Of a stretch of 59,238 nt of DNA, positions 1 to 59,238 are shown one piece after another (positions within the stretch are counted from its first letter, which is position 1; each line of letters opens with the position of its first letter). The notes under the pieces are model-generated. The model saw nothing but the letters and a program-made list of their open reading frames with translations, had not been told where the DNA came from and made no database searches. The stretch is from Gemmataceae bacterium (GTDB lineage: Bacteria; Planctomycetota; Planctomycetia; Gemmatales; Gemmataceae). Made by a program: the position numbers and the translations under genes. The stretch lies in NCBI GenBank assembly GCA_026419115.1, contig JAOAAA010000001.1:46365-105602 (forward strand), given 5' to 3'.

Positions 1-1
1 C

Positions 2-2602
2 CCGTATTTGATGTTGCGAATCATCAAAAATGGCCTGACCTACAAAGAAGCCGAGACCAAGCAAGAGGTCACCCTCGATGCGAAAGAGTGTCTGGAAAAT
101 CTCTTCGCTGCCTTGGAAGATTCGATCAAAAAGATCATCGCCAAAATGGGGATCACCACAATCGAAGGTTATCGGGGGGCCATGCTCTTCGAGGCCGTTG
201 GGTTTGGTCCCGAGTTAATGCAGTTCTTGGGGGATTTCCCATCTCGAATCGGGGGACTCACCTTGGCCGATTTGGTAGAGGATGCCCAATGGCGTGTGAA
301 AGCCGCCGAGAAGATCACTGCCACCATCGGTCGAAATCGGGATTATCTCGCGTTCAATGCCAAGGTGCGCATGGCCCTGCGCGAAGCCGTGAAAGAGGCT
401 CACCCCGAACCCGAAACAGGGGGGGGGGAAATGGCCTACACGGCTCCCCCCCAAGAGATCGACCCCGAAGCCCCGTTGCGCGTTGGTGAGAAATGGGTGC
501 GCTTCACCGATATGGTGAATACCCGCCCCCCAACGGTTTTACGAGACCTCTTCTTGATTCAAAAATCGGAGAATCCCCTGCCTGTCGATCAAGTGATGGA
601 CACCTTGGATATTATCGTTCATCATTTCCGCGGTGCCGCCATGAGCCATGGGGCGTTAACTGGGGCATCTCACCAGACCTTGGCCGCTGCCTTTAACGAA
701 CTCGGAGGTTACAGTAATTCCGGTGAAGGAGGCGAAGCCCGCCATCGGAACGATGCGCCCGAAAAATGGTGGGGACCCTTCTGGGAAAAAACCATTGCCG
801 AACGCGCAGCTCACCCCGAAATTTATACCCTTGGTGGCGATCTCCGTAAAAGCCGATTCCGCAGCCGAATTCGCCAAGTGGCCAGCGGCCGCTTCGGGGT
901 CGATGCCGAATATCTGATCAATGCCGACGAAATTCAAATCAAAATGGCCCAAGGTGCCAAACCCGGTGAAGGGGGGCAACTCATGGGCAAAAAGGTCACC
1001 AAGGAAATCGCCGAAATCCGCTATGGGAAACCCGGTACCGATCTTATTAGCCCCCCCCCTCATCACGATATCTATTCGATCGAAGACCTTGCTCAACTGA
1101 TTCATGACCTCAAAGCGGTGAAGCCTTCGGTCCCAGTTTCCGTGAAGTTGGTGGCGGTCGAGAACATCGGGACGATTGCCGTGGGGGTCGCTAAAGCCGG
1201 TGCCGATATCATCGAAATTGATGGGATCGACGGGGGAACCGGTGCCGCCATGCTCTCTAGCAAGGAACACTCCGGCCTTCCCAGCGAGATGGGACTGGCC
1301 GAAGCACATCAAGCCCTTGTGTTAAACGGCCTGAGAAATTCTGTGATTCTTCGCGTGGGGGGGGGGATCAAAAATGGTCACGATGTGATCAAATATGCCC
1401 TGTTTGGTGCCGAACAATTTAGCTTCGGCCAAGCCCTGATGGTTTCGGTCGGCTGCATTGTCTGTAAAAGCTGCCATATTCCCAATTGCCCTACCGGTAT
1501 CACGGGAACCCAAGGCGAATACAAAGGTCACCCCGAGCATACCAAAGCCTATTTGAAGCAAGTGGCCGAAGAAGTTCGGAAATTGCTGGCAGAAATGGGC
1601 GCCAAGACCATTCGGGAAATTGTGGGGCGAACCGACCTGCTCAAGCGAAACGATAAAATTCTCGGTCGAGCAGCAAAGCTCAAACTCGATAAATTCTTGC
1701 ATCCGGAAATGGCGCTCGAGGGTCTCGCGACTCGATTCAAACAAGAAACGAGCTTAACCGGTGTCTGCTCGAATCCTAATGAACGAGAATTGAATAATCG
1801 AATTGTGGAAGCCGCCCGAGATGCCATCGAACATGCTCAAAGTCTGGACCTGTTCTACAAAATCCGCAACTCCGATCGCTCGGTTGGGGCAACGATTGCC
1901 GGTTTAATTGCCAAGACCTACGGCCGAGAAGGAATGCCTAACCATCGCCGAATTCGCGTTTCCTTCGAGGGAGAAGCCGGTCAAAGTTTTGGCGCTTGGT
2001 GCGTTTCGGGCTTGGAACTTTACCTCACCGGTTTTGCTCAAGACGGGGTCGCCAAGGGAATTTCGGGGGGGCATGTGGTGGTCACGCTCGATTACTCGGC
2101 CAGTGATTATGGCGGGGCCATTCAAAGCGTGGCCGGCAACAACGTCGGCTATGGAGCCACCGGCGGAAATATATTCCTGAGCGGCTTGGCAGGACATCGC
2201 CTTGGCATCCGCAATTCGGGGGCCACCATCGTAGCGGAAGCATCCGGTAAGTACGCCTGTGAATACATGACTCGGGGGAGAGTCGTTATCCTAGGCCCCA
2301 TCGAAAATGAGGTCGGTTCCGGAATGACGGGGGGCGAATTGATCGTTCTAGACTTTAGCAACGATCTGCCCAAGAAACTTCACTCGAAGAGTGTCACTTG
2401 GACGAATTGCACCTACTTCGAGTATGAATGGCTTCATCCGCTTTTGAACGACTTCTATGCCCGAACGAAATCCCCTCGGGTAGAATGGATTCTCAAAAAT
2501 TGGGTCGAACTCAAACGCACCAACAAATTCAAGAAGGTCATTCCGCTGGCCGTGGCTCGGAAGATGGAAGACTTTGCTGCCACAGGCACGAATGCCGGTT
2601 AA
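2..2602 (+). CDS. gltB: Glutamate synthase large subunit, 3' part (5' truncated by window edge)
   Basis: The reading frame is open to the left edge, so only the C-terminal ~866 residues of a roughly 1500-residue protein are present. GltB makes two glutamates from glutamine and 2-oxoglutarate in the cytoplasm. Visible parts are the end of the central domain, the FMN-binding synthase domain, the 3Fe-4S cysteines in the C-x5-C-x4-C pattern of CKSCHIPNC (around nt 1453-1488), and the C-terminal glycine-rich GXGXG beta-helix (e.g. GGAIQSVAGNNVGYGATGG region, nt 2110-2170). The N-terminal glutaminase domain lies outside the window. The frame runs through a G10 tract at 419-428, a C9 tract at 1051-1059 and a G10 tract at 1357-1366 without interruption. 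No small subunit gene follows; the next gene is convergent. Confidence 0.95.
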   Translation, partial: PYLMLRIIKNGLTYKEAETKQEVTLDAKECLENLFAALEDSIKKIIAKMGITTIEGYRGAMLFEAVGFGPELMQFLGDFPSRIGGLTLADLVEDAQWRVKAAEKITATIGRNRDYLAFNAKVRMALREAVKEAHPEPETGGGEMAYTAPPQEIDPEAPLRVGEKWVRFTDMVNTRPPTVLRDLFLIQKSENPLPVDQVMDTLDIIVHHFRGAAMSHGALTGASHQTLAAAFNELGGYSNSGEGGEARHRNDAPEKWWGPFWEKTIAERAAHPEIYTLGGDLRKSRFRSRIRQVASGRFGVDAEYLINADEIQIKMAQGAKPGEGGQLMGKKVTKEIAEIRYGKPGTDLISPPPHHDIYSIEDLAQLIHDLKAVKPSVPVSVKLVAVENIGTIAVGVAKAGADIIEIDGIDGGTGAAMLSSKEHSGLPSEMGLAEAHQALVLNGLRNSVILRVGGGIKNGHDVIKYALFGAEQFSFGQALMVSVGCIVCKSCHIPNCPTGITGTQGEYKGHPEHTKAYLKQVAEEVRKLLAEMGAKTIREIVGRTDLLKRNDKILGRAAKLKLDKFLHPEMALEGLATRFKQETSLTGVCSNPNERELNNRIVEAARDAIEHAQSLDLFYKIRNSDRSVGATIAGLIAKTYGREGMPNHRRIRVSFEGEAGQSFGAWCVSGLELYLTGFAQDGVAKGISGGHVVVTLDYSASDYGGAIQSVAGNNVGYGATGGNIFLSGLAGHRLGIRNSGATIVAEASGKYACEYMTRGRVVILGPIENEVGSGMTGGELIVLDFSNDLPKKLHSKSVTWTNCTYFEYEWLHPLLNDFYARTKSPRVEWILKNWVELKRTNKFKKVIPLAVARKMEDFAATGTNAG

Positions 2603-2870
2603 ATGGCAGAGCAGCACTAGATCAGCGGCAGAGTCTCTTTCTCCCACAGGAAAAATGTCGCCGCATATTCGCGTTCTACCTCCCAAGATCAGCTCTGCGT
2701 GACTTCTCCACCGGCAAGGGGGCGGGAAGCCTCGATGGTTCCCTCGTTGGATTGTCTTCTTAGGGAAACTTCGATGGCTCACCCGTTCGATGGGTCATCG
2801 TCGATGAATCCCCTCTCACTTCCAGAGTCGGGGAAACGACATCGCATCCTAATACCTAGCGAGGAGATTT

Positions 2871-3569
2871 TTAGTTGGACTCCCCCAGTTTGGGAGCATC
2901 TGTGATGGGGTTCCATTGAACTGGTGAAATGAGCTTGGGGCGTCGCCATTCGCAAATGGCACATCCTAAAAAGGCCCACCCCAAACCAAAGGCCACCCCT
3001 CCGCAAACATCGAGAAAATGATGTACCCCAAGTAAAACGCGAGTAGCAGCAATGCTGAGAATGAACAGGATTCCTAGACCTAATAGGGTGACTCGCAGTT
3101 TAAGCGGTTTGCAGTAGACCACCACCAAGAACAAGCACAGGGTCACGATCGCAGTGGTAGCCAAGGCATGCCCGCTCGGAAAGCTATAATCGCCGAGTTG
3201 CTGAATCTCCTCGTGAAAGGGACGAGGTCGGGTGAACTGCAATTTCAAATCGCTATGGAGCCGACGGGTCGCAATCTCAAAGGCAAAAAACAGAACCGCC
3301 AAAAAATTCTCTTGCTTCCAGAGTAAATAAGCAATCGGAAGTGCCCCTAAAAAATAGAGAAAAGGGGTGGTTCCCAGTTTGGACCAATCCTCGACCGCAT
3401 CATAAAAACTCGGTCTTTGGAAACACCACTCGAACAGGCGATGGCTCAACCGCTCATCCCAATCGATCAGCCGAGAAGGAGGGGTAATCCCCCATCCAAG
3501 CAGACAAAAAACGAGGAAAGAAATCCCCGCAAGAATCAAGAAGCGGATCGTCCAACGAGAAGCATTCAT
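2871..3569 (-). CDS. PAP2-family membrane phosphatase
   Basis: This 232-residue integral membrane protein has the full phosphatidic acid phosphatase type 2 signature: K-x6-R-P at residues 109-117, PSGH at 131-134 and R-x5-H-x3-D at 177-187. Hydrophobic segments near residues 9-28, 70-85, 88-100, 138-153, 160-178 and 190-205 fit a six-helix PAP2 fold. Such enzymes remove phosphate from lipid phosphates or undecaprenyl pyrophosphate at the membrane; the substrate here is not readable. The start ATG overlaps the stop of the acetyltransferase gene in an ATGA (3566-3569), so it is probably translationally coupled as the last gene of a PP2C-GNAT-PAP2 transcript. Confidence 0.9.
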   Translation of the reverse strand: MNASRWTIRFLILAGISFLVFCLLGWGITPPSRLIDWDERLSHRLFEWCFQRPSFYDAVEDWSKLGTTPFLYFLGALPIAYLLWKQENFLAVLFFAFEIATRRLHSDLKLQFTRPRPFHEEIQQLGDYSFPSGHALATTAIVTLCLFLVVVYCKPLKLRVTLLGLGILFILSIAATRVLLGVHHFLDVCGGVAFGLGWAFLGCAICEWRRPKLISPVQWNPITDAPKLGESN

Positions 3570-4546
3570 CCGAGATACTCTCCCGGAACGGGAACATGCT
3601 TGCGAAAGGCAACACCCGTATCGACATGCTCAAAATTCAGGGATTTTACCACACGCAACCCCGCAGTATCTTGTTCTGGGACTTGAATTTCAACCAACCC
3701 CATTTGAATCTCTTGAAGGTATTTGAGCAACTGATGCAACATATATTTCGCGAGACCCTGTTTGCGAAATTCTTGGCGAACTTGTACATCAATTACGCCG
3801 GCAGGCATGGTCCCATATTTACTTTGATATTCTCGCATCTCCCAAAATAAACATCGGGCGGCCCAATGACCCGTCTGCCGCGATTGCAGCTGAAACTCAA
3901 TCGGTTCTAAGGCGCCTAAACAGCATTCCCGATACCATGTCGAAAAACTGTATCCCGGTAAAACTTGGGTTTCATATTTTTTGGCCACCTGACCAAAACG
4001 ATGATCAACCACATTGATTGGTCCTTGCAAGCGACGTCGGAAGACCAGAACTTGAGTTTCGGGAACGTAGCCCATTTTGGTCAAAAAGGGATGGGCGCCC
4101 GGTTCGCTCAACAACATACCGGGCGCATTACTTCCTCCATATAAGCCGACGTAAAAGGGTTTGGCAGGTTTCATTGGCCCTGCGATAATGGTCTTAGCCC
4201 CATTGTAGGTAAGATAGGCTTCGGCCCGTCTCAACAGTTCACAGGCGACCCCCCCCCGACGATATTCGGGGCGAACCACAATCGCACAAATGACGCCAAA
4301 TGTTTTGTCTAGGGCCGTTCCGTCTGCGTTGGGACCAAACCCCGCATGACAAAACCCCGCGATTTGGTCCTTCGTATCGTCCCACGCGACGATGAGACCT
4401 TCGGGATCGAAGTAAGGTTTATTCAAGGCATATCGTTCAAACGTGCTCAGGTTCGAGGCAATGGCAGCCCCGCGCGTGATGAAACTTTCGTTCCATGCCA
4501 ACAGCAGAAAAGGGGGATCTGTATTGCGGAAATGGCGGTAGAGCAT
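3566..4546 (-). CDS. Tandem-GNAT N-acetyltransferase family protein
   Basis: About 326 residues with two GNAT-like halves. The N-terminal half has the acetyl-CoA pyrophosphate loop in the segment RPEYRRGGVACELLRRAE. The C-terminal half has a second, similar loop in VRQEFRKQGLAKYMLHQLL. GNAT enzymes move an acetyl group from acetyl-CoA to an amine; the substrate is unknown. I prefer the ATG at 4546, with a GGGAG 12 nt upstream; an in-frame TTG at 4567 would add seven residues. It lies 42 nt (from the ATG) downstream of the PP2C gene and overlaps the PAP2 gene by 4 nt, which suggests one transcript. Confidence 0.75.
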   Translation of the reverse strand: MLYRHFRNTDPPFLLLAWNESFITRGAAIASNLSTFERYALNKPYFDPEGLIVAWDDTKDQIAGFCHAGFGPNADGTALDKTFGVICAIVVRPEYRRGGVACELLRRAEAYLTYNGAKTIIAGPMKPAKPFYVGLYGGSNAPGMLLSEPGAHPFLTKMGYVPETQVLVFRRRLQGPINVVDHRFGQVAKKYETQVLPGYSFSTWYRECCLGALEPIEFQLQSRQTGHWAARCLFWEMREYQSKYGTMPAGVIDVQVRQEFRKQGLAKYMLHQLLKYLQEIQMGLVEIQVPEQDTAGLRVVKSLNFEHVDTGVAFRKHVPVPGEYLG

Positions 4547-4588
4547 TCGGGTTTTTGGCTCCCGCAATGGAGGTCATGCAGAGGGGCA

Positions 4589-5341
4589 TTATCCAACAAC
4601 ATCAATCACGATACAAGAAACATTATCTCGAGAACCCGACTCTAAAGCAAGCTGAACCAACCCCTCCGCACAAGATTGAGGCTCTGGATGAGATAGCATA
4701 AACTGCAAAAGCTTATCATCCGAAACCACCCCATGTAACCCGTCGGTGCAGAGTAAGAAGCGATCCCCTGCTTGGATCGGGACCACGGCCACATCGGGGC
4801 CATCGCCGACCTCTTTGCTGCCGAGATATTTCCACAAGACGTTTCGGAATTTGTGTTCACGGGCTTCCGCAGCTGAGATCGTTTTTGCTTCAACAAGGGC
4901 TTGCGCTAACGAGTGATCGACGGTTAATTGGCTGATCTTCTTGGCTCGAACGAGATAGCCTCGGCTATCCCCGACTCCGGAAACGAACATCTCACCCGCT
5001 TTTCTCCACACGGCCAAGACCACAGTGGTCCCCATGTTCTTCATTTCGCGGTCGAGTTGCCCCATTTGGATGATCTCTTCGTTCGCTTGGACAATCGCCC
5101 GACGGATCATCACTTTGGTCGCTTCAGAATTCACGGCAGCCGTCAACGATTTTCTCAATTCTCGGGGGATAATATCAACGGCCTTCTTGCTGGCAATTTC
5201 GCCGGCAGCTTGCCCCCCCATCCCATCAGCAACCACGCAAACCGTCAAGTCGGGAAATGCCCGATGTTCAATGGCATCTTCATTGTTTTCTCGGTAGTTG
5301 CCGAGATGCGTACATTTCCCGATATTTAAAGACAGGGCCAT
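4589..5341 (-). CDS. PP2C-family protein serine/threonine phosphatase
   Basis: A 250-residue single-domain PP2C (PPM) phosphatase of the Stp1/PrpC size class. Metal-binding motifs are intact: NED at about 20-22, DGMGG at 39-43, GDSRGYLVR mid-protein, a LCTDGLHGVVSD motif and a C-terminal DNVSC. It should dephosphorylate Ser/Thr residues in the cytoplasm and oppose the Hanks-type kinases typical of this lineage (two lie in this window, not adjacent). The ATG at 5341 is chosen because GGGGAG lies just upstream; a GTG at 5368 would add nine residues without a good ribosome site. It is first in a leftward PP2C-GNAT-PAP2 group behind a sigma70-like promoter at 5395-5423. Confidence 0.92.
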   Translation of the reverse strand: MALSLNIGKCTHLGNYRENNEDAIEHRAFPDLTVCVVADGMGGQAAGEIASKKAVDIIPRELRKSLTAAVNSEATKVMIRRAIVQANEEIIQMGQLDREMKNMGTTVVLAVWRKAGEMFVSGVGDSRGYLVRAKKISQLTVDHSLAQALVEAKTISAAEAREHKFRNVLWKYLGSKEVGDGPDVAVVPIQAGDRFLLCTDGLHGVVSDDKLLQFMLSHPEPQSCAEGLVQLALESGSRDNVSCIVIDVVG

Positions 5342-5394
5342 AAACGACTCCCCGCGCGTAGGTGCCACAAAAACCTAACTGATTTCATTTATTT

Positions 5395-5423
5395 AGTATA
5401 CAGCTTGGATCGAGGGGCATCAA
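5395..5423 (-). promoter_or_regulatory. Sigma70-like promoter of the PP2C group
   Basis: Read on the minus strand: TTGATG (5423-5418), 17-bp spacer, TATACT (5400-5395). Expected transcription start is near 5388, about 45 nt before the chosen ATG at 5341. Both hexamers differ little from consensus and the spacing is ideal. Inferred from sequence only. Confidence 0.55.
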
Positions 5424-5484
5424 TTTATTGTATCCGCAAGTTCCTTGCTTTACTAACCATTATAATCGTTACAATCGTTCTTTT

Positions 5485-5991
5485 ATGAGCTTTTCCATTG
5501 ATTTTTTGCCGCTCGCTGCCCGACGAATTTGGTTCGACCGGACACCTTCGCTCGGCCCTGGCGCTCCTGTCTTGTCGGTGAAAAATCAAATCGAAAACCT
5601 TCAGCTAAAAGACTGGGCATTTAATCATAGAACGCATGCACAGGCATGTTTGGCAGGTTTTTGGCTATGGTTCGATTTTTTACAAGAATCTCATTCCATT
5701 TCTCAAGAAATTTCAGATGCCACAGGAGCCTTTTGGCATGCAATTATGCACCGTCGCGAACCCGATGCTTGGAACAGTAAGTATTGGTTCCGAAAAGTGG
5801 GTTCCCACCCCGTTCTCAAAAAGCTCGAATCCGAGGCCCCGAGTCTGGGCTATTCCTACACAACCCCTTTCGATTTCGTTGATTTTGTGGAACGGGTGCG
5901 AGATACAGCAACCCCCGAGGAACACCTTGCCCAGAATGTTCAAAAACTTGAATGGTTCTTGTTAATGCGATGGTGTGTCACAGGGGAATGA
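5485..5991 (+). CDS. Conserved hypothetical protein of planctomycete type
   Basis: A 168-residue soluble protein with no function I can name. Its core is rich in Trp, His, Arg and Tyr, with the striking stretch FWHAIMHRREPDAWNSKYWF in the middle. I recall similar hypothetical proteins in planctomycetes and acidobacteria, but this is memory, not a search. The conserved His/Arg/Asp cluster could be a binding or catalytic site. The ATG at 5485 is chosen; an in-frame TTG at 5428 would add 19 poorly conserved-looking residues and overlap the PP2C promoter region. A TATAAT at 5461-5466 sits only 18 nt upstream of the ATG, so the leader would be very short and no Shine-Dalgarno is visible. It ends one base before the convergent small membrane protein gene. 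Confidence 0.7.
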   Translation: MSFSIDFLPLAARRIWFDRTPSLGPGAPVLSVKNQIENLQLKDWAFNHRTHAQACLAGFWLWFDFLQESHSISQEISDATGAFWHAIMHRREPDAWNSKYWFRKVGSHPVLKKLESEAPSLGYSYTTPFDFVDFVERVRDTATPEEHLAQNVQKLEWFLLMRWCVTGE

Positions 5992-5992
5992 T

Positions 5993-6292
5993 TCAATTCT
6001 TCTTATCGTCGTCGAATTGAAATTCTGGAGCAATAACCCCTGGTGCTTTTCGTTCTCTGGGGATGGGAGTGGCAGGGGAAACCCGTGTGGGGACCGGAGG
6101 ACGGGACAGGGAATAAAGACGCACAATATTCCAAGCCGCTAACAGAACGGCCACTCCAATCATCCAAGTGGCGCCTTGGGCTTCCACTCGTTCGATCAGC
6201 GGTTGGGGCATCCACCATTCTCGGGTGAAGATACCCATAATCACGGTGAGCCAAAAGCCAAGCATGACCCATTGAAAGAGACGGGACTGCAT
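5993..6292 (-). CDS. Small two-helix membrane protein, hypothetical
   Basis: A 99-residue protein with two hydrophobic segments, about residues 5-24 and 43-62, followed by a Pro/Arg-rich cytoplasmic-looking tail ending in acidic and lysine residues. I do not recognise a family. It lies 37 nt downstream of rpsR on the same strand and could share its transcript. It converges with the hypothetical gene on its left, with one base between the two stop codons. Confidence 0.65.
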   Translation of the reverse strand: MQSRLFQWVMLGFWLTVIMGIFTREWWMPQPLIERVEAQGATWMIGVAVLLAAWNIVRLYSLSRPPVPTRVSPATPIPRERKAPGVIAPEFQFDDDKKN

Positions 6293-6329
6293 GACAAACT
6301 CCGGAACGAGTTTCTAGAAAAGAATCGTC

Positions 6330-6575
6330 TTAGTTATCGCCCACATAGGGAAGCAAGCCCATAATCCGTGCCCGTTTGATTGCGGAACTGATCGCACGCT
6401 GGAAGGGGGCGCAGGTCCCACTACGTTTTCGGGAATGAATTTTCCCTTGAGGACTCATGAGTTTTTTCAGACTCGCCACATCTTTGAAGTCGATGAAAGC
6501 AGGTCGGGGACAACCTTCTTTGGTGCAAAAACGGCAGCGTTTTTGACCTTTGCGATTCAGTTTCTTTCGGATCAT
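6330..6575 (-). CDS. rpsR: 30S ribosomal protein S18
   Basis: An 81-residue S18 of normal length. The N-terminus has two cysteines in CRFCTKEGC, the zinc-type variant of S18. The core IDFKDVASLKKLMSPQGKI and the RSGTCAPFQRAISSAIKRAR segment match the family's rRNA-binding helices. S18 sits on the 30S platform and pairs with S6. rpsF, ssb and rplI, the usual neighbours, are not here, so this copy is isolated. Many planctomycetes carry more than one S18; whether this is the only one cannot be told from the window. Confidence 0.95.
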   Translation of the reverse strand: MIRKKLNRKGQKRCRFCTKEGCPRPAFIDFKDVASLKKLMSPQGKIHSRKRSGTCAPFQRAISSAIKRARIMGLLPYVGDN

Positions 6576-6718
6576 ATTTCTTATGGGTGTCTGGGGTTAT
6601 TGGGAATCTCAGAGAGACTCCCCAGATCGATTTCTTAATCTCACTCAGATTAAGTCAAGACGTATATGCTAGGAACCCATACCAATACCGTCCAGAGCCT
6701 ATCGAATAATCCGCTGTA

Positions 6719-6739
6719 CGGGTGTACTCGGTACACCCG
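6719..6739. repeat. Perfect 9-bp inverted repeat with 3-nt loop
   Basis: CGGGTGTAC, loop TCG, GTACACCCG. There is no following T-run, so it is not an ordinary terminator. It lies 144 nt upstream of rpsR and could be a protein-binding site or leader hairpin; this is inference. Confidence 0.5.
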
Positions 6740-6961
6740 ACGGAAGCGATGTGTAAGACGGTAACGCAAAAGGTGAAAGGCTCAGGAAAGCGTTGGGATT
6801 TAGCGAATGCGGGGCGCGAGTGCTGGCGTTGCAGTATCTGGAACAAAAGTTCTGTGGCAGAGATATTGGCAAAGTCATTTAGCAACAGCCGTTTAGCTCT
6901 GCCCAAATAATTTGCCAGAACCTTGTTCTATGTGAACCTAAGGATTGTCCGAAGTGTCCTC

Positions 6962-6990
6962 TTGTCAAGAAGACAAAACCTCACTACATT
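6962..6990 (+). promoter_or_regulatory. Sigma70-like promoter for tRNA-Val
   Basis: TTGTCA (6962-6967), 17-bp spacer, TACATT (6985-6990). The -10 ends 18 nt before the mature tRNA 5' end, as expected for a short tRNA leader. Confidence 0.65.
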
Positions 6991-7008
6991 AAATTTAAGT
7001 TTGATCTC

Positions 7009-7082
7009 GGACGCATAGCTCAGCTGGCTAGAGTACCAGTATGACACACTGGGGGTCACAGGTTCAAGTCCTGTTGCGTCCA
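7009..7082 (+). tRNA. tRNA-Val (anticodon GAC)
   Basis: A 74-nt cloverleaf. Acceptor GGACGCA pairs with TGCGTCC (7075-7081), discriminator A at 7082. D-arm GCTC/GAGT. Anticodon stem CCAGT/ACTGG encloses the loop ATGACAC, which gives anticodon GAC and reads GUC valine codons. T-arm ACAGG-TTCAAGT-CCTGT. The variable loop is short. The 3' CCA is not encoded (CTT follows). A sigma70-like promoter precedes it and a strong terminator follows, so it is a single-gene transcript. The purine-poor 32/38 pair (A/C) is slightly unusual but the fold is sound. Confidence 0.95.
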
Positions 7083-7085
7083 CTT

Positions 7086-7113
7086 AAAAACTCGGGATAT
7101 CCCGAGTTTTTTT
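7086..7113 (+). terminator. Rho-independent terminator after tRNA-Val
   Basis: CTCGGG (7091-7096), loop ATAT, CCCGAG (7101-7106), then seven T at 7107-7113; the stem can extend by A-T pairs on its left flank. It ends the tRNA transcript 4 nt after the tRNA. Confidence 0.9.
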
Positions 7114-7259
7114 ATGCCCCTTCACCTTACTCTTTCTCCCTCATGAAAATGGAAAATGGTGTGAATGGAGAATTGAGAGCGGAGAGCAAAATGAAGGCGA
7201 GACTAACACTCACGTCCTAGGGTTCTCCCGTCAACATGTCAACACGTCAACACGTCAAC

Positions 7260-7304
7260 CGCTAGAGTTAGTGAAGGTCGCTCCCTTGCGGTCGCGGCTC
7301 ATCG
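7260..7304. repeat. REP-like module, copy 1
   Basis: Starts GCTAGAGTTAGTGAAGGTCG and continues to a CGGCTCATC end. Copy 2 at 7483-7527 is the same module with a few substitutions. The core (CTCCCTTGCGGTCGCGG) contains imperfect palindromic halves. Such modules occur between the 8-bp arrays. Confidence 0.7.
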
Positions 7305-7365
7305 ATCGGAAGGGGATGCGTCAACATGTCAACATGTCAACATGAGAATCGAATCGCCAAGTGAG

Positions 7366-7385
7366 CCGAGGACGCCAGTCCTCGG
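7366..7385. repeat. Perfect 8-bp hairpin module
   Basis: CCGAGGAC, loop GCCA, GTCCTCGG. It lies in a segment (7361-7401) of the kind scattered between genes in Gemmata-like genomes, as I recall; no T-run follows. Confidence 0.65.
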
Positions 7386-7482
7386 GTGCTGCACGGAAGG
7401 GTTCAACCACGTCAACATGTCAACACGTCAACATGTCAACATTGTCAACACGTCAACATTGTCATCACGTAAACACGTCAAC

Positions 7483-7527
7483 CGCTAGAGCTAGTGAAGG
7501 CCACTCCCTTGCGGTCGCGGCTCATCA
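7483..7527. repeat. REP-like module, copy 2
   Basis: Nearly identical to 7260-7304, placed directly after the third 8-bp cluster just as copy 1 follows the first cluster. This shows that array plus module were duplicated as a composite. A more diverged relative follows at about 7545-7586. Confidence 0.7.
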
Positions 7528-7537
7528 CACAATCATG

Positions 7538-7783
7538 TCAATCAAGTGAAGGCCGCTCGTTTGCCCTAGCGGTGGCTAGGCGGCACGGGGGACGATTCTG
7601 GCAGCAGTCTTGCGAAATTCTCTTTCCCTTTTCAGGAATAATTGTCCAATATCTGGCTCTTAACGACGAAAGACCTTGCAAGGCTGCAAAAAGAATCGAT
7701 TCAGTTTGGCAGGGATCGCTGAGCGTTACAAATACCAGATATTTCTTCTTTTGTTCTTCGGTCAGAACTTTGAACATTTTCAA
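7538..7783 (-). pseudogene. Possible remnant ORF in repeat region
   Basis: Downstream of a TGA, a minus-strand frame reads TEFEIAIESRLKMFKVLTEE and then QKKKYLVF, a pattern like the helical Leu-Thr-x-Glu-Gln-Lys-Lys segments of small periplasmic Spy-like proteins. The rest of the frame turns into translation of REP-like DNA. There is no ribosome site. It may be a decayed gene end or chance. The remaining part of the region up to 8012 shows nothing else I can name. Confidence 0.2.
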
Positions 7784-8012
7784 TCTGCTTTCGATGGCGA
7801 TCTCAAACTCAGTGGTTCAGCGAGCTAAACCTTATCAACACATGTTGATGCGATGAAGTGTCTCAATGAGTTTTGTTTGATCCCCAGTCAGTTCGATTAG
7901 TGCTTGAGTATTCTCTCAAGAAAAAGACTCTGAAAGGCTCCTCAAATCAACGTATCCGGCATATTTTCTCGAATATACTTTACCCAATAGCGTTTTGGTA
8001 GTAGGAGCAAAA

Positions 8013-9401
8013 ATGTTTGGTATCGGCACGATTTTGGCGTTGATGATTGTTACTGGGGTGGGGGAACTTCCACAAGGTAAAGTCTCAAAACAATCGTTAG
8101 AATATGCACCGGCTCCGGTTGATAATCCCCTTAAGGGTTTAGTCCCCTATCAGGGAGATTATCGTCGGCAGTTTCCACATAGTTTAGAATTCAATTACCT
8201 GCCTTATTCTGCTTTGGTGAAAGGTTACGATCAATTCGATTGGACACCGTTAGAGAAATTGTTAGATGATATAGCCTCGCAGGGGCATCAGGCCGTGATT
8301 CGTATCTTTTTGGAATACCCGAATAAGAAAGGGGTCATCCCTGAATTTCTCATCCAAGATGGTTTGAAAGTCACGAAATGGCAATACACCGAAACACAAC
8401 CATTACCTCCCGCTCCTATCGAAACGCCTGATTACGAAGATAAAAATTTGCGTAAGTCCTTCAAATCATTCTTAGCGGCTTTCGGTAAGAAATATGATGG
8501 CGACCCACGATTGGGATTCATCACGGCCGGTTTACTCGGTGCTTGGGGTGAGTGGCATACCTATCCTAAGCCGGAATTGTTCGCGAGTAAAGAAGTCCAA
8601 AAGGAAGTGATGCAAGGGTACGAATCGGCCTTCAAAATCACTCCCGTTTTGTTGCGATACCCCGCAGGAGAGAAAGATTATCAAAAGGCCAAAAATGCCG
8701 ATCGACCGTTTGGGTATCATGATGATTCTTTTGCTTGGGCCACTTTACACACCGGCAAAAAAGGTGACGAATGGTTTTATATGACTGCCTTGAAAGCGGC
8801 GGGTCCCGAGGCCGAAGCCAAATGGAAAACCCAGCCCATTGGTGGAGAAATTCGTCCCGAGGCGTGGGGCCAAGTGTTTGATGCGAAGCCCGCGCTCAAA
8901 CAGATTCAGAACTTTCGTCAATGTGTGGAAACAACGCATGTCACTTGGTTGATGGATAGCGGCATGTTTCAGAAGAAACAATCGGCGGAACGAATCAAAC
9001 GAGCCGAGGAAGAAGTGCGCCGGATGGGCTACGAATTTCATTGCCCTGCCGTTACCATCGGTGAAATTCAAGGGAATGTCGTTTCCGTTCAACTAGAAGT
9101 CGAAAACCGAGGAGTGGCCCCTTTCTATTACGATTGGAAAGCAGAATGGGGCTTACTGCAACGGGGCCGAGTGGTGAAAACATGGAAAGGAGAAGGAAGC
9201 CTCAAAGGGTTACTTCCCAAAGAACCTGTTCGACAGTGGACCGAAAAACTCGATGTCAAAGGAATCCCCGCAGGTGAGTACATGTTGGCAGTGCGTGTTC
9301 CCAACCCACTGAAGACCGGCAAACCCGTTCGCTTTGCTAATGCCACCCAAGATCGGGATGCGGAAGGTTGGCTCTCGTTGGGATCGTTGACCCTACGCTA
9401 A
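8013..9401 (+). CDS. DUF4832-type glycoside-hydrolase-like secreted protein
   Basis: A 462-residue protein with a short hydrophobic N-terminus (about residues 2-17) that could be a signal peptide. The segment NPLKGLVPY near residue 38 and GLLGAWGEWHTYP in the middle resemble the DUF4874/DUF4832 family, barrel-like proteins related to glycoside hydrolases; Glu in the WGEWH motif is a plausible active-site residue. The C-terminal ~110 residues look like a beta-sandwich. The ATG at 8013 has AGGAG at 8003-8007, better than the upstream TTG at 7995. It stands alone after the repeat region. Function beyond likely carbohydrate association is unknown. Confidence 0.7.
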   Translation: MFGIGTILALMIVTGVGELPQGKVSKQSLEYAPAPVDNPLKGLVPYQGDYRRQFPHSLEFNYLPYSALVKGYDQFDWTPLEKLLDDIASQGHQAVIRIFLEYPNKKGVIPEFLIQDGLKVTKWQYTETQPLPPAPIETPDYEDKNLRKSFKSFLAAFGKKYDGDPRLGFITAGLLGAWGEWHTYPKPELFASKEVQKEVMQGYESAFKITPVLLRYPAGEKDYQKAKNADRPFGYHDDSFAWATLHTGKKGDEWFYMTALKAAGPEAEAKWKTQPIGGEIRPEAWGQVFDAKPALKQIQNFRQCVETTHVTWLMDSGMFQKKQSAERIKRAEEEVRRMGYEFHCPAVTIGEIQGNVVSVQLEVENRGVAPFYYDWKAEWGLLQRGRVVKTWKGEGSLKGLLPKEPVRQWTEKLDVKGIPAGEYMLAVRVPNPLKTGKPVRFANATQDRDAEGWLSLGSLTLR

Positions 9402-9587
9402 ATCATCTCGGTTCGTGCTGTTTTTCTGATGTCCCGAAGGGGTTAAATAGCTCAACGATGAGGAAGAAAGAGAAACATCATTCTTAAGATGCCGTTTTTC
9501 TGAATTGAGATGAGGTTGATCCGTCAACACAAGTTCCATGTTGGTAAAGAGAAAGTAATTCGACTCGTTTGTTCCAAAAGTTTTCTC

Positions 9588-9617
9588 TTGCATTTTCTCC
9601 TCACAATTGTGTATGAT
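9588..9617 (+). promoter_or_regulatory. Sigma70-like promoter for TPR gene
   Basis: TTGCAT (9588-9593), 18-bp spacer, TATGAT (9612-9617), followed by a ~60-nt leader to the ATG at 9684. Confidence 0.5.
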
Positions 9618-9683
9618 AGTGGAAGGACGAGTTATGGATAACTCACGCAATTCCCATTCGATACCGCAGGGAGGCGGTCGGCT

Positions 9684-10430
9684 ATGGACCAACCAATTTC
9701 AGTTTCGCAAACCCTACTCAGTGGCATTCATCATCTTCAAGAACTGGGTTGTTTCGACCAAGCGCTTCAACTGGCACGCCGTTTAGTTCGCCTTGACAAT
9801 CTCCCCGCACAGCATCTGGGCGAGGCTTGGCTACAGATTGCCTACATGCTGCAATACGATGAACCATTGGAGGAAACCATTCATGCTGCACTACAAGCTA
9901 CACGGTTGATTCCTTATGATTCTCGGGCTTGGAAATGTGCCCTCGAAAATTTGCTGCGGGACCCTCTCTCCTCAATGAAGTATCTGCGCCGTTGTGCCAA
10001 GAAACTTCGCGATCTTCTGCCCGATGAACCGGAAACGTATTTCCTCTATGCTCAGGTTTGTCTTCGTGCCGGCAAAGAACGTCAAGCCCTGCGGTTACTG
10101 TTGAAGGTAGGTGAGATGCCTAACCTGTGCCCGAACCTGCTCGTTCGTGTGGCGATTAAATTGGCCGAGTTAGGAAAGCCCCGCCGAGCGCTTCGGTTGA
10201 TTCGCACCTCTCGGTTCCGTTACCCTGAGAATCTCGAACTGGAAGCCGCTTACTTTACTTGTCGGCAACTCATGGAAGAATCCCGAGAAAGTACGATCCC
10301 TTTTCCCGAATCTGAAGTGGCCATGCCATCCGAAACGGTTCAAAGTCTCGAAGAGGGGACGATTCTTCGGCTGGATCGTTCCTTCCAAACTCAAAACCAT
10401 TTGCGACGCTTTGGTACCCGTCGGTTTTGA
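9684..10430 (+). CDS. Tetratricopeptide-like repeat protein, hypothetical
   Basis: A 248-residue, mostly helical protein. Paired-helix repeats of TPR type are seen at about residues 10-45, 48-80, 118-150 and 150-185, with typical Ala/Leu/Tyr spacing (e.g. ALQLARRLVRLDN, YAQVCLRAGKERQALRLLLK). The last ~50 residues are unstructured-looking and end in an Arg-rich tail. No signal peptide, so probably a cytoplasmic scaffold. AGGGAGG at 9668-9674 supports the ATG. Partners cannot be inferred; the next gene (argC) is convergent. Confidence 0.7.
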   Translation: MDQPISVSQTLLSGIHHLQELGCFDQALQLARRLVRLDNLPAQHLGEAWLQIAYMLQYDEPLEETIHAALQATRLIPYDSRAWKCALENLLRDPLSSMKYLRRCAKKLRDLLPDEPETYFLYAQVCLRAGKERQALRLLLKVGEMPNLCPNLLVRVAIKLAELGKPRRALRLIRTSRFRYPENLELEAAYFTCRQLMEESRESTIPFPESEVAMPSETVQSLEEGTILRLDRSFQTQNHLRRFGTRRF

Positions 10431-10434
10431 GAGA

Positions 10435-10510
10435 CGAGACGGGGCGCTCTCAACAATCATTCATTCGTTTGTGTTGGAAAGCCGAGACGCAGCGCTCTCA
10501 ACAATCCATC
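10435..10510. repeat. Pair of ~28-bp direct repeats
   Basis: Copies at 10435-10462 and 10483-10510, sharing CGAGACG and GCGCTCTCAACAATC with a few mismatches, 48 bp apart, between the TPR gene and argC. Confidence 0.65.
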
Positions 10511-10537
10511 ATTTGGCCGCAAGCGCTGCGAGTCCCT

Positions 10538-11554
10538 TTAGAGTAGGCCCATCGTTTCGGGCAAGCCAAACAGGCGGTTGAAATTCTGAACGGCCACGCC
10601 GCTGGCGCCTCGAATGAGATTATCTTCCACCACGAGGACGATAATTTTCCCTTTGACGATGCGAATTGTCAGATCGAGAAAATTCGTATGGGCCACATCT
10701 TTTGTGCTCGGAAGATTCTTACGAACTCGCACAAAAGGAGCGTTGGCATAATACTGGGAATAAAGTTCGAGTAAAGCCGATTCGTTCCAGTCTGCCTTAA
10801 GTGGGGTGGCATAAATGGTGGAAAAAATGCCACGGTCCATCGGTGCAAGGTGTGGGGAAAAAATCACTTCAACGGGTTGGCCTGCAATATCGGTCAGAAC
10901 CTGTTCGATTTCGGGTGTGTGGCGATGCTTCCCGATGTTATAAGCCGAGATACTTTCGTTGCACTCGGGAAATAACGTGTTGAGCTTAGGGGTTCGTCCC
11001 GCGCCGCTAACTCCAGAAAGACTATTAACGATGATTTCCTTGGGGTGGATGTATCCCCGAGCCAATAACGGTGCTAACCCCAAAATGGCCGTTTGAGGAT
11101 AGCAGCCGGGGTTGGCGATGAGTCGGGCGGTTGCGATTTTCTCGCCATAAATTTCGGGCAAGCCATACACCGCATGTTTCAGGTTGGCCGTATCGGCATG
11201 GGCATGTTCATACCACTGTTGATATTGCTGAGGGTCGCGCAAACGATAGTCTGCACTGAGATCGATCACGCGGATGCCTCGTTCAATAAGGGGTTGCACA
11301 CAAGCAATCGAAACACCATGTGGCAAACAGCCAAACGCACACTGAATTCCCAACTCCACAAAACGATCCGCCGAGAAGGGTTCGCAATTCAAACGCAGAC
11401 GACCTAATAACGAGGGGTGCAATTCTTCAATGGCCGGTGTGCCTTCTTTGGTACTGGTGATCAGGCGGATTTCAACCTGAGGATGCCGTAAAAAAATCTT
11501 GATTAGCTCGACCGCAGTGTAACCAGAACCCCCAAGAATCGCCACAGGAATCAT
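10538..11554 (-). CDS. argC: N-acetyl-gamma-glutamyl-phosphate reductase
   Basis: A 338-residue cytoplasmic enzyme that reduces N-acetylglutamyl phosphate to the semialdehyde with NADPH in arginine synthesis. The N-terminal NADP-binding loop is GGSGYTAVEL (8-17); the catalytic cysteine is C151 in NPGCYPQT; SGVSGAGR follows. The length is normal. AGGGGAG lies just before the ATG. No other arg gene is in the window, so it is a single-gene unit divergent from fae. Confidence 0.96.
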   Translation of the reverse strand: MIPVAILGGSGYTAVELIKIFLRHPQVEIRLITSTKEGTPAIEELHPSLLGRLRLNCEPFSADRFVELGIQCAFGCLPHGVSIACVQPLIERGIRVIDLSADYRLRDPQQYQQWYEHAHADTANLKHAVYGLPEIYGEKIATARLIANPGCYPQTAILGLAPLLARGYIHPKEIIVNSLSGVSGAGRTPKLNTLFPECNESISAYNIGKHRHTPEIEQVLTDIAGQPVEVIFSPHLAPMDRGIFSTIYATPLKADWNESALLELYSQYYANAPFVRVRKNLPSTKDVAHTNFLDLTIRIVKGKIIVLVVEDNLIRGASGVAVQNFNRLFGLPETMGLL

Positions 11555-11707
11555 ACTTCTCCCCTCAAAGTCAGAAAAAACGCCTGCAGTTTAGAGGTAC
11601 ATCTTTTTGCGAAGAAATCGACTCCCCCCTAGCCAGAAAAAATTCAAACCGTATCGTTCCAACATCTTAAACATTTTTTCCTCTCCCAATAATTTGGAGG
11701 ATCAACG

Positions 11708-12202
11708 ATGTCGTTCTTCGTAGGTGAAGGTTTGGTAGGAGAAGGCAACGAGGTTGCTCACATCGATCTCTTGATTGGCTCGAAAGATGGTCCGGTCGGT
11801 CATGCGTTCGCTAATGCCTTGGCCACGCAAACGGCAGGGCACACGAGCTTACTAGCTGTGGTCACCCCGAACTTGGTTGCGAAACCCGCTACGGTTATGA
11901 TCACCAAAGTGACCATCAAAGGGATGCGTCAAGCCGTTCAAATGTTTGGCCCCGCTCAAGCGGCTGTAGCTCGAGCTGTGGTCGATAGCGTGGCCGAAGG
12001 GGTCATTCCCAAAGATAAGGCCGATGAATATGTGATCGTTTGCGGCGTCTTTATTCACCCCGCCGCTGCCGATGACAACAAGATTTACCAATATAACTAC
12101 GAAGCCACGAAGTTGGCTATTAAGTGTGCCATGCGCGGGGAACCGAAGATCGATGCGATCCTTGCCGGTCGCGATCAAAAACACCCCTTCTCGCCTCAGT
12201 AA
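11708..12202 (+). CDS. fae: Formaldehyde-activating enzyme
   Basis: A 164-residue Fae. It condenses formaldehyde with tetrahydromethanopterin, the first step of H4MPT-linked C1 oxidation. The signature VGEGNEVAHIDLLIG is present with the catalytic histidine at residue 18 (His17 after Met removal). AVQMFGPAQAAVARAV and GVFIHPAAADDNKIYQYNYE match the family, as does the C-terminal HPF. TTGGAGG precedes the ATG. Planctomycetes are among the few bacteria outside the methylotrophs known to carry H4MPT pathway genes; none of the other pathway genes is in this window. Confidence 0.95.
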   Translation: MSFFVGEGLVGEGNEVAHIDLLIGSKDGPVGHAFANALATQTAGHTSLLAVVTPNLVAKPATVMITKVTIKGMRQAVQMFGPAQAAVARAVVDSVAEGVIPKDKADEYVIVCGVFIHPAAADDNKIYQYNYEATKLAIKCAMRGEPKIDAILAGRDQKHPFSPQ

Positions 12203-12236
12203 TTTCTCTGCAATCTCGGTCAGATTCTTCTCTGTG

Positions 12237-12300
12237 AAAGGTCAGGAATCCATAGGGAACCAGAAAAAAAGGCCCTCCCAAACCTGACCTTTTCTCTTTT
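12237..12300 (+). terminator. Possible terminator after fae
   Basis: AAAGGTCAGG (12237-12246) is matched by CCTGACCTTT (12283-12292), followed by a T-rich tract. The loop is long (36 nt), which lowers confidence. Confidence 0.4.
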
Positions 12301-12371
12301 CCTTTATGACTTGCTTCTGCTAAAATAAGGTAGCCTTCCTTGCCCGCCTCAGGTATTTTCTAGGTTTTGCT

Positions 12372-13799
12372 ATGCCAACCTTTTGTCGTCGTTTCCAACC
12401 GGTTTTAAATCGCCGCCAGCTGCTCCAAACAACTGCGAACGGCTTTGCATCTTTGGCTTTAATGCATCTGTTGCAGGCGAATAGTTCTGCCGCGGATACC
12501 CCCATTGATCCCAAAAACCCCCTAGCGGTGCGCAAGCCCCATTTTCCCGCCAAAGCCAAGCGAATCATCTTCCTGTTCATGCACGGCGGGCCTTCTCAGG
12601 TTGATACCTTTGACCCGAAACCCGAATTAACCAAACACAACGGCAAACCGTACCCCGGCCAGAAACCCCGAGTGCAATTTGCCAGCACGGGGAATCTGCT
12701 GGCCTCGCCTTGGGAATTCCGACCCGGTGGCGATTCGGGGATTCCTGTTAGCGATTTGTTTCCGAATGTGAGGAAACGGGTCGATGATTTGTGTGTGATT
12801 CGCTCGATTCATGCCGATAATAGCGCTCACGGTGGCGCCCTATTGCAGCTTCATACTGGTTCCGATACCTTTGTTCGACCGAGTATTGGCTCGTGGCTTT
12901 CCTACGGGTTGGGGACAGAAAACCAAAATCTTCCAGCATTCATTACCATCTGTCCGACGTTAGGACATGGGGGCGTTCAAAATTGGTCGAGTGCCTTTCT
13001 GCCGGCCGCCTTCCAAGGTACGCCGATCGGTCATTCTGGCATCAGTGCGAAGGATGCCAAGATCGCCGATACCACCGCGACGACCGAACGTTCTCTGCAA
13101 AGAATGCAACTCGATTTACTGCAAGAATTCAATCGGCAACACCTGAAAACACGCGATGCCGATGCCGCCTTGGAAGGACGCATCAACGCCTTTGAGTTGG
13201 CCTTCCGCATGCAGAGCGAAGCCCCCGACCTGCTCGATCTTTCCAAGGAAGATGCCAAAACCTTGGCTCTATACGGGATTGATAATCCCACTACCGAGAA
13301 TTTTGGCCGGATGTGTTTGCTCGCCCGCCGATTCTCCGAGAAAGGGGTTCGCTTTGTCCAAATCTCGCATAGCTACAAATGGGATCAGCACGGCAGCCTC
13401 AAAGCCGACCACGCGAAGAACGCTAAAGAGGTTGATCTTCCCATTGCTGGGTTACTGATTGACCTCAAACGACGAGGCCTTTTGAACGAAACCCTCGTCT
13501 GGTGGGGGGGGGAATTCGGGCGAACGCCCACGGCTCAAGGGAACGATGGCCGCGATCACAACCCCCACGCTTTCTCGATGTGGCTTGCAGGTGGGGGCGT
13601 CAAGGGAGGGACTATCGTTGGGGCGACCGATGACTTTGGATATTACGCTCAAGAGAATAAAGTTCACATGCACGATCTGCATGCCACGATTTTGCATCTG
13701 ATGGGACTCGATCACGAAAAGCTCACCTATCGGCATGCCGGTCGCGATTTCCGCCTCACCGATGTGAAAGGGCGCGTCGTTAAAGAAGTTTTAGCTTAA
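12372..13799 (+). CDS. DUF1501 domain protein, exported
   Basis: A 475-residue DUF1501 protein. The N-terminus NRRQLLQTTANGFASLALMH is a Tat-like signal with twin arginine. The core begins KRIIFLFMHGGPSQVDTFDPKP, the family's sulfatase/phosphatase-like start, and the end has GGEFGRTPTAQGNDGRDHNPHAFSMW-type residues that would bind metal in an alkaline-phosphatase fold (the Asp/His of GRDHNP). DUF1501 genes in planctomycetes usually stand next to a DUF1549/DUF1553 gene; here the nearest one is 15 kb away. The true substrate is unknown. A G9 run lies at 13504-13512, in frame. Confidence 0.9.
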   Translation: MPTFCRRFQPVLNRRQLLQTTANGFASLALMHLLQANSSAADTPIDPKNPLAVRKPHFPAKAKRIIFLFMHGGPSQVDTFDPKPELTKHNGKPYPGQKPRVQFASTGNLLASPWEFRPGGDSGIPVSDLFPNVRKRVDDLCVIRSIHADNSAHGGALLQLHTGSDTFVRPSIGSWLSYGLGTENQNLPAFITICPTLGHGGVQNWSSAFLPAAFQGTPIGHSGISAKDAKIADTTATTERSLQRMQLDLLQEFNRQHLKTRDADAALEGRINAFELAFRMQSEAPDLLDLSKEDAKTLALYGIDNPTTENFGRMCLLARRFSEKGVRFVQISHSYKWDQHGSLKADHAKNAKEVDLPIAGLLIDLKRRGLLNETLVWWGGEFGRTPTAQGNDGRDHNPHAFSMWLAGGGVKGGTIVGATDDFGYYAQENKVHMHDLHATILHLMGLDHEKLTYRHAGRDFRLTDVKGRVVKEVLA

Positions 13800-13916
13800 T
13801 CTTCTCTTAGGTATCCGCTTTTACCCTGTTGCTCTCTCAGCTTCCTTGTTGGCGATCCTCTGCGAATTCCCTAAATTGGTTCGATACACAATCTTTCTTT
13901 ATGGATGCGGTGAACT

Positions 13917-15230
13917 ATGTCTTTCTTTCCCGATGTTTCTGCCATTAAGTACGAAGGGCCCGATTCCAAAAATCCCCTTGCCTTTCGCCATTATAACCCC
14001 GAGGAAATGGTCGAAGGCAAATCGATGAAAGATCATTTACGATTTGCTGTCTGTTACTGGCATACCTTCCGCGGGACGGGTTCGGATCCTTTTGGTCCGG
14101 GCTGCGCCCTGCGACCTTGGGAAGATGGCACCGATTCTGTGGAGATGGCACTTAAGCGGGTCGATGTCGCCTTTGAATTTATGGAAAAACTGGGCGTGCC
14201 GTATTATTGTTTCCACGATCGAGATATTGCCCCCGAAGGAGCCAATCTTCGTGAGACAAATCAAATTCTCGACAAGGTTGTAGCGAAACTCAAGGAAGCC
14301 CAAAAACGTACCGGAATCAAACTCCTGTGGGGCACTGCTAATTTGTTCAGCAATCCCCGCTTTGTGCATGGTGCCAGTACTAGTTGCAATGCCGACGTTT
14401 TTGCTTATGCCGCTGCTCAGGTGAAAAAGGCCCTCGAAATTACTCAAGAACTGGGGGGAGAAAACTACGTCTTCTGGGGAGGACGCGAAGGCTATATGAC
14501 TTTGCTCAACACCCATTTGAAACGAGAACTCGATCATTTGGGTCGCTTCCTCCAATTGGCCGTCGATTATAAGAAGAAAATTGGCTTCAAAGGGACCTTC
14601 CTCATTGAGCCTAAACCCCACGAGCCGACCAGTCATCAATACGACTTCGATTGTGGGAACTGCATTGCCTTTTTGCGAACCTACGGGCTGGAAAAAGAAT
14701 TTAAGCTCAACATCGAAACCAACCATGCCACCCTCGCCAAACACACTATGGCCCACGAATTAGCTTATGCCAGTGCTTATGGCATGCTCGGCAGTATCGA
14801 TGCCAACCGAGGTGACTTACTCTTGGGTTGGGATACCGATCAATTCCCCACCGACCTCTATTTGACTTCACAAATCATGCTGATTGTCCTCAACCAAGGG
14901 GGACTCGGGACAGGGGGCTTAAACTTCGATGCCAAAGTTCGTCGGGATAGCTTCGAGCCGATCGATCTTTTCCATGCTCATATCGGTGGAATGGATGCGT
15001 TTGCCCAAGGGTTAAAGATTGCCGCTGCAATTCGCAAGGATGGCCTTTTCGATGAGTTCATCAAAAATCGCTACAGCTCGTGGGATCGGGGCATTGGCAG
15101 CGAAATCGAGTCGGGCAAGGCCGATTTCGAGTCCCTTGAAAAATACATGCTGGAAAAAGGGGACGCCGAGAAGAACGTTTCGGGTCGGCAAGAATATCTG
15201 GAAAACGTGTTCAATCGCTATTTCCGATAA
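13917..15230 (+). CDS. xylA: Xylose isomerase
   Basis: A 437-residue class II xylose isomerase that interconverts D-xylose and D-xylulose. Diagnostic motifs: [13 protein letters not shown] with the catalytic His and Asp, the [16 protein letters not shown] segment, [32 protein letters not shown] and [18 protein letters not shown], which give the two-metal carboxylate and histidine ligands. GGTGA just before the ATG supports the start. No xylulokinase is adjacent; the gene follows the DUF1501 gene at 117 nt and may have its own promoter. Confidence 0.96.
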
Positions 15231-15382
15231 AGGGAAATCGATTTTTGTTGTCCCCAATCTGGAATTCAGACTGCCGAGCCTGTGTGCAACAAACGCGACA
15301 ACTCCCTACAGCCTTTTAGCAGTAAGAGCGTTCCAGCAAGTTGCGCGCTCCATTCCAACGCAGGTTGTGCCGCTTTTGTGAA

Positions 15383-16501
15383 TCAAGGATTCCGAGCCTG
15401 AAAAGCTCCCGTCCATTCCAAAGGCAAATCTGTCAACAAAGCTCGGGCCTGTTCTTTTTTCCCCGCAAACCAAAGTTGATAAGCATATACCAAGGTCACA
15501 TCTCGATCGGTCTTAAATTCCTGATGAACTTGGGCGAGGCCCTGTAGATGCAACTCAAACTCCTTTTCGTTCTTGTACTGGGATCGGGGCGAGGCACCTG
15601 AATCAAGCCAATTGGGGCGAAGCTGGAGACCCTGACGGATTGCCTCAGCCGATTCACGATATTTACCCAAGGCCATGTAAGCCTGTGCCAAGTGAAATAA
15701 CGGAGCCGCCTGCTTGGGGTTCTGCTCGATCGCTTTCCGAAAGCGTTCCACCGCTCGGCCATATTGACCTTTCTGAAAAGCCTCTTGCCCCATTTCCAAT
15801 AGCCGATCTTGCTCCGTTTGGCTGGGGTCCTTTTCAGGGATCATGGCCACGACGGGGACGACAGGTAATTCAACCACGGGGATATTCGCTGCCGGTTCCA
15901 ACTTCGGAAAGGCCGGTTTCGAGACAATCACTTCGGGTTCTCTCGGCTTGGTGTTCGGACGAATCACAATGAAGCGTTGTTCATCGAATTCGGGGGCTGG
16001 CTCAATCGGCCGACGAGCCAAGGGAGCTGGTTCAAATGGTTTGTCTCCATTAAGTTCTCGTAGGGGTTGTTCCCGTTGAGCCAAAGGGGCTAACCCCGCA
16101 GGAACCAACACTCCAGGCGGTGCCCAAACCGGTAATCCCAATGGGTCCCAAGCCCACGGACCGAACCACGCAGGAGCATTCCATACTGGTCCTGCCCAAA
16201 ATGGACCCACCAACGGGGCCGGACCCCACCATGCTCGATTGATCCAACCGGCTCCCCAAGGATCACTCCACACGATATTTTTTTGCACGATCGCCGGCCC
16301 CACCACAACAGGATTGACGAAGCCAAATGGTGCCAATCCCGAATGGGCATAGACCGATAAGCCCCCGACGCGGAGGGAAAATCCAAAGCCTGCCGGTGCC
16401 GCGAAGGCCGGTCCGCAAATCGTGTTTCGGACAAAGATTTGAGCCTGAGCTTTCTCGACCATGAGAAACATCAAGCTGCCAACGAGTAACAGGGTTCGCA
16501 T
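15383..16501 (-). CDS. Secreted Pro/Trp-rich protein with C-terminal TPRs
   Basis: A 372-residue protein starting with a signal peptide (MRTLLLVGSLMFLMVEKAQA). The N-terminal third is unusually rich in Pro, Gly, Trp and Ala (repeated WGPAP and GPVWNAPAW patterns), the middle is Pro/Glu-rich, and residues ~250-350 contain TPR units (AFQKGQYGRAVERFRKAIEQNP and the following ALGKYRESAEAIRQGL). The ATG at 16501 is preferred: AGAGGA lies 6 nt upstream, whereas the frame open to 16561 has no site and would bury the signal peptide. Likely an envelope-located protein of unknown function, convergent with xylA. Confidence 0.7.
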   Translation of the reverse strand: MRTLLLVGSLMFLMVEKAQAQIFVRNTICGPAFAAPAGFGFSLRVGGLSVYAHSGLAPFGFVNPVVVGPAIVQKNIVWSDPWGAGWINRAWWGPAPLVGPFWAGPVWNAPAWFGPWAWDPLGLPVWAPPGVLVPAGLAPLAQREQPLRELNGDKPFEPAPLARRPIEPAPEFDEQRFIVIRPNTKPREPEVIVSKPAFPKLEPAANIPVVELPVVPVVAMIPEKDPSQTEQDRLLEMGQEAFQKGQYGRAVERFRKAIEQNPKQAAPLFHLAQAYMALGKYRESAEAIRQGLQLRPNWLDSGASPRSQYKNEKEFELHLQGLAQVHQEFKTDRDVTLVYAYQLWFAGKKEQARALLTDLPLEWTGAFQARNP

Positions 16502-16873
16502 AAAAAATCCTCTTCTGCGATTATGATCGATTGGGCCGACATTTGCAAGAGCCTGTTCCATGAAACCTCTGCTGATCTGTTACAAACTGACAAACAAGCC
16601 ACCAATCACGATGAGATTTTGTTTATTGTTTTCGATTACGCCGATTATCTGCGGTAGCCTGTCCGAGGTTTTTGTAAGTTGCGATCTGACAAACCTGAGA
16701 ATAAATGATTCAAACCGTCTTGACTGAAAAATACGCATTTTCACCAAATGATGAGATATTCTCTAAAACACACGGGCTTTTCAATATATGTCGGTGGGGG
16801 GGCTTGTTGTCACCGGCAGCTTTTCTGATAGTTTAATATACGTTACATTTTAGCCCCTTTTCGGAGACTTTAC
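16502..16873. other. Intergenic region upstream of the large kinase gene
   Basis: 372 bases of AT-rich DNA between divergent genes. It must hold promoters for both; the best rightward candidate is TTGTCA with a TTTAAT about 19 bp later near 16808-16839, and CGGAG precedes the kinase ATG. The spacing is too long to be confident. Nothing else recognised. Confidence 0.35.
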
Positions 16874-19800
16874 ATGTCTCTTCCTAAATCCTCACCCGAT
16901 CCGAATACCTCGGTTGATCCAAACCGCACTCTCGATCAACCGACATTACCCAGCCAATCCAAGTTAATCGATATTTCTCAGCCGATACCACCGAGCCAAA
17001 CCCAGATGCTCGATATTTCTCAGCCGATACCACCGAGCCAAACCCAGATGCTCGATATTTCTAAGCCGGAACACCGGACTGCTGTCACTCAGACCAATTT
17101 ACCGAAACCGCCTCCCGAGATTCCCACCATTCCCGGTTACCGCATCACCGCCGAGATCGCTCGGGGGGGAATGGGCTGCGTTTATGCCGGTTTCGATCTC
17201 TCACTCGATCGCGAAGTAGCCATTAAAACTTTGCTCCCGAATGCCAATGCCGAGCGGTTCGTGACCGAAGCCAAGATCACCGCTCGCTTGCCGCACCCCA
17301 ACATTCCGCCCGTTCATGCCTTGGGAAGTGTCGAGGGCACACCGTGGCTGGCGATGAAACTAGTGCATGGGCGGACTTTGGCCGAATTACTCAAACAACG
17401 CCATCATCCTAAAGACGATCTCCCTCGTTTTCTGCTTATCTTCGAGCAGATCGCTCAAGCGGTTGGCTTTGCTCATAGTCGTGGCATCATCCACCGCGAC
17501 CTCAAGCCGATGAACGTGATGGTCGGCGAATTCGGTGAAGTCCAAGTGATGGACTGGGGGCTGGCGAAAGAACTTCCGAGCCGCGACCGCCAAGAAACGG
17601 AATCTCCCTCACCCCTTCCCCCCTCTCCCGCTGGGAGAGGGGAAGTGGGGATTCACGCCCTCAGAAACAACGTTGATGTGAACCCCTCTCCCGCTGGGAG
17701 AGGGGAAGGGGGTGAGGGAGCCGAGCACACCGCAGCAGGAACGGTCATGGGGACGCCGGGTTACATGGCTCCGGAACAGGCGCGGGGGCAAATCGTTGAT
17801 GCTCGTGCTGATGTGTTTGCCTTGGGTTCGGTGCTGGCGGCGATTCTGACGGGTCGGCCGGCATTCGTGGGGGATACCGTACGCGAAACGATCGCGAAGG
17901 CAGCTCAGGCGGACCTCGCCGAAGTTCGGGAGCGATTGGCCTACTGCGGGGCGGATGCCGAGTTGCTTGCGGTGGCGTTCCGTTGCTTGTCCGCGAATCC
18001 CGAGGAACGATATGCCGATGGCCGCGAAGTGGCCTCAGCGATTGCGGCGTACCGAGCCGATGTCGAAGCACGCTTACGGCAAGCCGAGACGGAAAAGGCT
18101 CAGTCCGAGACGCGAGCGGTGGAGCAAGCCAAGCGTCGGCGTGTGGTGCAGTGGGCGGCTGGGGGGATCGCCGTGGTTCTGTTGGCCGGCTTGGGGATCA
18201 GCTTATGGCAGATGAAACGTGCCAACGCCGAACGCGACGCCAAAGAAATCGCTCGGCAGGCTGAAGCCGAGGCCGCCGAAAATGAACGACTCGCGAATCA
18301 GAAGGAGCAAGCTGCCCGAGTGGCTGCGGAAAAGCGGTTGAAACAAGTTGGACAGGGTGTCGAGTTAATCGCAAAAATTTTAAGAGAAATCAACCCAAAC
18401 AGCGAAGATCCAAGTCAACCGGCTTTGTACGATCGACTCCGAATTCGTGCCTTGGAAGCGGCTCGCAGCCTCGATGAAGATGCAGTCGCCGATTCATCAG
18501 CCACCGCGAGGTTACGAGTTATCCTTGGGCAAACTTTGCTATCATTGGGAGAAACGAGTGCTGCCATCGAGCAACTCGAAAAAGCCGAACAAGCTCGCAT
18601 CACCTTGGCTAACGACACAAATGATGAATTCATGGCTGTTGGGGCGCTCAATGCTGCTGAGCAACTTGGCCGAGCTTACGCCATAGCGGGTCGATATCCC
18701 GAGGCGATTGCACGCTTGACCTTGGTCGTCGAGGCAAAACGCAAATCGCTTGGCCCAGATGATCCGCTCACACACAAAGCCATGACGGAACTGGGCCATG
18801 CTGCATTAGCCAACGGAATGACCAAGGATGCCGTGACTCTCTTCGAGCATGTCTACCAATCCAAGCTAGGAACCAAAGAAACGGATTCTGTGAATCTTTC
18901 GATGGCGGCGATCAACCTTGCCTCTGCGAGACTTATCGCGGGCGATGTCACAAACACGACGCAGCTGCTCGAAGAGTCACGACAAAAGTTCGAAGCGAAA
19001 CTTGGTTCCGAACATGTGCAAACGCTGCAAATCCTCATGGGGCTAGGTCGATGCTATCATCGAGAACGCCGGTTTGCGGAAGCAATCGCTCTGTTTGAAA
19101 AAGTCCTCGAGGTACGCAAGGCAAAACTCGGTGAGGATCACCCTGAGACATTGATGACCATGGCGGACTTGGCGCAAAGTTATGATTCGGCGGGACGAAA
19201 GAAGGAGGCCGTCGAACTTGGGGAACAAGTCGTCGCTCGGCGAACGGTGAAACTTGGCTCGGAACATGTTGATACCCTTAATTCAAAAAGCAATTTAGCA
19301 ACGACCTATCAACGGCTGGGAAGATACGCGGATTCAGCAAAGCTTGATGAGGAGGTGCTGGCTGTTCGCCAAAAGAAACTGGGGGCAAATCATCCGGATA
19401 CCCTCTTGTCCATCAACAATCTAGCCACAGCCTTGAGTCAGTTAAAACGGTATGAAGAGTCAATTAGACTTTACGAGGAAGCGTACCCACGCATGGTGAA
19501 GGAAATGGGGGCGGATCATCCCCATGCTATGCAAATGCTGCACAACTTGGCAGACCTTCAACTTGAAGCAGGCCAACTCGAGCAGGCCATCGTGACTTTG
19601 GAGAAGGTACGAGAAGCTCGAATTGGCAAATTGGGTATTGATTCCCTTGATACCGCTCACACGAGCTTCAGTCTCGCCAAAGCACTCCATCAGAAGAAAA
19701 AATATCTTCAGGCGGTGGAACTTGCAGAGCAGGTCTATGAAGTCAGAAGAAAAACATTGGGCGACACTCACGGGAGTACGCTCACAGCACTCGCCAAGAT

Positions 19801-21025
19801 TGCTTCGATTCGATTCGACATGGGAGATTCAGCTCAAGCCGTGAAATTGTACGAACAAGTGCGATTGGCATTAGATAAGACCAAACCGACTGATCCAACA
19901 CTCTTCACCGTAATCCACAACTTGGGGGTAGGCTATTACGAATTAGGTAAGATCGCGAGATCTGTCGAGTTGCTCGAAAAAGCTGTGGAGCTGCGACGCC
20001 AAGCCTATGGAGCTGAGCATCCTGACACACTGGATAGCGTCTGTGCCTTGGGGGCGGTCTATCGGGCAGCGAACTTGCCGCAAAAATCTGTTGATCTACT
20101 CGAACCCGCACTCAGTCAGCTTCGCAAATCACTCGGCGAGGATCATCCCTCGACTCTGACTGCGGCGAATAATCTGGCGGGTGCCTACCGTAACCTAGGT
20201 AAACTTCCACAGGCACTAGAACTTTTTCAATCCGTTTATGAACGTCGAGCAAAAATCCTTAGCCCCGAGAATCATCAAACTTTGATCACGCTCAACAATC
20301 TGGCCCTGACCTACCAAGAATCTGGGAAACTCAAAGAAGCGATCGAGGCATTCGAGAAGTGCCGTAAAGGTCTTATCAAATCGTTGCCTGCGGATCACAA
20401 CGAGGTTCTGAATACTTCAGTGAATTTGGCCATTGCGCTCAAGAAATCTGGCAAACCAACGGAAGCTCTTCGCTTATTAGAAGAGATTGCTTTGCTTGTG
20501 GAGAAACGGCGATATACACCCCCAAGCACAACGACCATAATTGGCACTCTCATCAAAACGGCCGAGGAACAAGAACAATATGCTCGAGCAGAAGTATGGC
20601 GCAAAAAGTGGATTACTTACGGAAAATCATTGCCTGATGCCAACCCGTCGGCGCTGGCGATCGAGTTGTTCAACTTGGCGGAGTGTCAAGGCAATCAAGA
20701 TAAATGGAGCGAGGCCGAAACCACTTATCGCGAGGCCGCGGAACTCGTGGTTCGGATCGACCCTGATTTATGGACAAACTGGCTCATCAAGGCTCGCATT
20801 GGTGAAACCCTGTTGGAACAAAAGAAGTATACCGATGCGGAAAAACTTCTACTCGAGGGATATGAAGGGTTGAAAAAACGTGAAGCCAAGATTCCCAAGT
20901 CGCAGGATCATCATCTGCCAGAAACCGCCAAGGCCCTGATCAAACTTTACAAAGCCATGGAGAAGCCAGATGAAGTCAAAAAGTGGATCGAAATTCGCAA
21001 TAAATATCCTTTTAAAACATTCTAG
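16874..21025 (+). CDS. Hanks-type Ser/Thr kinase with transmembrane segment and kinesin-light-chain-type TPRs
   Basis: A 1383-residue receptor-like kinase. Residues 1-85 are Pro/Ser/Thr-rich with a 14-residue repeat ([14 protein letters not shown]) present twice plus a part copy. The kinase domain (~88-395) has the glycine loop [13 protein letters not shown]118 in [12 protein letters not shown] near 206, DWG in place of DFG near 226, and APEQ near 299. The DWG-to-APE distance is about 75 residues because a translated REP palindrome (residues ~245-282) sits in the activation segment. A coiled region and one membrane helix (~427-447) follow, then about 900 residues of TPR_10/TPR_12-like 42-residue repeats (typical phrase [17 protein letters not shown]). 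Signals and substrates are unknown; the TPR region is probably on the opposite membrane face from the kinase. Confidence 0.9.
16968..17062 (+). repeat. In-frame 42-bp tandem repeat in kinase N-terminus
   Basis: Two identical 42-bp units (16968-17009 and 17010-17051) and the first ~11 bases of a third. Each encodes 14 residues of the Pro/Ser/Gln-rich leader. Perfect identity at the DNA level means recent duplication. Confidence 0.9.
17606..17718. repeat. REP-like palindromic element inside the kinase coding sequence
   Basis: A 113-bp element bounded by inverted repeats: the left arm starts CCCTCACCCCTTCCCCCC and the right arm ends GGGGAAGGGGGTGAGGG. Each arm also holds its own small hairpin, CTCTCCC-GCT-GGGAGAG. 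This is the common intergenic REP-type sequence of many bacteria, here read as [13 protein letters not shown] and [13 protein letters not shown] between the DWG and APE motifs. Confidence 0.85.
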
Positions 21026-21133
21026 CGAAATTGAGAACGATTCCTTCAGGGTGAGTTGCTTTGAGTTTCCTTTTCTTCGTTCTCGAAAGCGATATAATTC
21101 CTTTTTCGATAGTGAACAAGGATTTTCATTCAA

Positions 21134-22330
21134 ATGACCTTTTCCGTGAATCAAGGTTCGACTTGGTCCTCACTACAGGGGCTGGTAGTTCTTGGTTCCA
21201 CGGGATCGATCGGTACCAATACGCTGGATGTGGTCCGTAACCTTAAGGATCGATTTCAGGTCGTTGGTTTGTCGGCCGGTTCCAAATGGGAAATGCTGTT
21301 TGCTCAAGCGGTGGAATTTCAACCTCAATGGGTTCATTTGGCAGACCCGAAGGCGTTGGAACAGGCGGACCTTTCGCTTCTCCCCGCAGGGGTCGAATTG
21401 GTGCGAAACCTTGATGAATTACACCGCCGGATTCAAGCTCCCGAAGTGAATATCGTTTTGGCGGCTATCGTCGGGGCGGCGGGGCTAGAAACCACATGGA
21501 CCGCTCTCGAAGCGGGTAAAAAAATCGCGCTGGCTAACAAAGAAACGTTGGTGGTGGGGGGGCCTTTGGTTATGCGGCTAGCCCAAAGCCGTGGCGGGCA
21601 AATTCTACCGGTCGATAGTGAACATAGTGCGGTTTTCCAAGCGATTCAAAATCATCGCAGTGCGGTCGAAAAGGTGGTGTTGACGGGGAGCGGGGGGCCT
21701 TTTCGGGGACGCACCCGCGAGCAGCTTCAACAAGTGACGGTCGAACAAGCCTTGAATCATCCGACTTGGAAAATGGGGCCGAAAATCACGGTCGATTCTG
21801 CCACTTTGATGAACAAGGCCTTAGAAGTGATCGAGGCCCGTTGGTTGTTCGGGTTGGAACCAAAGCAAATTGATGTGGTGATTCATCCCGAATCGTTGGT
21901 GCATTCGTTCGTAGAATTTGTGGATGGCTCGATTTTGGCGCAAATTTCGCCCCCCGATATGCGATTACCTATCCAGTATGCGTTGACATATCCGGAACGA
22001 TTAGCGGGACCTGCCCGAAAATTGGCTTGGTCGCAGCTGGGGGATTTTCATTTTGTTCGACCCGATGCGGAAACCTTTCCGGCCTTGAGATTAGGCTTCG
22101 AGGTGGCCCAACACGGGGGAACTTCTGGTGCGGTCCTCAATGCCGCGAACGAAAAAGCCGTAGAATTATTCCTGAATGGAGAATTGCCATTCTTGGCAAT
22201 CGCAGAAGTGTGTCAAAAAGTATTGGCCCATCACAACTACAACCCCAATCCGGGATTGGCCGAGTTGTGGCAACAGGATCGTTGGGCACGTGAGGAGGTT
22301 TTGCGTTGGACCCGAATGAACAAAAAGTAA
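21134..22330 (+). CDS. dxr: 1-deoxy-D-xylulose 5-phosphate reductoisomerase
   Basis: A 398-residue Dxr, the second enzyme of the non-mevalonate isoprenoid pathway: it rearranges and reduces DXP to MEP with NADPH. The N-terminal nucleotide loop is GSTGSIGTNTLDVV; LANKETLVVGG, PVDSEHSAVFQ, LTGSGGPFRGR, KITVDSATLMNKALEVIEA and HPESLVHSFVEFVDGS are the metal- and substrate-binding motifs. The length is normal. A TATAAT lies at 21093-21098. The 3' end carries the ribosome site and first 25 nt of the downstream protease gene, so the two are translationally coupled. Confidence 0.97.
   Translation: MTFSVNQGSTWSSLQGLVVLGSTGSIGTNTLDVVRNLKDRFQVVGLSAGSKWEMLFAQAVEFQPQWVHLADPKALEQADLSLLPAGVELVRNLDELHRRIQAPEVNIVLAAIVGAAGLETTWTALEAGKKIALANKETLVVGGPLVMRLAQSRGGQILPVDSEHSAVFQAIQNHRSAVEKVVLTGSGGPFRGRTREQLQQVTVEQALNHPTWKMGPKITVDSATLMNKALEVIEARWLFGLEPKQIDVVIHPESLVHSFVEFVDGSILAQISPPDMRLPIQYALTYPERLAGPARKLAWSQLGDFHFVRPDAETFPALRLGFEVAQHGGTSGAVLNAANEKAVELFLNGELPFLAIAEVCQKVLAHHNYNPNPGLAELWQQDRWAREEVLRWTRMNKK
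22293..22308 (+). promoter_or_regulatory. Ribosome binding site fixing a TTG start inside dxr
   Basis: AGGAGG at 22293-22298 lies 7 nt before TTG at 22306. The next in-frame ATG is more than 110 codons later and past the active site, so TTG must be the start. Confidence 0.8.
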
Positions 22331-24633
22331 CTCAGAATCATACCGAAACGAAAGCGGACGCCCCGAAAACGGAAGACCCCAAATCGTTTAAGGATTGGCT
22401 GATCTCGAATCGCAACCCCATCATTGCCCTTCTTTTGGCGATTGGTTTCATTATCTATCGCAAACTGGACCCACTCGATATTGCTAAGGTGGTCTTCGGT
22501 CTGGGGTTGGTCGTTTTCATTCATGAACTGGGACACTTCTTGGCCGCCAAGTGGTGTGATGTTCACGTCAAAACCTTCTCAATCGGGTTTGGGAAACCTT
22601 TACCGTTGCCGTTTTGCAAGTTCAAATATGGAGAAACCACATACAAAATCGGCTGGATTCCCTTGGGGGGGTTTGTCCATATGGTCGGCGAAAATGAGGG
22701 AGAGAATGAAGATGACGACGAAGATGATCCTCGTTCGCTGACCAAGAAGACGGTTTGGCAACGGATGTTGATCATTTCGGCCGGCGTCATCATGAACCTG
22801 ATTCTTGGTTCGATCTGTTTTATCGTGGCCTATTCGCATGGGGTCGAAGAAATGCCCGCGATCGTGGGAGGCTCGTCACCCGGAGGGGCAGCTTGGGAAG
22901 CAGGCCTTCCTAGCGATATTCGCATTGTCGAAATTGATGGTGTGAAGGACCCCTCTTTCGATGATATTAAGCCCCGCGTGATTAGCGCTGCCAAAGATAC
23001 GGCTATCCCGTTCAAGTACATCGATCGGAATGGCACCGTGAGCGAAATGAATATTGTCCCCAAACGCGATGAAGGAATGCTTTATCCGCTAGTGGGGATT
23101 GGGCCGGTCAATCAACTAACCTTGGAAAAGAAAGGTAAAAATATCCCCATTCGTCCGTTCCGTCCGAATTCCCCCGCTGCCGAAGCTAAGGCCACGGATG
23201 GAAAAGGTTTTCAACCGCTGGATCGAATCATTGCATGTACGGACCCGAATAAAAACCACGAAGTGACCGAATTACCGCCTGATCCGTGGGACCCACAAAG
23301 TGGGAAACTCGATTATGTGGCGTTTCTCGATCGCATTTGGGCTTTACGGGGCCAACCGCTGACCGTTCGCGTGCAAAGCACCGATGGCAGCACACGAGAA
23401 ATGACCCTGAAACCAGCGTATCATTCGGTCATTCCGGGGCTACATTTGCGAATGGGCAAAATCATGTCGATCCGCAAGGGTTCCTCAGCCGAATCGGCCA
23501 AGCCGCTTGAGGAGGGCAAACCGATTGGGCTTCAGACGGCCAAAAAAGAGGAACCCGACAGTGGGGATCAAATTGTGGCCGCAGAAGTCACCATGAAAGA
23601 TGGCAAAAAAATGCGTTGGACTACCCAGCTAGGCAAAGAGAAAGATTCGGTCCAAGAAGAGCGTTTGGACCCGTTCCGCTTACCTTTTGATCTCGATAAT
23701 TGGGCGCGGGAAGTGACCGATCGTACCGTGATTTTGAGCATCCTGCGACAAGGAGGATTGACCCCTTCCGTCGTGAAATATCAACTCGAATACGATCCTA
23801 AATGGCCTCAAAATCGCGAGACTACCTATCCCTACATGCCGATTAGTGGCTTGGGTATCGCTTATTCCATTCAAGCGATTGTGGACGATGTGGATGCCAG
23901 TTCCGTTGCCGAAAAGGCAGGCTTTCAAAAGGATGATATTCTGACTTCCGTCGTTTATACCGACTACGATTTGAATGATAATCCGAAGGAAAGCCCCCCC
24001 CGAAAATTTGAGGAATCACGCGGAACCTTGTTGTATTCATTGCTTCAAGATACACCCATTAAAGATTATACCTTTACGGTGAAACGATTCGATAAATCGA
24101 AAAACGAAACGGTTGAACTGCCCATCAAGGTCAGTGCTGTGCCAGCCGATGGCATCCAAAGCAACGTCCGAGTTTGGCCGTCCCATGATCTGGGTTTCCA
24201 TTTCAAAAGTGATACCCGATTGCACAAAGCCGAGGGGATTCTCGATGCTCTCGGTCTGGGGATTCACCGGACCAAGCGGATGATTATCATGATTTACCAG
24301 ACGTTGTACGCGACCTTGTTCCGACAAATCTCGGTCAAAACCATCAGCGGTCCTTTGACAATTGCCAACGTCTCGTACAAGATCGCCGGAGAGGATATTT
24401 GGGCCTTTTTGATCTTCATCGGTCTGATTAACGTGAACCTAGCCGTGGTTAACTTCTTACCGATTCCCGTACTGGACGGCGGACATATGGTCTTTTTGAT
24501 TTACGAAAAGATTTTCGGAGTTCCCCCGCCGAATCGGGTGGTAGTCATTGCTAGCATTATCGGCCTAGTGATGATTATTAGCCTGATGCTTTTCTCGGTG
24601 AGTATGGACATTTGGAATATGTGGATTAAATAG
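22306..24633 (+). CDS. rseP: Site-2-type membrane metalloprotease, RseP family
   Basis: A 775-residue M50 protease. A charged N-terminus is followed by a membrane helix (~38-51) and the zinc site HELGH at 73-77 inside a second helix; the third ligand is in LPIPVLDGGH near residue 725. PDZ-like regions lie between (e.g. around residues 190-260, 375-440 and 510-580). RseP-type enzymes cut transmembrane anti-sigma factors or signal peptides within the bilayer. It is about 300 residues longer than the E. coli enzyme, the extra length being in the periplasmic PDZ part. Start TTG at 22306, overlapping dxr by 25 nt. The dxr-rseP order matches the conserved dxr-(cdsA)-rseP cluster of bacteria. Confidence 0.9.
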   Translation: MDPNEQKVTQNHTETKADAPKTEDPKSFKDWLISNRNPIIALLLAIGFIIYRKLDPLDIAKVVFGLGLVVFIHELGHFLAAKWCDVHVKTFSIGFGKPLPLPFCKFKYGETTYKIGWIPLGGFVHMVGENEGENEDDDEDDPRSLTKKTVWQRMLIISAGVIMNLILGSICFIVAYSHGVEEMPAIVGGSSPGGAAWEAGLPSDIRIVEIDGVKDPSFDDIKPRVISAAKDTAIPFKYIDRNGTVSEMNIVPKRDEGMLYPLVGIGPVNQLTLEKKGKNIPIRPFRPNSPAAEAKATDGKGFQPLDRIIACTDPNKNHEVTELPPDPWDPQSGKLDYVAFLDRIWALRGQPLTVRVQSTDGSTREMTLKPAYHSVIPGLHLRMGKIMSIRKGSSAESAKPLEEGKPIGLQTAKKEEPDSGDQIVAAEVTMKDGKKMRWTTQLGKEKDSVQEERLDPFRLPFDLDNWAREVTDRTVILSILRQGGLTPSVVKYQLEYDPKWPQNRETTYPYMPISGLGIAYSIQAIVDDVDASSVAEKAGFQKDDILTSVVYTDYDLNDNPKESPPRKFEESRGTLLYSLLQDTPIKDYTFTVKRFDKSKNETVELPIKVSAVPADGIQSNVRVWPSHDLGFHFKSDTRLHKAEGILDALGLGIHRTKRMIIMIYQTLYATLFRQISVKTISGPLTIANVSYKIAGEDIWAFLIFIGLINVNLAVVNFLPIPVLDGGHMVFLIYEKIFGVPPPNRVVVIASIIGLVMIISLMLFSVSMDIWNMWIK

Positions 24634-24696
24634 AGGGTAGGCGAATTCGTCAGAATTCTGTCTTTCCTTGTTATCCCTGACCCCCTCGATAAGACT

Positions 24697-26100
24697 ATGA
24701 ACCCTCTCCTCTCTCGTCGCTCGGTATTAGGAACTGGTCTCGCATTGGGGCTTGGTGCCGGCGATCTTTTCGCTCAGAAGCTACCCGCTGTGGCGGTGGC
24801 CCCTTTTGAGGTCGAATTGACCCCACCAGAGAAGACCCCTTCTTGTCGGGTGCCCGAACTGATCATCAAGTTCGAGCATCCCTTGATGGCAAAAGGAGTT
24901 CTTTTCCAAGAGAACAACAAGAAGGAAAAGTATGTGATCGTGGCCATCGATTGGCTGGGAGTATGCAACAGTTCGTATGCGAAGATGCAAACGGAGGTAG
25001 CCCAAGCAATTGGTACCAAGGCCGAGAATGTGGCCATTCAATTTGTGCATCAACACACTGCACCTATGTTCGATCGGGATGCCCAAAATCTGCTCGATCA
25101 AGTTAAAGCCAACGTCAGAATGTCGAATGACGAGTATCTGGATAAGGCCGCAGGGATTCTTGCCAAAACGGTGGCGGCAGCAGCGGAGAAGTTGGTTCCG
25201 TTGACTCACTACGGAACTTCGTGGGCCGTGGCCGATCGTTTAGCTTCTTCACGGCGGATTCTGCTGCCCGATGGCCGCCTTTTCTCCCGAATGAGTTCCA
25301 CAAAGAATAATCCCGAAGCCCGCAAAATGCCCGAGGGAAAAATTGATCCCTTTGTGCGAACCGTTAGTTTGTGGAGCCACGAAAACCCAGTGGCCTATTT
25401 GCATTATTACGCTTCGCACCCCATGAGCTACTATGGGGATGGCCGCGCGAGTTACGATGTGCCAGGCCTCGCGCGAACCCAATTAGAAAAGGACACCAAG
25501 GTTCCACAAATTTACTTCACCGGCTGTGGTGCGGATGTGGCCTTTGGCAAATACAACGATGGCCTACCGGAACGTCGAGCAGAATTGGCCGATCGGCTTT
25601 ACGATGCTCTCAAACGATCGATCGATAGTAAACCTACATTGACACCCGTTTCGGAATTGTCTTGGGCCACGATCGAGCTGCCTTTCTCTCGTCGAGAGGA
25701 TGCCGAATTTAGTGAACAAACCCATCGGAAACGGATTGCCGACGAAAAGCTCAACGGCACCTTGCGGGCCAAATCGGCAATGCTGTTGGCTTATCACGAA
25801 CGTCTCAAGCAAGGTCAGCAGCCCTTCTTAGCCAGTGTGCTGGCCTTAGGACAAGCACGTTTGTTCAATCTCCCCAGTGAAATTTTTGTGGAATACCAGC
25901 TCTACTTGCAGTCCCAATTTCCTTCGGAATTTGTCGCAGTGGCTGCCTATGGAGATTGTGCCGTGTGGTATGTTCCGGACGATCCCGCTTACATGGCCAA
26001 GGGAGGCTACGAACAAACGTGGGCCTTTTCCCAACCATGTGAAGCGAAACTCAAAGCCGCGTTGAAGAAGTTGGGAGAAAAGGTCGCTGTCAAATCTTGA
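24697..26100 (+). CDS. Exported neutral ceramidase-like (N-terminal domain) protein
   Basis: A 467-residue protein with a Tat-like signal (MNPLLSRRSVLGTGLALGLG). The rest resembles the N-terminal domain of neutral/alkaline non-lysosomal ceramidase: an opening with VELTPPEKTP, then IQFVHQHTAPMFDRD with a likely metal-binding histidine pair, HYYASHPMSYYGDG and FTGCGADVAFGKYND. These proteins are abundant in planctomycetes, where the substrate is unproven. It lies 63 nt after rseP on the same strand but looks functionally separate. Confidence 0.75.
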   Translation: MNPLLSRRSVLGTGLALGLGAGDLFAQKLPAVAVAPFEVELTPPEKTPSCRVPELIIKFEHPLMAKGVLFQENNKKEKYVIVAIDWLGVCNSSYAKMQTEVAQAIGTKAENVAIQFVHQHTAPMFDRDAQNLLDQVKANVRMSNDEYLDKAAGILAKTVAAAAEKLVPLTHYGTSWAVADRLASSRRILLPDGRLFSRMSSTKNNPEARKMPEGKIDPFVRTVSLWSHENPVAYLHYYASHPMSYYGDGRASYDVPGLARTQLEKDTKVPQIYFTGCGADVAFGKYNDGLPERRAELADRLYDALKRSIDSKPTLTPVSELSWATIELPFSRREDAEFSEQTHRKRIADEKLNGTLRAKSAMLLAYHERLKQGQQPFLASVLALGQARLFNLPSEIFVEYQLYLQSQFPSEFVAVAAYGDCAVWYVPDDPAYMAKGGYEQTWAFSQPCEAKLKAALKKLGEKVAVKS

Positions 26101-26167
26101 TCCGTTCGGAAAAGCCTCTTGAACTGAAGTTGCACAAGCCCTTACGAGCAGACTAGCTCAAGAGGGC

Positions 26168-26893
26168 TTATTTGGAAAGAGGAAGCACCCAGATATTTCG
26201 ATACTGCACGGGATGACCATGATCTTGTAGCAGAATCGGCCCCGGTTTGCTGGGATCGCCGCCAAGACCGGCAGTCGTATTATCGCTGGTCAATTTCACC
26301 TTATCATGAATCTTGACCCCGTTATGGTAAACGGTCATCGTTCCCGCTTCCACTTTTTTACCATCCTTGAAAACGGGGGCTGTGAATTCGATGTCGTAAC
26401 TTTGCCAAACGGTCGGCGCTTTACAGGCATTTTTAGCGGGTTTGGCGATCCCGTAGATGGCACCGCAATCATTCGGTCCGCTGTCGAGACCGTAGCTATC
26501 AAGCACTTGGACTTCGTATCGCCCTTGCACATAGACGCCGCTATTCCCTCGACCTTGCCCTTTACCTGAAGGCTCGTAGGGGACTCGGAATTCCACGTGC
26601 AGCTTGAAGGAACCATCGAATTTTTCTTTCGAGATGATGTCTCCCCCTTTTTCTACTTGCATGGCGCCATCGACAATCTTCCAATGGGCTTTTTCTTTCC
26701 CATCGCGCTTGGTCCAACCGTCAAGCGATTTTCCATCGAATAAAACGATCGCTCCCTTGGGAGCTTCCGTCGGTTTGACATCCTCTTTATCAGCAGGGTT
26801 CAGGAACTTGAAATCGGCAGGCAGCGGTGCATAAGGTTCCGCAGCGAGAGTGAGACCTGTCAGCAAGAACAACAGGCCGAAACTTCGTTTCAT
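26168..26893 (-). CDS. DUF1080 (3-keto-disaccharide hydrolase-type) secreted protein
   Basis: A 241-residue protein with a signal peptide (MKRSFGLLFLLTGLTLAAEP). The LamG-like jelly-roll domain of DUF1080 begins KGAIVLFDGKSLDGWTKRDG and continues FKLHVEFRVPYEPS, GNSGVYVQGRYEVQVLDSYG and HGHPVQYRNIWVLPL, all diagnostic. DUF1080 members bind or cleave carbohydrate. The ATG at 26893 starts the signal peptide; the open frame to 26947 adds only a charged extension. Convergent with the ceramidase-like gene. A broken inverted repeat (26112-26122 / 26158-26169) at the shared 3' end may help termination. Confidence 0.88.
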   Translation of the reverse strand: MKRSFGLLFLLTGLTLAAEPYAPLPADFKFLNPADKEDVKPTEAPKGAIVLFDGKSLDGWTKRDGKEKAHWKIVDGAMQVEKGGDIISKEKFDGSFKLHVEFRVPYEPSGKGQGRGNSGVYVQGRYEVQVLDSYGLDSGPNDCGAIYGIAKPAKNACKAPTVWQSYDIEFTAPVFKDGKKVEAGTMTVYHNGVKIHDKVKLTSDNTTAGLGGDPSKPGPILLQDHGHPVQYRNIWVLPLSK

Positions 26894-27052
26894 GGTGAGA
26901 GACTCCCAATTGGTTTTTCGGTCTCCGTCATTAAACAAGAAGACCAAATAAGGCCAAGAGGGAAAAATTGTCTCTATGAATTCCGTGTGAACCTCTTGCC
27001 CATAATCTAGGGAATATCGATGCTAAACACTATCTCGTTTCGGAGTATGTTT

Positions 27053-28459
27053 ATGCAGAGAATGTTAGGTTTGGTGTTGGCGGTGCTGGTTTCGAGTTTG
27101 ACCCTCTCGGCAGAAGAACCACTGACGAAAATTGCCTTTGGTTCCTGCGCCCAACAAGAAAATCCCCTGCCGATTTTTGCCAAAATCGCTGCCCAAAAAC
27201 CGCAATTGTATTTGGCCCTCGGCGATAACATCTATGCCGATACGGTTGATCTCGAAGTGATGAAGGCCAAATACAAAAAACTCGCAGATAACGAAGGCTG
27301 GCAACAATTGGTGAAAACCTGCCCGATCCTAGCCACTTGGGACGATCACGATATGGGCAAAAACGATGCCGGTGCCGATTACCCCAAACGGGAAGAATCA
27401 CAGCAAATTTTCTGCGACTTTTTCAAAATCCCTGCCGATTCACCCATCCGCAAGCAGAAAGGGGTTTATTCTTCCAAAATTTTCGGACCCGAAGGGAAAC
27501 GAGTTCAGGTGATCCTTTTAGATACCCGTTATCACCGCTCCGAAATGAAACGAGGCAAACGCGAACCGGGGATGACCTATACCCCTTACATTCCAAATCT
27601 GGACCCGAAGGCGACCGTTCTCGGCGAAGAGCAATGGAAATGGCTAGAAGGTGAATTGAAAAAACCGGCGGAACTGCGCCTGTTGTGTTCGAGCATCCAA
27701 GTTGTCGCGGAAGATCATGGCTTCGAGAAATGGATGAATTTCCCACTAGAACGAGAACGATTGTACAAATTGTTGAAGGAGACCAAAGCGAACGGAGTCA
27801 TCATCCTCAGTGGAGATCGTCATCTGGCCGAAATCAGCTGCCAAACCGATGCAATCGATTATCCGTTGTTTGATGTGACCTCTTCGGGATTGAATCAGGC
27901 CGATAAGAAATGGCGTCCCGCCGAGAAGAATAAACATCGGGTCGGGATCATGACTCATGGGGATAATTTCGGGATCATTCAGATCGATTGGTCTACACCT
28001 AGCCCGAAAGTCTCCATGCAAATTCGTGATGTCGAGGGAGAAATCACCCTGCGCGAAACCATCCCTTTGACTCTTCTCCAACCCGGATCGCTGGTGGCAA
28101 AAAAAGAACCGAAAGACCCTAAAAGCGAATTCAAACCTCGGGAAGGGGCCATTTCACCGGCAGAAGCTCTCACCAAAAAAGGGGAAAAAGTCGTGGTCGA
28201 GTTTCGGGTGTTATCAACGGGTATGACCAAAGACGGCAGTCGGATGTTTTTGAACTCCGAAAAGAATTTTCGGGATAAAGAAAACCTGACGATTGTCCTC
28301 ACGAAAGATGCCCGCAAGGGTATTTGGGAAAAAGCGACCGGTGATACTTTTTTGAACAAACCGATCAAAGTGACCGGAACCGTCAGCGAATTTAACGGTT
28401 CATTACAAATCGAGATCAAAGACGAGAAAATGATCGAGATCATTGAAGAAAAGAAATAG
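27053..28459 (+). CDS. PhoD-like metallophosphatase with C-terminal OB-fold
   Basis: A 468-residue exported protein (signal MQRMLGLVLAVLVSSLTLSA). The phosphatase part has KIAFGSCAQQ, LALGDNIYADT, ATWDDHDMGKNDAG, LLDTRYHR and GVIILSGDRHLAEI, the metal-site motifs of the PhoD/alkaline phosphatase D class. Residues from ~370 form a separate beta-rich domain (VVVEFRVLSTGM, KPIKVTGTVSEFNGSLQIEI), like the OB-fold of tRNA_anti-like domains. The ATG at 27053 has GGAG 7 nt upstream; ATGs at 27020 and 27047 are too far or too near. Substrate unknown. Confidence 0.85.
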   Translation: MQRMLGLVLAVLVSSLTLSAEEPLTKIAFGSCAQQENPLPIFAKIAAQKPQLYLALGDNIYADTVDLEVMKAKYKKLADNEGWQQLVKTCPILATWDDHDMGKNDAGADYPKREESQQIFCDFFKIPADSPIRKQKGVYSSKIFGPEGKRVQVILLDTRYHRSEMKRGKREPGMTYTPYIPNLDPKATVLGEEQWKWLEGELKKPAELRLLCSSIQVVAEDHGFEKWMNFPLERERLYKLLKETKANGVIILSGDRHLAEISCQTDAIDYPLFDVTSSGLNQADKKWRPAEKNKHRVGIMTHGDNFGIIQIDWSTPSPKVSMQIRDVEGEITLRETIPLTLLQPGSLVAKKEPKDPKSEFKPREGAISPAEALTKKGEKVVVEFRVLSTGMTKDGSRMFLNSEKNFRDKENLTIVLTKDARKGIWEKATGDTFLNKPIKVTGTVSEFNGSLQIEIKDEKMIEIIEEKK

Positions 28460-28685
28460 TTGACCTAACCTATTTCATCGAGATGATTTACAACAAGGGC
28501 TAAAAGGTGATTTGAGGAATCACCAATAAAAGAAAAGGAATTCTGCTTTGGCCCGAGAGCATTTCTCAGAGGTTTCTCAAGATTGGGAACTCTTTTTTCT
28601 CGAAACTCGTCCTAAAATAATAACTTGAACTTCCCCACACCCATTTCACATGGGTGAATAGACACGCCTTCTGGAGACGAAATCC

Positions 28686-30695
28686 ATGACACCGCATCGA
28701 AAAACGAGCCGATGCTACTTCTGGATTGGGGCCTGCCTCACCGCATTGGCCTTCACGAGCTTGTCGGCACAAGCGCAATCCACTCCCAATCTGCCGGAGC
28801 AATCGAAAATCATCAATGAGGAATTGGCTAAATCGTGGGAAGCTGCCTCGCTGAAACCCTCGAAAAAAGCAGATGACTATGTGTTCATCCGTCGAGCCTT
28901 TATCGATATTATTGGCCGAATTCCCACTCCGGAAGAGGTCCGAGATTTTGCCGAATACGACAAGTCCCCCGATAAGCGCGTGAAATTAATCAAGCGTTTG
29001 CTTTACGCCAAGGACTATAAACCCAAAGGACCCAACGGGGGAGAAATTCGCCGTGACCCGAAAGACCCCAAAACCGCATTAACCTTTAACTATGCGGCGG
29101 AATATGCCCAAAACTTTGCCGACGTTTGGAATGTTTGGTTGCTCACTCGTTCTCAAGCTCATGAAGCCTTCCGCGAACAAACCGCCTTGTGGTTGGAAGA
29201 TCAATTCTCCATGAATACCCCTTACGATAAATTCGTGACGGAATTAATCACGGCGAAAGGTAAATCGAACGAGAATGGGGCGGTTAATTTCACTGCGGTT
29301 CACCTCGGCGAGTTGAATCCTCGTGATAAACGTATCACGGATGGGCGTTTTGAAGCTGTCCCAATCACCGCCCGCGTCAGCCGATTGTTCCTCGGTATCC
29401 AAATCAACTGTATTCAATGTCACGACCACCCCTTCAACCCCGAGTGGAAACAAGAAAACTTCTGGGGAATGAATGCGTTCTATCGTCAAGTTCAACTCGA
29501 TGTGCGCGACCCTGCCAACCCCAATAACGTCGGTGCCACCGAATACCCCAACTTCCTGCGACCCAACATGAACCGGAAGAAAGACAAGGTCGAAATGGCC
29601 AAGGTCGTGACAGTGACCGACGACACGAGCTTAAATCCTTCGACCCGTGTCTTCTACGAAAACCGCCGTATGGTCATTCTGACCAGCAAACCGGCCTTCC
29701 TACCGGACTTGGCTGATCTAGAAAAAGATGCTTCGGTGCCCCGAAAAGGTTACCCCAACGATGGGAAGAAGACCCGTCGGGAAGTTTTGGCAGAATACAT
29801 TGTCAAACACGATAACTTTGCACGGGCGGCCGTCAATCGTTACTGGTCCCACTTCTTCGGTCGGGGTATGAATGAACTGCCTGCACCGGATGATTTCGGG
29901 GGCCATAACAAAATCATCCACAAAGATTTGTTGGATAAACTCGCTGCTGCCTTTGCGAGCGGCTCCCAACCTTATGACATCAAGAAACTGATCGAGTGGA
30001 TCTGCTGCTCGGACGCTTATTCGCTTAGTTATCAAGCGAACGGGTTACCTGAAGGAAAAGGGGGTAATAGCAAGGCCGATGCTGATGCCTACTTCACCCG
30101 TATGCCATTGAAGTCGATGTCTCCGGAAACCTTGTTTGAATCTCTTGAAACGGCCACCCGTATGGATCAGGCTACTAACAAAGATGCCAAACGCGAGAAG
30201 AAAGATCGATGGATGAATCTGCTCATCCGCAACTTCGGTGACGACGAAGGCAACGAAGCCACCTTCAACGGAACCATCATTCAAGCTCTGTTGATGATGA
30301 ACGGCCGCGATCTCGACGAAGAAGTTCGTCGTAGCGATAGCACCGTAGTGAAATTGATGGATCGATACCTGCCCACTAGTGGCGGACCGAAAGGCCCCAT
30401 CAATGTCACCCCCGATGCTCCTTGGAAAGTGATCGAAGACCTGTATCTCGCCACGGTGAGCCGAAAACCCAGCCGAACTATCATGATTCAGGTTCCGAGA
30501 CTCGATCCGAAAGGCATGCCTATGAAAGACAGCAAAGGGAATGTGCTCACCGCACCGGTGACCGAAGAGGCCTTTATTAAATCTCGGCTTGATAATCTGA
30601 TCAAGAGTGGAGCCAAGCGAGATGACCTGAAAGCCTTCTACGAAGATATTTTCTGGTCGCTGCTCAACACCAACGAGTTTATCTTGAATCACTAA
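28686..30695 (+). CDS. DUF1549/DUF1553 exported protein
   Basis: A 669-residue protein with a signal peptide (hydrophobic ~12-30, ending SAQAQ). DUF1549 follows: KADDYVFIRRAFIDIIGRIPTPEEV. The ILGIQINCIQCHDHPF-like segment (LFLGIQINCIQCHDHPFNPEW) holds a CxxCH haem-type motif. DUF1553 covers the C-terminal half (ILVKHDNFARAAVNRYWSHFFGRG; DLYLATVSRKPS). Related planctomycete proteins carry a cytochrome-like PSD1 domain at the front; here it is absent. GGAG lies just before the ATG. Function in the family is unknown; export to the periplasm is likely. Confidence 0.88.
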   Translation: MTPHRKTSRCYFWIGACLTALAFTSLSAQAQSTPNLPEQSKIINEELAKSWEAASLKPSKKADDYVFIRRAFIDIIGRIPTPEEVRDFAEYDKSPDKRVKLIKRLLYAKDYKPKGPNGGEIRRDPKDPKTALTFNYAAEYAQNFADVWNVWLLTRSQAHEAFREQTALWLEDQFSMNTPYDKFVTELITAKGKSNENGAVNFTAVHLGELNPRDKRITDGRFEAVPITARVSRLFLGIQINCIQCHDHPFNPEWKQENFWGMNAFYRQVQLDVRDPANPNNVGATEYPNFLRPNMNRKKDKVEMAKVVTVTDDTSLNPSTRVFYENRRMVILTSKPAFLPDLADLEKDASVPRKGYPNDGKKTRREVLAEYIVKHDNFARAAVNRYWSHFFGRGMNELPAPDDFGGHNKIIHKDLLDKLAAAFASGSQPYDIKKLIEWICCSDAYSLSYQANGLPEGKGGNSKADADAYFTRMPLKSMSPETLFESLETATRMDQATNKDAKREKKDRWMNLLIRNFGDDEGNEATFNGTIIQALLMMNGRDLDEEVRRSDSTVVKLMDRYLPTSGGPKGPINVTPDAPWKVIEDLYLATVSRKPSRTIMIQVPRLDPKGMPMKDSKGNVLTAPVTEEAFIKSRLDNLIKSGAKRDDLKAFYEDIFWSLLNTNEFILNH

Positions 30696-30909
30696 GATTT
30701 CCTCGATCCCCTCTCATTTGGCCTTGGCTTGATTCTGTCGCCCTCTTGTCAATCCCAAATCAATAAGTTCTCTCATTTTCCCTTGAGCCTGTTTGGTCAT
30801 TGCCGTTATAATTGCTGAATTATTTCGCTTTCTCCGATCCTGTTATTAACCTGAGATGTCTACCTTTATACCTCGCACCCTTTCTCCTCAGTTCGAGGAG
30901 CTTCCTCTC

Positions 30910-32061
30910 ATGGATGATGAGAAATCATTGCTACGCGGATGTCTGGAAACTCCATGGGATAAGGCACCATTTCTAGTCTACGCCGATTGGATTGAGGAAC
31001 ACAACGAAACGGAAAGAGCCAACTACCTTCGTAGCGCACTGGAAACAGAGAAGGTCAAAAAAATCACCCAGATCCCAAACGCTGTTTTGGACTGGTTCGC
31101 AAAAATTGTTCCCACCACACCAGAGTCGTGGCTTTTTTTTCGTGGTTTCCCGTCGCATTTCAAGATCAACCATTTTCGGAACGTGGACATTTCCTCTCCA
31201 ACGGGGCGTTGGCACACGCTCCCTTGGGATTGGTGTTTCTCATTTCGTGCCACACATCGCCTAAATTTTGAGGCGGTCGCCAAACTGGTGAATCATCCTC
31301 GGATGTTGAATCTGACTCGCTTCGAGGCCACGAGGCATTTTGATTCGAATCAACTTCGAGCTTTTGCGAGAGGCCCATTTTTTTATAACCTGACCCGATT
31401 GGACCTTTCGGAAAATCGCTTCTCGGCAGACACATTGGCTGCGATTTTGAACAACCCCACATTGATCAACCTGACTCATCTTTCGTTAAACGCTTGTTTC
31501 TTGGTACGGGATCATGCTCTGCTTTTGCCTTCGACTTCCTGTTGGAAGGGGCTGGAGGCCTTGTCCCTTTGTCATAATCATCTCGATAGCTTTGCGATTT
31601 ATCATCTGGTAACTCATTCCCAAGCTGGGAATTTGCGGATTCTTGACTTGACCGGAAATAACGTCATGGAGGTAGGTGCCTTAATGTTGAGCACCAATCC
31701 TTTCTTTTCTCAATTACAATCTCTGGATTTGAGCAGGACCAATATCTCACCTGAAGGGCTGATCGCTTTAGCCAACAGTCCCAACCTCAGCCAGTTGACC
31801 CACTTAAACATCTCCTTTAATCCAATTAACAATCAAGTCCTCATCGCCTTGTCAGAAAGTCCCTACCTCAGTCAGCTAAAATATCTGAATGTTCTTACCA
31901 CCTCGGGAAGTTTAGAAAAAGGGGCCGTGGCTTTAGCTCATAGCTCGCAATTGAAAAATCTGAGGAAATTGGAAATCAATCGTCGGCTCATTGGGAAAAA
32001 AGGGCGGGAGGCACTGATCGAGAAGAAACTTCTTCGCCGGTCGAAACGCGATCCAGAATGA
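30910..32061 (+). CDS. TIGR02996 domain plus leucine-rich repeat protein
   Basis: A 383-residue protein. Residues 1-42 form a TIGR02996 domain (core APFLVYADWIEEHNETERANYLR), a module I know mainly from Gemmata-type planctomycetes. Residues ~130-370 are leucine-rich repeats of ribonuclease-inhibitor kind (LTRLDLSENRFSADTLAAIL; LQSLDLSRTNISPEGLIALA; LTHLNISFNPINNQVLIAL). The ATG at 30910 has GAGGAG 9 nt upstream and begins the domain; an ATG at 30856 would add 18 residues. No signal peptide, so probably cytoplasmic and a protein-binding factor. Confidence 0.82.
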   Translation: MDDEKSLLRGCLETPWDKAPFLVYADWIEEHNETERANYLRSALETEKVKKITQIPNAVLDWFAKIVPTTPESWLFFRGFPSHFKINHFRNVDISSPTGRWHTLPWDWCFSFRATHRLNFEAVAKLVNHPRMLNLTRFEATRHFDSNQLRAFARGPFFYNLTRLDLSENRFSADTLAAILNNPTLINLTHLSLNACFLVRDHALLLPSTSCWKGLEALSLCHNHLDSFAIYHLVTHSQAGNLRILDLTGNNVMEVGALMLSTNPFFSQLQSLDLSRTNISPEGLIALANSPNLSQLTHLNISFNPINNQVLIALSESPYLSQLKYLNVLTTSGSLEKGAVALAHSSQLKNLRKLEINRRLIGKKGREALIEKKLLRRSKRDPE

Positions 32062-32203
32062 TTTGTGGCTAGGGTACTTGTTCATGGGTTGAGTTCAATT
32101 CCGCGACTCTAGAGAATGCCGGTGTTGAGTTACGCAAACTGTAGAAGACTTGTTTGTGGGTTGAGTGAATTTCCGAGTCCGGAACAAATGTTCTCAGATT
32201 TAT

Positions 32204-33634
32204 CTAAATATCGTAGTACAAGTGGAACTCATAGGGATGCGGGCGGATTCTCACGGCCTCGGCCTCGTGAGTTCGTTTGTAGCGGCACCAAGTTTCAATC
32301 ACATCGGGCGTGAACACGTCCCCTTGTAATAAAAATTCATGCTTTCGTTCCAAATGATCCAAAGCCTCTTCCAACGAGATGGGAGTACTGGGAACTTTGG
32401 CGAGTTCTTCGGCCCCCAGATCATAAATATCTTTATCCAACGGATCGCCCGGATGAATCTTGTTCTTGATGCCATCCACCATGGCCATGACCATTCCCGC
32501 AAAAGTCAAATAGGGATTGGCCGAAGCATCGGGCAGGCGATACTCGATCCGTTTTGATTCCGGCCGAGGCTTAGCGACCGGAATCCGTATAGCCGCCGAG
32601 CGATTTCGTTGACTGTAGGCGAGGTTAATCGGCGAATCGAAGCCCGGAACCAATCGCTTGTAGCTATTCGTGGTGGGATTCGTAAAAGCACACAGAGCGG
32701 GGGCATGGCGCAATAATCCCCCGATGGCGTACAAAGCTAATTCCGAAAGACCTGAGTAGCGGGGACCACTTGGCGAACGAGACCCTGCAAAAAGATTCTC
32801 ACCCCCTTTCCACAGAGAGACGTTCAGGTTCATGGCGCTGCCGTGATCGTTAAATATCGGTTTCGGCATAAAGGTAGCGGTTTTCCCGTGCATCCGAGCC
32901 ACATTTTTAACGATGTATTTGTACTTCAGCACATTATCTGCCATGCAAACCAATTCTTCATGACGAATCTGCACTACACCTTGGCCACCCGTTGCGGCTT
33001 CGTGCCGATGCGACTCCACTTTGAGGCCGCAAGCGACCATATGCCGCATCATCTCGCTGCGTAAATCGTGCGAGGCATCCGAAGGGGGGCAAGGAAAATA
33101 GCCTTCGGTGTAGCGGAGTTTATGACCTAGGTTCGGCTTTTCCTTTCGACCGGTGTTCCAAGCCCCTTCGTTGCTTTCGACTTCGTAAAAGGCATGGTTT
33201 GCGGCTTGCTCATAGCGCACATTATCAAAGACAAAAAATTGCACCTCGGGGCCAAAAAAGGCAGTATCGGCTATCCCAGTCGAACGCATATAGTTGACTG
33301 CTTTGCGAGCGACATTACGGGGGTCTCGGGAATAATCCTCATGCGTTAACGGATCATGGATGTTGCAAAGTAAGGTGAGGGTGACATCTCGACAAAACGG
33401 GTCGATGAATGCGGTATCGGGCACCGGTTTGACCAACATATCCGATTCATTGATGGCCTTCCAACCGCGAATGCCCGAACCGTTGAAACCTAAGCCTTCT
33501 TCAAAGGTCATCTCGGTCAGATTTTCGGCGGGGATCGTGAAGTGCTGCCATTGGCCCGGAAAATCCATGAATCGCAGATCGACCGCCTGAACGTCTTTTT
33601 CTCGAATGAATGCCAAAATCTCGCGTGGAGTCAT
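32204..33634 (-). CDS. Glutamine synthetase type I homologue lacking several catalytic residues
   Basis: A 476-residue protein aligned along its length with GlnA (e.g. DAFFGPE-type, KTATFMPKP, TNPTTNSYKRLVPGF, RNRSAAIRIP, RIEYRLPDASANPYL, and the adenylylation-site tyrosine in KDIYDLGAEE). But key residues differ from E. coli/Salmonella GlnA: N51 for Asp50, Q132 for Glu131, V220 for Glu220, N269 and N271 for His269 and His271, D333 for Glu327. Glu130, Glu212, Arg345/350 and Glu364 remain. Two of three n1 metal ligands, one n2 ligand and the ammonium-binding Asp are therefore gone. It may be a regulatory or decayed paralogue, or use another chemistry. It stands alone, without glnB or amtB. Homology sure, activity doubtful. 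Confidence 0.85.
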   Translation of the reverse strand: MTPREILAFIREKDVQAVDLRFMDFPGQWQHFTIPAENLTEMTFEEGLGFNGSGIRGWKAINESDMLVKPVPDTAFIDPFCRDVTLTLLCNIHDPLTHEDYSRDPRNVARKAVNYMRSTGIADTAFFGPEVQFFVFDNVRYEQAANHAFYEVESNEGAWNTGRKEKPNLGHKLRYTEGYFPCPPSDASHDLRSEMMRHMVACGLKVESHRHEAATGGQGVVQIRHEELVCMADNVLKYKYIVKNVARMHGKTATFMPKPIFNDHGSAMNLNVSLWKGGENLFAGSRSPSGPRYSGLSELALYAIGGLLRHAPALCAFTNPTTNSYKRLVPGFDSPINLAYSQRNRSAAIRIPVAKPRPESKRIEYRLPDASANPYLTFAGMVMAMVDGIKNKIHPGDPLDKDIYDLGAEELAKVPSTPISLEEALDHLERKHEFLLQGDVFTPDVIETWCRYKRTHEAEAVRIRPHPYEFHLYYDI

Positions 33635-33734
33635 AGGGTAGAAGCAAGCCAGTTCGGGTGAGGTGAATTTAGTTTAGAAGATTTGATGAAACCGAGGATA
33701 GCAGAAATTATTACCCAAGGGAAGTCGCCTCCCT

Positions 33735-34661
33735 TCAGCGAGTTTCAGAGCTAAGTAAATCAGCCAAGGCTTCGGGGAGAGTCGGGAAGCGGAAATCAAA
33801 GCCCGTTTCATGTGCTTTTTGCGGTATTACGCGGACGCCGTGTGTGGCCAGTTCGGCTTTCTCTCCCATTACACATTTCACCAAAAAAGGTGGGAACCGA
33901 AATGAACATGGTCGATGCAACTGTTTCGCTAAGGTCTGGCAGAAACCCCAGTGTGTGACCGGATGCGGTGCGGTGATATTCACCGGTCCACTGAGGGCGG
34001 GATTCTCTCTGATCCAATCAAATAATCTTACGAGGTCTTGAATGTGAATCCAACTGATCCACTGCTGACCGGTGCCAATCACTCCCCCGAGATAATATCG
34101 AAAGGGACGGGAAACGATCGGCAAAAATCCCTCGCTGCGATCCAACACAATGCCGATCCGAGTCTGGACAACTCGAATTCCGCTCAATCGTTCTGGTTGG
34201 GTAGCGTTTTCCCAATCGAGGGCAACCTGTGCCAAAAAGCCCGAGCCGGCCTTATCTCCCTCGATAAATTCGGTCGAATTTGCTTCGTAGTTGCCGTAGT
34301 AGCCAATGCCCGATGCCGAAAGCCAAACCTTCACTTGCGAGGGGGTTTCTGCCAAAGTTTTGGCAATCAGGGCGGTACTTTGCACTCGGCTTTGACGAAT
34401 TTGTTCCTTTTGCTTGGGCGTCCAACTTTTCTTGACGATCGATTCGCCAGCTAGCGATACGACCACCTCACATTCACGCAAACGGGTCAGCCAATCCCCT
34501 TCCTGACAGGGGTCACCCCGAAGAAGCCCTTCTTCTGGAAGAACACCTTGCTTTGGTTGCGAGCGAGATAAAATCCAAACGGTGTGGCCTTGTTTCCGCC
34601 AAAAATGGGTCAAAGCTCGACCGATCATTCCCGTTCCACCGGTGATAAATATCTGGGCCAT
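33735..34661 (-). CDS. TIGR01777-family NAD-dependent epimerase/dehydratase (SDR)
   Basis: A 308-residue extended SDR. The N-terminal nucleotide loop is FITGGTGMIGRALTHF, followed by VVSLAGESIVKKSWTPKQKE, WLSASGIGYYGNYE with the catalytic-region Tyr residues, VVQTRIGIVLDRSEGFL and the C-terminal DUF1731 segment (FPPFLVKCVMGEKAELATHGVRVIP). This is the YfcH/SulA-type family; substrate unknown. It starts one base after the end of the ABC ATPase gene, so the two are one transcript. Confidence 0.9.
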   Translation of the reverse strand: MAQIFITGGTGMIGRALTHFWRKQGHTVWILSRSQPKQGVLPEEGLLRGDPCQEGDWLTRLRECEVVVSLAGESIVKKSWTPKQKEQIRQSRVQSTALIAKTLAETPSQVKVWLSASGIGYYGNYEANSTEFIEGDKAGSGFLAQVALDWENATQPERLSGIRVVQTRIGIVLDRSEGFLPIVSRPFRYYLGGVIGTGQQWISWIHIQDLVRLFDWIRENPALSGPVNITAPHPVTHWGFCQTLAKQLHRPCSFRFPPFLVKCVMGEKAELATHGVRVIPQKAHETGFDFRFPTLPEALADLLSSETR

Positions 34662-34662
34662 G

Positions 34663-35589
34663 TCAATCTCGAAGTTTTTTCTGTGTCAGTTCGAGGAAGA
34701 CTTTCTCAAGGGTTGGGGAATCGATCTGAAGCGATTCGGGTTCTAGCGAGTGTTGCTGGAGAATATGCCAAATCTTTTGGACCAACTCCGAAGGGGAATT
34801 TCCTTCAAAAATCAAGGTGGCTCCCTCATGAATCGCACCGGTTGTTTGAGCGATCTGTTGAAGCAAGGAAGGTGAAACATTTTGCTTAAGGGTCACGGTC
34901 ACGCGGGTTTTATGAAGTGCCAACAACCCCTGAAGGGAATCACGGGCAATGATCTCCCCTCGATCGATGATGGCCACGGTTTGGCACAGGGTCTCGATCT
35001 CCTCCATGTAGTGACTGGTGTAGACGATGGTCATTCCCGAATCACGCAGGGCATTGACTTGCTCGAAGATGTGGTTACGCGATTGCGGATCGACGCCGGT
35101 GGTGGGTTCATCGAGGAAAAGAAGTTCGGGTTCATGGATCACTGCGACAGCGAGATTCAAGCGTCGTTTCATCCCCCCCGAGAAATGGGCGACTTTATCC
35201 TTAGCCCGACCGTTCAACTCGGCCAAGTCGAGCATCGCCTGAATTCGGTGTTTAAGATGCGAACCTTTCAAGCCATAGAGTTGCCCGAAAAACGACAAAT
35301 TTTCCGCAGCGCTCAAATCTTCGTACAAAGCTAAATCTTGGGGGGCCAGCCCGATCTTTTTCTTGTGCTCCGGCGAACGAGGATCGAAAGGCTCGCCCTG
35401 AAGAAAAATTTCCCCTTGAGTGGGTTCATCAATGCCGGATAGGATTCGAGCCAAGGTCGATTTTCCTGCTCCGTTGGGGCCGAGCAGGCCGAAAAAATCG
35501 CCCCGTTCAATAGAAAAGGTCACACCGCGCACCGCCTCGCGTGTGCCATACGTCTTGGTGAGATTGCGCACTTGCAGAATCGGATTCAT
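34663..35589 (-). CDS. ABC transporter ATP-binding protein, ABC-2 type
   Basis: A 308-residue ATPase with Walker A GPNGAGKST, a Q-loop (LAPQDLALYEDLSAAENL), signature FSGGMKRRLNLA, Walker B LLFLDEPTTGVDPQSRN and the switch His (YTSHYMEEIE). Residues ~225-305 are the extra C-terminal domain common in ABC-2 exporters of the drug/NatA type. No permease gene is adjacent: downstream is the epimerase and upstream a divergent photolyase. It must work with a permease coded elsewhere or serve another role. Confidence 0.92.
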   Translation of the reverse strand: MNPILQVRNLTKTYGTREAVRGVTFSIERGDFFGLLGPNGAGKSTLARILSGIDEPTQGEIFLQGEPFDPRSPEHKKKIGLAPQDLALYEDLSAAENLSFFGQLYGLKGSHLKHRIQAMLDLAELNGRAKDKVAHFSGGMKRRLNLAVAVIHEPELLFLDEPTTGVDPQSRNHIFEQVNALRDSGMTIVYTSHYMEEIETLCQTVAIIDRGEIIARDSLQGLLALHKTRVTVTLKQNVSPSLLQQIAQTTGAIHEGATLIFEGNSPSELVQKIWHILQQHSLEPESLQIDSPTLEKVFLELTQKKLRD

Positions 35590-35746
35590 CTTGTCTATTT
35601 ATGAATCGAGAAAGAAATTGACCTTTGGGGAAAATGTTTTCTCGATGCCTTTTTGCGGATCGGCTTTGAGGCTCAGGGAAAGTGCTTGGCCGATGCTTTT
35701 CGCGAATCGTCATGGCGGCTCATGGATCATTTGCAAGGAAATAGGA

Positions 35747-37270
35747 ATGCCAACCTTTAACGATGCTCGTATTCGCAAGCTCAACGAAAACCCGCGAAAT
35801 CTCAAGGGAGACTATGTTCTATATTGGATGCAAATTTCGCGGAGGTTCGATCGGAATCATTCACTTGATTTTGCCTTGCATTTGGCCAAACAACTGAATA
35901 AGCCCCTTGCCATCTACGAGGGTCTGCGGATCGATTATCCTTGGTCCTGTGCAAGGCATCATCAATTCTTTTTGGAAGGGATGCGGGATAACTATCGGAA
36001 GGCCAAGGAAATTGGAATCAACTATTGGCCTTATGTCGAAACCCCCGAAAGGCCGGCACGGGGACTCGTCCGCCAATTGGCTCAAAAGGCCTGTATCGTC
36101 GTTACCGATGATTACCCGACTTTTGTGGTTCCTAGCCAGATTGCTGCCTTGCAAAAACAAATCGAGGTGGCTTTCTTTGCAGTCGATAGTAACTGCTTTG
36201 TGCCGCTGAATCTCCTTGGGGCGGCGGTTAGTGCGGCGGCTCATCTTCGACCGAGAATCCATAAACTCTTTGCGGAAGCATGGCAGCATCGGGCGGCAAG
36301 CGAACCGGATTTTTCGCCGGCCGTTCGGACTCGACTTGAGCCACCGTTTCCCTTGTGGAACGCGGAACAATCGATCCCCCAATTTCTCACAACTTTGAAA
36401 TTGGCCTACGATGTTCCTGCACCAAAGGGAGTCGAGGGTGGCTCGAACGCAGGTCGGGATATTCTGAACGAATTTATCGAAACGAAGTTGAACCGCTATG
36501 CGGAGGAACGAAACCATCCCGCTCATCCGCGAAAGGTCGCTGCCAGCCGTTTAAGCCCCTATCTGCGGCATGGACATATTTCGATTCAAGAAGTGATCGA
36601 GCGAGCCTTGAACTCGCAAGGAGAATGGACCCCTGACAAACTCAATCTCAATCAGCGTGGGAAACGGGAAGGCTTCTTCGTAAAAAATGCCAACGTCAAT
36701 AGCTTCCTCGATGAAGCGATTGTCTGGCGTGATGTCGGCTATCACTATCATTACCGCCGAAACGAACAACATGGGCCTTGTCGCGTGGAATTTCATGAAG
36801 TCGATGGCGAAAAAATTCCCAGCTACTACGATCTGCAAAGCACGCTTCCGGCATGGGCCTATAAATCGTTGCAGGATCACACTGCTGATGAACGGGAGTA
36901 TACCTACACCCTGCAGGAACTCGAAAATGCTCAAACACATGACCCGCTCTGGAATGCCGCTCAAAAAGAGTTGGTCGTCACGGGACGGATTCACAATTAT
37001 TTGCGCATGCTGTGGGGGAAAAAAGTTTTGGAATGGACCGATCACCCCCTCAAAGCCTATCGGATTCTAGAACATTTGAATAACAAGTATGCGATCGATG
37101 GACGCGATCCCAATTCTTATACCGGAATTTTATGGTGTTTTGGTTTATTCGATCGTCCTTGGTTCGAGCGAAAAATTTTTGGCGTCATTAGGTATATGTC
37201 CAGTGACAGCACCGCGAAAAAGTACGATCTCGACGATTATTACAAGTACATCCAATCCATTTTAAGGTAA
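35747..37270 (+). CDS. phrB: Class II CPD deoxyribodipyrimidine photo-lyase
   Basis: A 507-residue DNA photolyase of class II. It repairs cyclobutane pyrimidine dimers by blue light with reduced FAD. The photolyase-related N-terminal domain has GDYVLYWMQISRRFDRNHSL; the FAD domain has RLSPYLRHGHISIQ, FLDEAIVWRDVGYHYHYR and NYLRMLWGKKVLEW followed by NSYTGILWCFGLFDRPW, close to the class II pattern. The frame is open from 35420, but that stretch is antisense to the ABC gene; the ATG at 35747 follows AAGGAAATAGGA and gives the family's normal length. Confidence 0.94.
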   Translation: MPTFNDARIRKLNENPRNLKGDYVLYWMQISRRFDRNHSLDFALHLAKQLNKPLAIYEGLRIDYPWSCARHHQFFLEGMRDNYRKAKEIGINYWPYVETPERPARGLVRQLAQKACIVVTDDYPTFVVPSQIAALQKQIEVAFFAVDSNCFVPLNLLGAAVSAAAHLRPRIHKLFAEAWQHRAASEPDFSPAVRTRLEPPFPLWNAEQSIPQFLTTLKLAYDVPAPKGVEGGSNAGRDILNEFIETKLNRYAEERNHPAHPRKVAASRLSPYLRHGHISIQEVIERALNSQGEWTPDKLNLNQRGKREGFFVKNANVNSFLDEAIVWRDVGYHYHYRRNEQHGPCRVEFHEVDGEKIPSYYDLQSTLPAWAYKSLQDHTADEREYTYTLQELENAQTHDPLWNAAQKELVVTGRIHNYLRMLWGKKVLEWTDHPLKAYRILEHLNNKYAIDGRDPNSYTGILWCFGLFDRPWFERKIFGVIRYMSSDSTAKKYDLDDYYKYIQSILR

Positions 37271-37562
37271 GTCTTTCGAGAGAACGGAAAATCTTTGGTG
37301 TCATTCACCTAGAGTAGAGCGACCATCACTCATGTTTATCGATTGCCATACGGAACGTGGCCAACAGTGATGTTTGTCGGTATCAAGAGCGGCCACGAAT
37401 TTTGATTCGTCGATACGAACAGAGGCATTCATCATTCAGACGACCCAAAATATCGATGTTCCAACCTGAAGGAAATAAACGCAAAGGAAAACTCCTTGCT
37501 CTTTCATTTCAGGGTCGTTAGCACTATCTTGAAGGTTTCTAGTTTTTATGAGGGGGTTTATC

Positions 37563-38552
37563 ATGGCTGTTAATCTTCCACCGCAGTATCACGATGCCGA
37601 AGCCGAATACAAAAAAGCTCAAACTCCTGAAGCGAAATTAGTGGCGTTGCGCAAAATGTGGGTGATCCTGCCGAAGCACAAGGCTAGTGAGAAAGTGCAA
37701 TCGCAACTGAAGACCAAAATTAGCGAACTAACCGACGAAATCGAAGTCGCCCAATCGACTGTAAAAAAATCCCCCACAAGTATCAAGATACCTCGACAAG
37801 GGGCCGGTCAGATCGTTTTAGTAGGAAGTCCCAATAGTGGTCGCAGTAGCCTGCTGCGAAAACTCACCAAAGCCACCCCCGAAGTGGCCTTGTACCCGTT
37901 CACCACTCGCGAACCGGTACCGGGCATGATGGATTTTGAGGATGTTCGCGTTCAATTGATCGAACTACCGCCAATCACGGCTGACTTCTACGAAAATTAC
38001 GTTACCGATTTCACTCGAGGGGCCGATGGAGTCGCACTGGTCGTGGATATGGGGGACGATGACGGCCCGTTTGCCGCAGAAGTCGTAATCGATCAACTTA
38101 AGAAACGTCGTCGCATTCTGGTGGATCAACTTCCCGAAGTCGATGAGGACCCGTCGGTTTATCACATCAAAACCGTTGTGGTCGCCAATAAAATGGATGT
38201 CGAAGGGGCTAAAGAGCGACTCGAAATTTTCAAAGAGATGATGGGGAATCGGTTCCGGATTATCGAAGTTTCTGCCGAAACCGGTCAAGGTTTGGATCAA
38301 TTGAAGGCCGAACTGTATCGGTTATTAGGTGTGATCCGCATCTATAGCAAATTACCGGGCAAACCCGCCGATATGACCGCCCCGTTTACGATTCCCATCG
38401 GAGGCACCGTGTTGGATTTTGCAGAAAAAGTACATAGCGAACTTGCAGAGAATCTCAAATCGGCCAAGGTTTGGGGCAGCGCACGATTCGATGGCATGTC
38501 GGTGACCAAAGATCATGTTTTGCAAGATAAAGACATCGTTGAGCTAAGCTGA
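37563..38552 (+). CDS. OBG/DRG-like TGS-domain GTPase with altered P-loop
   Basis: A 329-residue protein. A helical N-terminus (~5-65, coiled-coil-like) precedes a GTPase domain and a C-terminal TGS domain (~245-329, starting IRIYSKLPGKP). G1 is GSPNSGRSS (88-96): the normally essential Lys of GxxxxGKS is Arg. G3 reads ELPP instead of DxPG, while G4 NKMD is intact. I recall related planctomycete proteins with a normal GKS here. Such proteins are ribosome-associated in other groups. The ATG at 37563 is preceded by GAGGGGG; an ATG at 37548 would add five residues. GTP hydrolysis is therefore in doubt. Confidence 0.82.
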   Translation: MAVNLPPQYHDAEAEYKKAQTPEAKLVALRKMWVILPKHKASEKVQSQLKTKISELTDEIEVAQSTVKKSPTSIKIPRQGAGQIVLVGSPNSGRSSLLRKLTKATPEVALYPFTTREPVPGMMDFEDVRVQLIELPPITADFYENYVTDFTRGADGVALVVDMGDDDGPFAAEVVIDQLKKRRRILVDQLPEVDEDPSVYHIKTVVVANKMDVEGAKERLEIFKEMMGNRFRIIEVSAETGQGLDQLKAELYRLLGVIRIYSKLPGKPADMTAPFTIPIGGTVLDFAEKVHSELAENLKSAKVWGSARFDGMSVTKDHVLQDKDIVELS

Positions 38553-38565
38553 GTCTAGTCAAATC

Positions 38566-38612
38566 GAGTTGAGTTATCTTCAGTCGAATTGAGTTGAACT
38601 GAGTTGATGAAG
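38566..38612. repeat. Imperfect GAGTTGA tandem repeats
   Basis: GAGTTGA-like heptamers recur about five times (CGAGTTGAG, TTGAGTTGAACTGAGTTGA) in the gap between the GTPase and Nudix genes. Low-complexity; no role visible. Confidence 0.5.
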
Positions 38613-38745
38613 ATTTGATGGAGATTGGGAATTCTCATGCATCTAACATAATTTCGGCCCATCATAATGTATTAGGGGAACAAAATTTGGGTCAAAATCT
38701 CGGAAACTCCTGAAGTTAGAATTGACGAAATTCGCTTTTCGAGAA

Positions 38746-39174
38746 ATGATTGATAAAGAACGTGTTCATCAACCTAGAGAAGACATGGCGAAAGTGATTC
38801 AACAAGCCGGTGTGTTGGCAATCCTCGAAGGAAAAGTATGTTTGATCACCTCGAACCGAGGCCGTTGGATCATCCCGAAAGGTTGGATTGACCCCGGATT
38901 CACTCCCGAGGAAGCGGCCCTTCAGGAAGCATGGGAAGAGGCCGGTTTACGGGGCACCGTTCGCGAAGAACCCATCGGGTTTTATCGATATGAAAAGTAC
39001 GATGCCCGCTACCAAGTCACTGTTTTCTTAATGGAGAACCCCGAAATCCTCTCAGAATGGCCCGAAAAAAAATCGCGGCAAAGGGTTTGGCTGGATCCGC
39101 AAGAGGCCATTCATCGGGTCGAGGAGAAACAACTCAAGACTCTTATTTCCACCTTGTTTGCTCCTGTCGAATAG
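38746..39174 (+). CDS. Nudix hydrolase, diadenosine/diphosphoinositol type
   Basis: A 142-residue Nudix protein. The box reads GWIDPGFTPEEAALQEAWEE then AGL, keeping the metal-binding EExG but with Gln for Arg and Phe for Glu at two box positions, as in the small proteins that cleave diphosphoinositol or dinucleoside polyphosphates. WIIPKG just ahead is diagnostic of this subgroup. The start is uncertain: ATG at 38746, ATG at 38785 (129 residues) and TTG at 38722 are in frame and none has a strong ribosome site. Confidence 0.85.
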   Translation: MIDKERVHQPREDMAKVIQQAGVLAILEGKVCLITSNRGRWIIPKGWIDPGFTPEEAALQEAWEEAGLRGTVREEPIGFYRYEKYDARYQVTVFLMENPEILSEWPEKKSRQRVWLDPQEAIHRVEEKQLKTLISTLFAPVE

Positions 39175-39247
39175 ATTCTTGAAAGACTCAGCCGATCCGA
39201 AATTGCTCCTTTTTAACTTTTCCTAATCTCATTAGTCAGGTTTTTCC

Positions 39248-39276
39248 TTCACTAACGTCTCTGATTTAGCTAGAAT
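39248..39276 (+). promoter_or_regulatory. Sigma70-like promoter for thioredoxin-fold gene
   Basis: TTCACT (39248-39253), 17-bp spacer, TAGAAT (39271-39276), 38 nt before the ATG at 39315; GAGGAAC is the ribosome site. Confidence 0.5.
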
Positions 39277-39314
39277 TTCATTCTTCCAGAATAACTCGGA
39301 GTGCGAGGAACAAC

Positions 39315-41090
39315 ATGAAAAAACTACTAGGTCTCGTCGGTTTTTTAATGGGTTTGAGTGCCGTTGTTCAAGCGGCAGAAAACCCTCCTATCCCCAATGG
39401 CAATTTCTTCTTAAAGGTATCCGTTGCTCCCGGTGCGGAGCAAACTTTACTGCTGATTAATATCGAATCGAAAGCTGGGAAAGCGTTTGTCACGGTGTTA
39501 GATGGTGGACCCGCTAAGGGCGATCCTTTGGTTGCAGAATCGGTTGTCAAAGGCAAAGTTCTGCGGATCGACTTCAAAACCAAAACTCCGATCTACAATT
39601 TTGAAGGGGTGTTGGATCCCAAAGCCGAGACCTTATTGGGTACCATCGCGAACGATCGGGTCATGAATCGGGCTCGCTTGGTGAAAACCGAGAACGATAA
39701 AATCGATCCCAAAGACAGATTTTCGCAATCCGAGATTCCAGAGATTCTCAAGGATATTAATCTGATTGAACTCCGTTCTCGCCAAGCGCAAGCCAAATTG
39801 GTCCGAGAAAAGGACGAGGAAACAAGAAAACAACTTCGGGAAGAAATTGAAGGCTTCAAAAAAGACCTTGCTCGGAACTTACCAGAATTGAAAAAGTGGA
39901 TCGAAAAGAATCCTGAAAATCATGCTACCATCGATTGTGCGTTGCTGCTGATTCGTTCGATCGGATTGACCGACCCCAAGGAAGCCGATGTCAAAGCCAC
40001 GATCGAAACTTTGAATAAGGCCGCTGCCCGATATGGCCCCCGTCAGGAAGCCGACATTAAAATTTCTGCTGTCGAAGCGTTAGTAGCACAAAAAGGTTTA
40101 GAAGCCATCTCGCTGACCTTGGCCGAAGAGGTGGTGAAGACAATTCAAGATTCCGATCCCGCGAGCAAGAAACTTCGTATCTACAAACTTCTCAAGAGCG
40201 CTCAGGAAGCCAACAAGAAAACCGAAGACGCTAAAAAGACCGACGAACTGATCGCCGCTGCTGAGAAAGGTTTGGATGAAGAATATCTCAAAACCGTGCC
40301 TCCTTTCAAACCCGAAGTGTACGCAGGTCGGAAGAATAAATCGGCGAACAAGGTTGTAGTGATGGAACTATTCACGGGCGCTCAATGCCCGCCGTGTGTG
40401 GCCGCCGATGTGGGTTTCGACGCACTTATCAAAACCTATAAAACTTCGGAATTGATCCTTCTTCAATATCATCTGCACATTCCCGGACCCGATCCTTTGA
40501 CGAATTCTTATTCCGAATCGCGAATGGCCTATTACCGAAAATTATTCCCTGGTAAGGTCGGGGGGACCCCTTCGACCTTGTTCAATGGCGATGCTCAGGC
40601 AGGGGGGGGCGGTGGTATGGCCAACGCCGAAGCCAAGTACAAACAATATCGGATGATTATTGATCCGATGTTGGAAGACACGGTGGAAGCGAAAATCACA
40701 GGCTCGGTCAAAGTCGAGGGGGACAAAATCTCGGCTTCGGTCGAGGTGAGCGGAGCCAAAGGGGACAACGTGAAAGTTCATTTAATGCTGGTCGAAGATA
40801 ACATCCGATATGTGGGTGGCAACGGCCTTCGCTTCCATCATCATGTGGTTCGTGCTCCCATCGGCGAAGCTGTTGATGTCAAGGATGGGGCCTTGAAACA
40901 CACTGCCACGGTTGACCTTTTAAAAGTGAAGGAAAGTCAAAAGAAATACTGGGAAGAATTTGAAAATGGTGGTAGAACTTTCCCGAATTCAGACCGTCCG
41001 TTGGAATTAAAAGGTCTGAAAGTGGTTGCGTTGGTCCAGAATGAAAAGACGGGTGAAATTCTCACGGCCACGCAAATGGATGTGAAATAA
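39315..41090 (+). CDS. Exported protein with thioredoxin-like CPPC domain
   Basis: A 591-residue protein with a signal peptide (MKKLLGLVGFLMGLSAVVQA). Residues 20-120 are beta-rich, 130-320 charged and helical. The thioredoxin-like domain starts about 345 (NKVVVMELFTGAQCPPCVAA) with active-site CPPC, and has the cis-Pro of GGTPSTLFNG. The C-terminal ~140 residues look like an Ig-like beta domain. The CPPC pair suggests a periplasmic disulfide role; substrate unknown. A Gly tract of DNA (G8) lies at ~40602. Confidence 0.75.
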   Translation: MKKLLGLVGFLMGLSAVVQAAENPPIPNGNFFLKVSVAPGAEQTLLLINIESKAGKAFVTVLDGGPAKGDPLVAESVVKGKVLRIDFKTKTPIYNFEGVLDPKAETLLGTIANDRVMNRARLVKTENDKIDPKDRFSQSEIPEILKDINLIELRSRQAQAKLVREKDEETRKQLREEIEGFKKDLARNLPELKKWIEKNPENHATIDCALLLIRSIGLTDPKEADVKATIETLNKAAARYGPRQEADIKISAVEALVAQKGLEAISLTLAEEVVKTIQDSDPASKKLRIYKLLKSAQEANKKTEDAKKTDELIAAAEKGLDEEYLKTVPPFKPEVYAGRKNKSANKVVVMELFTGAQCPPCVAADVGFDALIKTYKTSELILLQYHLHIPGPDPLTNSYSESRMAYYRKLFPGKVGGTPSTLFNGDAQAGGGGGMANAEAKYKQYRMIIDPMLEDTVEAKITGSVKVEGDKISASVEVSGAKGDNVKVHLMLVEDNIRYVGGNGLRFHHHVVRAPIGEAVDVKDGALKHTATVDLLKVKESQKKYWEEFENGGRTFPNSDRPLELKGLKVVALVQNEKTGEILTATQMDVK

Positions 41091-41167
41091 CTTCCTCGGG
41101 TCCTTTCCAAAAACTTTGAGGATGACTCATCTTGCCTCAATCAGCATCTTTGTGTTAAACTAGGTGA

Positions 41168-42706
41168 ATGGATTCAACTGTCGCAGGGAAGCGGCTGGCC
41201 ACAGGAGCCATTGCTAATTGGTGTGCGTTTGCCGCCAATCTTTTGGTTGCCTTTTTTCTGGCTCCGTTTCTCATTCATAAACTCGGTGATGCTCAATATG
41301 GCCTGTGGATATTTATCGAATCGCTGCTGGCCTATTTGACCCTATTCGATTTGGGCTTGGCTGCCAGTCTCGTTCGTTTCTTGGCCCGATACGAGGCACA
41401 GGGCGAAATCACCCTCCGCAATCGCCTTTTGAACACTGCCTTGGCCTTTTATGCCGGACTCGGGGGAGGGGCTTTTCTCATCGGGGCATTGGAGATTCCT
41501 TGGTTTACCCTCCGTGTGACCCATCAGGAACCGTTGCCCCAAAACGAGATGATTTTCTTTGGGATACTCATGGCTTGTAACCTTGGGTTAACGCTTCCTT
41601 TAAGTGTATTTCCTTCCATTCTCGATGGTCTGGGTCGATTCGGTTTGAAAAGCATCGTTCGGATTGTGGTTTTGACTCTCAAAACGCTTGCCATCCTTAT
41701 CTGTATGGAAACTCAGCCGAGCCTTTTGGGGTTAGGTATCATTCTGTTCTGTGCTAATTTGTTAGAACATGCGATCATAGCGGGTGTCTGTAGCGTTTTG
41801 CTTCGCGATCTCAAATTCTCCCGAGCGTTGATTCATCGGGAAACATTTCAACAGATTAAAGGTTACAGCCTGAACGCCTTTGTTTTGATGCTGGCCGGTC
41901 GCGCTTCGGTCCAAACGGGGCCGATTTTAGTGGGGCTTTTCCTTTCGGCTCCGGAGGTGACCTTTTTTGGGATCGCTTGGCGATTGAGTGAATTTGCCAA
42001 AGCATTACCCCGTTCGGCAACCAATACACTTACCACGGCATTTAGTCGTTTCGATGCTCAACGAAACTTGGCCGAGTCGCAACGATTATTTCTCAATGCG
42101 AGCCGTTTGGCCTTGTGGGTGATTTTGCCGATTCAGCTGGGACTCTTTTTTCAGGGACCGAGTTTTTTAGAAACATGGTTAGGTTCTCCGACCCATGCTC
42201 AGCAGGTTTATCCGAGTTTGGTTATCCTCAGTAGTGTGCTGACCTTGCTGATCGCGCAATCGGTGGCAGCCCGTGTCTTGTATGGTGCAGGTCAGTTGCG
42301 TTGGTTTGCCCGCTGGGCCTGTGTTGAAGCAATAATCAATCTAACTTTGGGGATCGTTTTGGCGCCACGATATGGAATCAAAGGGGTCGCATGGGGAATG
42401 ATTATCCCTAATCTTTTCATGAATGTTTGGGTGATTCGAGAAGCGATTCGTCTGCTTGGTATCCCTTTACAGAAATATCTATTGTCTACTCTGATGCCCG
42501 TTCTTTGCGGTGCGAGTCTCCTCTGTGGTGCATGGCTTTTGCTCGGCGCTCCTTCGGTGGGCTGGCAGAACTTGATTCTCAATGGGGTACAGGCATTGCT
42601 ACCGTATGTGCTCTTCGTATTCATTTGGGAACGGTGGCTTCAACCCATCCGCCAACGAATCGCTGAAACGAAAATCCCTTCTCCCGAGTGGGTTTCCCTT
42701 CGTTAA
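41168..42706 (+). CDS. Polysaccharide/lipid-linked oligosaccharide flippase (Wzx/MATE-like)
   Basis: A 512-residue polytopic membrane protein with about 14 hydrophobic helices. Family marks: the N-terminal FLAPFLIHKLGDAQYGLWIF, FDLGLAASLVRFLARYEA, and a C-terminal ARYGIKGVAWGMIIPN-type helix (APRYGIKGVAWGMIIPNLF). Flippases move undecaprenyl-linked sugars across the inner membrane. No glycosyltransferase genes lie next to it. Starts 77 nt after the thioredoxin-fold gene. Confidence 0.88.
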   Translation: MDSTVAGKRLATGAIANWCAFAANLLVAFFLAPFLIHKLGDAQYGLWIFIESLLAYLTLFDLGLAASLVRFLARYEAQGEITLRNRLLNTALAFYAGLGGGAFLIGALEIPWFTLRVTHQEPLPQNEMIFFGILMACNLGLTLPLSVFPSILDGLGRFGLKSIVRIVVLTLKTLAILICMETQPSLLGLGIILFCANLLEHAIIAGVCSVLLRDLKFSRALIHRETFQQIKGYSLNAFVLMLAGRASVQTGPILVGLFLSAPEVTFFGIAWRLSEFAKALPRSATNTLTTAFSRFDAQRNLAESQRLFLNASRLALWVILPIQLGLFFQGPSFLETWLGSPTHAQQVYPSLVILSSVLTLLIAQSVAARVLYGAGQLRWFARWACVEAIINLTLGIVLAPRYGIKGVAWGMIIPNLFMNVWVIREAIRLLGIPLQKYLLSTLMPVLCGASLLCGAWLLLGAPSVGWQNLILNGVQALLPYVLFVFIWERWLQPIRQRIAETKIPSPEWVSLR

Positions 42707-42723
42707 TTCCCTAAGAATGAAGT

Positions 42724-43596
42724 ATGGCACGACGATGGAAATGGTTCCTTGTTTTGATTCTTCTGGGAATTCTCGTGGTTCAGGCCACGATCTTTTATTG
42801 GTATCCCAAAAAAGAAAGTCGAACGATTCCGCGTGATCCCCCACCGGTAGAGTGGTTTGCTGCTTATGTAGAGGCCTGTCAAAAACACGGTGGATTGCCC
42901 GATGAAAAAAGCATTTGCGAGGGTTTATGGTGGAATCTCAACCATAGCTCGGCCCATTTGAGCGAAAACGATAAAAAACGGTTATCGCAGTTATCTCCCT
43001 TTTGCACGCAACAGGAACTTTTAGAGATCGATCTGGTTCGGGGGTTGGTCAAAAACCTTACGAAAGAAGGGGTCATTTGGCCTTATGCTTTCGTGAATGA
43101 GGATCAACGGGATCGCCTGATGCTTTACCTTCGTCAAGATAAGCCTACCTCAGATTCCGTCATCGAGGCCCGAAGGAAACTCCACGAAATCAACGGGCTT
43201 TTCCGCGAACTTCAACAGGAATTTCAAACAGCCACACTTCCTGAAAAGGCTCCTTTGTTGCGTTGGGTTGCTCAGGCTGGGTCTTCCGAATTCCCCCCCC
43301 GTCAACCGACCACTGGACCTTTAATTCCGGCGTTTGATTCGATCGAAGCCGAGATTTTGCTGGATATGATTCGCTTTTGGAATCTTCCCCAAGCTCAGGA
43401 GGTTTTTTCCTCGCAACAGTACCCCTTGTTGTACGATGGACAACAAATTCTTGTCCCCCCCACACGCTTGCAAAAGTATAAAGATCAACTCAGCCAACAA
43501 ATCGCGGCGGAGCAAAAGGCCCATCCGGAAATGGCCCCTCTCTATCGAAAATTGCGAAACTACATTCAGGCTTGTAGTGCGGTCTCGCTTCAGTAA
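42724..43596 (+). CDS. Membrane-anchored hypothetical protein
   Basis: A 290-residue protein with one N-terminal membrane helix (~7-27) after a basic start (MARRWKW). The rest is helical, rich in Gln, Leu and charged residues (LSENDKKRLSQLSPFCTQQE; LQQEFQTATLPEKAP). I recognise no family. It follows the flippase by 17 nt and may be co-transcribed. Confidence 0.6.
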   Translation: MARRWKWFLVLILLGILVVQATIFYWYPKKESRTIPRDPPPVEWFAAYVEACQKHGGLPDEKSICEGLWWNLNHSSAHLSENDKKRLSQLSPFCTQQELLEIDLVRGLVKNLTKEGVIWPYAFVNEDQRDRLMLYLRQDKPTSDSVIEARRKLHEINGLFRELQQEFQTATLPEKAPLLRWVAQAGSSEFPPRQPTTGPLIPAFDSIEAEILLDMIRFWNLPQAQEVFSSQQYPLLYDGQQILVPPTRLQKYKDQLSQQIAAEQKAHPEMAPLYRKLRNYIQACSAVSLQ

Positions 43597-43672
43597 GTTG
43601 GCCGATGTGTCTGACGTCCTTACATCAAACCTCGTGGCAGGTTTATCGTGCGGTCCCGCTTCAGAAACTTAG
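43577..43672. repeat. Direct repeat at the 3' end of the hypothetical gene
   Basis: GTGCGGTCTCGCTTCAG at the gene's end (about 43577-43593) recurs as GTGCGGTCCCGCTTCAG at about 43650-43666, one mismatch. A small partial duplication. Confidence 0.55.
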
Positions 43673-43728
43673 CGAACCGATCGATTCGGTTTCCTACAAT
43701 CCCTGAGATGACTTTTTGGGGGTGATTT

Positions 43729-44808
43729 ATGCGATTGGGACTTCTTCTTGCGTTTGTTTTATTGCCGCTCACGTTAGCCGCTCAAGAGAAAAAACCTTTA
43801 ACTCCTGAGCAGGCGAAGGAGGCCTTCCGAAAACAACTCGAGCGCCCCAAAGTTCCTTTGGATGCACGCCAAGAAAAAGACCCCCAAGAGGTTGGGAATT
43901 TCCGGATCGAACTGGTCAGCATCGCCAGCGAGAAAAAAGTGGATGGGACCATCGAACGAGTTCCTTTGCGAATGGTGCAGCTCAAAGAGCCGCGAAAATC
44001 TCCCCGTCCGGTGATGATTCTCCTTCATGGAACGGGGGGCAATAAAGAGGGCATGGAGAGTTGGCTGGAAGAATTTGCTTCACTGGGCTTCCTTGCAGTG
44101 GCGATCGATGCCCGTTACCATGGCGCCCGTGTGCCCGAGGCCAAAGGAGCCGAAGCCTATGTGAAAGCGATCATCAAGGCATGGCAAACGCCGGCCGGTC
44201 AAGCGCAGGAACATCCCTTTTATTACGACACGGTTTGGGACCTGTGGCGAGTGCTCGATTATCTCGAAAAACGCCCCGATGTCGATGCGAAAAGAATCGG
44301 CATGTTGGGAATCAGCATGGGGGGAATTCAAACCTATTTGGCTGCTGCGGTTGATGATCGGGTCGCGGTGGCCCTTCCATTGATCGCGGTACAATCTTTC
44401 AAATGGAGCTTAGAGAATGATCAATGGGCGGGCCGAGCCAACACCATCAAAGCGGCACATGAAGCCGCCGCCAAGGACCTTGGCGAAGATCGTGTGAATC
44501 AAAAGGTCTGCCGTGCCCTTTGGAATAAAATAATTCCGGGCATTCTAGACGATTTTGATTGTCCGAATCTTCTTCCTTTGTTCGTCGGTCGTCCCCTGTT
44601 TATCGCCAATGGAGAACTCGATCCAAACTGTCCGATCGAAGGGGCCAAACTGGCCATGGATGCCGCGACAAAGGCCTACAAAAATGCTCGATGTGAAGAG
44701 AAATTAGTGATTCGCATTAATAAAGGGATCGCTCACAAGGTGACGGATGAGGATCGGAAACAGGCAGTGGCCTTTGCCCAAAAATGGCTCCTCAAAGCCG
44801 ACGAATAA
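43729..44808 (+). CDS. Secreted alpha/beta hydrolase
   Basis: A 359-residue protein with a signal peptide (MRLGLLLAFVLLPLTLAAQE). The hydrolase core has PVMILLHGTGGNKEGMESWL (oxyanion region), AIDARYHG, and the nucleophile elbow GISMGG in RIGMLGISMGGIQT. A candidate catalytic Asp sits in FIANGELDPNCPI and the His in NKGIAHKVTDE. This is the prolyl-oligopeptidase/dienelactone hydrolase style. Substrate unknown; single gene with SD just ahead (GGGGGTGATTT). Confidence 0.85.
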   Translation: MRLGLLLAFVLLPLTLAAQEKKPLTPEQAKEAFRKQLERPKVPLDARQEKDPQEVGNFRIELVSIASEKKVDGTIERVPLRMVQLKEPRKSPRPVMILLHGTGGNKEGMESWLEEFASLGFLAVAIDARYHGARVPEAKGAEAYVKAIIKAWQTPAGQAQEHPFYYDTVWDLWRVLDYLEKRPDVDAKRIGMLGISMGGIQTYLAAAVDDRVAVALPLIAVQSFKWSLENDQWAGRANTIKAAHEAAAKDLGEDRVNQKVCRALWNKIIPGILDDFDCPNLLPLFVGRPLFIANGELDPNCPIEGAKLAMDAATKAYKNARCEEKLVIRINKGIAHKVTDEDRKQAVAFAQKWLLKADE

Positions 44809-44814
44809 AGTCCA

Positions 44815-45348
44815 TCATGTGTCAGAAAAATGTGACTCGAAGTATTTTTGGGCAATCGCTTTGATCTCCTCTTCGCTGAGGATTTCCGATTTGAAAACCT
44901 GCAAAATAGTATCGGGATTAGAAATATGGCAAGTCATTAGGCAAAGAAAAATTTCGAGTTGGCGATGAGGACAAGTTTCCTTTGGAATCAACTTGGTAAA
45001 GATCATAACCAAGCGAAGCAAATTCCGCCAATTGGGTATTGGAAAATTCTCATGATGTACCTCGTGATCCTGATTCACCATGCGAGAAGAACACACGTCT
45101 GTCACGCGAATTGTGAGCTTGGGAAGGACTATTTCAATCTTATCGTGGCTTGAGAGATTTTGTTCAAGCGAGGACCATTTTATCGGGCGATTTGGTTTGA
45201 ACGAGGGCAGTTCTTTCGTGGGATTAATCCAAACCTCTCCTTCGATACCCTCGATCTGGACTTTCTTCGATTCAGAAGTTAATTCGGTTTCAGGGATGTT
45301 AATCACTCGTCGAGTTTTTTGATCGTAAAAACGGACCATACCCTGCAT
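44815..45348 (-). CDS. Hypothetical protein
   Basis: A 177-residue protein I do not recognise. The N-terminal half is beta-rich (MVRFYDQKTRRVINIPETEL; KVQIEGIEGEVWINP), the C-terminal half helical with Cys and His residues (HISNPDTILQVFKSEIL), ending with a helical EEEIKAIAQKYFESHF. No signal peptide. It converges with the hydrolase gene. A hairpin and a short palindrome lie in its leader at 45376-45414. Confidence 0.5.
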   Translation of the reverse strand: MQGMVRFYDQKTRRVINIPETELTSESKKVQIEGIEGEVWINPTKELPSFKPNRPIKWSSLEQNLSSHDKIEIVLPKLTIRVTDVCSSRMVNQDHEVHHENFPIPNWRNLLRLVMIFTKLIPKETCPHRQLEIFLCLMTCHISNPDTILQVFKSEILSEEEIKAIAQKYFESHFSDT

Positions 45349-45375
45349 GACGTTGATCCTCTGGATGAATTTGGT

Positions 45376-45414
45376 TTTCTCTCTTCAAACCGAGAGAAAT
45401 CACATTCACTGTGA
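45376..45414 (-). promoter_or_regulatory. Hairpin and TCACA-N5-TGTGA palindrome in leader
   Basis: TTTCTCTC / GAGAGAAA (45376-45399, 8-bp stem, 8-nt loop), then TCACA TTCAC TGTGA (45400-45414). They lie 28-66 nt upstream of the hypothetical gene and may be a regulator site. The palindrome resembles CRP-type half-sites but no CRP is known here. Confidence 0.3.
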
Positions 45415-45629
45415 CATAGGTTTTACAAGGAAACATTGGCATTCATGACAGAAAATCCATCGATTTTGGAGAAATTAGCTGAGCCTGACAAGGGCAGCGT
45501 GGGAGGGAAGAAATAGCGTCCCTATGCAAGTTGGAAAGCAATTCAAATATCTCCCAAGTCCGAGGAAAGCAGTAGAATCGATACTGCGACTGATCGCGCT
45601 AAGGTGTCGAGAACCATGAAATAAGCATT

Positions 45630-46676
45630 TCATTTCTTCAGGCGTTTCAAGGCTTCCTTGGCTTTTTCGTTGCCTTGTTCGGATGCTTGGCGATAAAGTT
45701 TAATCGCTTCGGCCTCATCTTTAGTGACACCAAGCCCTTGTTCATAAAGGACGCCTAAAGTGAACTGAGCTTCGGGTATTTTTTGATCGGCCGCCTTGCG
45801 GAGCCATTTGGCCGCCTCTTTGAAATCTTTTGTGACTCCTAGCCCATTCGCGTAGGCGACCCCGAGCATATATTGGGCTAGGCCAAAGTTCTCCTCGGCC
45901 GCACGACGATTCCACATAGCAGCGCGGGCAGGGTTTTTCTCGATTCCGAAGCCGAATTGATAATTCAACGCCAATTGATATTGGGCCGGCACATGATTCC
46001 GATTGGCCGCTGCCAGCAAAAGTTCGTTGGCCTTTTTCAGGTCTTTTTCGACCTCGACCCCTTTTAGATATAGGATCGCCAGATCAAAAGCAGCGTTATT
46101 GTTGGCTTGGTTCGCAGCGGAATTCAGATGCTTTATCGCTGTGGGAATATCTTTGTTCACTCCAAGACCCAGAGCATACATCCGACCGATTTCGTACTCG
46201 GCTTCGACCGACTTCAATTCCACGGCCTTTTGAAATAGGTTCAGGGCTTCTTTCTCGTTTTTTTCGACCCCTCCCGTACCGCTGAGATAGTACTTTCCCA
46301 AACTTACTAACGAAGGAGCATAATTCTGCTTGGCCCCTTTGGCAAACCACTGCGCTGCCTGTTTGGCATCGTATTCCACATGTTTCCCCGTCGAGTAAAA
46401 TAATCCCAACAGTTGCACCGCTTCGGGATAGTCTTGCTCGGCCGATTTTTTGAGCCATTGAATCGCCTCCTTTTCGACCTTTTCGTTGCCCTTGCCGGCT
46501 ACGCTCAGACCGGCAAGTAGTTGGGTTGCGAATTTGTATTGGCTGACTTTGTCCCCTTTCTCGGCCTCTTGCTGAATTTTCGTCAGATCGGTCACCGTCT
46601 GGGGATACAGTTCGTCCCTCAGGGTCAAGAAAAGGATTAAAATGCAGAGAAACCCAAGGGGGAGGGATATTTTCAT
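45630..46676 (-). CDS. Sel1-like repeat protein, secreted or anchored
   Basis: A 348-residue protein with an N-terminal hydrophobic segment (~5-20) and about eight Sel1-like repeats of 36 residues from ~45 on (e.g. AVQLLGLFYSTGKHVEYDAK; AEYEIGRMYALGLGVNKD; AQYMLGVAYANGLGVTKD; AQFTLGVLYEQGLGVTKD). Sel1 repeats act as protein scaffolds. Single gene; partners unknown. Confidence 0.85.
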   Translation of the reverse strand: MKISLPLGFLCILILFLTLRDELYPQTVTDLTKIQQEAEKGDKVSQYKFATQLLAGLSVAGKGNEKVEKEAIQWLKKSAEQDYPEAVQLLGLFYSTGKHVEYDAKQAAQWFAKGAKQNYAPSLVSLGKYYLSGTGGVEKNEKEALNLFQKAVELKSVEAEYEIGRMYALGLGVNKDIPTAIKHLNSAANQANNNAAFDLAILYLKGVEVEKDLKKANELLLAAANRNHVPAQYQLALNYQFGFGIEKNPARAAMWNRRAAEENFGLAQYMLGVAYANGLGVTKDFKEAAKWLRKAADQKIPEAQFTLGVLYEQGLGVTKDEAEAIKLYRQASEQGNEKAKEALKRLKK

Positions 46677-46876
46677 AATAGGCCTCTAAAAAACGGAGTC
46701 ATCGAAGATTCAACCATTTAATAAAAGGTATACAAACGATTGATAAGGGGATTACAAGGGAAACGGAATGGACCACCACGGTTTGCAGTTCCCTACGCAC
46801 CGCTCATAGCTCTAGAAAGAGAGACGGAACCTTAGAACCAGAACCACTCGGGTTATCGGTGTGGAAAGCCCCCCTC

Positions 46877-46906
46877 TTGTCAACACTTGAGCAATTTTTC
46901 TATAAT
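46877..46906 (+). promoter_or_regulatory. Strong sigma70-like promoter for the TPR-alphaCTD gene
   Basis: TTGTCA (46877-46882), 18-bp spacer, TATAAT (46901-46906). Transcription would start near 46913, inside the frame open from 46859, and so rules out the upstream GTG as start. Confidence 0.7.
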
Positions 46907-46951
46907 TACCTATTCGTTACAGTAAGAGGGTCAATTCGGAGGGTGTGGCTT

Positions 46952-48295
46952 GTGGATGCCACGATCGATCTTAAAGCATTAATGGTAGAGCGTGAAGACT
47001 GTGATGCCGGTACCGTCTCGAAACTTCGGGAAGGTCTGGCACAAGGGGGAAATCAGTTTAAGTCGCTCAAAGATGCGAACGAACAACTGATCAAAAAATT
47101 AGAAACGGCGCCGCCTGCCCTTGCCAAAAAACTTCACCTCAAAATTGGAATCACGAGCTATTTCTTGGGGTACATGGAAAAGGCTATCGAGCATTTAAGG
47201 CATGTGGAAGCCCCCTTGGGATATTTTTATCTGGGGCGAGCCTTGGCAAACCGTGCCCATTATGATGAAGCCCTCAAGGCATTTGATCTGGCCGAAAAAT
47301 CGGGTTACTCCGCTCCACAAGTGCAGTTACAACGTGCGGGAATTTATCGTCAACGAGGAGAATTGTCCACTGCCCGAGAATCCCTGAAGAAATTGGAAGA
47401 CCTCAGTAGTTACTCGGCAGAATTCCACTTTCAAAAAGCGGGTTTACTCGAAGCCGAAGGGGATCGAGCTGGGGCCGTCAAAGCCCTAGAACGGGCCGTA
47501 GAATTGGATCAGGGTCATACCGGTGCGTTGTTCCGCTTGGCTTATTTCAACGATCAGGCAGGGAACGATAATGAGGCCATTAGCCTTTATGAACGTTGCC
47601 TAAAATATCCCCCCGTTCCGAAGGGAGTGCTCAATAATCTCGGGATTCTTTACGAGGACAACGAACGTTACGACAAAGCCTCGGAGTGTTTCGATCGCCT
47701 GTTGAAAGCCGATCCCACTGATGAACGCGCGCGGCTCTTCCTAAAAGATGCTAAAGCAAGCCAAACCCAATTCTATAGCCCCGATGACGAAACCCGCGAT
47801 ATTCAACTTCAACAAGTAATGTCGATCTCCGTGTCCGATTTTGAACTTTCGGTCCGAAGCCGAAATTGCTTGAAGAAAATGGGGATACGCACCCTTGGGG
47901 ATTTGACTCGTATCTCGGAACAGGCCTTGCTCGCTAGCAAAAATTTTGGGGAAACATCTCTCGAAGAGATTCGCAAAATGATGAAGGATAATGGCCTTTC
48001 AATCGGGCAATCTCTGCAAGGGGGGGGGGCTTCCAGCTCGGGCTATGAACAGCGCTACCGACCTGCCCAAACGCTCTCTCCTGAAGAGCAAGCAAAGCTC
48101 AATCGTTCCGTGAGCGAGTTGAACCTGTCGGTCCGGTCCCGAAAATGTATGAGCCGCTTGGGGATTCACACTATCGGGGAACTCATTTCCCGAAGTGAAG
48201 AGGAACTCCTAGATGCCAAAAACTTCGGTGTAACCTCATTGAATGAGGTAAAAGATAAGTTGGCGCAACTGGGGCTACGCTTGCGGGGAGATTGA
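46952..48295 (+). CDS. TPR protein with two C-terminal RNA polymerase alpha-CTD domains
   Basis: A 447-residue protein. Residues ~60-270 are TPR units (YFYLGRALANRAHYDEALKA; LFRLAYFNDQAGNDNEAISL; LNNLGILYEDNERYDKASEC). Residues ~295-352 and ~387-444 are two alpha-CTD folds: LSVRSRNCLKKMGIRTLGDL with SKNFGETSLEEI, and LSVRSRKCMSRLGIHTIGEL with AKNFGVTSLNEV. The Arg equal to E. coli RpoA R265 (UP-element contact) is kept in both (302, 395); the N268 equivalent only in the first. They are joined by a Gly/Ser linker coded by a G10 tract. GTG at 46952 with GGAGGG 8 nt upstream. It may bind DNA or regulators as an adaptor for transcription; this is inferred from domains. I recall similar proteins in planctomycetes. 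Confidence 0.85.
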   Translation: MDATIDLKALMVEREDCDAGTVSKLREGLAQGGNQFKSLKDANEQLIKKLETAPPALAKKLHLKIGITSYFLGYMEKAIEHLRHVEAPLGYFYLGRALANRAHYDEALKAFDLAEKSGYSAPQVQLQRAGIYRQRGELSTARESLKKLEDLSSYSAEFHFQKAGLLEAEGDRAGAVKALERAVELDQGHTGALFRLAYFNDQAGNDNEAISLYERCLKYPPVPKGVLNNLGILYEDNERYDKASECFDRLLKADPTDERARLFLKDAKASQTQFYSPDDETRDIQLQQVMSISVSDFELSVRSRNCLKKMGIRTLGDLTRISEQALLASKNFGETSLEEIRKMMKDNGLSIGQSLQGGGASSSGYEQRYRPAQTLSPEEQAKLNRSVSELNLSVRSRKCMSRLGIHTIGELISRSEEELLDAKNFGVTSLNEVKDKLAQLGLRLRGD

Positions 48296-48643
48296 GAACA
48301 AATCTTGCGTCTGAATCCCTTATAAGATAGGCTTCGTCTGTATTTTTCTTGCTCAATGACGAAGCCTGCCCTAAACCCCCTATCAGGCAGGCTTTGTCGT
48401 TGACTTGGTGCCTTCCCATGAACGATGCCTGTTTCATGATGAAGGTATCTCAAAATTCACAACGAATTTATCGCCCCTGAGATTATTCTTAACGCCCCTG
48501 AGATTATTTTTTGTTTCCTGCTTGAGTTAAGTATGCTCTTAAAATGCTTTCTGATGCTGCTTATTCCCTGAATCATTTGATTTTCCCGTATCAATGAATC
48601 TTCCCGAATCATTCTCGATGAAATTCAACATCCAGCAAACTCG
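48296..48643. other. Leader/intergenic region upstream of tgt
   Basis: 348 bases. Three mutually complementary segments A (48329-48338), B (48358-48370) and C (48386-48398): B can pair with A (10 bp) or with C (13 bp including one G-U), so only one hairpin can form. Then a 16-bp direct repeat (48472-48487 and 48493-48508) and a duplicated tgt start. No preQ1 riboswitch consensus is seen. Confidence 0.6.
48472..48508. repeat. 16-bp direct repeat CGCCCCTGAGATTATT
   Basis: Two exact copies at 48472-48487 and 48493-48508, 21 bp apart, in the tgt leader. Confidence 0.8.
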
Positions 48644-48667
48644 ATGAAATTCAGCATCCAGCAAACA
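48616..48667 (+). repeat. 26-bp tandem duplication of the tgt start region
   Basis: CTCGATGAAATTCAACATCC and its following six bases recur directly with one substitution (A to G). The first copy starts at 48616, the second at 48642. The first copy's ATG (48618) opens a nine-codon ORF (MKFNIQQTR) whose TGA overlaps the tgt ATG (ATGA at 48644-48647). Confidence 0.9.
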
Positions 48668-49747
48668 GAAGGTCGAGCCCGACGCGGGCAATTGATTTTG
48701 ACGCATGGGGTTGTGGAAACCCCGATTTTTATGCCTGTCGGCACGCAAGCCACCGTCAAAGGTCTCACGCCGCAGATGGTCCGCGATGTGGGCGCCCAAA
48801 TCATCTTGAGTAATACCTATCACTTAGCACTGCGACCGGGTGACGAGATTATCGCTGAGCAGGGGGGATTGCACCGATTCATGGGATGGGATCGACCGAT
48901 TCTCACCGATTCGGGAGGCTATCAGGTCTTTTCCTTGGCCGATATTCGCAATATCAACGATCAAGGTGTCCGGTTTCGATCGCATATTGATGGCACGATC
49001 CTCGATTTGACCCCCGAAAGGGCCGTGAAAATTCAAGAGAATTTGGGTTCAGACATTGCCATGGTCTTGGACGAATGCCCACCGGCCGATGCCAGTGATC
49101 AGACCCGTCGTGAGGCCGTCCGCCGCTCGATTCTTTGGGCAGAACGCTGTCGGCAGGCTCATACGCGGAATGATCAAGTTCAATTCGCGATTACCCAAGG
49201 GGGACTGGACGTAGGGCTAAGAAAAGAATGTGCGGCGGCCTTGGTAGCGATGGATTTTCCGGGCTATGCGTTAGGGGGCTTTAGCGTCGGTGAATCTCCC
49301 GAGGCCATGCACGCGGTGCTACCGGAGTGTGCTGATACTTTACCTCCGGAAAAACCCCGCTATTTAATGGGGGTCGGCCGCCCAGAAGATTTATTGGTCG
49401 GCATTGCCTCGGGAATTGATATGTTTGATTGTGTGATGCCGACTCGTAACGGTAGAAATGCGACGGCGTTTACCAATTCGGGCATGTTACACTTGAGAAA
49501 TGCCATTCACAAGCGAGATTCGCAGCCCCTCGAGTCCAGTTGCCCTTGCTATTGTTGCGCGAACTTCAGCCGAGCGTACCTGCATCATCTTTTCCGCAGT
49601 AAAGAGATGCTAGGGCCAATTCTGCTAAGTTTGCATAATATCTCTTATTATCTTCGATTGATGGAGGGCGCCCGAAAGGCCTTGGAACAGGGGCGGTTTG
49701 CCCAGTTTCATCAAGAACGTCTTGCCCGATGGCAGTCGAATACGTAA
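48644..49747 (+). CDS. tgt: Queuine tRNA-ribosyltransferase
   Basis: A 367-residue Tgt. It swaps the wobble guanine of tRNAs with GUN anticodons for preQ1. Motifs: TPIFMPVGTQATVKGLTP, SNTYHLALRPG, LTDSGGYQVFSLADI with the catalytic-region residues, GGFSVGESPE, MGVGRPEDLL and DMFDCVMPTRNGRN (nucleophile Asp), and the zinc site CPCYCC with a later HN. The length is normal. It heads the tgt-yajC-secDF cluster; the yajC start follows within 49 nt. Its start is preceded by a duplicated copy of itself. Confidence 0.96.
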   Translation: MKFSIQQTEGRARRGQLILTHGVVETPIFMPVGTQATVKGLTPQMVRDVGAQIILSNTYHLALRPGDEIIAEQGGLHRFMGWDRPILTDSGGYQVFSLADIRNINDQGVRFRSHIDGTILDLTPERAVKIQENLGSDIAMVLDECPPADASDQTRREAVRRSILWAERCRQAHTRNDQVQFAITQGGLDVGLRKECAAALVAMDFPGYALGGFSVGESPEAMHAVLPECADTLPPEKPRYLMGVGRPEDLLVGIASGIDMFDCVMPTRNGRNATAFTNSGMLHLRNAIHKRDSQPLESSCPCYCCANFSRAYLHHLFRSKEMLGPILLSLHNISYYLRLMEGARKALEQGRFAQFHQERLARWQSNT

Positions 49748-49795
49748 GATGCCGTTTTTGAATTTGCTGAGAACATCGTTTTTTAGGTGTCTAAC

Positions 49796-50134
49796 ATGAA
49801 TTTTGGCCTAGCCCTTTTCGCACAAGCCCAGCCAGAGGGTCAACCCAGTTGGAGCGGATATGTTCCGTTCATCCTCATGGGGGTGGTCATGTTCTTGTTT
49901 TTGCGGATGATGTCCAAGCAGAAACGAGAACAACAAAATCTATTAAGCCGGCTCAAGAAAAATGATAAAGTAGTGACCTCCGGCGGAATTATTGGCGTGG
50001 TGATGGCCATTAAAGAGGGTGAGGATGAAGTGACCCTTCGTGTGGATGATACCTCGGGAACCCGAATCCGAGTGTTGAAAAGTTCGATTGTGAAGGTGAC
50101 CCCTGCGGAAGACGAATCCTCCCAAGCCAGCTAG
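49796..50134 (+). CDS. yajC: Sec translocase accessory subunit YajC
   Basis: A 112-residue protein with one membrane helix (~23-42, VPFILMGVVMFLFLRMM) and the YajC core KQKREQQNLLSRLKKNDKVVTSGG. It associates with SecDF and YidC at the inner membrane. The ATG at 49796 has TTAGGTG upstream; a GTG at 49787 would add three residues. Located between tgt and secDF, as in most bacteria. Confidence 0.95.
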   Translation: MNFGLALFAQAQPEGQPSWSGYVPFILMGVVMFLFLRMMSKQKREQQNLLSRLKKNDKVVTSGGIIGVVMAIKEGEDEVTLRVDDTSGTRIRVLKSSIVKVTPAEDESSQAS

Positions 50135-50201
50135 CTCGAAAATCAAAGTTAATTTCGGTGCTCCTGTATCAGCAGGATTCACTGTGTCATAGGTGTGAGA
50201 A

Positions 50202-53200
50202 ATGCAACGTAATTTTCGGACACGGACGATCATTTGTTTGATCCCCATCCTGATAGCGATCTATCTGGTCGGGAACGCCTTTTGGAAATACCAACAAGGC
50301 CTAGGCGGGTTTAAGCTCGGTACCGACTTGGCGGGGGGGACCATCCTCGTTTACGAAGTGGATCAGGAGCTTTCCCGTATCTCGGGCATCACCGAAGGAG
50401 GACGAGCCAAGGCCGATAATATCTTGGCGGAATCTCTCAAACGTCGGATTGATCCCAGTGACATTCGGAACGTGGTCATCCGTCCCTTGGGTGATACCCG
50501 TGTTGAGATTATCCTGCCGACAGGAACCATTGGCAAAGATAACTCGAAGTTGACTGCCTCCGATGTCGATGAGATTAAGGAATTGGTCAAACAAGTTGGT
50601 TCTCTCGAATTCCGAATCCTTGCCAACAACTTGGATGATAGCGAAGGCATTAACGATGCGATCGACTTCATCAAAAATCCTGCCAACAAAGACCTTCTCG
50701 CCAAAAATGCTCTCGAAGGACGTCCGCCCGAATTTCGTAGCTCGCGACCCTATTTGGTCAAAGCCAACGGAAGCACTGCTGTAGAAGTCCGCTATGAATG
50801 GGTGGAAGTGGGGATTCATTATCGTGCGGAACATCAACTGAGTACCGCACAAAATCGGGATGCCATCGAGGCCGAAGCTCAGAACCAACCCATCGAGGGC
50901 AAAGGGACTGCAGCATGGCGCGAATTCGCGAAAGCCCGTCGGGATAACAATGGCATCCTGAATTTTGGGGGTGGCGTTTTTTACTCCCGCAAGGCAGAGA
51001 GTTCTGACAAACAATTGAACGAGAAAAAGGTCTACGAATACTTTGCTCTCACTCGGGTTTCGCCGGAAGATTCCGTCAAGGTGGGCGGAGCGATCAGTGT
51101 CGATGCCTATCCTTCGCAAGGGGATGGTGGTTCGCCGGCCGTGGGATTTTCTTTCAATCGTCGTGGGGCCGATCAGTTCAGCATTGTGACCGGTCGAAAT
51201 ACCCCCTCCAGCGATGGCTTCCGTCGTCAATTAGCCATTTTGCTTGATGGCCGATTGATTTCGCATCCCACGGTGAACAGCCGGATTGGCGGCTCGGGGA
51301 TTATCACAGGGGGCTTCACGCAACGAGATGTGGATCAGTTCGTGAACCTGTTGCGTTCTGGTGCCTTGCCTGCCACTTTGAAACCCCAACCCGTGAGCGA
51401 AAACACAATCGGGCCGACCCTCGGGGCCGATACCATCCGTAGCGGAACCATTGCCATTGTTCTGGCATTCTTTGCCGTGCTGGCCTTTATGTGCTTCTAC
51501 TATCGCTTCGCAGGCTTAGTGGCGACGATTGCCTTGTTAGCCAACCTGATTCTCACCATCGGCTTTATGGTCGGTGTCAATGCGACCTTCACTCTGCCCG
51601 GATTGGCGGGGATTGTGTTGACCCTAGGGATGGCGGTCGATGCCAACGTGCTGATTTATGAACGGCTTCGTGAAGAGCGTGATCGAGGCCAAAACCTCAT
51701 CACGGCACTTCGTAACGGCTACGATCGGGCTTTACCGACCATTATCGATACTCACCTTTCCAGTATCTTCACTGCCATTGTGCTTTATGCCGTGGGTAAT
51801 GACCAATTGAAAGGCTTCGGGGTTTCTCTTACCGTCGGCCTAGTGATCTCGCTGTTCACCTCCTTGTACATGACTCGTTTAATCTTCGAGTACTGGCAAG
51901 CCAAAGGATGGTTGAAAGAATTGCGAATGCTACGACTGTTCAGCCGCCCCAATATCAACTTCATGAAGATTCGCAACCAAATGTTTGCCCTTACGGGAAT
52001 CATCACTCTGATGGGCTTGGCCCTGTTCTTGGCTCGGGGCCGTAGCGGGTTGAACGTCGACTTCATCGGTGGTACGGTTTACGGTGGACAATTGAAAGAA
52101 GCTGTGACCATCGAAGAATTGCGGAAGAAACTCAGCGACGAATCTCAAGCCCAGAAGTTAGACCTGAAGAGTGTTGAAGAGGTCGGCGAAAAGCAAAATG
52201 AATTCGTCCTGACTTATGCGAACATGAACCCCATCACGGTCAGCCTTGCCAACGTCCCCGCAGGGGGAACCAAGCAAGCCCGTGAGGAGGAGATTAAACG
52301 GCGGGCCTCGAAACTGGTGGATTGGTCCGTTGAACAGGAATTCCGTGGCGATAACCTCAGTACCACGAGCCGCTATTTCACGATCCGGACCACCGAACGC
52401 GAACCCGAACTGGTTCGTGCGATGATTACGGCTTTGTTCGGCGATCAGCTCGAAACCACCAAAATGACCTACGAAAAACTCCCGAATAAGTGGGTGCTGA
52501 AATTTGATCCTCCCGCGAGCCTTTCCACCGCGCGAACGGTTCTCGAACGAGAGTTCCGTCAGGTGCTCAGTAATGATGTGGTGGCAGCCGATGCCTTCAG
52601 TCTGGTTCGACCTCAGGATGTTGAACCAGACCAAGATGGTCGCTACAGCCAGCTCGACTTATTCATTAACAAAAACTCCGAGAATGCCCCCTACGTTGCA
52701 GATAACGCAGTGGACCTCGTCCTGAAACAGACCAGTAATAACTTTAGTGCCACCCCTCAAGCAGAACGCTTAGAAACGTTCGACGGGACCTTGGCCAGCG
52801 AAACTCGGAACCGTGCCTTCTGGGCCATTTTGGCGAGCTGGATGGCCATCCTGTTGTATCTGTGGTTCCGTTTCGGGAACTGGACCTTCGGGGCCGCGGC
52901 GGTGGTGTGCCTCATTCACGACCTGTGCTTCACACTCGGAGCGATCGCCGTTTGCCACTACTTGTACGATGTTCCCATTCTCGGCCCATGGTTGGGACTG
53001 AAAGATTTCAAGATTGACCTTCCTGCCGTGGCCGCGTTGCTGACTTTGGTGGGTTACTCGGTCAACGATACCATCGTGGTGTTCGATCGAATTAAGGAAG
53101 TCCGTGGTAAGGCGGAAATCCTCACTCCCGAGATGATTAACCAAAGCGTGAATCAGACCTTGTCGCGAACGATTCTCGCTTCGTTAACTACCTTCTTGGT

Positions 53201-53399
53201 TGTGTTCGTACTTTATGCCTTTGGGGGGGAAGGGGTCCACCTATTCGCCTTCGTGATGGTCGTCGGAGTGATTGTCGGTACCTACTCTTCAATCTATATT
53301 GCCAGCCCGTTGCTGCTAATGCTTGGGGAAGGTCGTCCGCATAGCCCCTTGACCGGTGGTGGTGCAAATCCTGCTAAACCCGTGACGCAAAACGCCTAA
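50202..53399 (+). CDS. secDF: Fused SecD-SecF protein translocase subunit
   Basis: A 1065-residue fusion of SecD (~1-590) and SecF (~600-1065), which uses the proton motive force to pull exported proteins across the inner membrane. SecD: first helix IICLIPILIAIYLVG, KLGTDLAGGTILVYEV, then a periplasmic domain of ~350 residues, helices from ~415 and the conserved LGMAVDANVLIYERLREE. SecF: SGLNVDFIGGTVYG and VGYSVNDTIVVFDRIKE, with 12 membrane helices overall. The fusion is usual in planctomycetes and Firmicutes. 67 nt after yajC in the same direction. Confidence 0.95.
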   Translation: MQRNFRTRTIICLIPILIAIYLVGNAFWKYQQGLGGFKLGTDLAGGTILVYEVDQELSRISGITEGGRAKADNILAESLKRRIDPSDIRNVVIRPLGDTRVEIILPTGTIGKDNSKLTASDVDEIKELVKQVGSLEFRILANNLDDSEGINDAIDFIKNPANKDLLAKNALEGRPPEFRSSRPYLVKANGSTAVEVRYEWVEVGIHYRAEHQLSTAQNRDAIEAEAQNQPIEGKGTAAWREFAKARRDNNGILNFGGGVFYSRKAESSDKQLNEKKVYEYFALTRVSPEDSVKVGGAISVDAYPSQGDGGSPAVGFSFNRRGADQFSIVTGRNTPSSDGFRRQLAILLDGRLISHPTVNSRIGGSGIITGGFTQRDVDQFVNLLRSGALPATLKPQPVSENTIGPTLGADTIRSGTIAIVLAFFAVLAFMCFYYRFAGLVATIALLANLILTIGFMVGVNATFTLPGLAGIVLTLGMAVDANVLIYERLREERDRGQNLITALRNGYDRALPTIIDTHLSSIFTAIVLYAVGNDQLKGFGVSLTVGLVISLFTSLYMTRLIFEYWQAKGWLKELRMLRLFSRPNINFMKIRNQMFALTGIITLMGLALFLARGRSGLNVDFIGGTVYGGQLKEAVTIEELRKKLSDESQAQKLDLKSVEEVGEKQNEFVLTYANMNPITVSLANVPAGGTKQAREEEIKRRASKLVDWSVEQEFRGDNLSTTSRYFTIRTTEREPELVRAMITALFGDQLETTKMTYEKLPNKWVLKFDPPASLSTARTVLEREFRQVLSNDVVAADAFSLVRPQDVEPDQDGRYSQLDLFINKNSENAPYVADNAVDLVLKQTSNNFSATPQAERLETFDGTLASETRNRAFWAILASWMAILLYLWFRFGNWTFGAAAVVCLIHDLCFTLGAIAVCHYLYDVPILGPWLGLKDFKIDLPAVAALLTLVGYSVNDTIVVFDRIKEVRGKAEILTPEMINQSVNQTLSRTILASLTTFLVVFVLYAFGGEGVHLFAFVMVVGVIVGTYSSIYIASPLLLMLGEGRPHSPLTGGGANPAKPVTQNA

Positions 53400-53430
53400 T
53401 TTTTTCGATCACCTTTCCCTTTCATCTATC

Positions 53431-54606
53431 ATGCCCTCAGAGCTTCGATCACTGGTGGCCCTTTCATTGATTTCAGGGATCGGCCCTCGTCTCACTCAAG
53501 CACTTTTGGATCGTTTTGGTTCTTACGAGAAAGCCCTTTTGGCCCAAGAAGATGAGTTGCTCTCGATCCCTCATTTGGGAGAGAAAACAGCGAAGGCCTT
53601 TGCTCAGGCGATGTCCTCAAGCGAACCCGACGAGGAAATTCGTCTGGCCGAACAACTTGGTGTCAAATTGTTAATGCTTAGCGAACCGGCTTATCCTCCT
53701 GCACTCAGGACGATCCCCAATCCGCCTCACCTACTTTACAAGAAGGGGGAATTAGAAACCTTCAACAGCAATGCGGTGGGGATTGTGGGTTCGCGGAATT
53801 GTACCTCTTACGGGAAAAGGATGGCCGAAAAAATCGCCTCGGGATTAGCACGGGCGGGCTGGCTGGTGGTTTCGGGATTAGCCTTAGGGATCGATGCCGC
53901 AGCTCATCGCGGTGCCCTCGAAGCGGGAGGGAAAACGGTTGGGGTTTTAGCGAATGGGCTGGCGAGTATTTATCCTCCGGAACATAAACAACTGGGAGAA
54001 GACGTTTGTGCTTCGGGGTGTTTGGTTTCAGAATCGCCATTGAAACAATCCCCTCAGAAAGGAACATTTCACACCCGCAATCGGATAATCTCGGGCTTAA
54101 CTCGGGCCACCGTTGTCATCGAAGCCAACGAAAAAAGCGGGGCCTTGATTACGGTCAAACATGCCCTTGAGCAAGGCCGAGAAGTCTTTGCCGTACCCGG
54201 AAATGCCGACAGTTACCATAGCGGGGGATGCCTTCGTCTCATTCGGGAAGGTGCTCGATTGATTCGCGATGTGAACGATCTGCTCGAAGACCTTCAAGGC
54301 ATTCCCATGCCCGAGACGCCGGCTCGTCTCACGCAACAGGAACTCTTCACCGAAACGCCTTACTCGGGGGAACCTCCCGCCGAAGCGGCATCTCAAAAGC
54401 CGATTTCTTCTTCGGGGCTATCCGAACCGGTCGGACTGACGCCGGACCTCCTAAAGATTTGGCAATTTCTCACGGAAGCCAAACATGCTGACTTCATTGC
54501 TCGAGAGTTGGAGATACCCATCAATCAATTGACGAGCCAGCTCATGATGTTGGAAATGAAAAAGCTGATTCGTCGGCTTCCCGGTAACCTCTATGAACGA
54601 AGATAA
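53431..54606 (+). CDS. dprA: DNA-processing protein DprA
   Basis: A 391-residue DprA/Smf, which loads RecA on incoming single-stranded DNA in natural transformation. N-terminal SAM-like helix-hairpin-helix (ISGIGPRLTQALLDRFGSYE; LSIPHLGEKTAKAF), Rossmann core AVGIVGSRNCTSYGKRMAEK, VSGLALGIDAAAHRGAL, GVLANGLASIYPPEH and HTRNRIISGLTRATVVIEA, and a C-terminal winged helix (~330-391). It begins 31 nt after secDF and may be co-transcribed. No other competence gene is in the window. Confidence 0.95.
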   Translation: MPSELRSLVALSLISGIGPRLTQALLDRFGSYEKALLAQEDELLSIPHLGEKTAKAFAQAMSSSEPDEEIRLAEQLGVKLLMLSEPAYPPALRTIPNPPHLLYKKGELETFNSNAVGIVGSRNCTSYGKRMAEKIASGLARAGWLVVSGLALGIDAAAHRGALEAGGKTVGVLANGLASIYPPEHKQLGEDVCASGCLVSESPLKQSPQKGTFHTRNRIISGLTRATVVIEANEKSGALITVKHALEQGREVFAVPGNADSYHSGGCLRLIREGARLIRDVNDLLEDLQGIPMPETPARLTQQELFTETPYSGEPPAEAASQKPISSSGLSEPVGLTPDLLKIWQFLTEAKHADFIARELEIPINQLTSQLMMLEMKKLIRRLPGNLYERR

Positions 54607-54951
54607 TCGTGAGGCAATCGGGTATATGAGATTATGAAGAATAATCGCACCACCTCCCACGGGGTAGGGTATTCTCCACTTGCTGAACTTGTCTGGCCGT
54701 GTAGGATAGTTACAATCCTTCGTTAAGCGAAAATGGACGAATGGGGTAGATTGGGTGGTTTGTCTAATGTCATCAAAAAGTAAAGGCTAACCAGAAACTA
54801 AGTCGGATAACAACACCTTAGTTCTGGAAATCTACGCCCTCGGATGAAAAATCATTCCCCTTCCCCTGAAATCTATTTTATATTATCGTTGATGAAACGT
54901 GCTGGTCTGGTGGGGACTAGCCGACTGTTTTTTCTTCGTGGGCCTAGTGCG
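54607..54951. other. Intergenic region before second kinase
   Basis: 345 bases. A sigma70-like pair TTGTCT (54689-54694), 16-bp spacer, TACAAT (54711-54716) would give a ~230-nt leader. The frame upstream of 54952 is open to 54844 but lacks family resemblance. Nothing else seen. Confidence 0.4.
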
Positions 54952-56589
54952 ATGCCTGCTCCTGCAACTCCAGACGATCTGTTGAAACTCATCCGCAAAA
55001 GCGGGATGATTGATGAACCCCGACTCGAAGCCTATTTAGAAAAACTCCGTCAGACCGGTGCTGTCCCCTCGGATACTCGCAAGTTGGCAGGGGCCATGGT
55101 TCGGGATGGGCTTTTGACCTATTTCCAAGCCGAGCAATTCATGCTGGGCAAATGGCGTGGCTTTACGATCGGGAAATATAAACTGCTCGAACGGATCGGC
55201 TTCGGCGGAATGGGGCAAGTTTTCCTTTGCGAGCATATGTACATGCGCCGAAGAGTAGCTATCAAGGTGTTGCCCCCTGCGAAGGCCGAAGAACCTGCTG
55301 CCTTGGGGCGATTCTATCGGGAAGCTCGGGCTGCGGCCGCTTTAGATCATCCCAACATTGTTCGCACACATGATATTGATCAAGATGGCAATCTCCATTT
55401 CTTGGTGATGGAATATGTTGATGGTTCCAGCCTGTTGGAGATCGTCAAAAAGAAAGGGCCAATGGACCCGAATCGTGCAGCTCATTACATTTGGCAATCG
55501 GCTCAGGGGCTGGATCATGCGGTTCGCGTGGGGGTCGTTCACCGTGATATTAAACCCGGTAACATTTTGATTGATCGCTACGGGATCGCCAAAATTCTCG
55601 ATATGGGGTTGGCCCGTTTTTATCACAGCGATGACGACATGCTCACCAAGAAATACGATGAAAAATCGGTTCTTGGTACGGCCGACTATGTGGCTCCGGA
55701 ACAAACCGTGAACAGTCACGATGTGGATGTTCGGGCCGATATTTATTCGCTGGGGGCGACCCTATATTTCCTTCTCGCTGGGCATCCCCCTTTCCCAGAT
55801 GGGACGATCTCACAAAAACTCATTGCCCATCAAACCAAGAATCCGGTTCCGATTCGCACCCTGCGCCCCGATGTGTCTCCGGAATTAGCAGCCGTTCTTG
55901 AAAAGATGATGGCCAAGGATTTGAAGGCCCGCTTCCAATCTCCTGCAGAACTTTACGAAGCGCTGTTGCCTTTGGTCCAAACTCCGATTGGCCCCCCCCC
56001 TGAAGATGAAATGCCCCTGCTTAGTCCGGCGGCTCGGGAAGGGGGCGCTATGGGAGGAATGTCTGGCTCGATGTCGGGAAGTTTTCGACAAGACTCGGCG
56101 ATTCTTCGGGCCGAATTATTGCAGCGTTCCGGTCGAATGGTCATCCCCGCTATGACAAAGGTTGAGGGGGGGGGCGGTGGCAGCCAAACGTCGATGCCTA
56201 AACCGAGTGGTTCTTCGGCATCGATGACCCCACCGTTTTTTGAGCAACCTCGGGCCCAATCTCTTTTGGGTTCAGCGGTTCTTCCGCCGGCTCCGAATCC
56301 CACTCGCCCAATGACGGAAACTGCCAAACTAGGCGATACGGTGCAGACAGCCCCTCGGCCTGCCACGACGGTTCCCAGCCCGCAACAATTTGCTCTACCC
56401 GGACGCAGACCTTCCGAACCATTGAATGAGCCGAATCGACCCAATCCCATTCGCTCTGAAAACCCACCTCGGGAATCAGCAGCAGCGATGACCCCCGTCA
56501 ATCAATCGATGAATCCGGCAAAAAATCACCATGTCACGCGGATCATCATCGAGGCCATTCTGTTATTTGGCCTTGGTCTCGCAGCCTAG
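54952..56589 (+). CDS. Gemmata-type Ser/Thr kinase, C-terminal anchor cut by a stop
   Basis: A 545-residue kinase. Residues 1-70 are the N-terminal domain typical of Gemmata kinases (DDLLKLIRKSGMID then LLTYFQAEQFMLGKWR). Kinase domain ~75-335: loop IGFGGMGQVFLCE, K105 in VAIK, HRDIKPGN, DMG in place of DFG, LGTADYVAPEQ. The region to ~520 is Pro/Ser-rich, with C9 (55992-56000) and G9 (56166-56174) tracts. A membrane helix starts at ~530 (IIIEAILLFGLGLAA) but a TAG at 56587 stops it; the next codons read FIYRVATLNN before a second TAG. The start ATG at 54952 fits the family; the frame is open to 54844. Kinase activity seems intact. Confidence 0.88.
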   Translation: MPAPATPDDLLKLIRKSGMIDEPRLEAYLEKLRQTGAVPSDTRKLAGAMVRDGLLTYFQAEQFMLGKWRGFTIGKYKLLERIGFGGMGQVFLCEHMYMRRRVAIKVLPPAKAEEPAALGRFYREARAAAALDHPNIVRTHDIDQDGNLHFLVMEYVDGSSLLEIVKKKGPMDPNRAAHYIWQSAQGLDHAVRVGVVHRDIKPGNILIDRYGIAKILDMGLARFYHSDDDMLTKKYDEKSVLGTADYVAPEQTVNSHDVDVRADIYSLGATLYFLLAGHPPFPDGTISQKLIAHQTKNPVPIRTLRPDVSPELAAVLEKMMAKDLKARFQSPAELYEALLPLVQTPIGPPPEDEMPLLSPAAREGGAMGGMSGSMSGSFRQDSAILRAELLQRSGRMVIPAMTKVEGGGGGSQTSMPKPSGSSASMTPPFFEQPRAQSLLGSAVLPPAPNPTRPMTETAKLGDTVQTAPRPATTVPSPQQFALPGRRPSEPLNEPNRPNPIRSENPPRESAAAMTPVNQSMNPAKNHHVTRIIIEAILLFGLGLAA

Positions 56590-56725
56590 TTCATTTATCG
56601 CGTGGCCACCTTGAACAATTAGAGCAAGCTCAAGATGGCTAGATCGCCCAGAAACTCACTCGGAGCATCCAGATAAAAAGAACACTACTGAATTAAGTCA
56701 CTGCTGGACTTTCCCCAGAATCGCT

Positions 56726-57940
56726 CTAGGTAGGAATTTGTTTGGCCAATTCTTGCAGTTCGTCCGTTCGTTCGAGATCGGTCACCCATTGCTCGGGGAA
56801 ACTGGCCAACCCGCAGCGACAACCGACCATCGCCCCCACGAGCGTGGCGATGCTATCGCTATCCCCCGGCGAATTGGCGGCTTCAAGGATGGCGCGAACG
56901 GGATCGTTGGGGTGGCGACAAAAAATATAGACCGCAGCGGCGATGGCTTCATGAGCGGCCCAACCTTCAAGCCGTGTGAGTGTCACACGAGGTGAAACCC
57001 CCGTCCGCGCTTCATGGATGGCCGTGGCGATCATCGCGGCCGTCTTGGCACAGTACCGACAGGCTGCCGCCACCATTTCGGAGACCACAAAATCGACTTC
57101 TTTTTTCTGACGAATCAAAGCCATGCCAATCGCCATGGCCGCACACGATGCCAAAGCAATTGGGTCTCGATGCGTTAACTTGGAATGTTCCACTGCCCAA
57201 TGTTCGGCCTTTTCGAGGTCGTTCGCAAAGACTAATCCAAAAGGATACGCTCTCATCACCGAGCCACAGCCACCGGAAGTTGCTCCCCCCGCTTGATTCC
57301 ACGGCACGCCTTGTTCCAACTTGAGACAACCACTAATACACGCATTTCCGGGCGCGCGGTGACCCCCTTTGGGATTCCGATACCATTGAACGAATCCCGA
57401 GGCCATTTCCGTCATGGTCTTATCGAGATCGTCTGTTCCATTCACTAATGTTTGTAAGACGATTTCCGCCATCTGGGTATCGTCGGTGAAAGGGGCAAAG
57501 GTAGTGCCATCCTCTTGTTCTTGATACAGCTCGTAGCCCTGAACACCTTGAGGCCCATAACGCTCAAAAATCGCCTCAAAGGAAGTAAGAAACTCGGTAG
57601 GGTGACCCATCGCATCACCTATCGCAGCTCCGAGGACGGCCCCCAAGTTCATTTCCTGCACCGTTAGATTGGCTCGCTCAGTCGCTGTGACGATTCTCGA
57701 TTCAGCAAGGGGCGAGGAGAGACTCTGCTCATCGAATAGATCCGTTGATTCCTCGATCAATTCCTCGGAAGAGAGTTCTTCTTCAGTAGGTTCAAGGGAA
57801 TTGAGATTGGCAGAATCTGCCTCTGAAAACGGAAGTTCCCCATCAGGGGTTCGAGGAGCAAGGTCATCGGGAGGATGATTGTTTTTTTCCCGTACAATAT
57901 CGTCGGAGAATAAGGAGCCTTGATGAAAATCGTCAGGCAT
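56726..57940 (-). CDS. ADP-ribosylglycohydrolase with acidic N-terminal extension
   Basis: A 404-residue protein. Residues ~100-404 form the DraG-type ADP-ribosylglycohydrolase fold with GAAIGDAMGHPTEFL, the metal-binding TDDTQMAE (152-159), GGATSGGCGSVMRAYP and the C-terminal GDSDSIATLVGAMVG. It removes ADP-ribose from proteins or small molecules; target unknown. Residues 1-95 are low-complexity and strongly acidic (EPTEEELSSEELIEESTD), unlike the compact family members. ATG at 57940; a TTG two codons earlier is also open. Divergent from the CAP-domain gene. Confidence 0.9.
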   Translation of the reverse strand: MPDDFHQGSLFSDDIVREKNNHPPDDLAPRTPDGELPFSEADSANLNSLEPTEEELSSEELIEESTDLFDEQSLSSPLAESRIVTATERANLTVQEMNLGAVLGAAIGDAMGHPTEFLTSFEAIFERYGPQGVQGYELYQEQEDGTTFAPFTDDTQMAEIVLQTLVNGTDDLDKTMTEMASGFVQWYRNPKGGHRAPGNACISGCLKLEQGVPWNQAGGATSGGCGSVMRAYPFGLVFANDLEKAEHWAVEHSKLTHRDPIALASCAAMAIGMALIRQKKEVDFVVSEMVAAACRYCAKTAAMIATAIHEARTGVSPRVTLTRLEGWAAHEAIAAAVYIFCRHPNDPVRAILEAANSPGDSDSIATLVGAMVGCRCGLASFPEQWVTDLERTDELQELAKQIPT

Positions 57941-58158
57941 AAACAACCTACTGAATCGAAAGAAGAAGTTAACCTATCTTCTCAAACTTTCCATGTCATT
58001 TCAAGGTCGGAAATCGAAATGTCTGATCCGCTTCACCAATCATTCCAAACAACCACTTTCCCATTTTCCGAGATAGCCGATGTTCTGAGCCTCCGATATT
58101 TCTGATCTTCTGGAATTCACGCACCGGAATTTTCCCTTCAAATGTAGTCGAGATCGGT

Positions 58159-58164
58159 TATAAT
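58159..58164 (+). promoter_or_regulatory. Putative -10 element for the CAP-domain gene
   Basis: TATAAT at 58159-58164 with a weak TTCAAA 16 bp upstream, 66 nt before the ATG at 58230. Confidence 0.4.
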
Positions 58165-58229
58165 GGGGCAGCTCCCGATTCAGTTGGTTAGCTGTTCATG
58201 CAGTTATCCATTAACAAGGATGTTTGTGA

Positions 58230-59108
58230 ATGATCTCCCTTCAACTCGAAAAACTCAATCCGCGACTTTGTCCTGCTGTTGTTTTGACGGCTCGTCTGGA
58301 TCAGGGGATCTTGACCGTCGAAGGAACTGAAGCAACGGATAATATCGTCATTAGTCAATCGGGAAGCTGGATTCTGGCTGCGGGGCGAAGGTTCAATGCG
58401 AATGCGGTTTCCCATATTGTCGTGACCGCCTTGGGGGGAAACGATCGCATTGTGATTGATACTTCGGTGCAGAAAAACACGACGATTTATGGCGGCTTCG
58501 GCGATGATACCATTTATGGAGGGAATTTGAACGATACCATTTACGGGGGCTTCGGCAACGATGTGATCTACGGTCGCGGCGGTAACGATGTGATCTACGG
58601 CGGAGCCGGCAACGATCGGCTCGATGGTGGAACGGGGAGCAACCGAATTTTTCAGGGCAGTCCCACACCGACTTTGGGCAATTCGACGATCGAGAACGAA
58701 ATTATCGCCTTGGTCAATCGCGAAAGGCAACTGCGCGGATTGGCGCCCTTGCGGGTGAATCCCTCGTTGAACTATGCTGCCGATCTTCACTCGTTGGATA
58801 TGGCCCGATTGTCTCCCATGTTGGGACCTTACAATGCTCACCAACACAATCTGTACGGTACCTATCAACCATTGGTCAGCGATCGATTAGAGGCAGCCGG
58901 CTACATGGAGTTTACTCGTTCCATCACTTGGGGCGAGAATATCGCTTTTGGTTATCGCGATGCCGTTTCGGTGATGAACGCCTGGATGGCCTCGGCAGGA
59001 CATCGAGCCAATATCCTGAACGCGAACTTCACCGAAATCGGTGTGAGTGTTCGAGCCGATTCCTCGGGCCGACTCTTCTTCACCCAAAACTTTGGCGGAA
59101 GGGCGTAA
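58230..59108 (+). CDS. CAP/SCP-domain protein with RTX-type calcium-binding repeats
   Basis: A 292-residue protein. The N-terminus MISLQLEKLNPRLCPAVV resembles the short planctomycete leader with a Leu-Glu-x-Leu/Arg and Pro-Ala end. Residues ~90-135 are RTX nonapeptides (YGGFGDDTIYGG, YGGFGNDVIYG, YGGAGNDRLDGG), which bind calcium in a beta-roll and mark type-I-like secreted proteins. Residues ~150-290 are a CAP domain: LVNRERQLRGLAPLRVNP, a histidine-rich motif, WGENIAFGY, and HRANILNANFTEIGVSV with the family histidine. AAGGA lies 9 nt upstream. Probably secreted; function unknown. Confidence 0.88.
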   Translation: MISLQLEKLNPRLCPAVVLTARLDQGILTVEGTEATDNIVISQSGSWILAAGRRFNANAVSHIVVTALGGNDRIVIDTSVQKNTTIYGGFGDDTIYGGNLNDTIYGGFGNDVIYGRGGNDVIYGGAGNDRLDGGTGSNRIFQGSPTPTLGNSTIENEIIALVNRERQLRGLAPLRVNPSLNYAADLHSLDMARLSPMLGPYNAHQHNLYGTYQPLVSDRLEAAGYMEFTRSITWGENIAFGYRDAVSVMNAWMASAGHRANILNANFTEIGVSVRADSSGRLFFTQNFGGRA

Positions 59109-59117
59109 TCCTCTTTG

Positions 59118-59204
59118 GGTTCAAGCAGCATCTTGGTTGGGCCAAGCAGCATTTTGTTGGGGTTCAAGCAGCATTTTGTTGGGGTTCAAGCAGCATCTCG
59201 GTTG
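59118..59204. repeat. Four tandem 20-22-bp repeats
   Basis: Units of GGTTCAAGCAGCATYTTGTTGG type at about 59118-59139, 59140-59159, 59161-59182 and 59183-59204. They lie just after the CAP gene stop, and the contig breaks off soon after. Confidence 0.8.
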
Positions 59205-59217
59205 AGCAGTATGGATC

Positions 59218-59238
59218 CTGTCTCTTATACACATCTCC
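59218..59238. other. Sequencing adapter remnant (Nextera/Tn5 mosaic end)
   Basis: The last 21 bases begin CTGTCTCTTATACACATCT, the 19-bp Tn5 mosaic end of the Nextera library kit, with CC following as in its index-1 adapter. This is library DNA, not genome, and marks the contig end. Confidence 0.93.

Follow-up and report, generated by a model that had tools for sequence, protein, structure and literature searches.

The window (the whole stretch of DNA analysed, 59,238 nucleotides, positions 46365-105602 of contig C111 in a draft assembly we call G000; 4.26 Mb, 323 contigs, 92% complete) contains a kinase gene whose activation segment encloses a long translated palindrome (Table 1). Judged by its gene content, the genome looks like that of a planctomycete of the Gemmata type. 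Pfam matches the gene product to Pkinase (E 8e-35) as well as to TPR_12 and TPR_10, and the closest solved structures found by sequence search are of PknB type (PDB 3orm, 1mru; E 7e-38). The Gly-rich loop, VAIK Lys, HRD..N, DWG and APE are all present in the translation, and by its sequence the protein is a Hanks-type Ser/Thr kinase with intact catalytic motifs. The region encoding its N-terminus (16968-17068) contains an in-frame 42-bp tandem repeat (2.4 copies, 98% identical) specifying a 14-residue peptide. Elsewhere in the window, a further open frame of 592 aa on the + strand, from 54811 onward, matches kinase regions of relatives, and an 8-bp unit (GTCAACAT/CG) forms arrays at 7229-7482, after a tRNA gene (7009-7082).

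Table 1. Features of the kinase gene and of the palindromic repeats inside it (window positions)
Feature	Position	Strand	Basis
Hanks-type Ser/Thr kinase with C-terminal TPR repeats, 1383 aa	16874-21025	+	ORF, Pfam, PDB match
DWG motif, residues 227-229, start of activation segment	17552-17560	+	translation; alignment to PknB DFG
Diverged half-unit (20/23) of second palindrome family GAGCCGCGACCGCCAGGGAGCGG, peptide SRDRQ	17578-17600	+	family-wide repeat
REP-like inverted doublet, translated in frame, residues ~245-282	17604-17720	+	inverted and direct repeats, fold, frames
First hairpin, CCCCTCTCCCGCTGGGAGAGGGG	17620-17642	+	repeat analysis
Spacer between hairpins, unique sequence, missing from G043 form	17650-17682	+	repeat analysis, G043 comparison
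Second hairpin, same sequence as first; with 17706-17716, the part in common with G043	17683-17705	+	repeat analysis
APE motif, residues 299-301, end of activation segment	17768-17776	+	translation

A palindromic doublet in the activation segment

The preliminary description had recognised an inverted repeat lying in frame between DWG and APE, within a span of 75 residues (DWG 227 to APE 301), and repeats, fold and translation all confirm it; the size of 113 bp given there becomes 117 bp, the element being a doublet of one hairpin unit. Its outer arms (17604-17622 and 17702-17720) are 89% complementary, and its two 23-bp hairpins double as direct repeats (30 nt, 97%) exactly 63 bp, or 21 codons, apart. 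With its arm the hairpin unit measures ~36 bp, in the size range of REP palindromic units (20-40 bp), and the two units are arranged as in a REPIN or BIME, in inverted orientation about a short spacer with their arms outward. The predicted RNA fold of the element is much more stable than those of shuffled sequences (-81 kcal/mol vs -54 +/- 4; z -6.6; 0/200 shuffles). Only the kinase gene's own frame, among the six, is stop-free across the element; it stays open from end to end within a conserved kinase, and we take the element to be translated as part of the enzyme. Neither end carries the GTAG or CGTC tag of the superfamilies in PMC3733652, and Rfam has no family at the element, its sole match in the window being a tRNA elsewhere.

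Aligned with PknB, the kinase shares the catalytic motifs and the overall domain but has DWG for DFG and ~43 extra residues (239-281) in the activation loop, directly before the Thr cluster: residues to 238 pair up to G170 of PknB, and from 282 pairing resumes at G170. The claim that the segment had been widened holds relative to the median of 53 related kinases (66 residues from DWG to GTPxYMAPE here vs 49), but the same distance ranges from 21 to 81 among them, and in three of the 53 the DWG-to-GTP linker equals or exceeds the 66 residues seen here. Because linker length varies so widely, the activation linker is best understood as an old hypervariable segment, and its variability among relatives also suggests that the loop is flexible; structure prediction from the single sequence returned a mean pLDDT of 46, too low to interpret. 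It had been proposed that a non-palindromic insert of similar length in orthologues would mark an ancient kinase segment. Long linkers that are not palindromic do occur at the same place in relatives, as that proposal anticipated, but their sequences are unrelated to the element, and comparison indicates that the palindrome is an addition to a loop that is itself old and variable.

Upstream the element adjoins a half-unit of a second palindrome, GAGCCGCGACCGCCAGGGAGCGG, matched here at 20/23, exactly (23/23) in the kinase of genome G043 and at 19/23 in that of G002. A degenerate pattern of this sequence matches 1604 times, spread over 52 of 95 family genomes, as against 0 for a reversed-pattern control, and many of the matches have an inverted partner 10-29 bp off, i.e. 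they form a hairpin element. Peptides of this second family (SRDREGA / SRERERPE) lie in the activation linker of six kinases from four genomes (L318-L323; kinases of G043 on contigs C18 and C31, and of G053, G071 and G073), with the palindrome twice in tandem in the C31 kinase. Uniform placement would give roughly 0.5 such kinases, calculated from ~130 kinase candidates per genome and 31 allowed spacings; this is a rough estimate rather than a formal test and the six include paralogues, and the excess in activation linkers is suggestive. The same family or a close variant also occupies the loop before HRD (alphaD-alphaE) in the C18 kinase of G043 and in kinases of G073 and G053. These positions suggest that activation loops of the family's kinases tolerate or collect palindromic repeats of this kind.

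Distribution of the hairpin and its counterpart in another genus

REP elements had been thought mobile in this genome, and a search for further copies had been recommended. We found none in G000, a 92% complete draft, using either a 146-bp query or the hairpin pattern, leaving one copy in the 4.26-Mb assembly; a looser search allowing 3 mismatches returned 27 matches vs 13 in a reversed-pattern control, mostly near chance. Nor does G000 contain a match to PF01797 (Y1, RAYT-type transposase), which is matched in 79 of 95 family genomes. The high copy number and the RAYT or Y1 association typical of REPs are thus missing from G000, and copies are numerous only in relatives: the hairpin occurs in 58 of the 95 genomes, reaching 518 in one, and its counts rise with those of Y1 (Spearman 0.49, n = 95, kinship uncorrected). 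In G050 the hairpins are paired, 102-105 bp apart. The original view of the element as REP-type and translated within an activation segment is upheld, and relatives have many dispersed hairpins of this kind; the proposed mobility in G000 is not supported by this draft assembly. G043 runs against the trend, with 38 hairpins and 0 PF01797 matches.

Outside the family, the arm-plus-hairpin unit was found, exact to the pattern (L079-L192), in Chloroflexi, Xanthomonadaceae, other proteobacteria and a cyanobacterium, and is a hairpin repeat common to several phyla. BLAST matches elsewhere in the phylum span essentially one unit rather than the doublet and its spacer. In a 1006-aa open frame of a related genome (L051, whole locus, minus strand), a translated hairpin unit, SPSPQQGEGGERSEPGEG, separates the domains for ketoacyl synthase and acyltransferase; an 848-aa ORF of G024 with a translated unit has no Pfam match and is a weak example.

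A pattern search for hairpin words near GTPxYM across the 95 family genomes left G000 and G043 as the sole genuine cases. Candidates in G055, G011 and G010 were rejected as further activation-loop cases, having matched only via a GAGAGG word in other contexts. The G043 kinase (C18; L218) comes from another genus, is ~62% identical to the kinase of the window, and carries a single-hairpin form of the element in frame at the same nucleotide position, in the order GAGCCGCGACCGCCA, 13 nt, CCCTCACTTCACCCCTCTCCCGCAGGGAGAGGGGAAGGGGGTGAGAG, TGCCGAGCACACCGC, i.e. one hairpin with both arms. Besides small left-arm differences, the G000 element is longer by the 63-bp inter-hairpin interval. The right unit (17683-17705 plus 17706-17716) is the same in both at 33 of 34 nt, the right junction GCCGAGCACACCGC is identical, and the left junction is the same SRDR repeat at an equal distance. 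At residues identical between the two proteins, codons match at 12 of 13 positions in the shared unit vs 102 of 226 (45%) elsewhere in the domain (Fisher p 9e-4).

As in G000, the kinase unit of G043 combines a loop of 3 nt with the tail AAGGGGG. This tail is found in 0/16 of the other G043 units read, a sample of those with an arm, most of which have TTAGGGG or similar and other loops. The kinase unit is therefore unlikely to derive from the sampled G043 pool, which makes an origin in common with the G000 unit, whether the segment was inherited or transferred, the better reading. Because outward-armed doublets occur among the dispersed G043 copies (e.g. L303), the doublet probably came first, with the G043 form derived from it by a deletion between direct repeats.

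The two kinases belong to a clade of seven (99 SH-aLRT in one tree, 96/94 in another), within which they are not sisters, their monophyly being neither supported nor rejected (AU p 0.175). Comparison with orthologues, which had been suggested as a check on the insertion, gave a divided answer: five of the six closest relatives lack the element, and the sixth has the single-hairpin form. No hairpin is present at the site in the linkers of the five other clade members (G005, G008, G093, G041, G002), and by locus the element is absent from L005, L007, L026, L215 and L216, with the single unit in L218. The G000 kinase locus showed no synteny with the G043, G005, G093 and G008 loci in the stretches compared. 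Most likely, to judge from these comparisons, the element predates the split between G000 and G043 or was transferred between their lineages; a form at the same nucleotide in a different genus strongly weakens the proposal that the insertion is recent.

Origin of the element

We favour, with a probability of about 0.72, the view that the element is an old REP-like inverted doublet in a tolerant activation-segment loop, kept since the distant past rather than recently acquired by G000. A doublet of REPIN/BIME type would have entered, long ago, the DNA encoding an exposed hypervariable part of a PknB-like kinase-TPR gene. It would have survived by striking the only stop-free frame, which was then kept, at a place where linkers were already long and variable and the kinase motifs were spared. 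Purifying selection would leave insertions only in harmless places, and so repeats would come to sit in variable linkers. The single-hairpin form of G043 would have arisen by loss of 63 bp (21 codons) through recombination or slippage between the hairpins.

Two independent insertions at the same nucleotide, one in each lineage, with the SRDR palindrome or the loop as a preferred target, form the strongest alternative and one that we regard as improbable. Such a history would accommodate the separate positions of the two kinases in the tree and a DNA identity in the unit far above the gene background, and it has a parallel in Xanthomonas, for which PMC3733652 describes REPs in recB of two species at nearly the same position. 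It requires a donor, however, and G000 has no other copy to serve as one, while the sampled G043 units are of a different subtype; the match of the junctions on both sides also argues against it.

Slightly less probable again is that the palindrome has been selected as a nucleic-acid structure, either a hairpin in the mRNA at which translation would pause between the lobes of the kinase or a cruciform in the DNA, the peptide being incidental. The retention of synonymous choices in the unit is what such selection would leave, and the fold is extremely stable in G000, while the G043 form also makes a stable hairpin. But part of the pairing is lost from the G043 left arm, the site lacks a hairpin unit in five of six close relatives, and two sequences are too few for covariation. 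That an active REP system inserted the element recently in G000 we consider very unlikely: the 97-100% identity of the two hairpins and the counts of up to 518 hairpins in relatives are what it would predict, but the solitary copy and the failure to find a Y1 transposase gene in G000 weigh against it and the single unit in another genus weakens it strongly. That the element is an artefact of a draft MAG is scarcely credible, for although inverted repeats are prone to mis-assembly and the assembly is fragmented and incomplete, the frame is open throughout, the site is interior to a 105-kb contig, and a single-unit form occurs independently at the same site in another genome.

An old and long-retained doublet, the reading we prefer, has consequences of its own. 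Because the G000 and G043 kinases are not sisters, one has to allow for several losses or for a transfer of the segment, and we infer either an origin in common with the G043 unit or such a transfer, with the doublet as the older state relative to the single hairpin. Because the DNA identity of the unit exceeds what age alone would leave, some constraint on the palindrome or a later exchange is also needed. The effect of the element on the protein is probably near-neutral, and a modest, hypothetical effect through a longer Pro/Gly/Arg-rich loop or a very stable mRNA hairpin is possible.

Relation to known translated repeats and significance

Elements of this kind are already known, as Rickettsia RPEs and 'REP-decorated' proteins; what is new is the element and its site in the protein. 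PMC3733652 covers REPs that lie within genes and specify 20-30 residues or more, together with the in-frame RPEs of Rickettsia, and also cites an old repeat insertion in the R. conorii guanylate kinase (Abergel et al. 2006). As in the RPEs of that account, a palindromic repeat is translated in frame in an apparently intact protein and an old insertion has long been kept. The sequences are unrelated, however, and RPEs are found in many genes of one genome where we find one copy, here in the activation loop of a Hanks kinase. The 'REP-decorated' proteins of the same source, which include examples from Opitutus terrae of the PVC superphylum, likewise contain singlets or doublets within ORFs, but these add about 20-30 residues, vs ~38 here, and the tags described there are lacking from our element. 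The main text of PMC3733652 makes no mention of a kinase activation segment as a REP site.

With the REPIN/BIME doublets mobilised by RAYT, as presented in PMC3116915, PMC2817692 and PMC8266576, the element shares two inverted hairpins and a short spacer, and relatives of G000 have numerous copies, frequently spaced as regular pairs, whose number is higher where Y1 is more abundant; G000 differs in its single copy and lack of a Y1 gene, and the likeness is one of layout. Because it has no GTAG or CGTC tag and is unrepeated in its own genome, we do not assign the element to a REP family in the strict sense, and speak of it as behaving like a translated REP doublet only as a working likeness.

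A broader proposal, which we offer tentatively and think less likely to be right than wrong, is that at least two unrelated palindrome families (the CCTCTCCC/GGGAGAGG hairpin and SRDREGA/SRERERPE) recurrently seed the activation segment and the alphaD-alphaE loop of kinases in this bacterial family, so that selfish DNA would continually supply an expanded set of kinases with fresh regulatory loop sequence, with the palindromes partly kept at the nucleic-acid level. The element described here is a clear cross-genus case of a palindromic repeat that has turned into part of the control loop of a signalling enzyme and been retained. If repeat-derived peptides do populate the activation and alphaD-alphaE loops of several kinases, they would provide a testable route by which kinase regulation could diversify, in a group with very many kinases.

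Follow-up and report, generated by a model that had tools for sequence, protein, structure and literature searches.

Does a short duplication that copies the start codon of a gene change how that gene is translated, or is it an ordinary slip with little consequence? The start of tgt in a Gemmataceae bacterium (assembly GCA_026419115.1, contig JAOAAA010000001.1) raises this question. The window, by which we mean the whole stretch of 59,238 nucleotides that was analysed, carries tgt at 48644–49747 (features are on the forward strand unless stated otherwise). Its 367-aa product is a bacterial tRNA-guanine(34) transglycosylase, scoring 503.9 bits against TIGR00430 (curated cut-off 306.75), and tgt matches were present in 57 of the 59 genomes searched, its own genome counted; the nearest relatives in these searches come from a genome of the same family (73% identity) and, among the named records listed, a Gemmataceae MAG (71%). 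On the 3′ side follow yajC and then secDF, and matches to both are present at 35 of the 53 tgt loci compared (19 of at least 80 listed loci, 29 loci of relatives and five more), several of these loci being too short to tell. The gene before tgt (46859–48295) encodes TPR repeats and two RNA polymerase alpha C-terminal domains; a match to the C-terminal part of its product lies upstream of tgt at 28 of the 53 loci. The intergenic gap between this gene and tgt measures 348 nt and exceeds the gap at 24 of 28 loci compared.

A preliminary description of this DNA had reported a 26-bp direct repeat with one mismatch at the tgt start, and such a repeat is indeed present, its two copies lying head to tail. 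It had been placed at 48616–48667, a register in which one more base of the pair differs; the one-mismatch register lies two bases to the left, with copy 1 at 48614–48639 carrying an ATG at 48618 and copy 2 at 48640–48665 carrying the tgt start at 48644. The copies differ by AAC in copy 1 versus AGC in copy 2. When 48400–48900 (501 bases) was shuffled 1000 times with dinucleotides preserved and searched at periods of 10–60 with at most one mismatch, no tandem pair of 20 bp or more appeared, and the longest pair had a period of 12. Short tandem duplications that arise by replication slippage have head-to-tail copies and a short period, and the tgt repeat is alike in both respects, differing only by its position over a start codon; the adjacent, near-identical copies beyond chance expectation that characterise slippage-type duplications are what we find here. 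A second short tandem duplication (48468–48509; 21 bp, two mismatches) lies in the same leader, about 100 bp upstream of the first.

Two other origins for the second copy were considered. It could have been introduced by the assembler, a suspicion to which the fragmented assembly (323 contigs, 4.26 Mb, 49% GC) lends itself; the copies differ by one base, however, the region matches one genomic place, and the 52 bases of the pair would be expected to fit within one read, all of which makes an artefact extremely improbable. The other candidate was a dispersed, mobile start-codon unit akin to the mycobacterial interspersed repetitive units, which PMC12548453 describes as inserting at start codons, with an ORF coupled at −4 nt. 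The likeness lies in a start-codon repeat that makes a short ORF ending by ATGA, but the tgt unit is a local tandem copy of its own start rather than a dispersed element. This candidate was rejected because the only full-length match to 48296–48668 in its own genome is that region itself, the other 26 matches all being of 15–35 nt with E values of at least 0.0088.

The duplication has a simple consequence for the reading frames of the leader. Translation from the ATG of copy 1 yields the mini-ORF MKFNIQQTR (48618–48647), and its TGA (48645–48647) overlaps the tgt ATG (48644–48646) as ATGA, just as had been claimed. To call this a nine-codon leader ORF is accurate for the frame read from ATG 48618 but does not give its sole extent, as the same frame is open from an ATG at 48594 as well, giving a 17-codon mini-ORF (MNLPESFSMKFNIQQTR, 48594–48647). 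Another 17-codon ORF (48544–48597) ends on ATG 48594 through a TGA that overlaps it as ATGA, probably by chance. That the mini-ORF stops on the tgt ATG follows from the gene beginning with ATG-A and from a duplication period of 2 mod 3, unless an earlier stop intervenes; start-codon duplications with such a period tend to create an ATGA mini-ORF of this sort.

The position of the upstream ATG raises the possibility that the start of tgt itself has moved. Followed upstream from 48644, the tgt frame is closed by a stop at 48578, and the interval between the two contains none of the codons ATG, GTG and TTG, its only candidates being the near-cognates ATT and ATC. ATG 48644 is therefore the sole ordinary tgt start in this interval, and on the same grounds we rejected a Tgt protein extended at its N-terminus across copy 1 by an ordinary start further upstream, which leaves ATT and ATC. 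ATG 48594 is in frame with ATG 48618, 24 nt away, and out of the tgt frame with respect to 48644, 50 nt away; given the 24-nt spacing, it would be in the tgt frame if only one unit were present. Such a layout would fit a relocation in which tgt once began at ATG 48594, adding MNLPESFS to the protein, until the extra 26 bp shifted the frame and tgt came to depend solely on the downstream ATG that the repeat had preserved. Of 24 loci of the family, however, 20 have an in-frame ATG at a distance of zero to three codons upstream of the aligned tgt start (exactly at it in three of them), two have one four or five codons upstream, and the remaining two yielded none over 12 codons. An extension of eight codons is unlike these positions, so that ATG 48594 was probably not the main start, and we consider relocation quite unlikely.

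The preliminary description had further suggested that translation of tgt may be coupled to the mini-ORF, or suffer competition from it. In the form that we weighed, the mini-ORF of 9 or 17 codons would be translated and hand its ribosomes to tgt by termination-reinitiation, making a natural bicistronic leader. The geometry agrees with this proposal: the overlapping stop and start (ATGA or TGATG) by which coupled pairs are recognised is found at tgt, as an overlap of −4 nt. Of 14 gene pairs studied in one archaeon and in E. coli, 13 are reported to be coupled at ATGA-type overlaps (PMC6728339). Planctomycetes are placed among the groups with intermediate use of the Shine–Dalgarno (SD) sequence for both new initiation and reinitiation (PMC6728339), and according to a review, downstream genes may receive ribosomes from short ORFs that precede them (PMC12548453). 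Both the reported coupling at such overlaps and these ribosome-delivering ORFs speak for the proposal, as do close arrangements in relatives: the tgt start lies one base past the stop of its upstream neighbour at L022 and L023, which belong to the same order, and tgt overlaps that neighbour at L018, a locus of the same family. The tgt mini-ORF is thus alike to the termination-reinitiation pairs of bacteria and archaea in PMC6728339 in its same-strand 4-nt stop/start overlap, but unlike them its upstream cistron is a tiny by-product of duplication that lacks an SD. The placing of a tiny ORF directly ahead of a gene also recalls the leader minigenes of txe, although the one at txe comes with working translation signals and an effect in cis that has been measured (PMC8708949), none of which is known for the tgt mini-ORF. 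A narrow literature search combining tandem duplication at a start codon with translational coupling in bacteria returned only work on predictable design in biological engineering, which is not proof that such a case is unpublished.

Signals for initiation point the other way. The 16S rRNA of this genome ends 3′ in GGATCACCTCCTTT, and no favourable pairing with this anti-SD was obtained at ATG 48594, 48618 or 48644 (+0.6, +0.1 and +1.2 kcal/mol, respectively), which leaves both the mini-ORF and tgt without an SD. A 4-base SD-like motif precedes 42% of 365 sampled genes in the genome (ORFs of at least 150 aa, read from the first ATG) versus 10% at a shifted position. An SD before a reinitiation site such as the putative one at 48644 is frequent rather than universal, and in work cited by PMC6728339, removal of the SD lowered reinitiation. 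The frequency of ATGA mini-ORFs is equally unsupportive. Counting ATG-initiated ORFs of 5–60 codons before genes called in this same way, whose starts are approximate, and with dinucleotide shuffles of the upstream 200 nt as control, 47 of 205 ATGA-starting genes (23%) have an upstream mini-ORF that ends on their own ATGA, versus 21% in shuffles; for genes at least 60 nt from the upstream gene the values are 29 of 152 (19.1%) and 19.2%, and an earlier count on a smaller sample had given 38 of 154. ATGA mini-ORFs are thus not enriched over shuffles before the sampled genes of this genome, and the one before tgt is not unusual. The one base that distinguishes the copies alters the encoded amino acid in either frame and is uninformative on selection. 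Predicted accessibility of the tgt start is close with the duplication (0.43–0.47) and in a one-unit control (0.45–0.47), while the predicted values are lower at ATG 48618 (0.37–0.41) and 0.48–0.51 at ATG 48594. The overlap geometry proposed for coupling stands, but it comes without an SD and with a mini-ORF frequency at chance level, and we judge coupling at tgt unlikely, while granting it some weight.

A mini-ORF can also be silent for a different reason: transcription may start downstream of ATG 48618, or near enough to it to keep the mini-ORF from ever being translated. A scan of 48000–49200 placed no promoter ahead of tgt, its lone sigma-70-like site (versus 1.4 expected) being on the other strand, which is compatible with a late transcript start. 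No positive sign of a start site lies between the two ATGs, however, and we regard this reading as distinctly improbable. A search of 48200–48800 against Rfam gave no leader RNA above threshold, a preQ1 riboswitch included; the single match was to sR5 on the minus strand, at 16 bits versus a gathering score of 40. The leader also contains an 18-bp inverted repeat (48353–48403), whose left arm is shared by an alternative 10-bp one (48329–48338 with 48358–48367), and the predicted fold of 48296–48760 has a z-score of −4.9.

How common such duplications are in the genome bears on whether the one at tgt needs a special explanation. At periods of 15–80 with at most two mismatches, the 915,577 bases sampled from this genome contain 49 short tandem duplications (5.35 per 100 kb) and the 673,007 bases from ten family relatives contain nine, so that this genome is about four times denser; the difference is only indicative, because the stretches were chosen rather than random, with the window itself included, and the relatives have a GC content of 53–71% versus 49% here. 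Every one of the 15 fully coding duplications has a period that is a multiple of 3, and the 27 non-coding ones divide 9/9/9 by period mod 3, the pattern to be expected if duplication is unbiased and selection on reading frame acts as a filter. A called ORF start is covered by five of the 49 duplications, starts being approximate as they come from a mechanical caller that takes the longest non-overlapping ORFs of at least 100 aa. Placing the 34 not fully coding duplications at random outside fully coding sequence gave 5.7 start-covering cases on average, and at least five in 71% of placements; placement anywhere, coding sequence included, gave an expectation of 2.3 and at least five in 7% of 300 trials. 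Among the 49 sampled, start-covering duplications are thus not enriched beyond the bias towards non-coding sequence. Some of the five spans are weak, one being low-complexity sequence in a doubtful ORF (L166) and another touching its start by the edge only (L211), and in a third (L138) the real start probably lies downstream of the called GTG; clear copies of a start are found only at tgt and at ybeY. As side observations on repeats, at L138:2782–2828 a 17-bp unit containing ATGTGA recurs about 2.8 times just before a formamidopyrimidine-DNA glycosylase gene; repeats of the GTCAACA type, 8, 17 and 25 bp in size, cluster at 7229–7482, and a TGTTGACA repeat at L132:4251 is similar to them; a 42-bp in-frame tandem repeat lies within a large ORF at 16965–17069; and a 22-bp array lies near the window end at 59115–59204.

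Comparison across genomes says less about the history of the tgt repeat. No genome of the same genus occurs among 58 other genomes or among 94 others, collections that represent part of the known species and so give no proof that one is absent. A scan of genome contigs likewise turned up nothing closer among at least 80 loci listed, with 71% as the highest identity, although it may pass over records very near the genome analysed here. At 53 more distant loci, where the leaders have diverged too far to give the event a direction, no tandem repeat of period 12–80 was found between −200 and +60 of the aligned tgt start, and repeats of period 10 or 11 were found at three. Polarising the A/G mismatch by homologues was ruled out, as the residue varies (the alignment being judged by eye). 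No single-copy sister was among the genomes compared, and the direction of the event (gain rather than loss) is inferred.

The ybeY junction, about 81 kb from tgt on the same contig (C111) and outside the window, provides a parallel case. At L124:13680–13841, a 53-bp unit that spans the junction of ybeY with the gene upstream, which has an acyltransferase domain, occurs in three copies. The stop of this upstream gene and the first ATG of the repeats overlap as ATGA, and the two extra copies create two 18-codon ORFs (MIRVSIANPQEKSEEVQE), each of which ends on the next ATG as ATGA; an SD-like AGAGG precedes each of the three ATGs (−6.5 kcal/mol). In relatives, the acyltransferase gene lies upstream of ybeY at three of 19 loci, with a single −4 overlap at two (L233, L235) and its stop directly before the start at the third (L237), and was not detected there at the other 16. 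Coupling by a relay that starts at the stop of the acyltransferase gene and reaches ybeY through the two mini-ORFs is plausible, and this junction is a better case for coupling than tgt. Coupling at tgt, were it real, would illustrate how leader cistrons can originate by slippage, and ybeY would be the better place to test it. The periods of 53 and 26 are both 2 mod 3, and the ATGA relay is kept in both. One may postulate that duplications at starts and junctions repeatedly build chains of tiny coupled cistrons (one at tgt, two at ybeY, both with periods of 2 mod 3), relays that would be retained for preserving or tuning downstream translation; we give this idea little credence, and two cases are too few for any claim of selection.

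The explanation that we consider likely is that the 26-bp duplication is a near-neutral slippage event after which tgt still had a usable start, and that the mini-ORF and the ATGA overlap are by-products. The extra copy would have arisen by replication slippage or misaligned repair, and it may have been tolerated because copy 2 carries its own ATG at an unchanged distance from the coding sequence, so that tgt keeps a start. Any effect on tgt would be small, at most a modest change of initiation through reinitiation or competition. Several points weigh against near-neutral slippage as the whole account. The gain of a copy is indirectly derived, and the density contrast compares one fragmented genome of 49% GC with relatives of 53–71% GC. 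Furthermore, the sequence that follows ATGs 48618 and 48644 is the same, so ribosomes that can use the second may use the first as well, and ybeY illustrates how, in this genome, a plausible coupled relay can come from the duplication of a start. The case nevertheless serves as a warning example, as an ATGA mini-ORF is expected by chance before roughly one in five ATGA-starting genes here. The genome may be one in which small slips are frequent and selection on frame filters those that fall inside genes; the duplication at the tgt start is real but ordinary, and it probably matters little.
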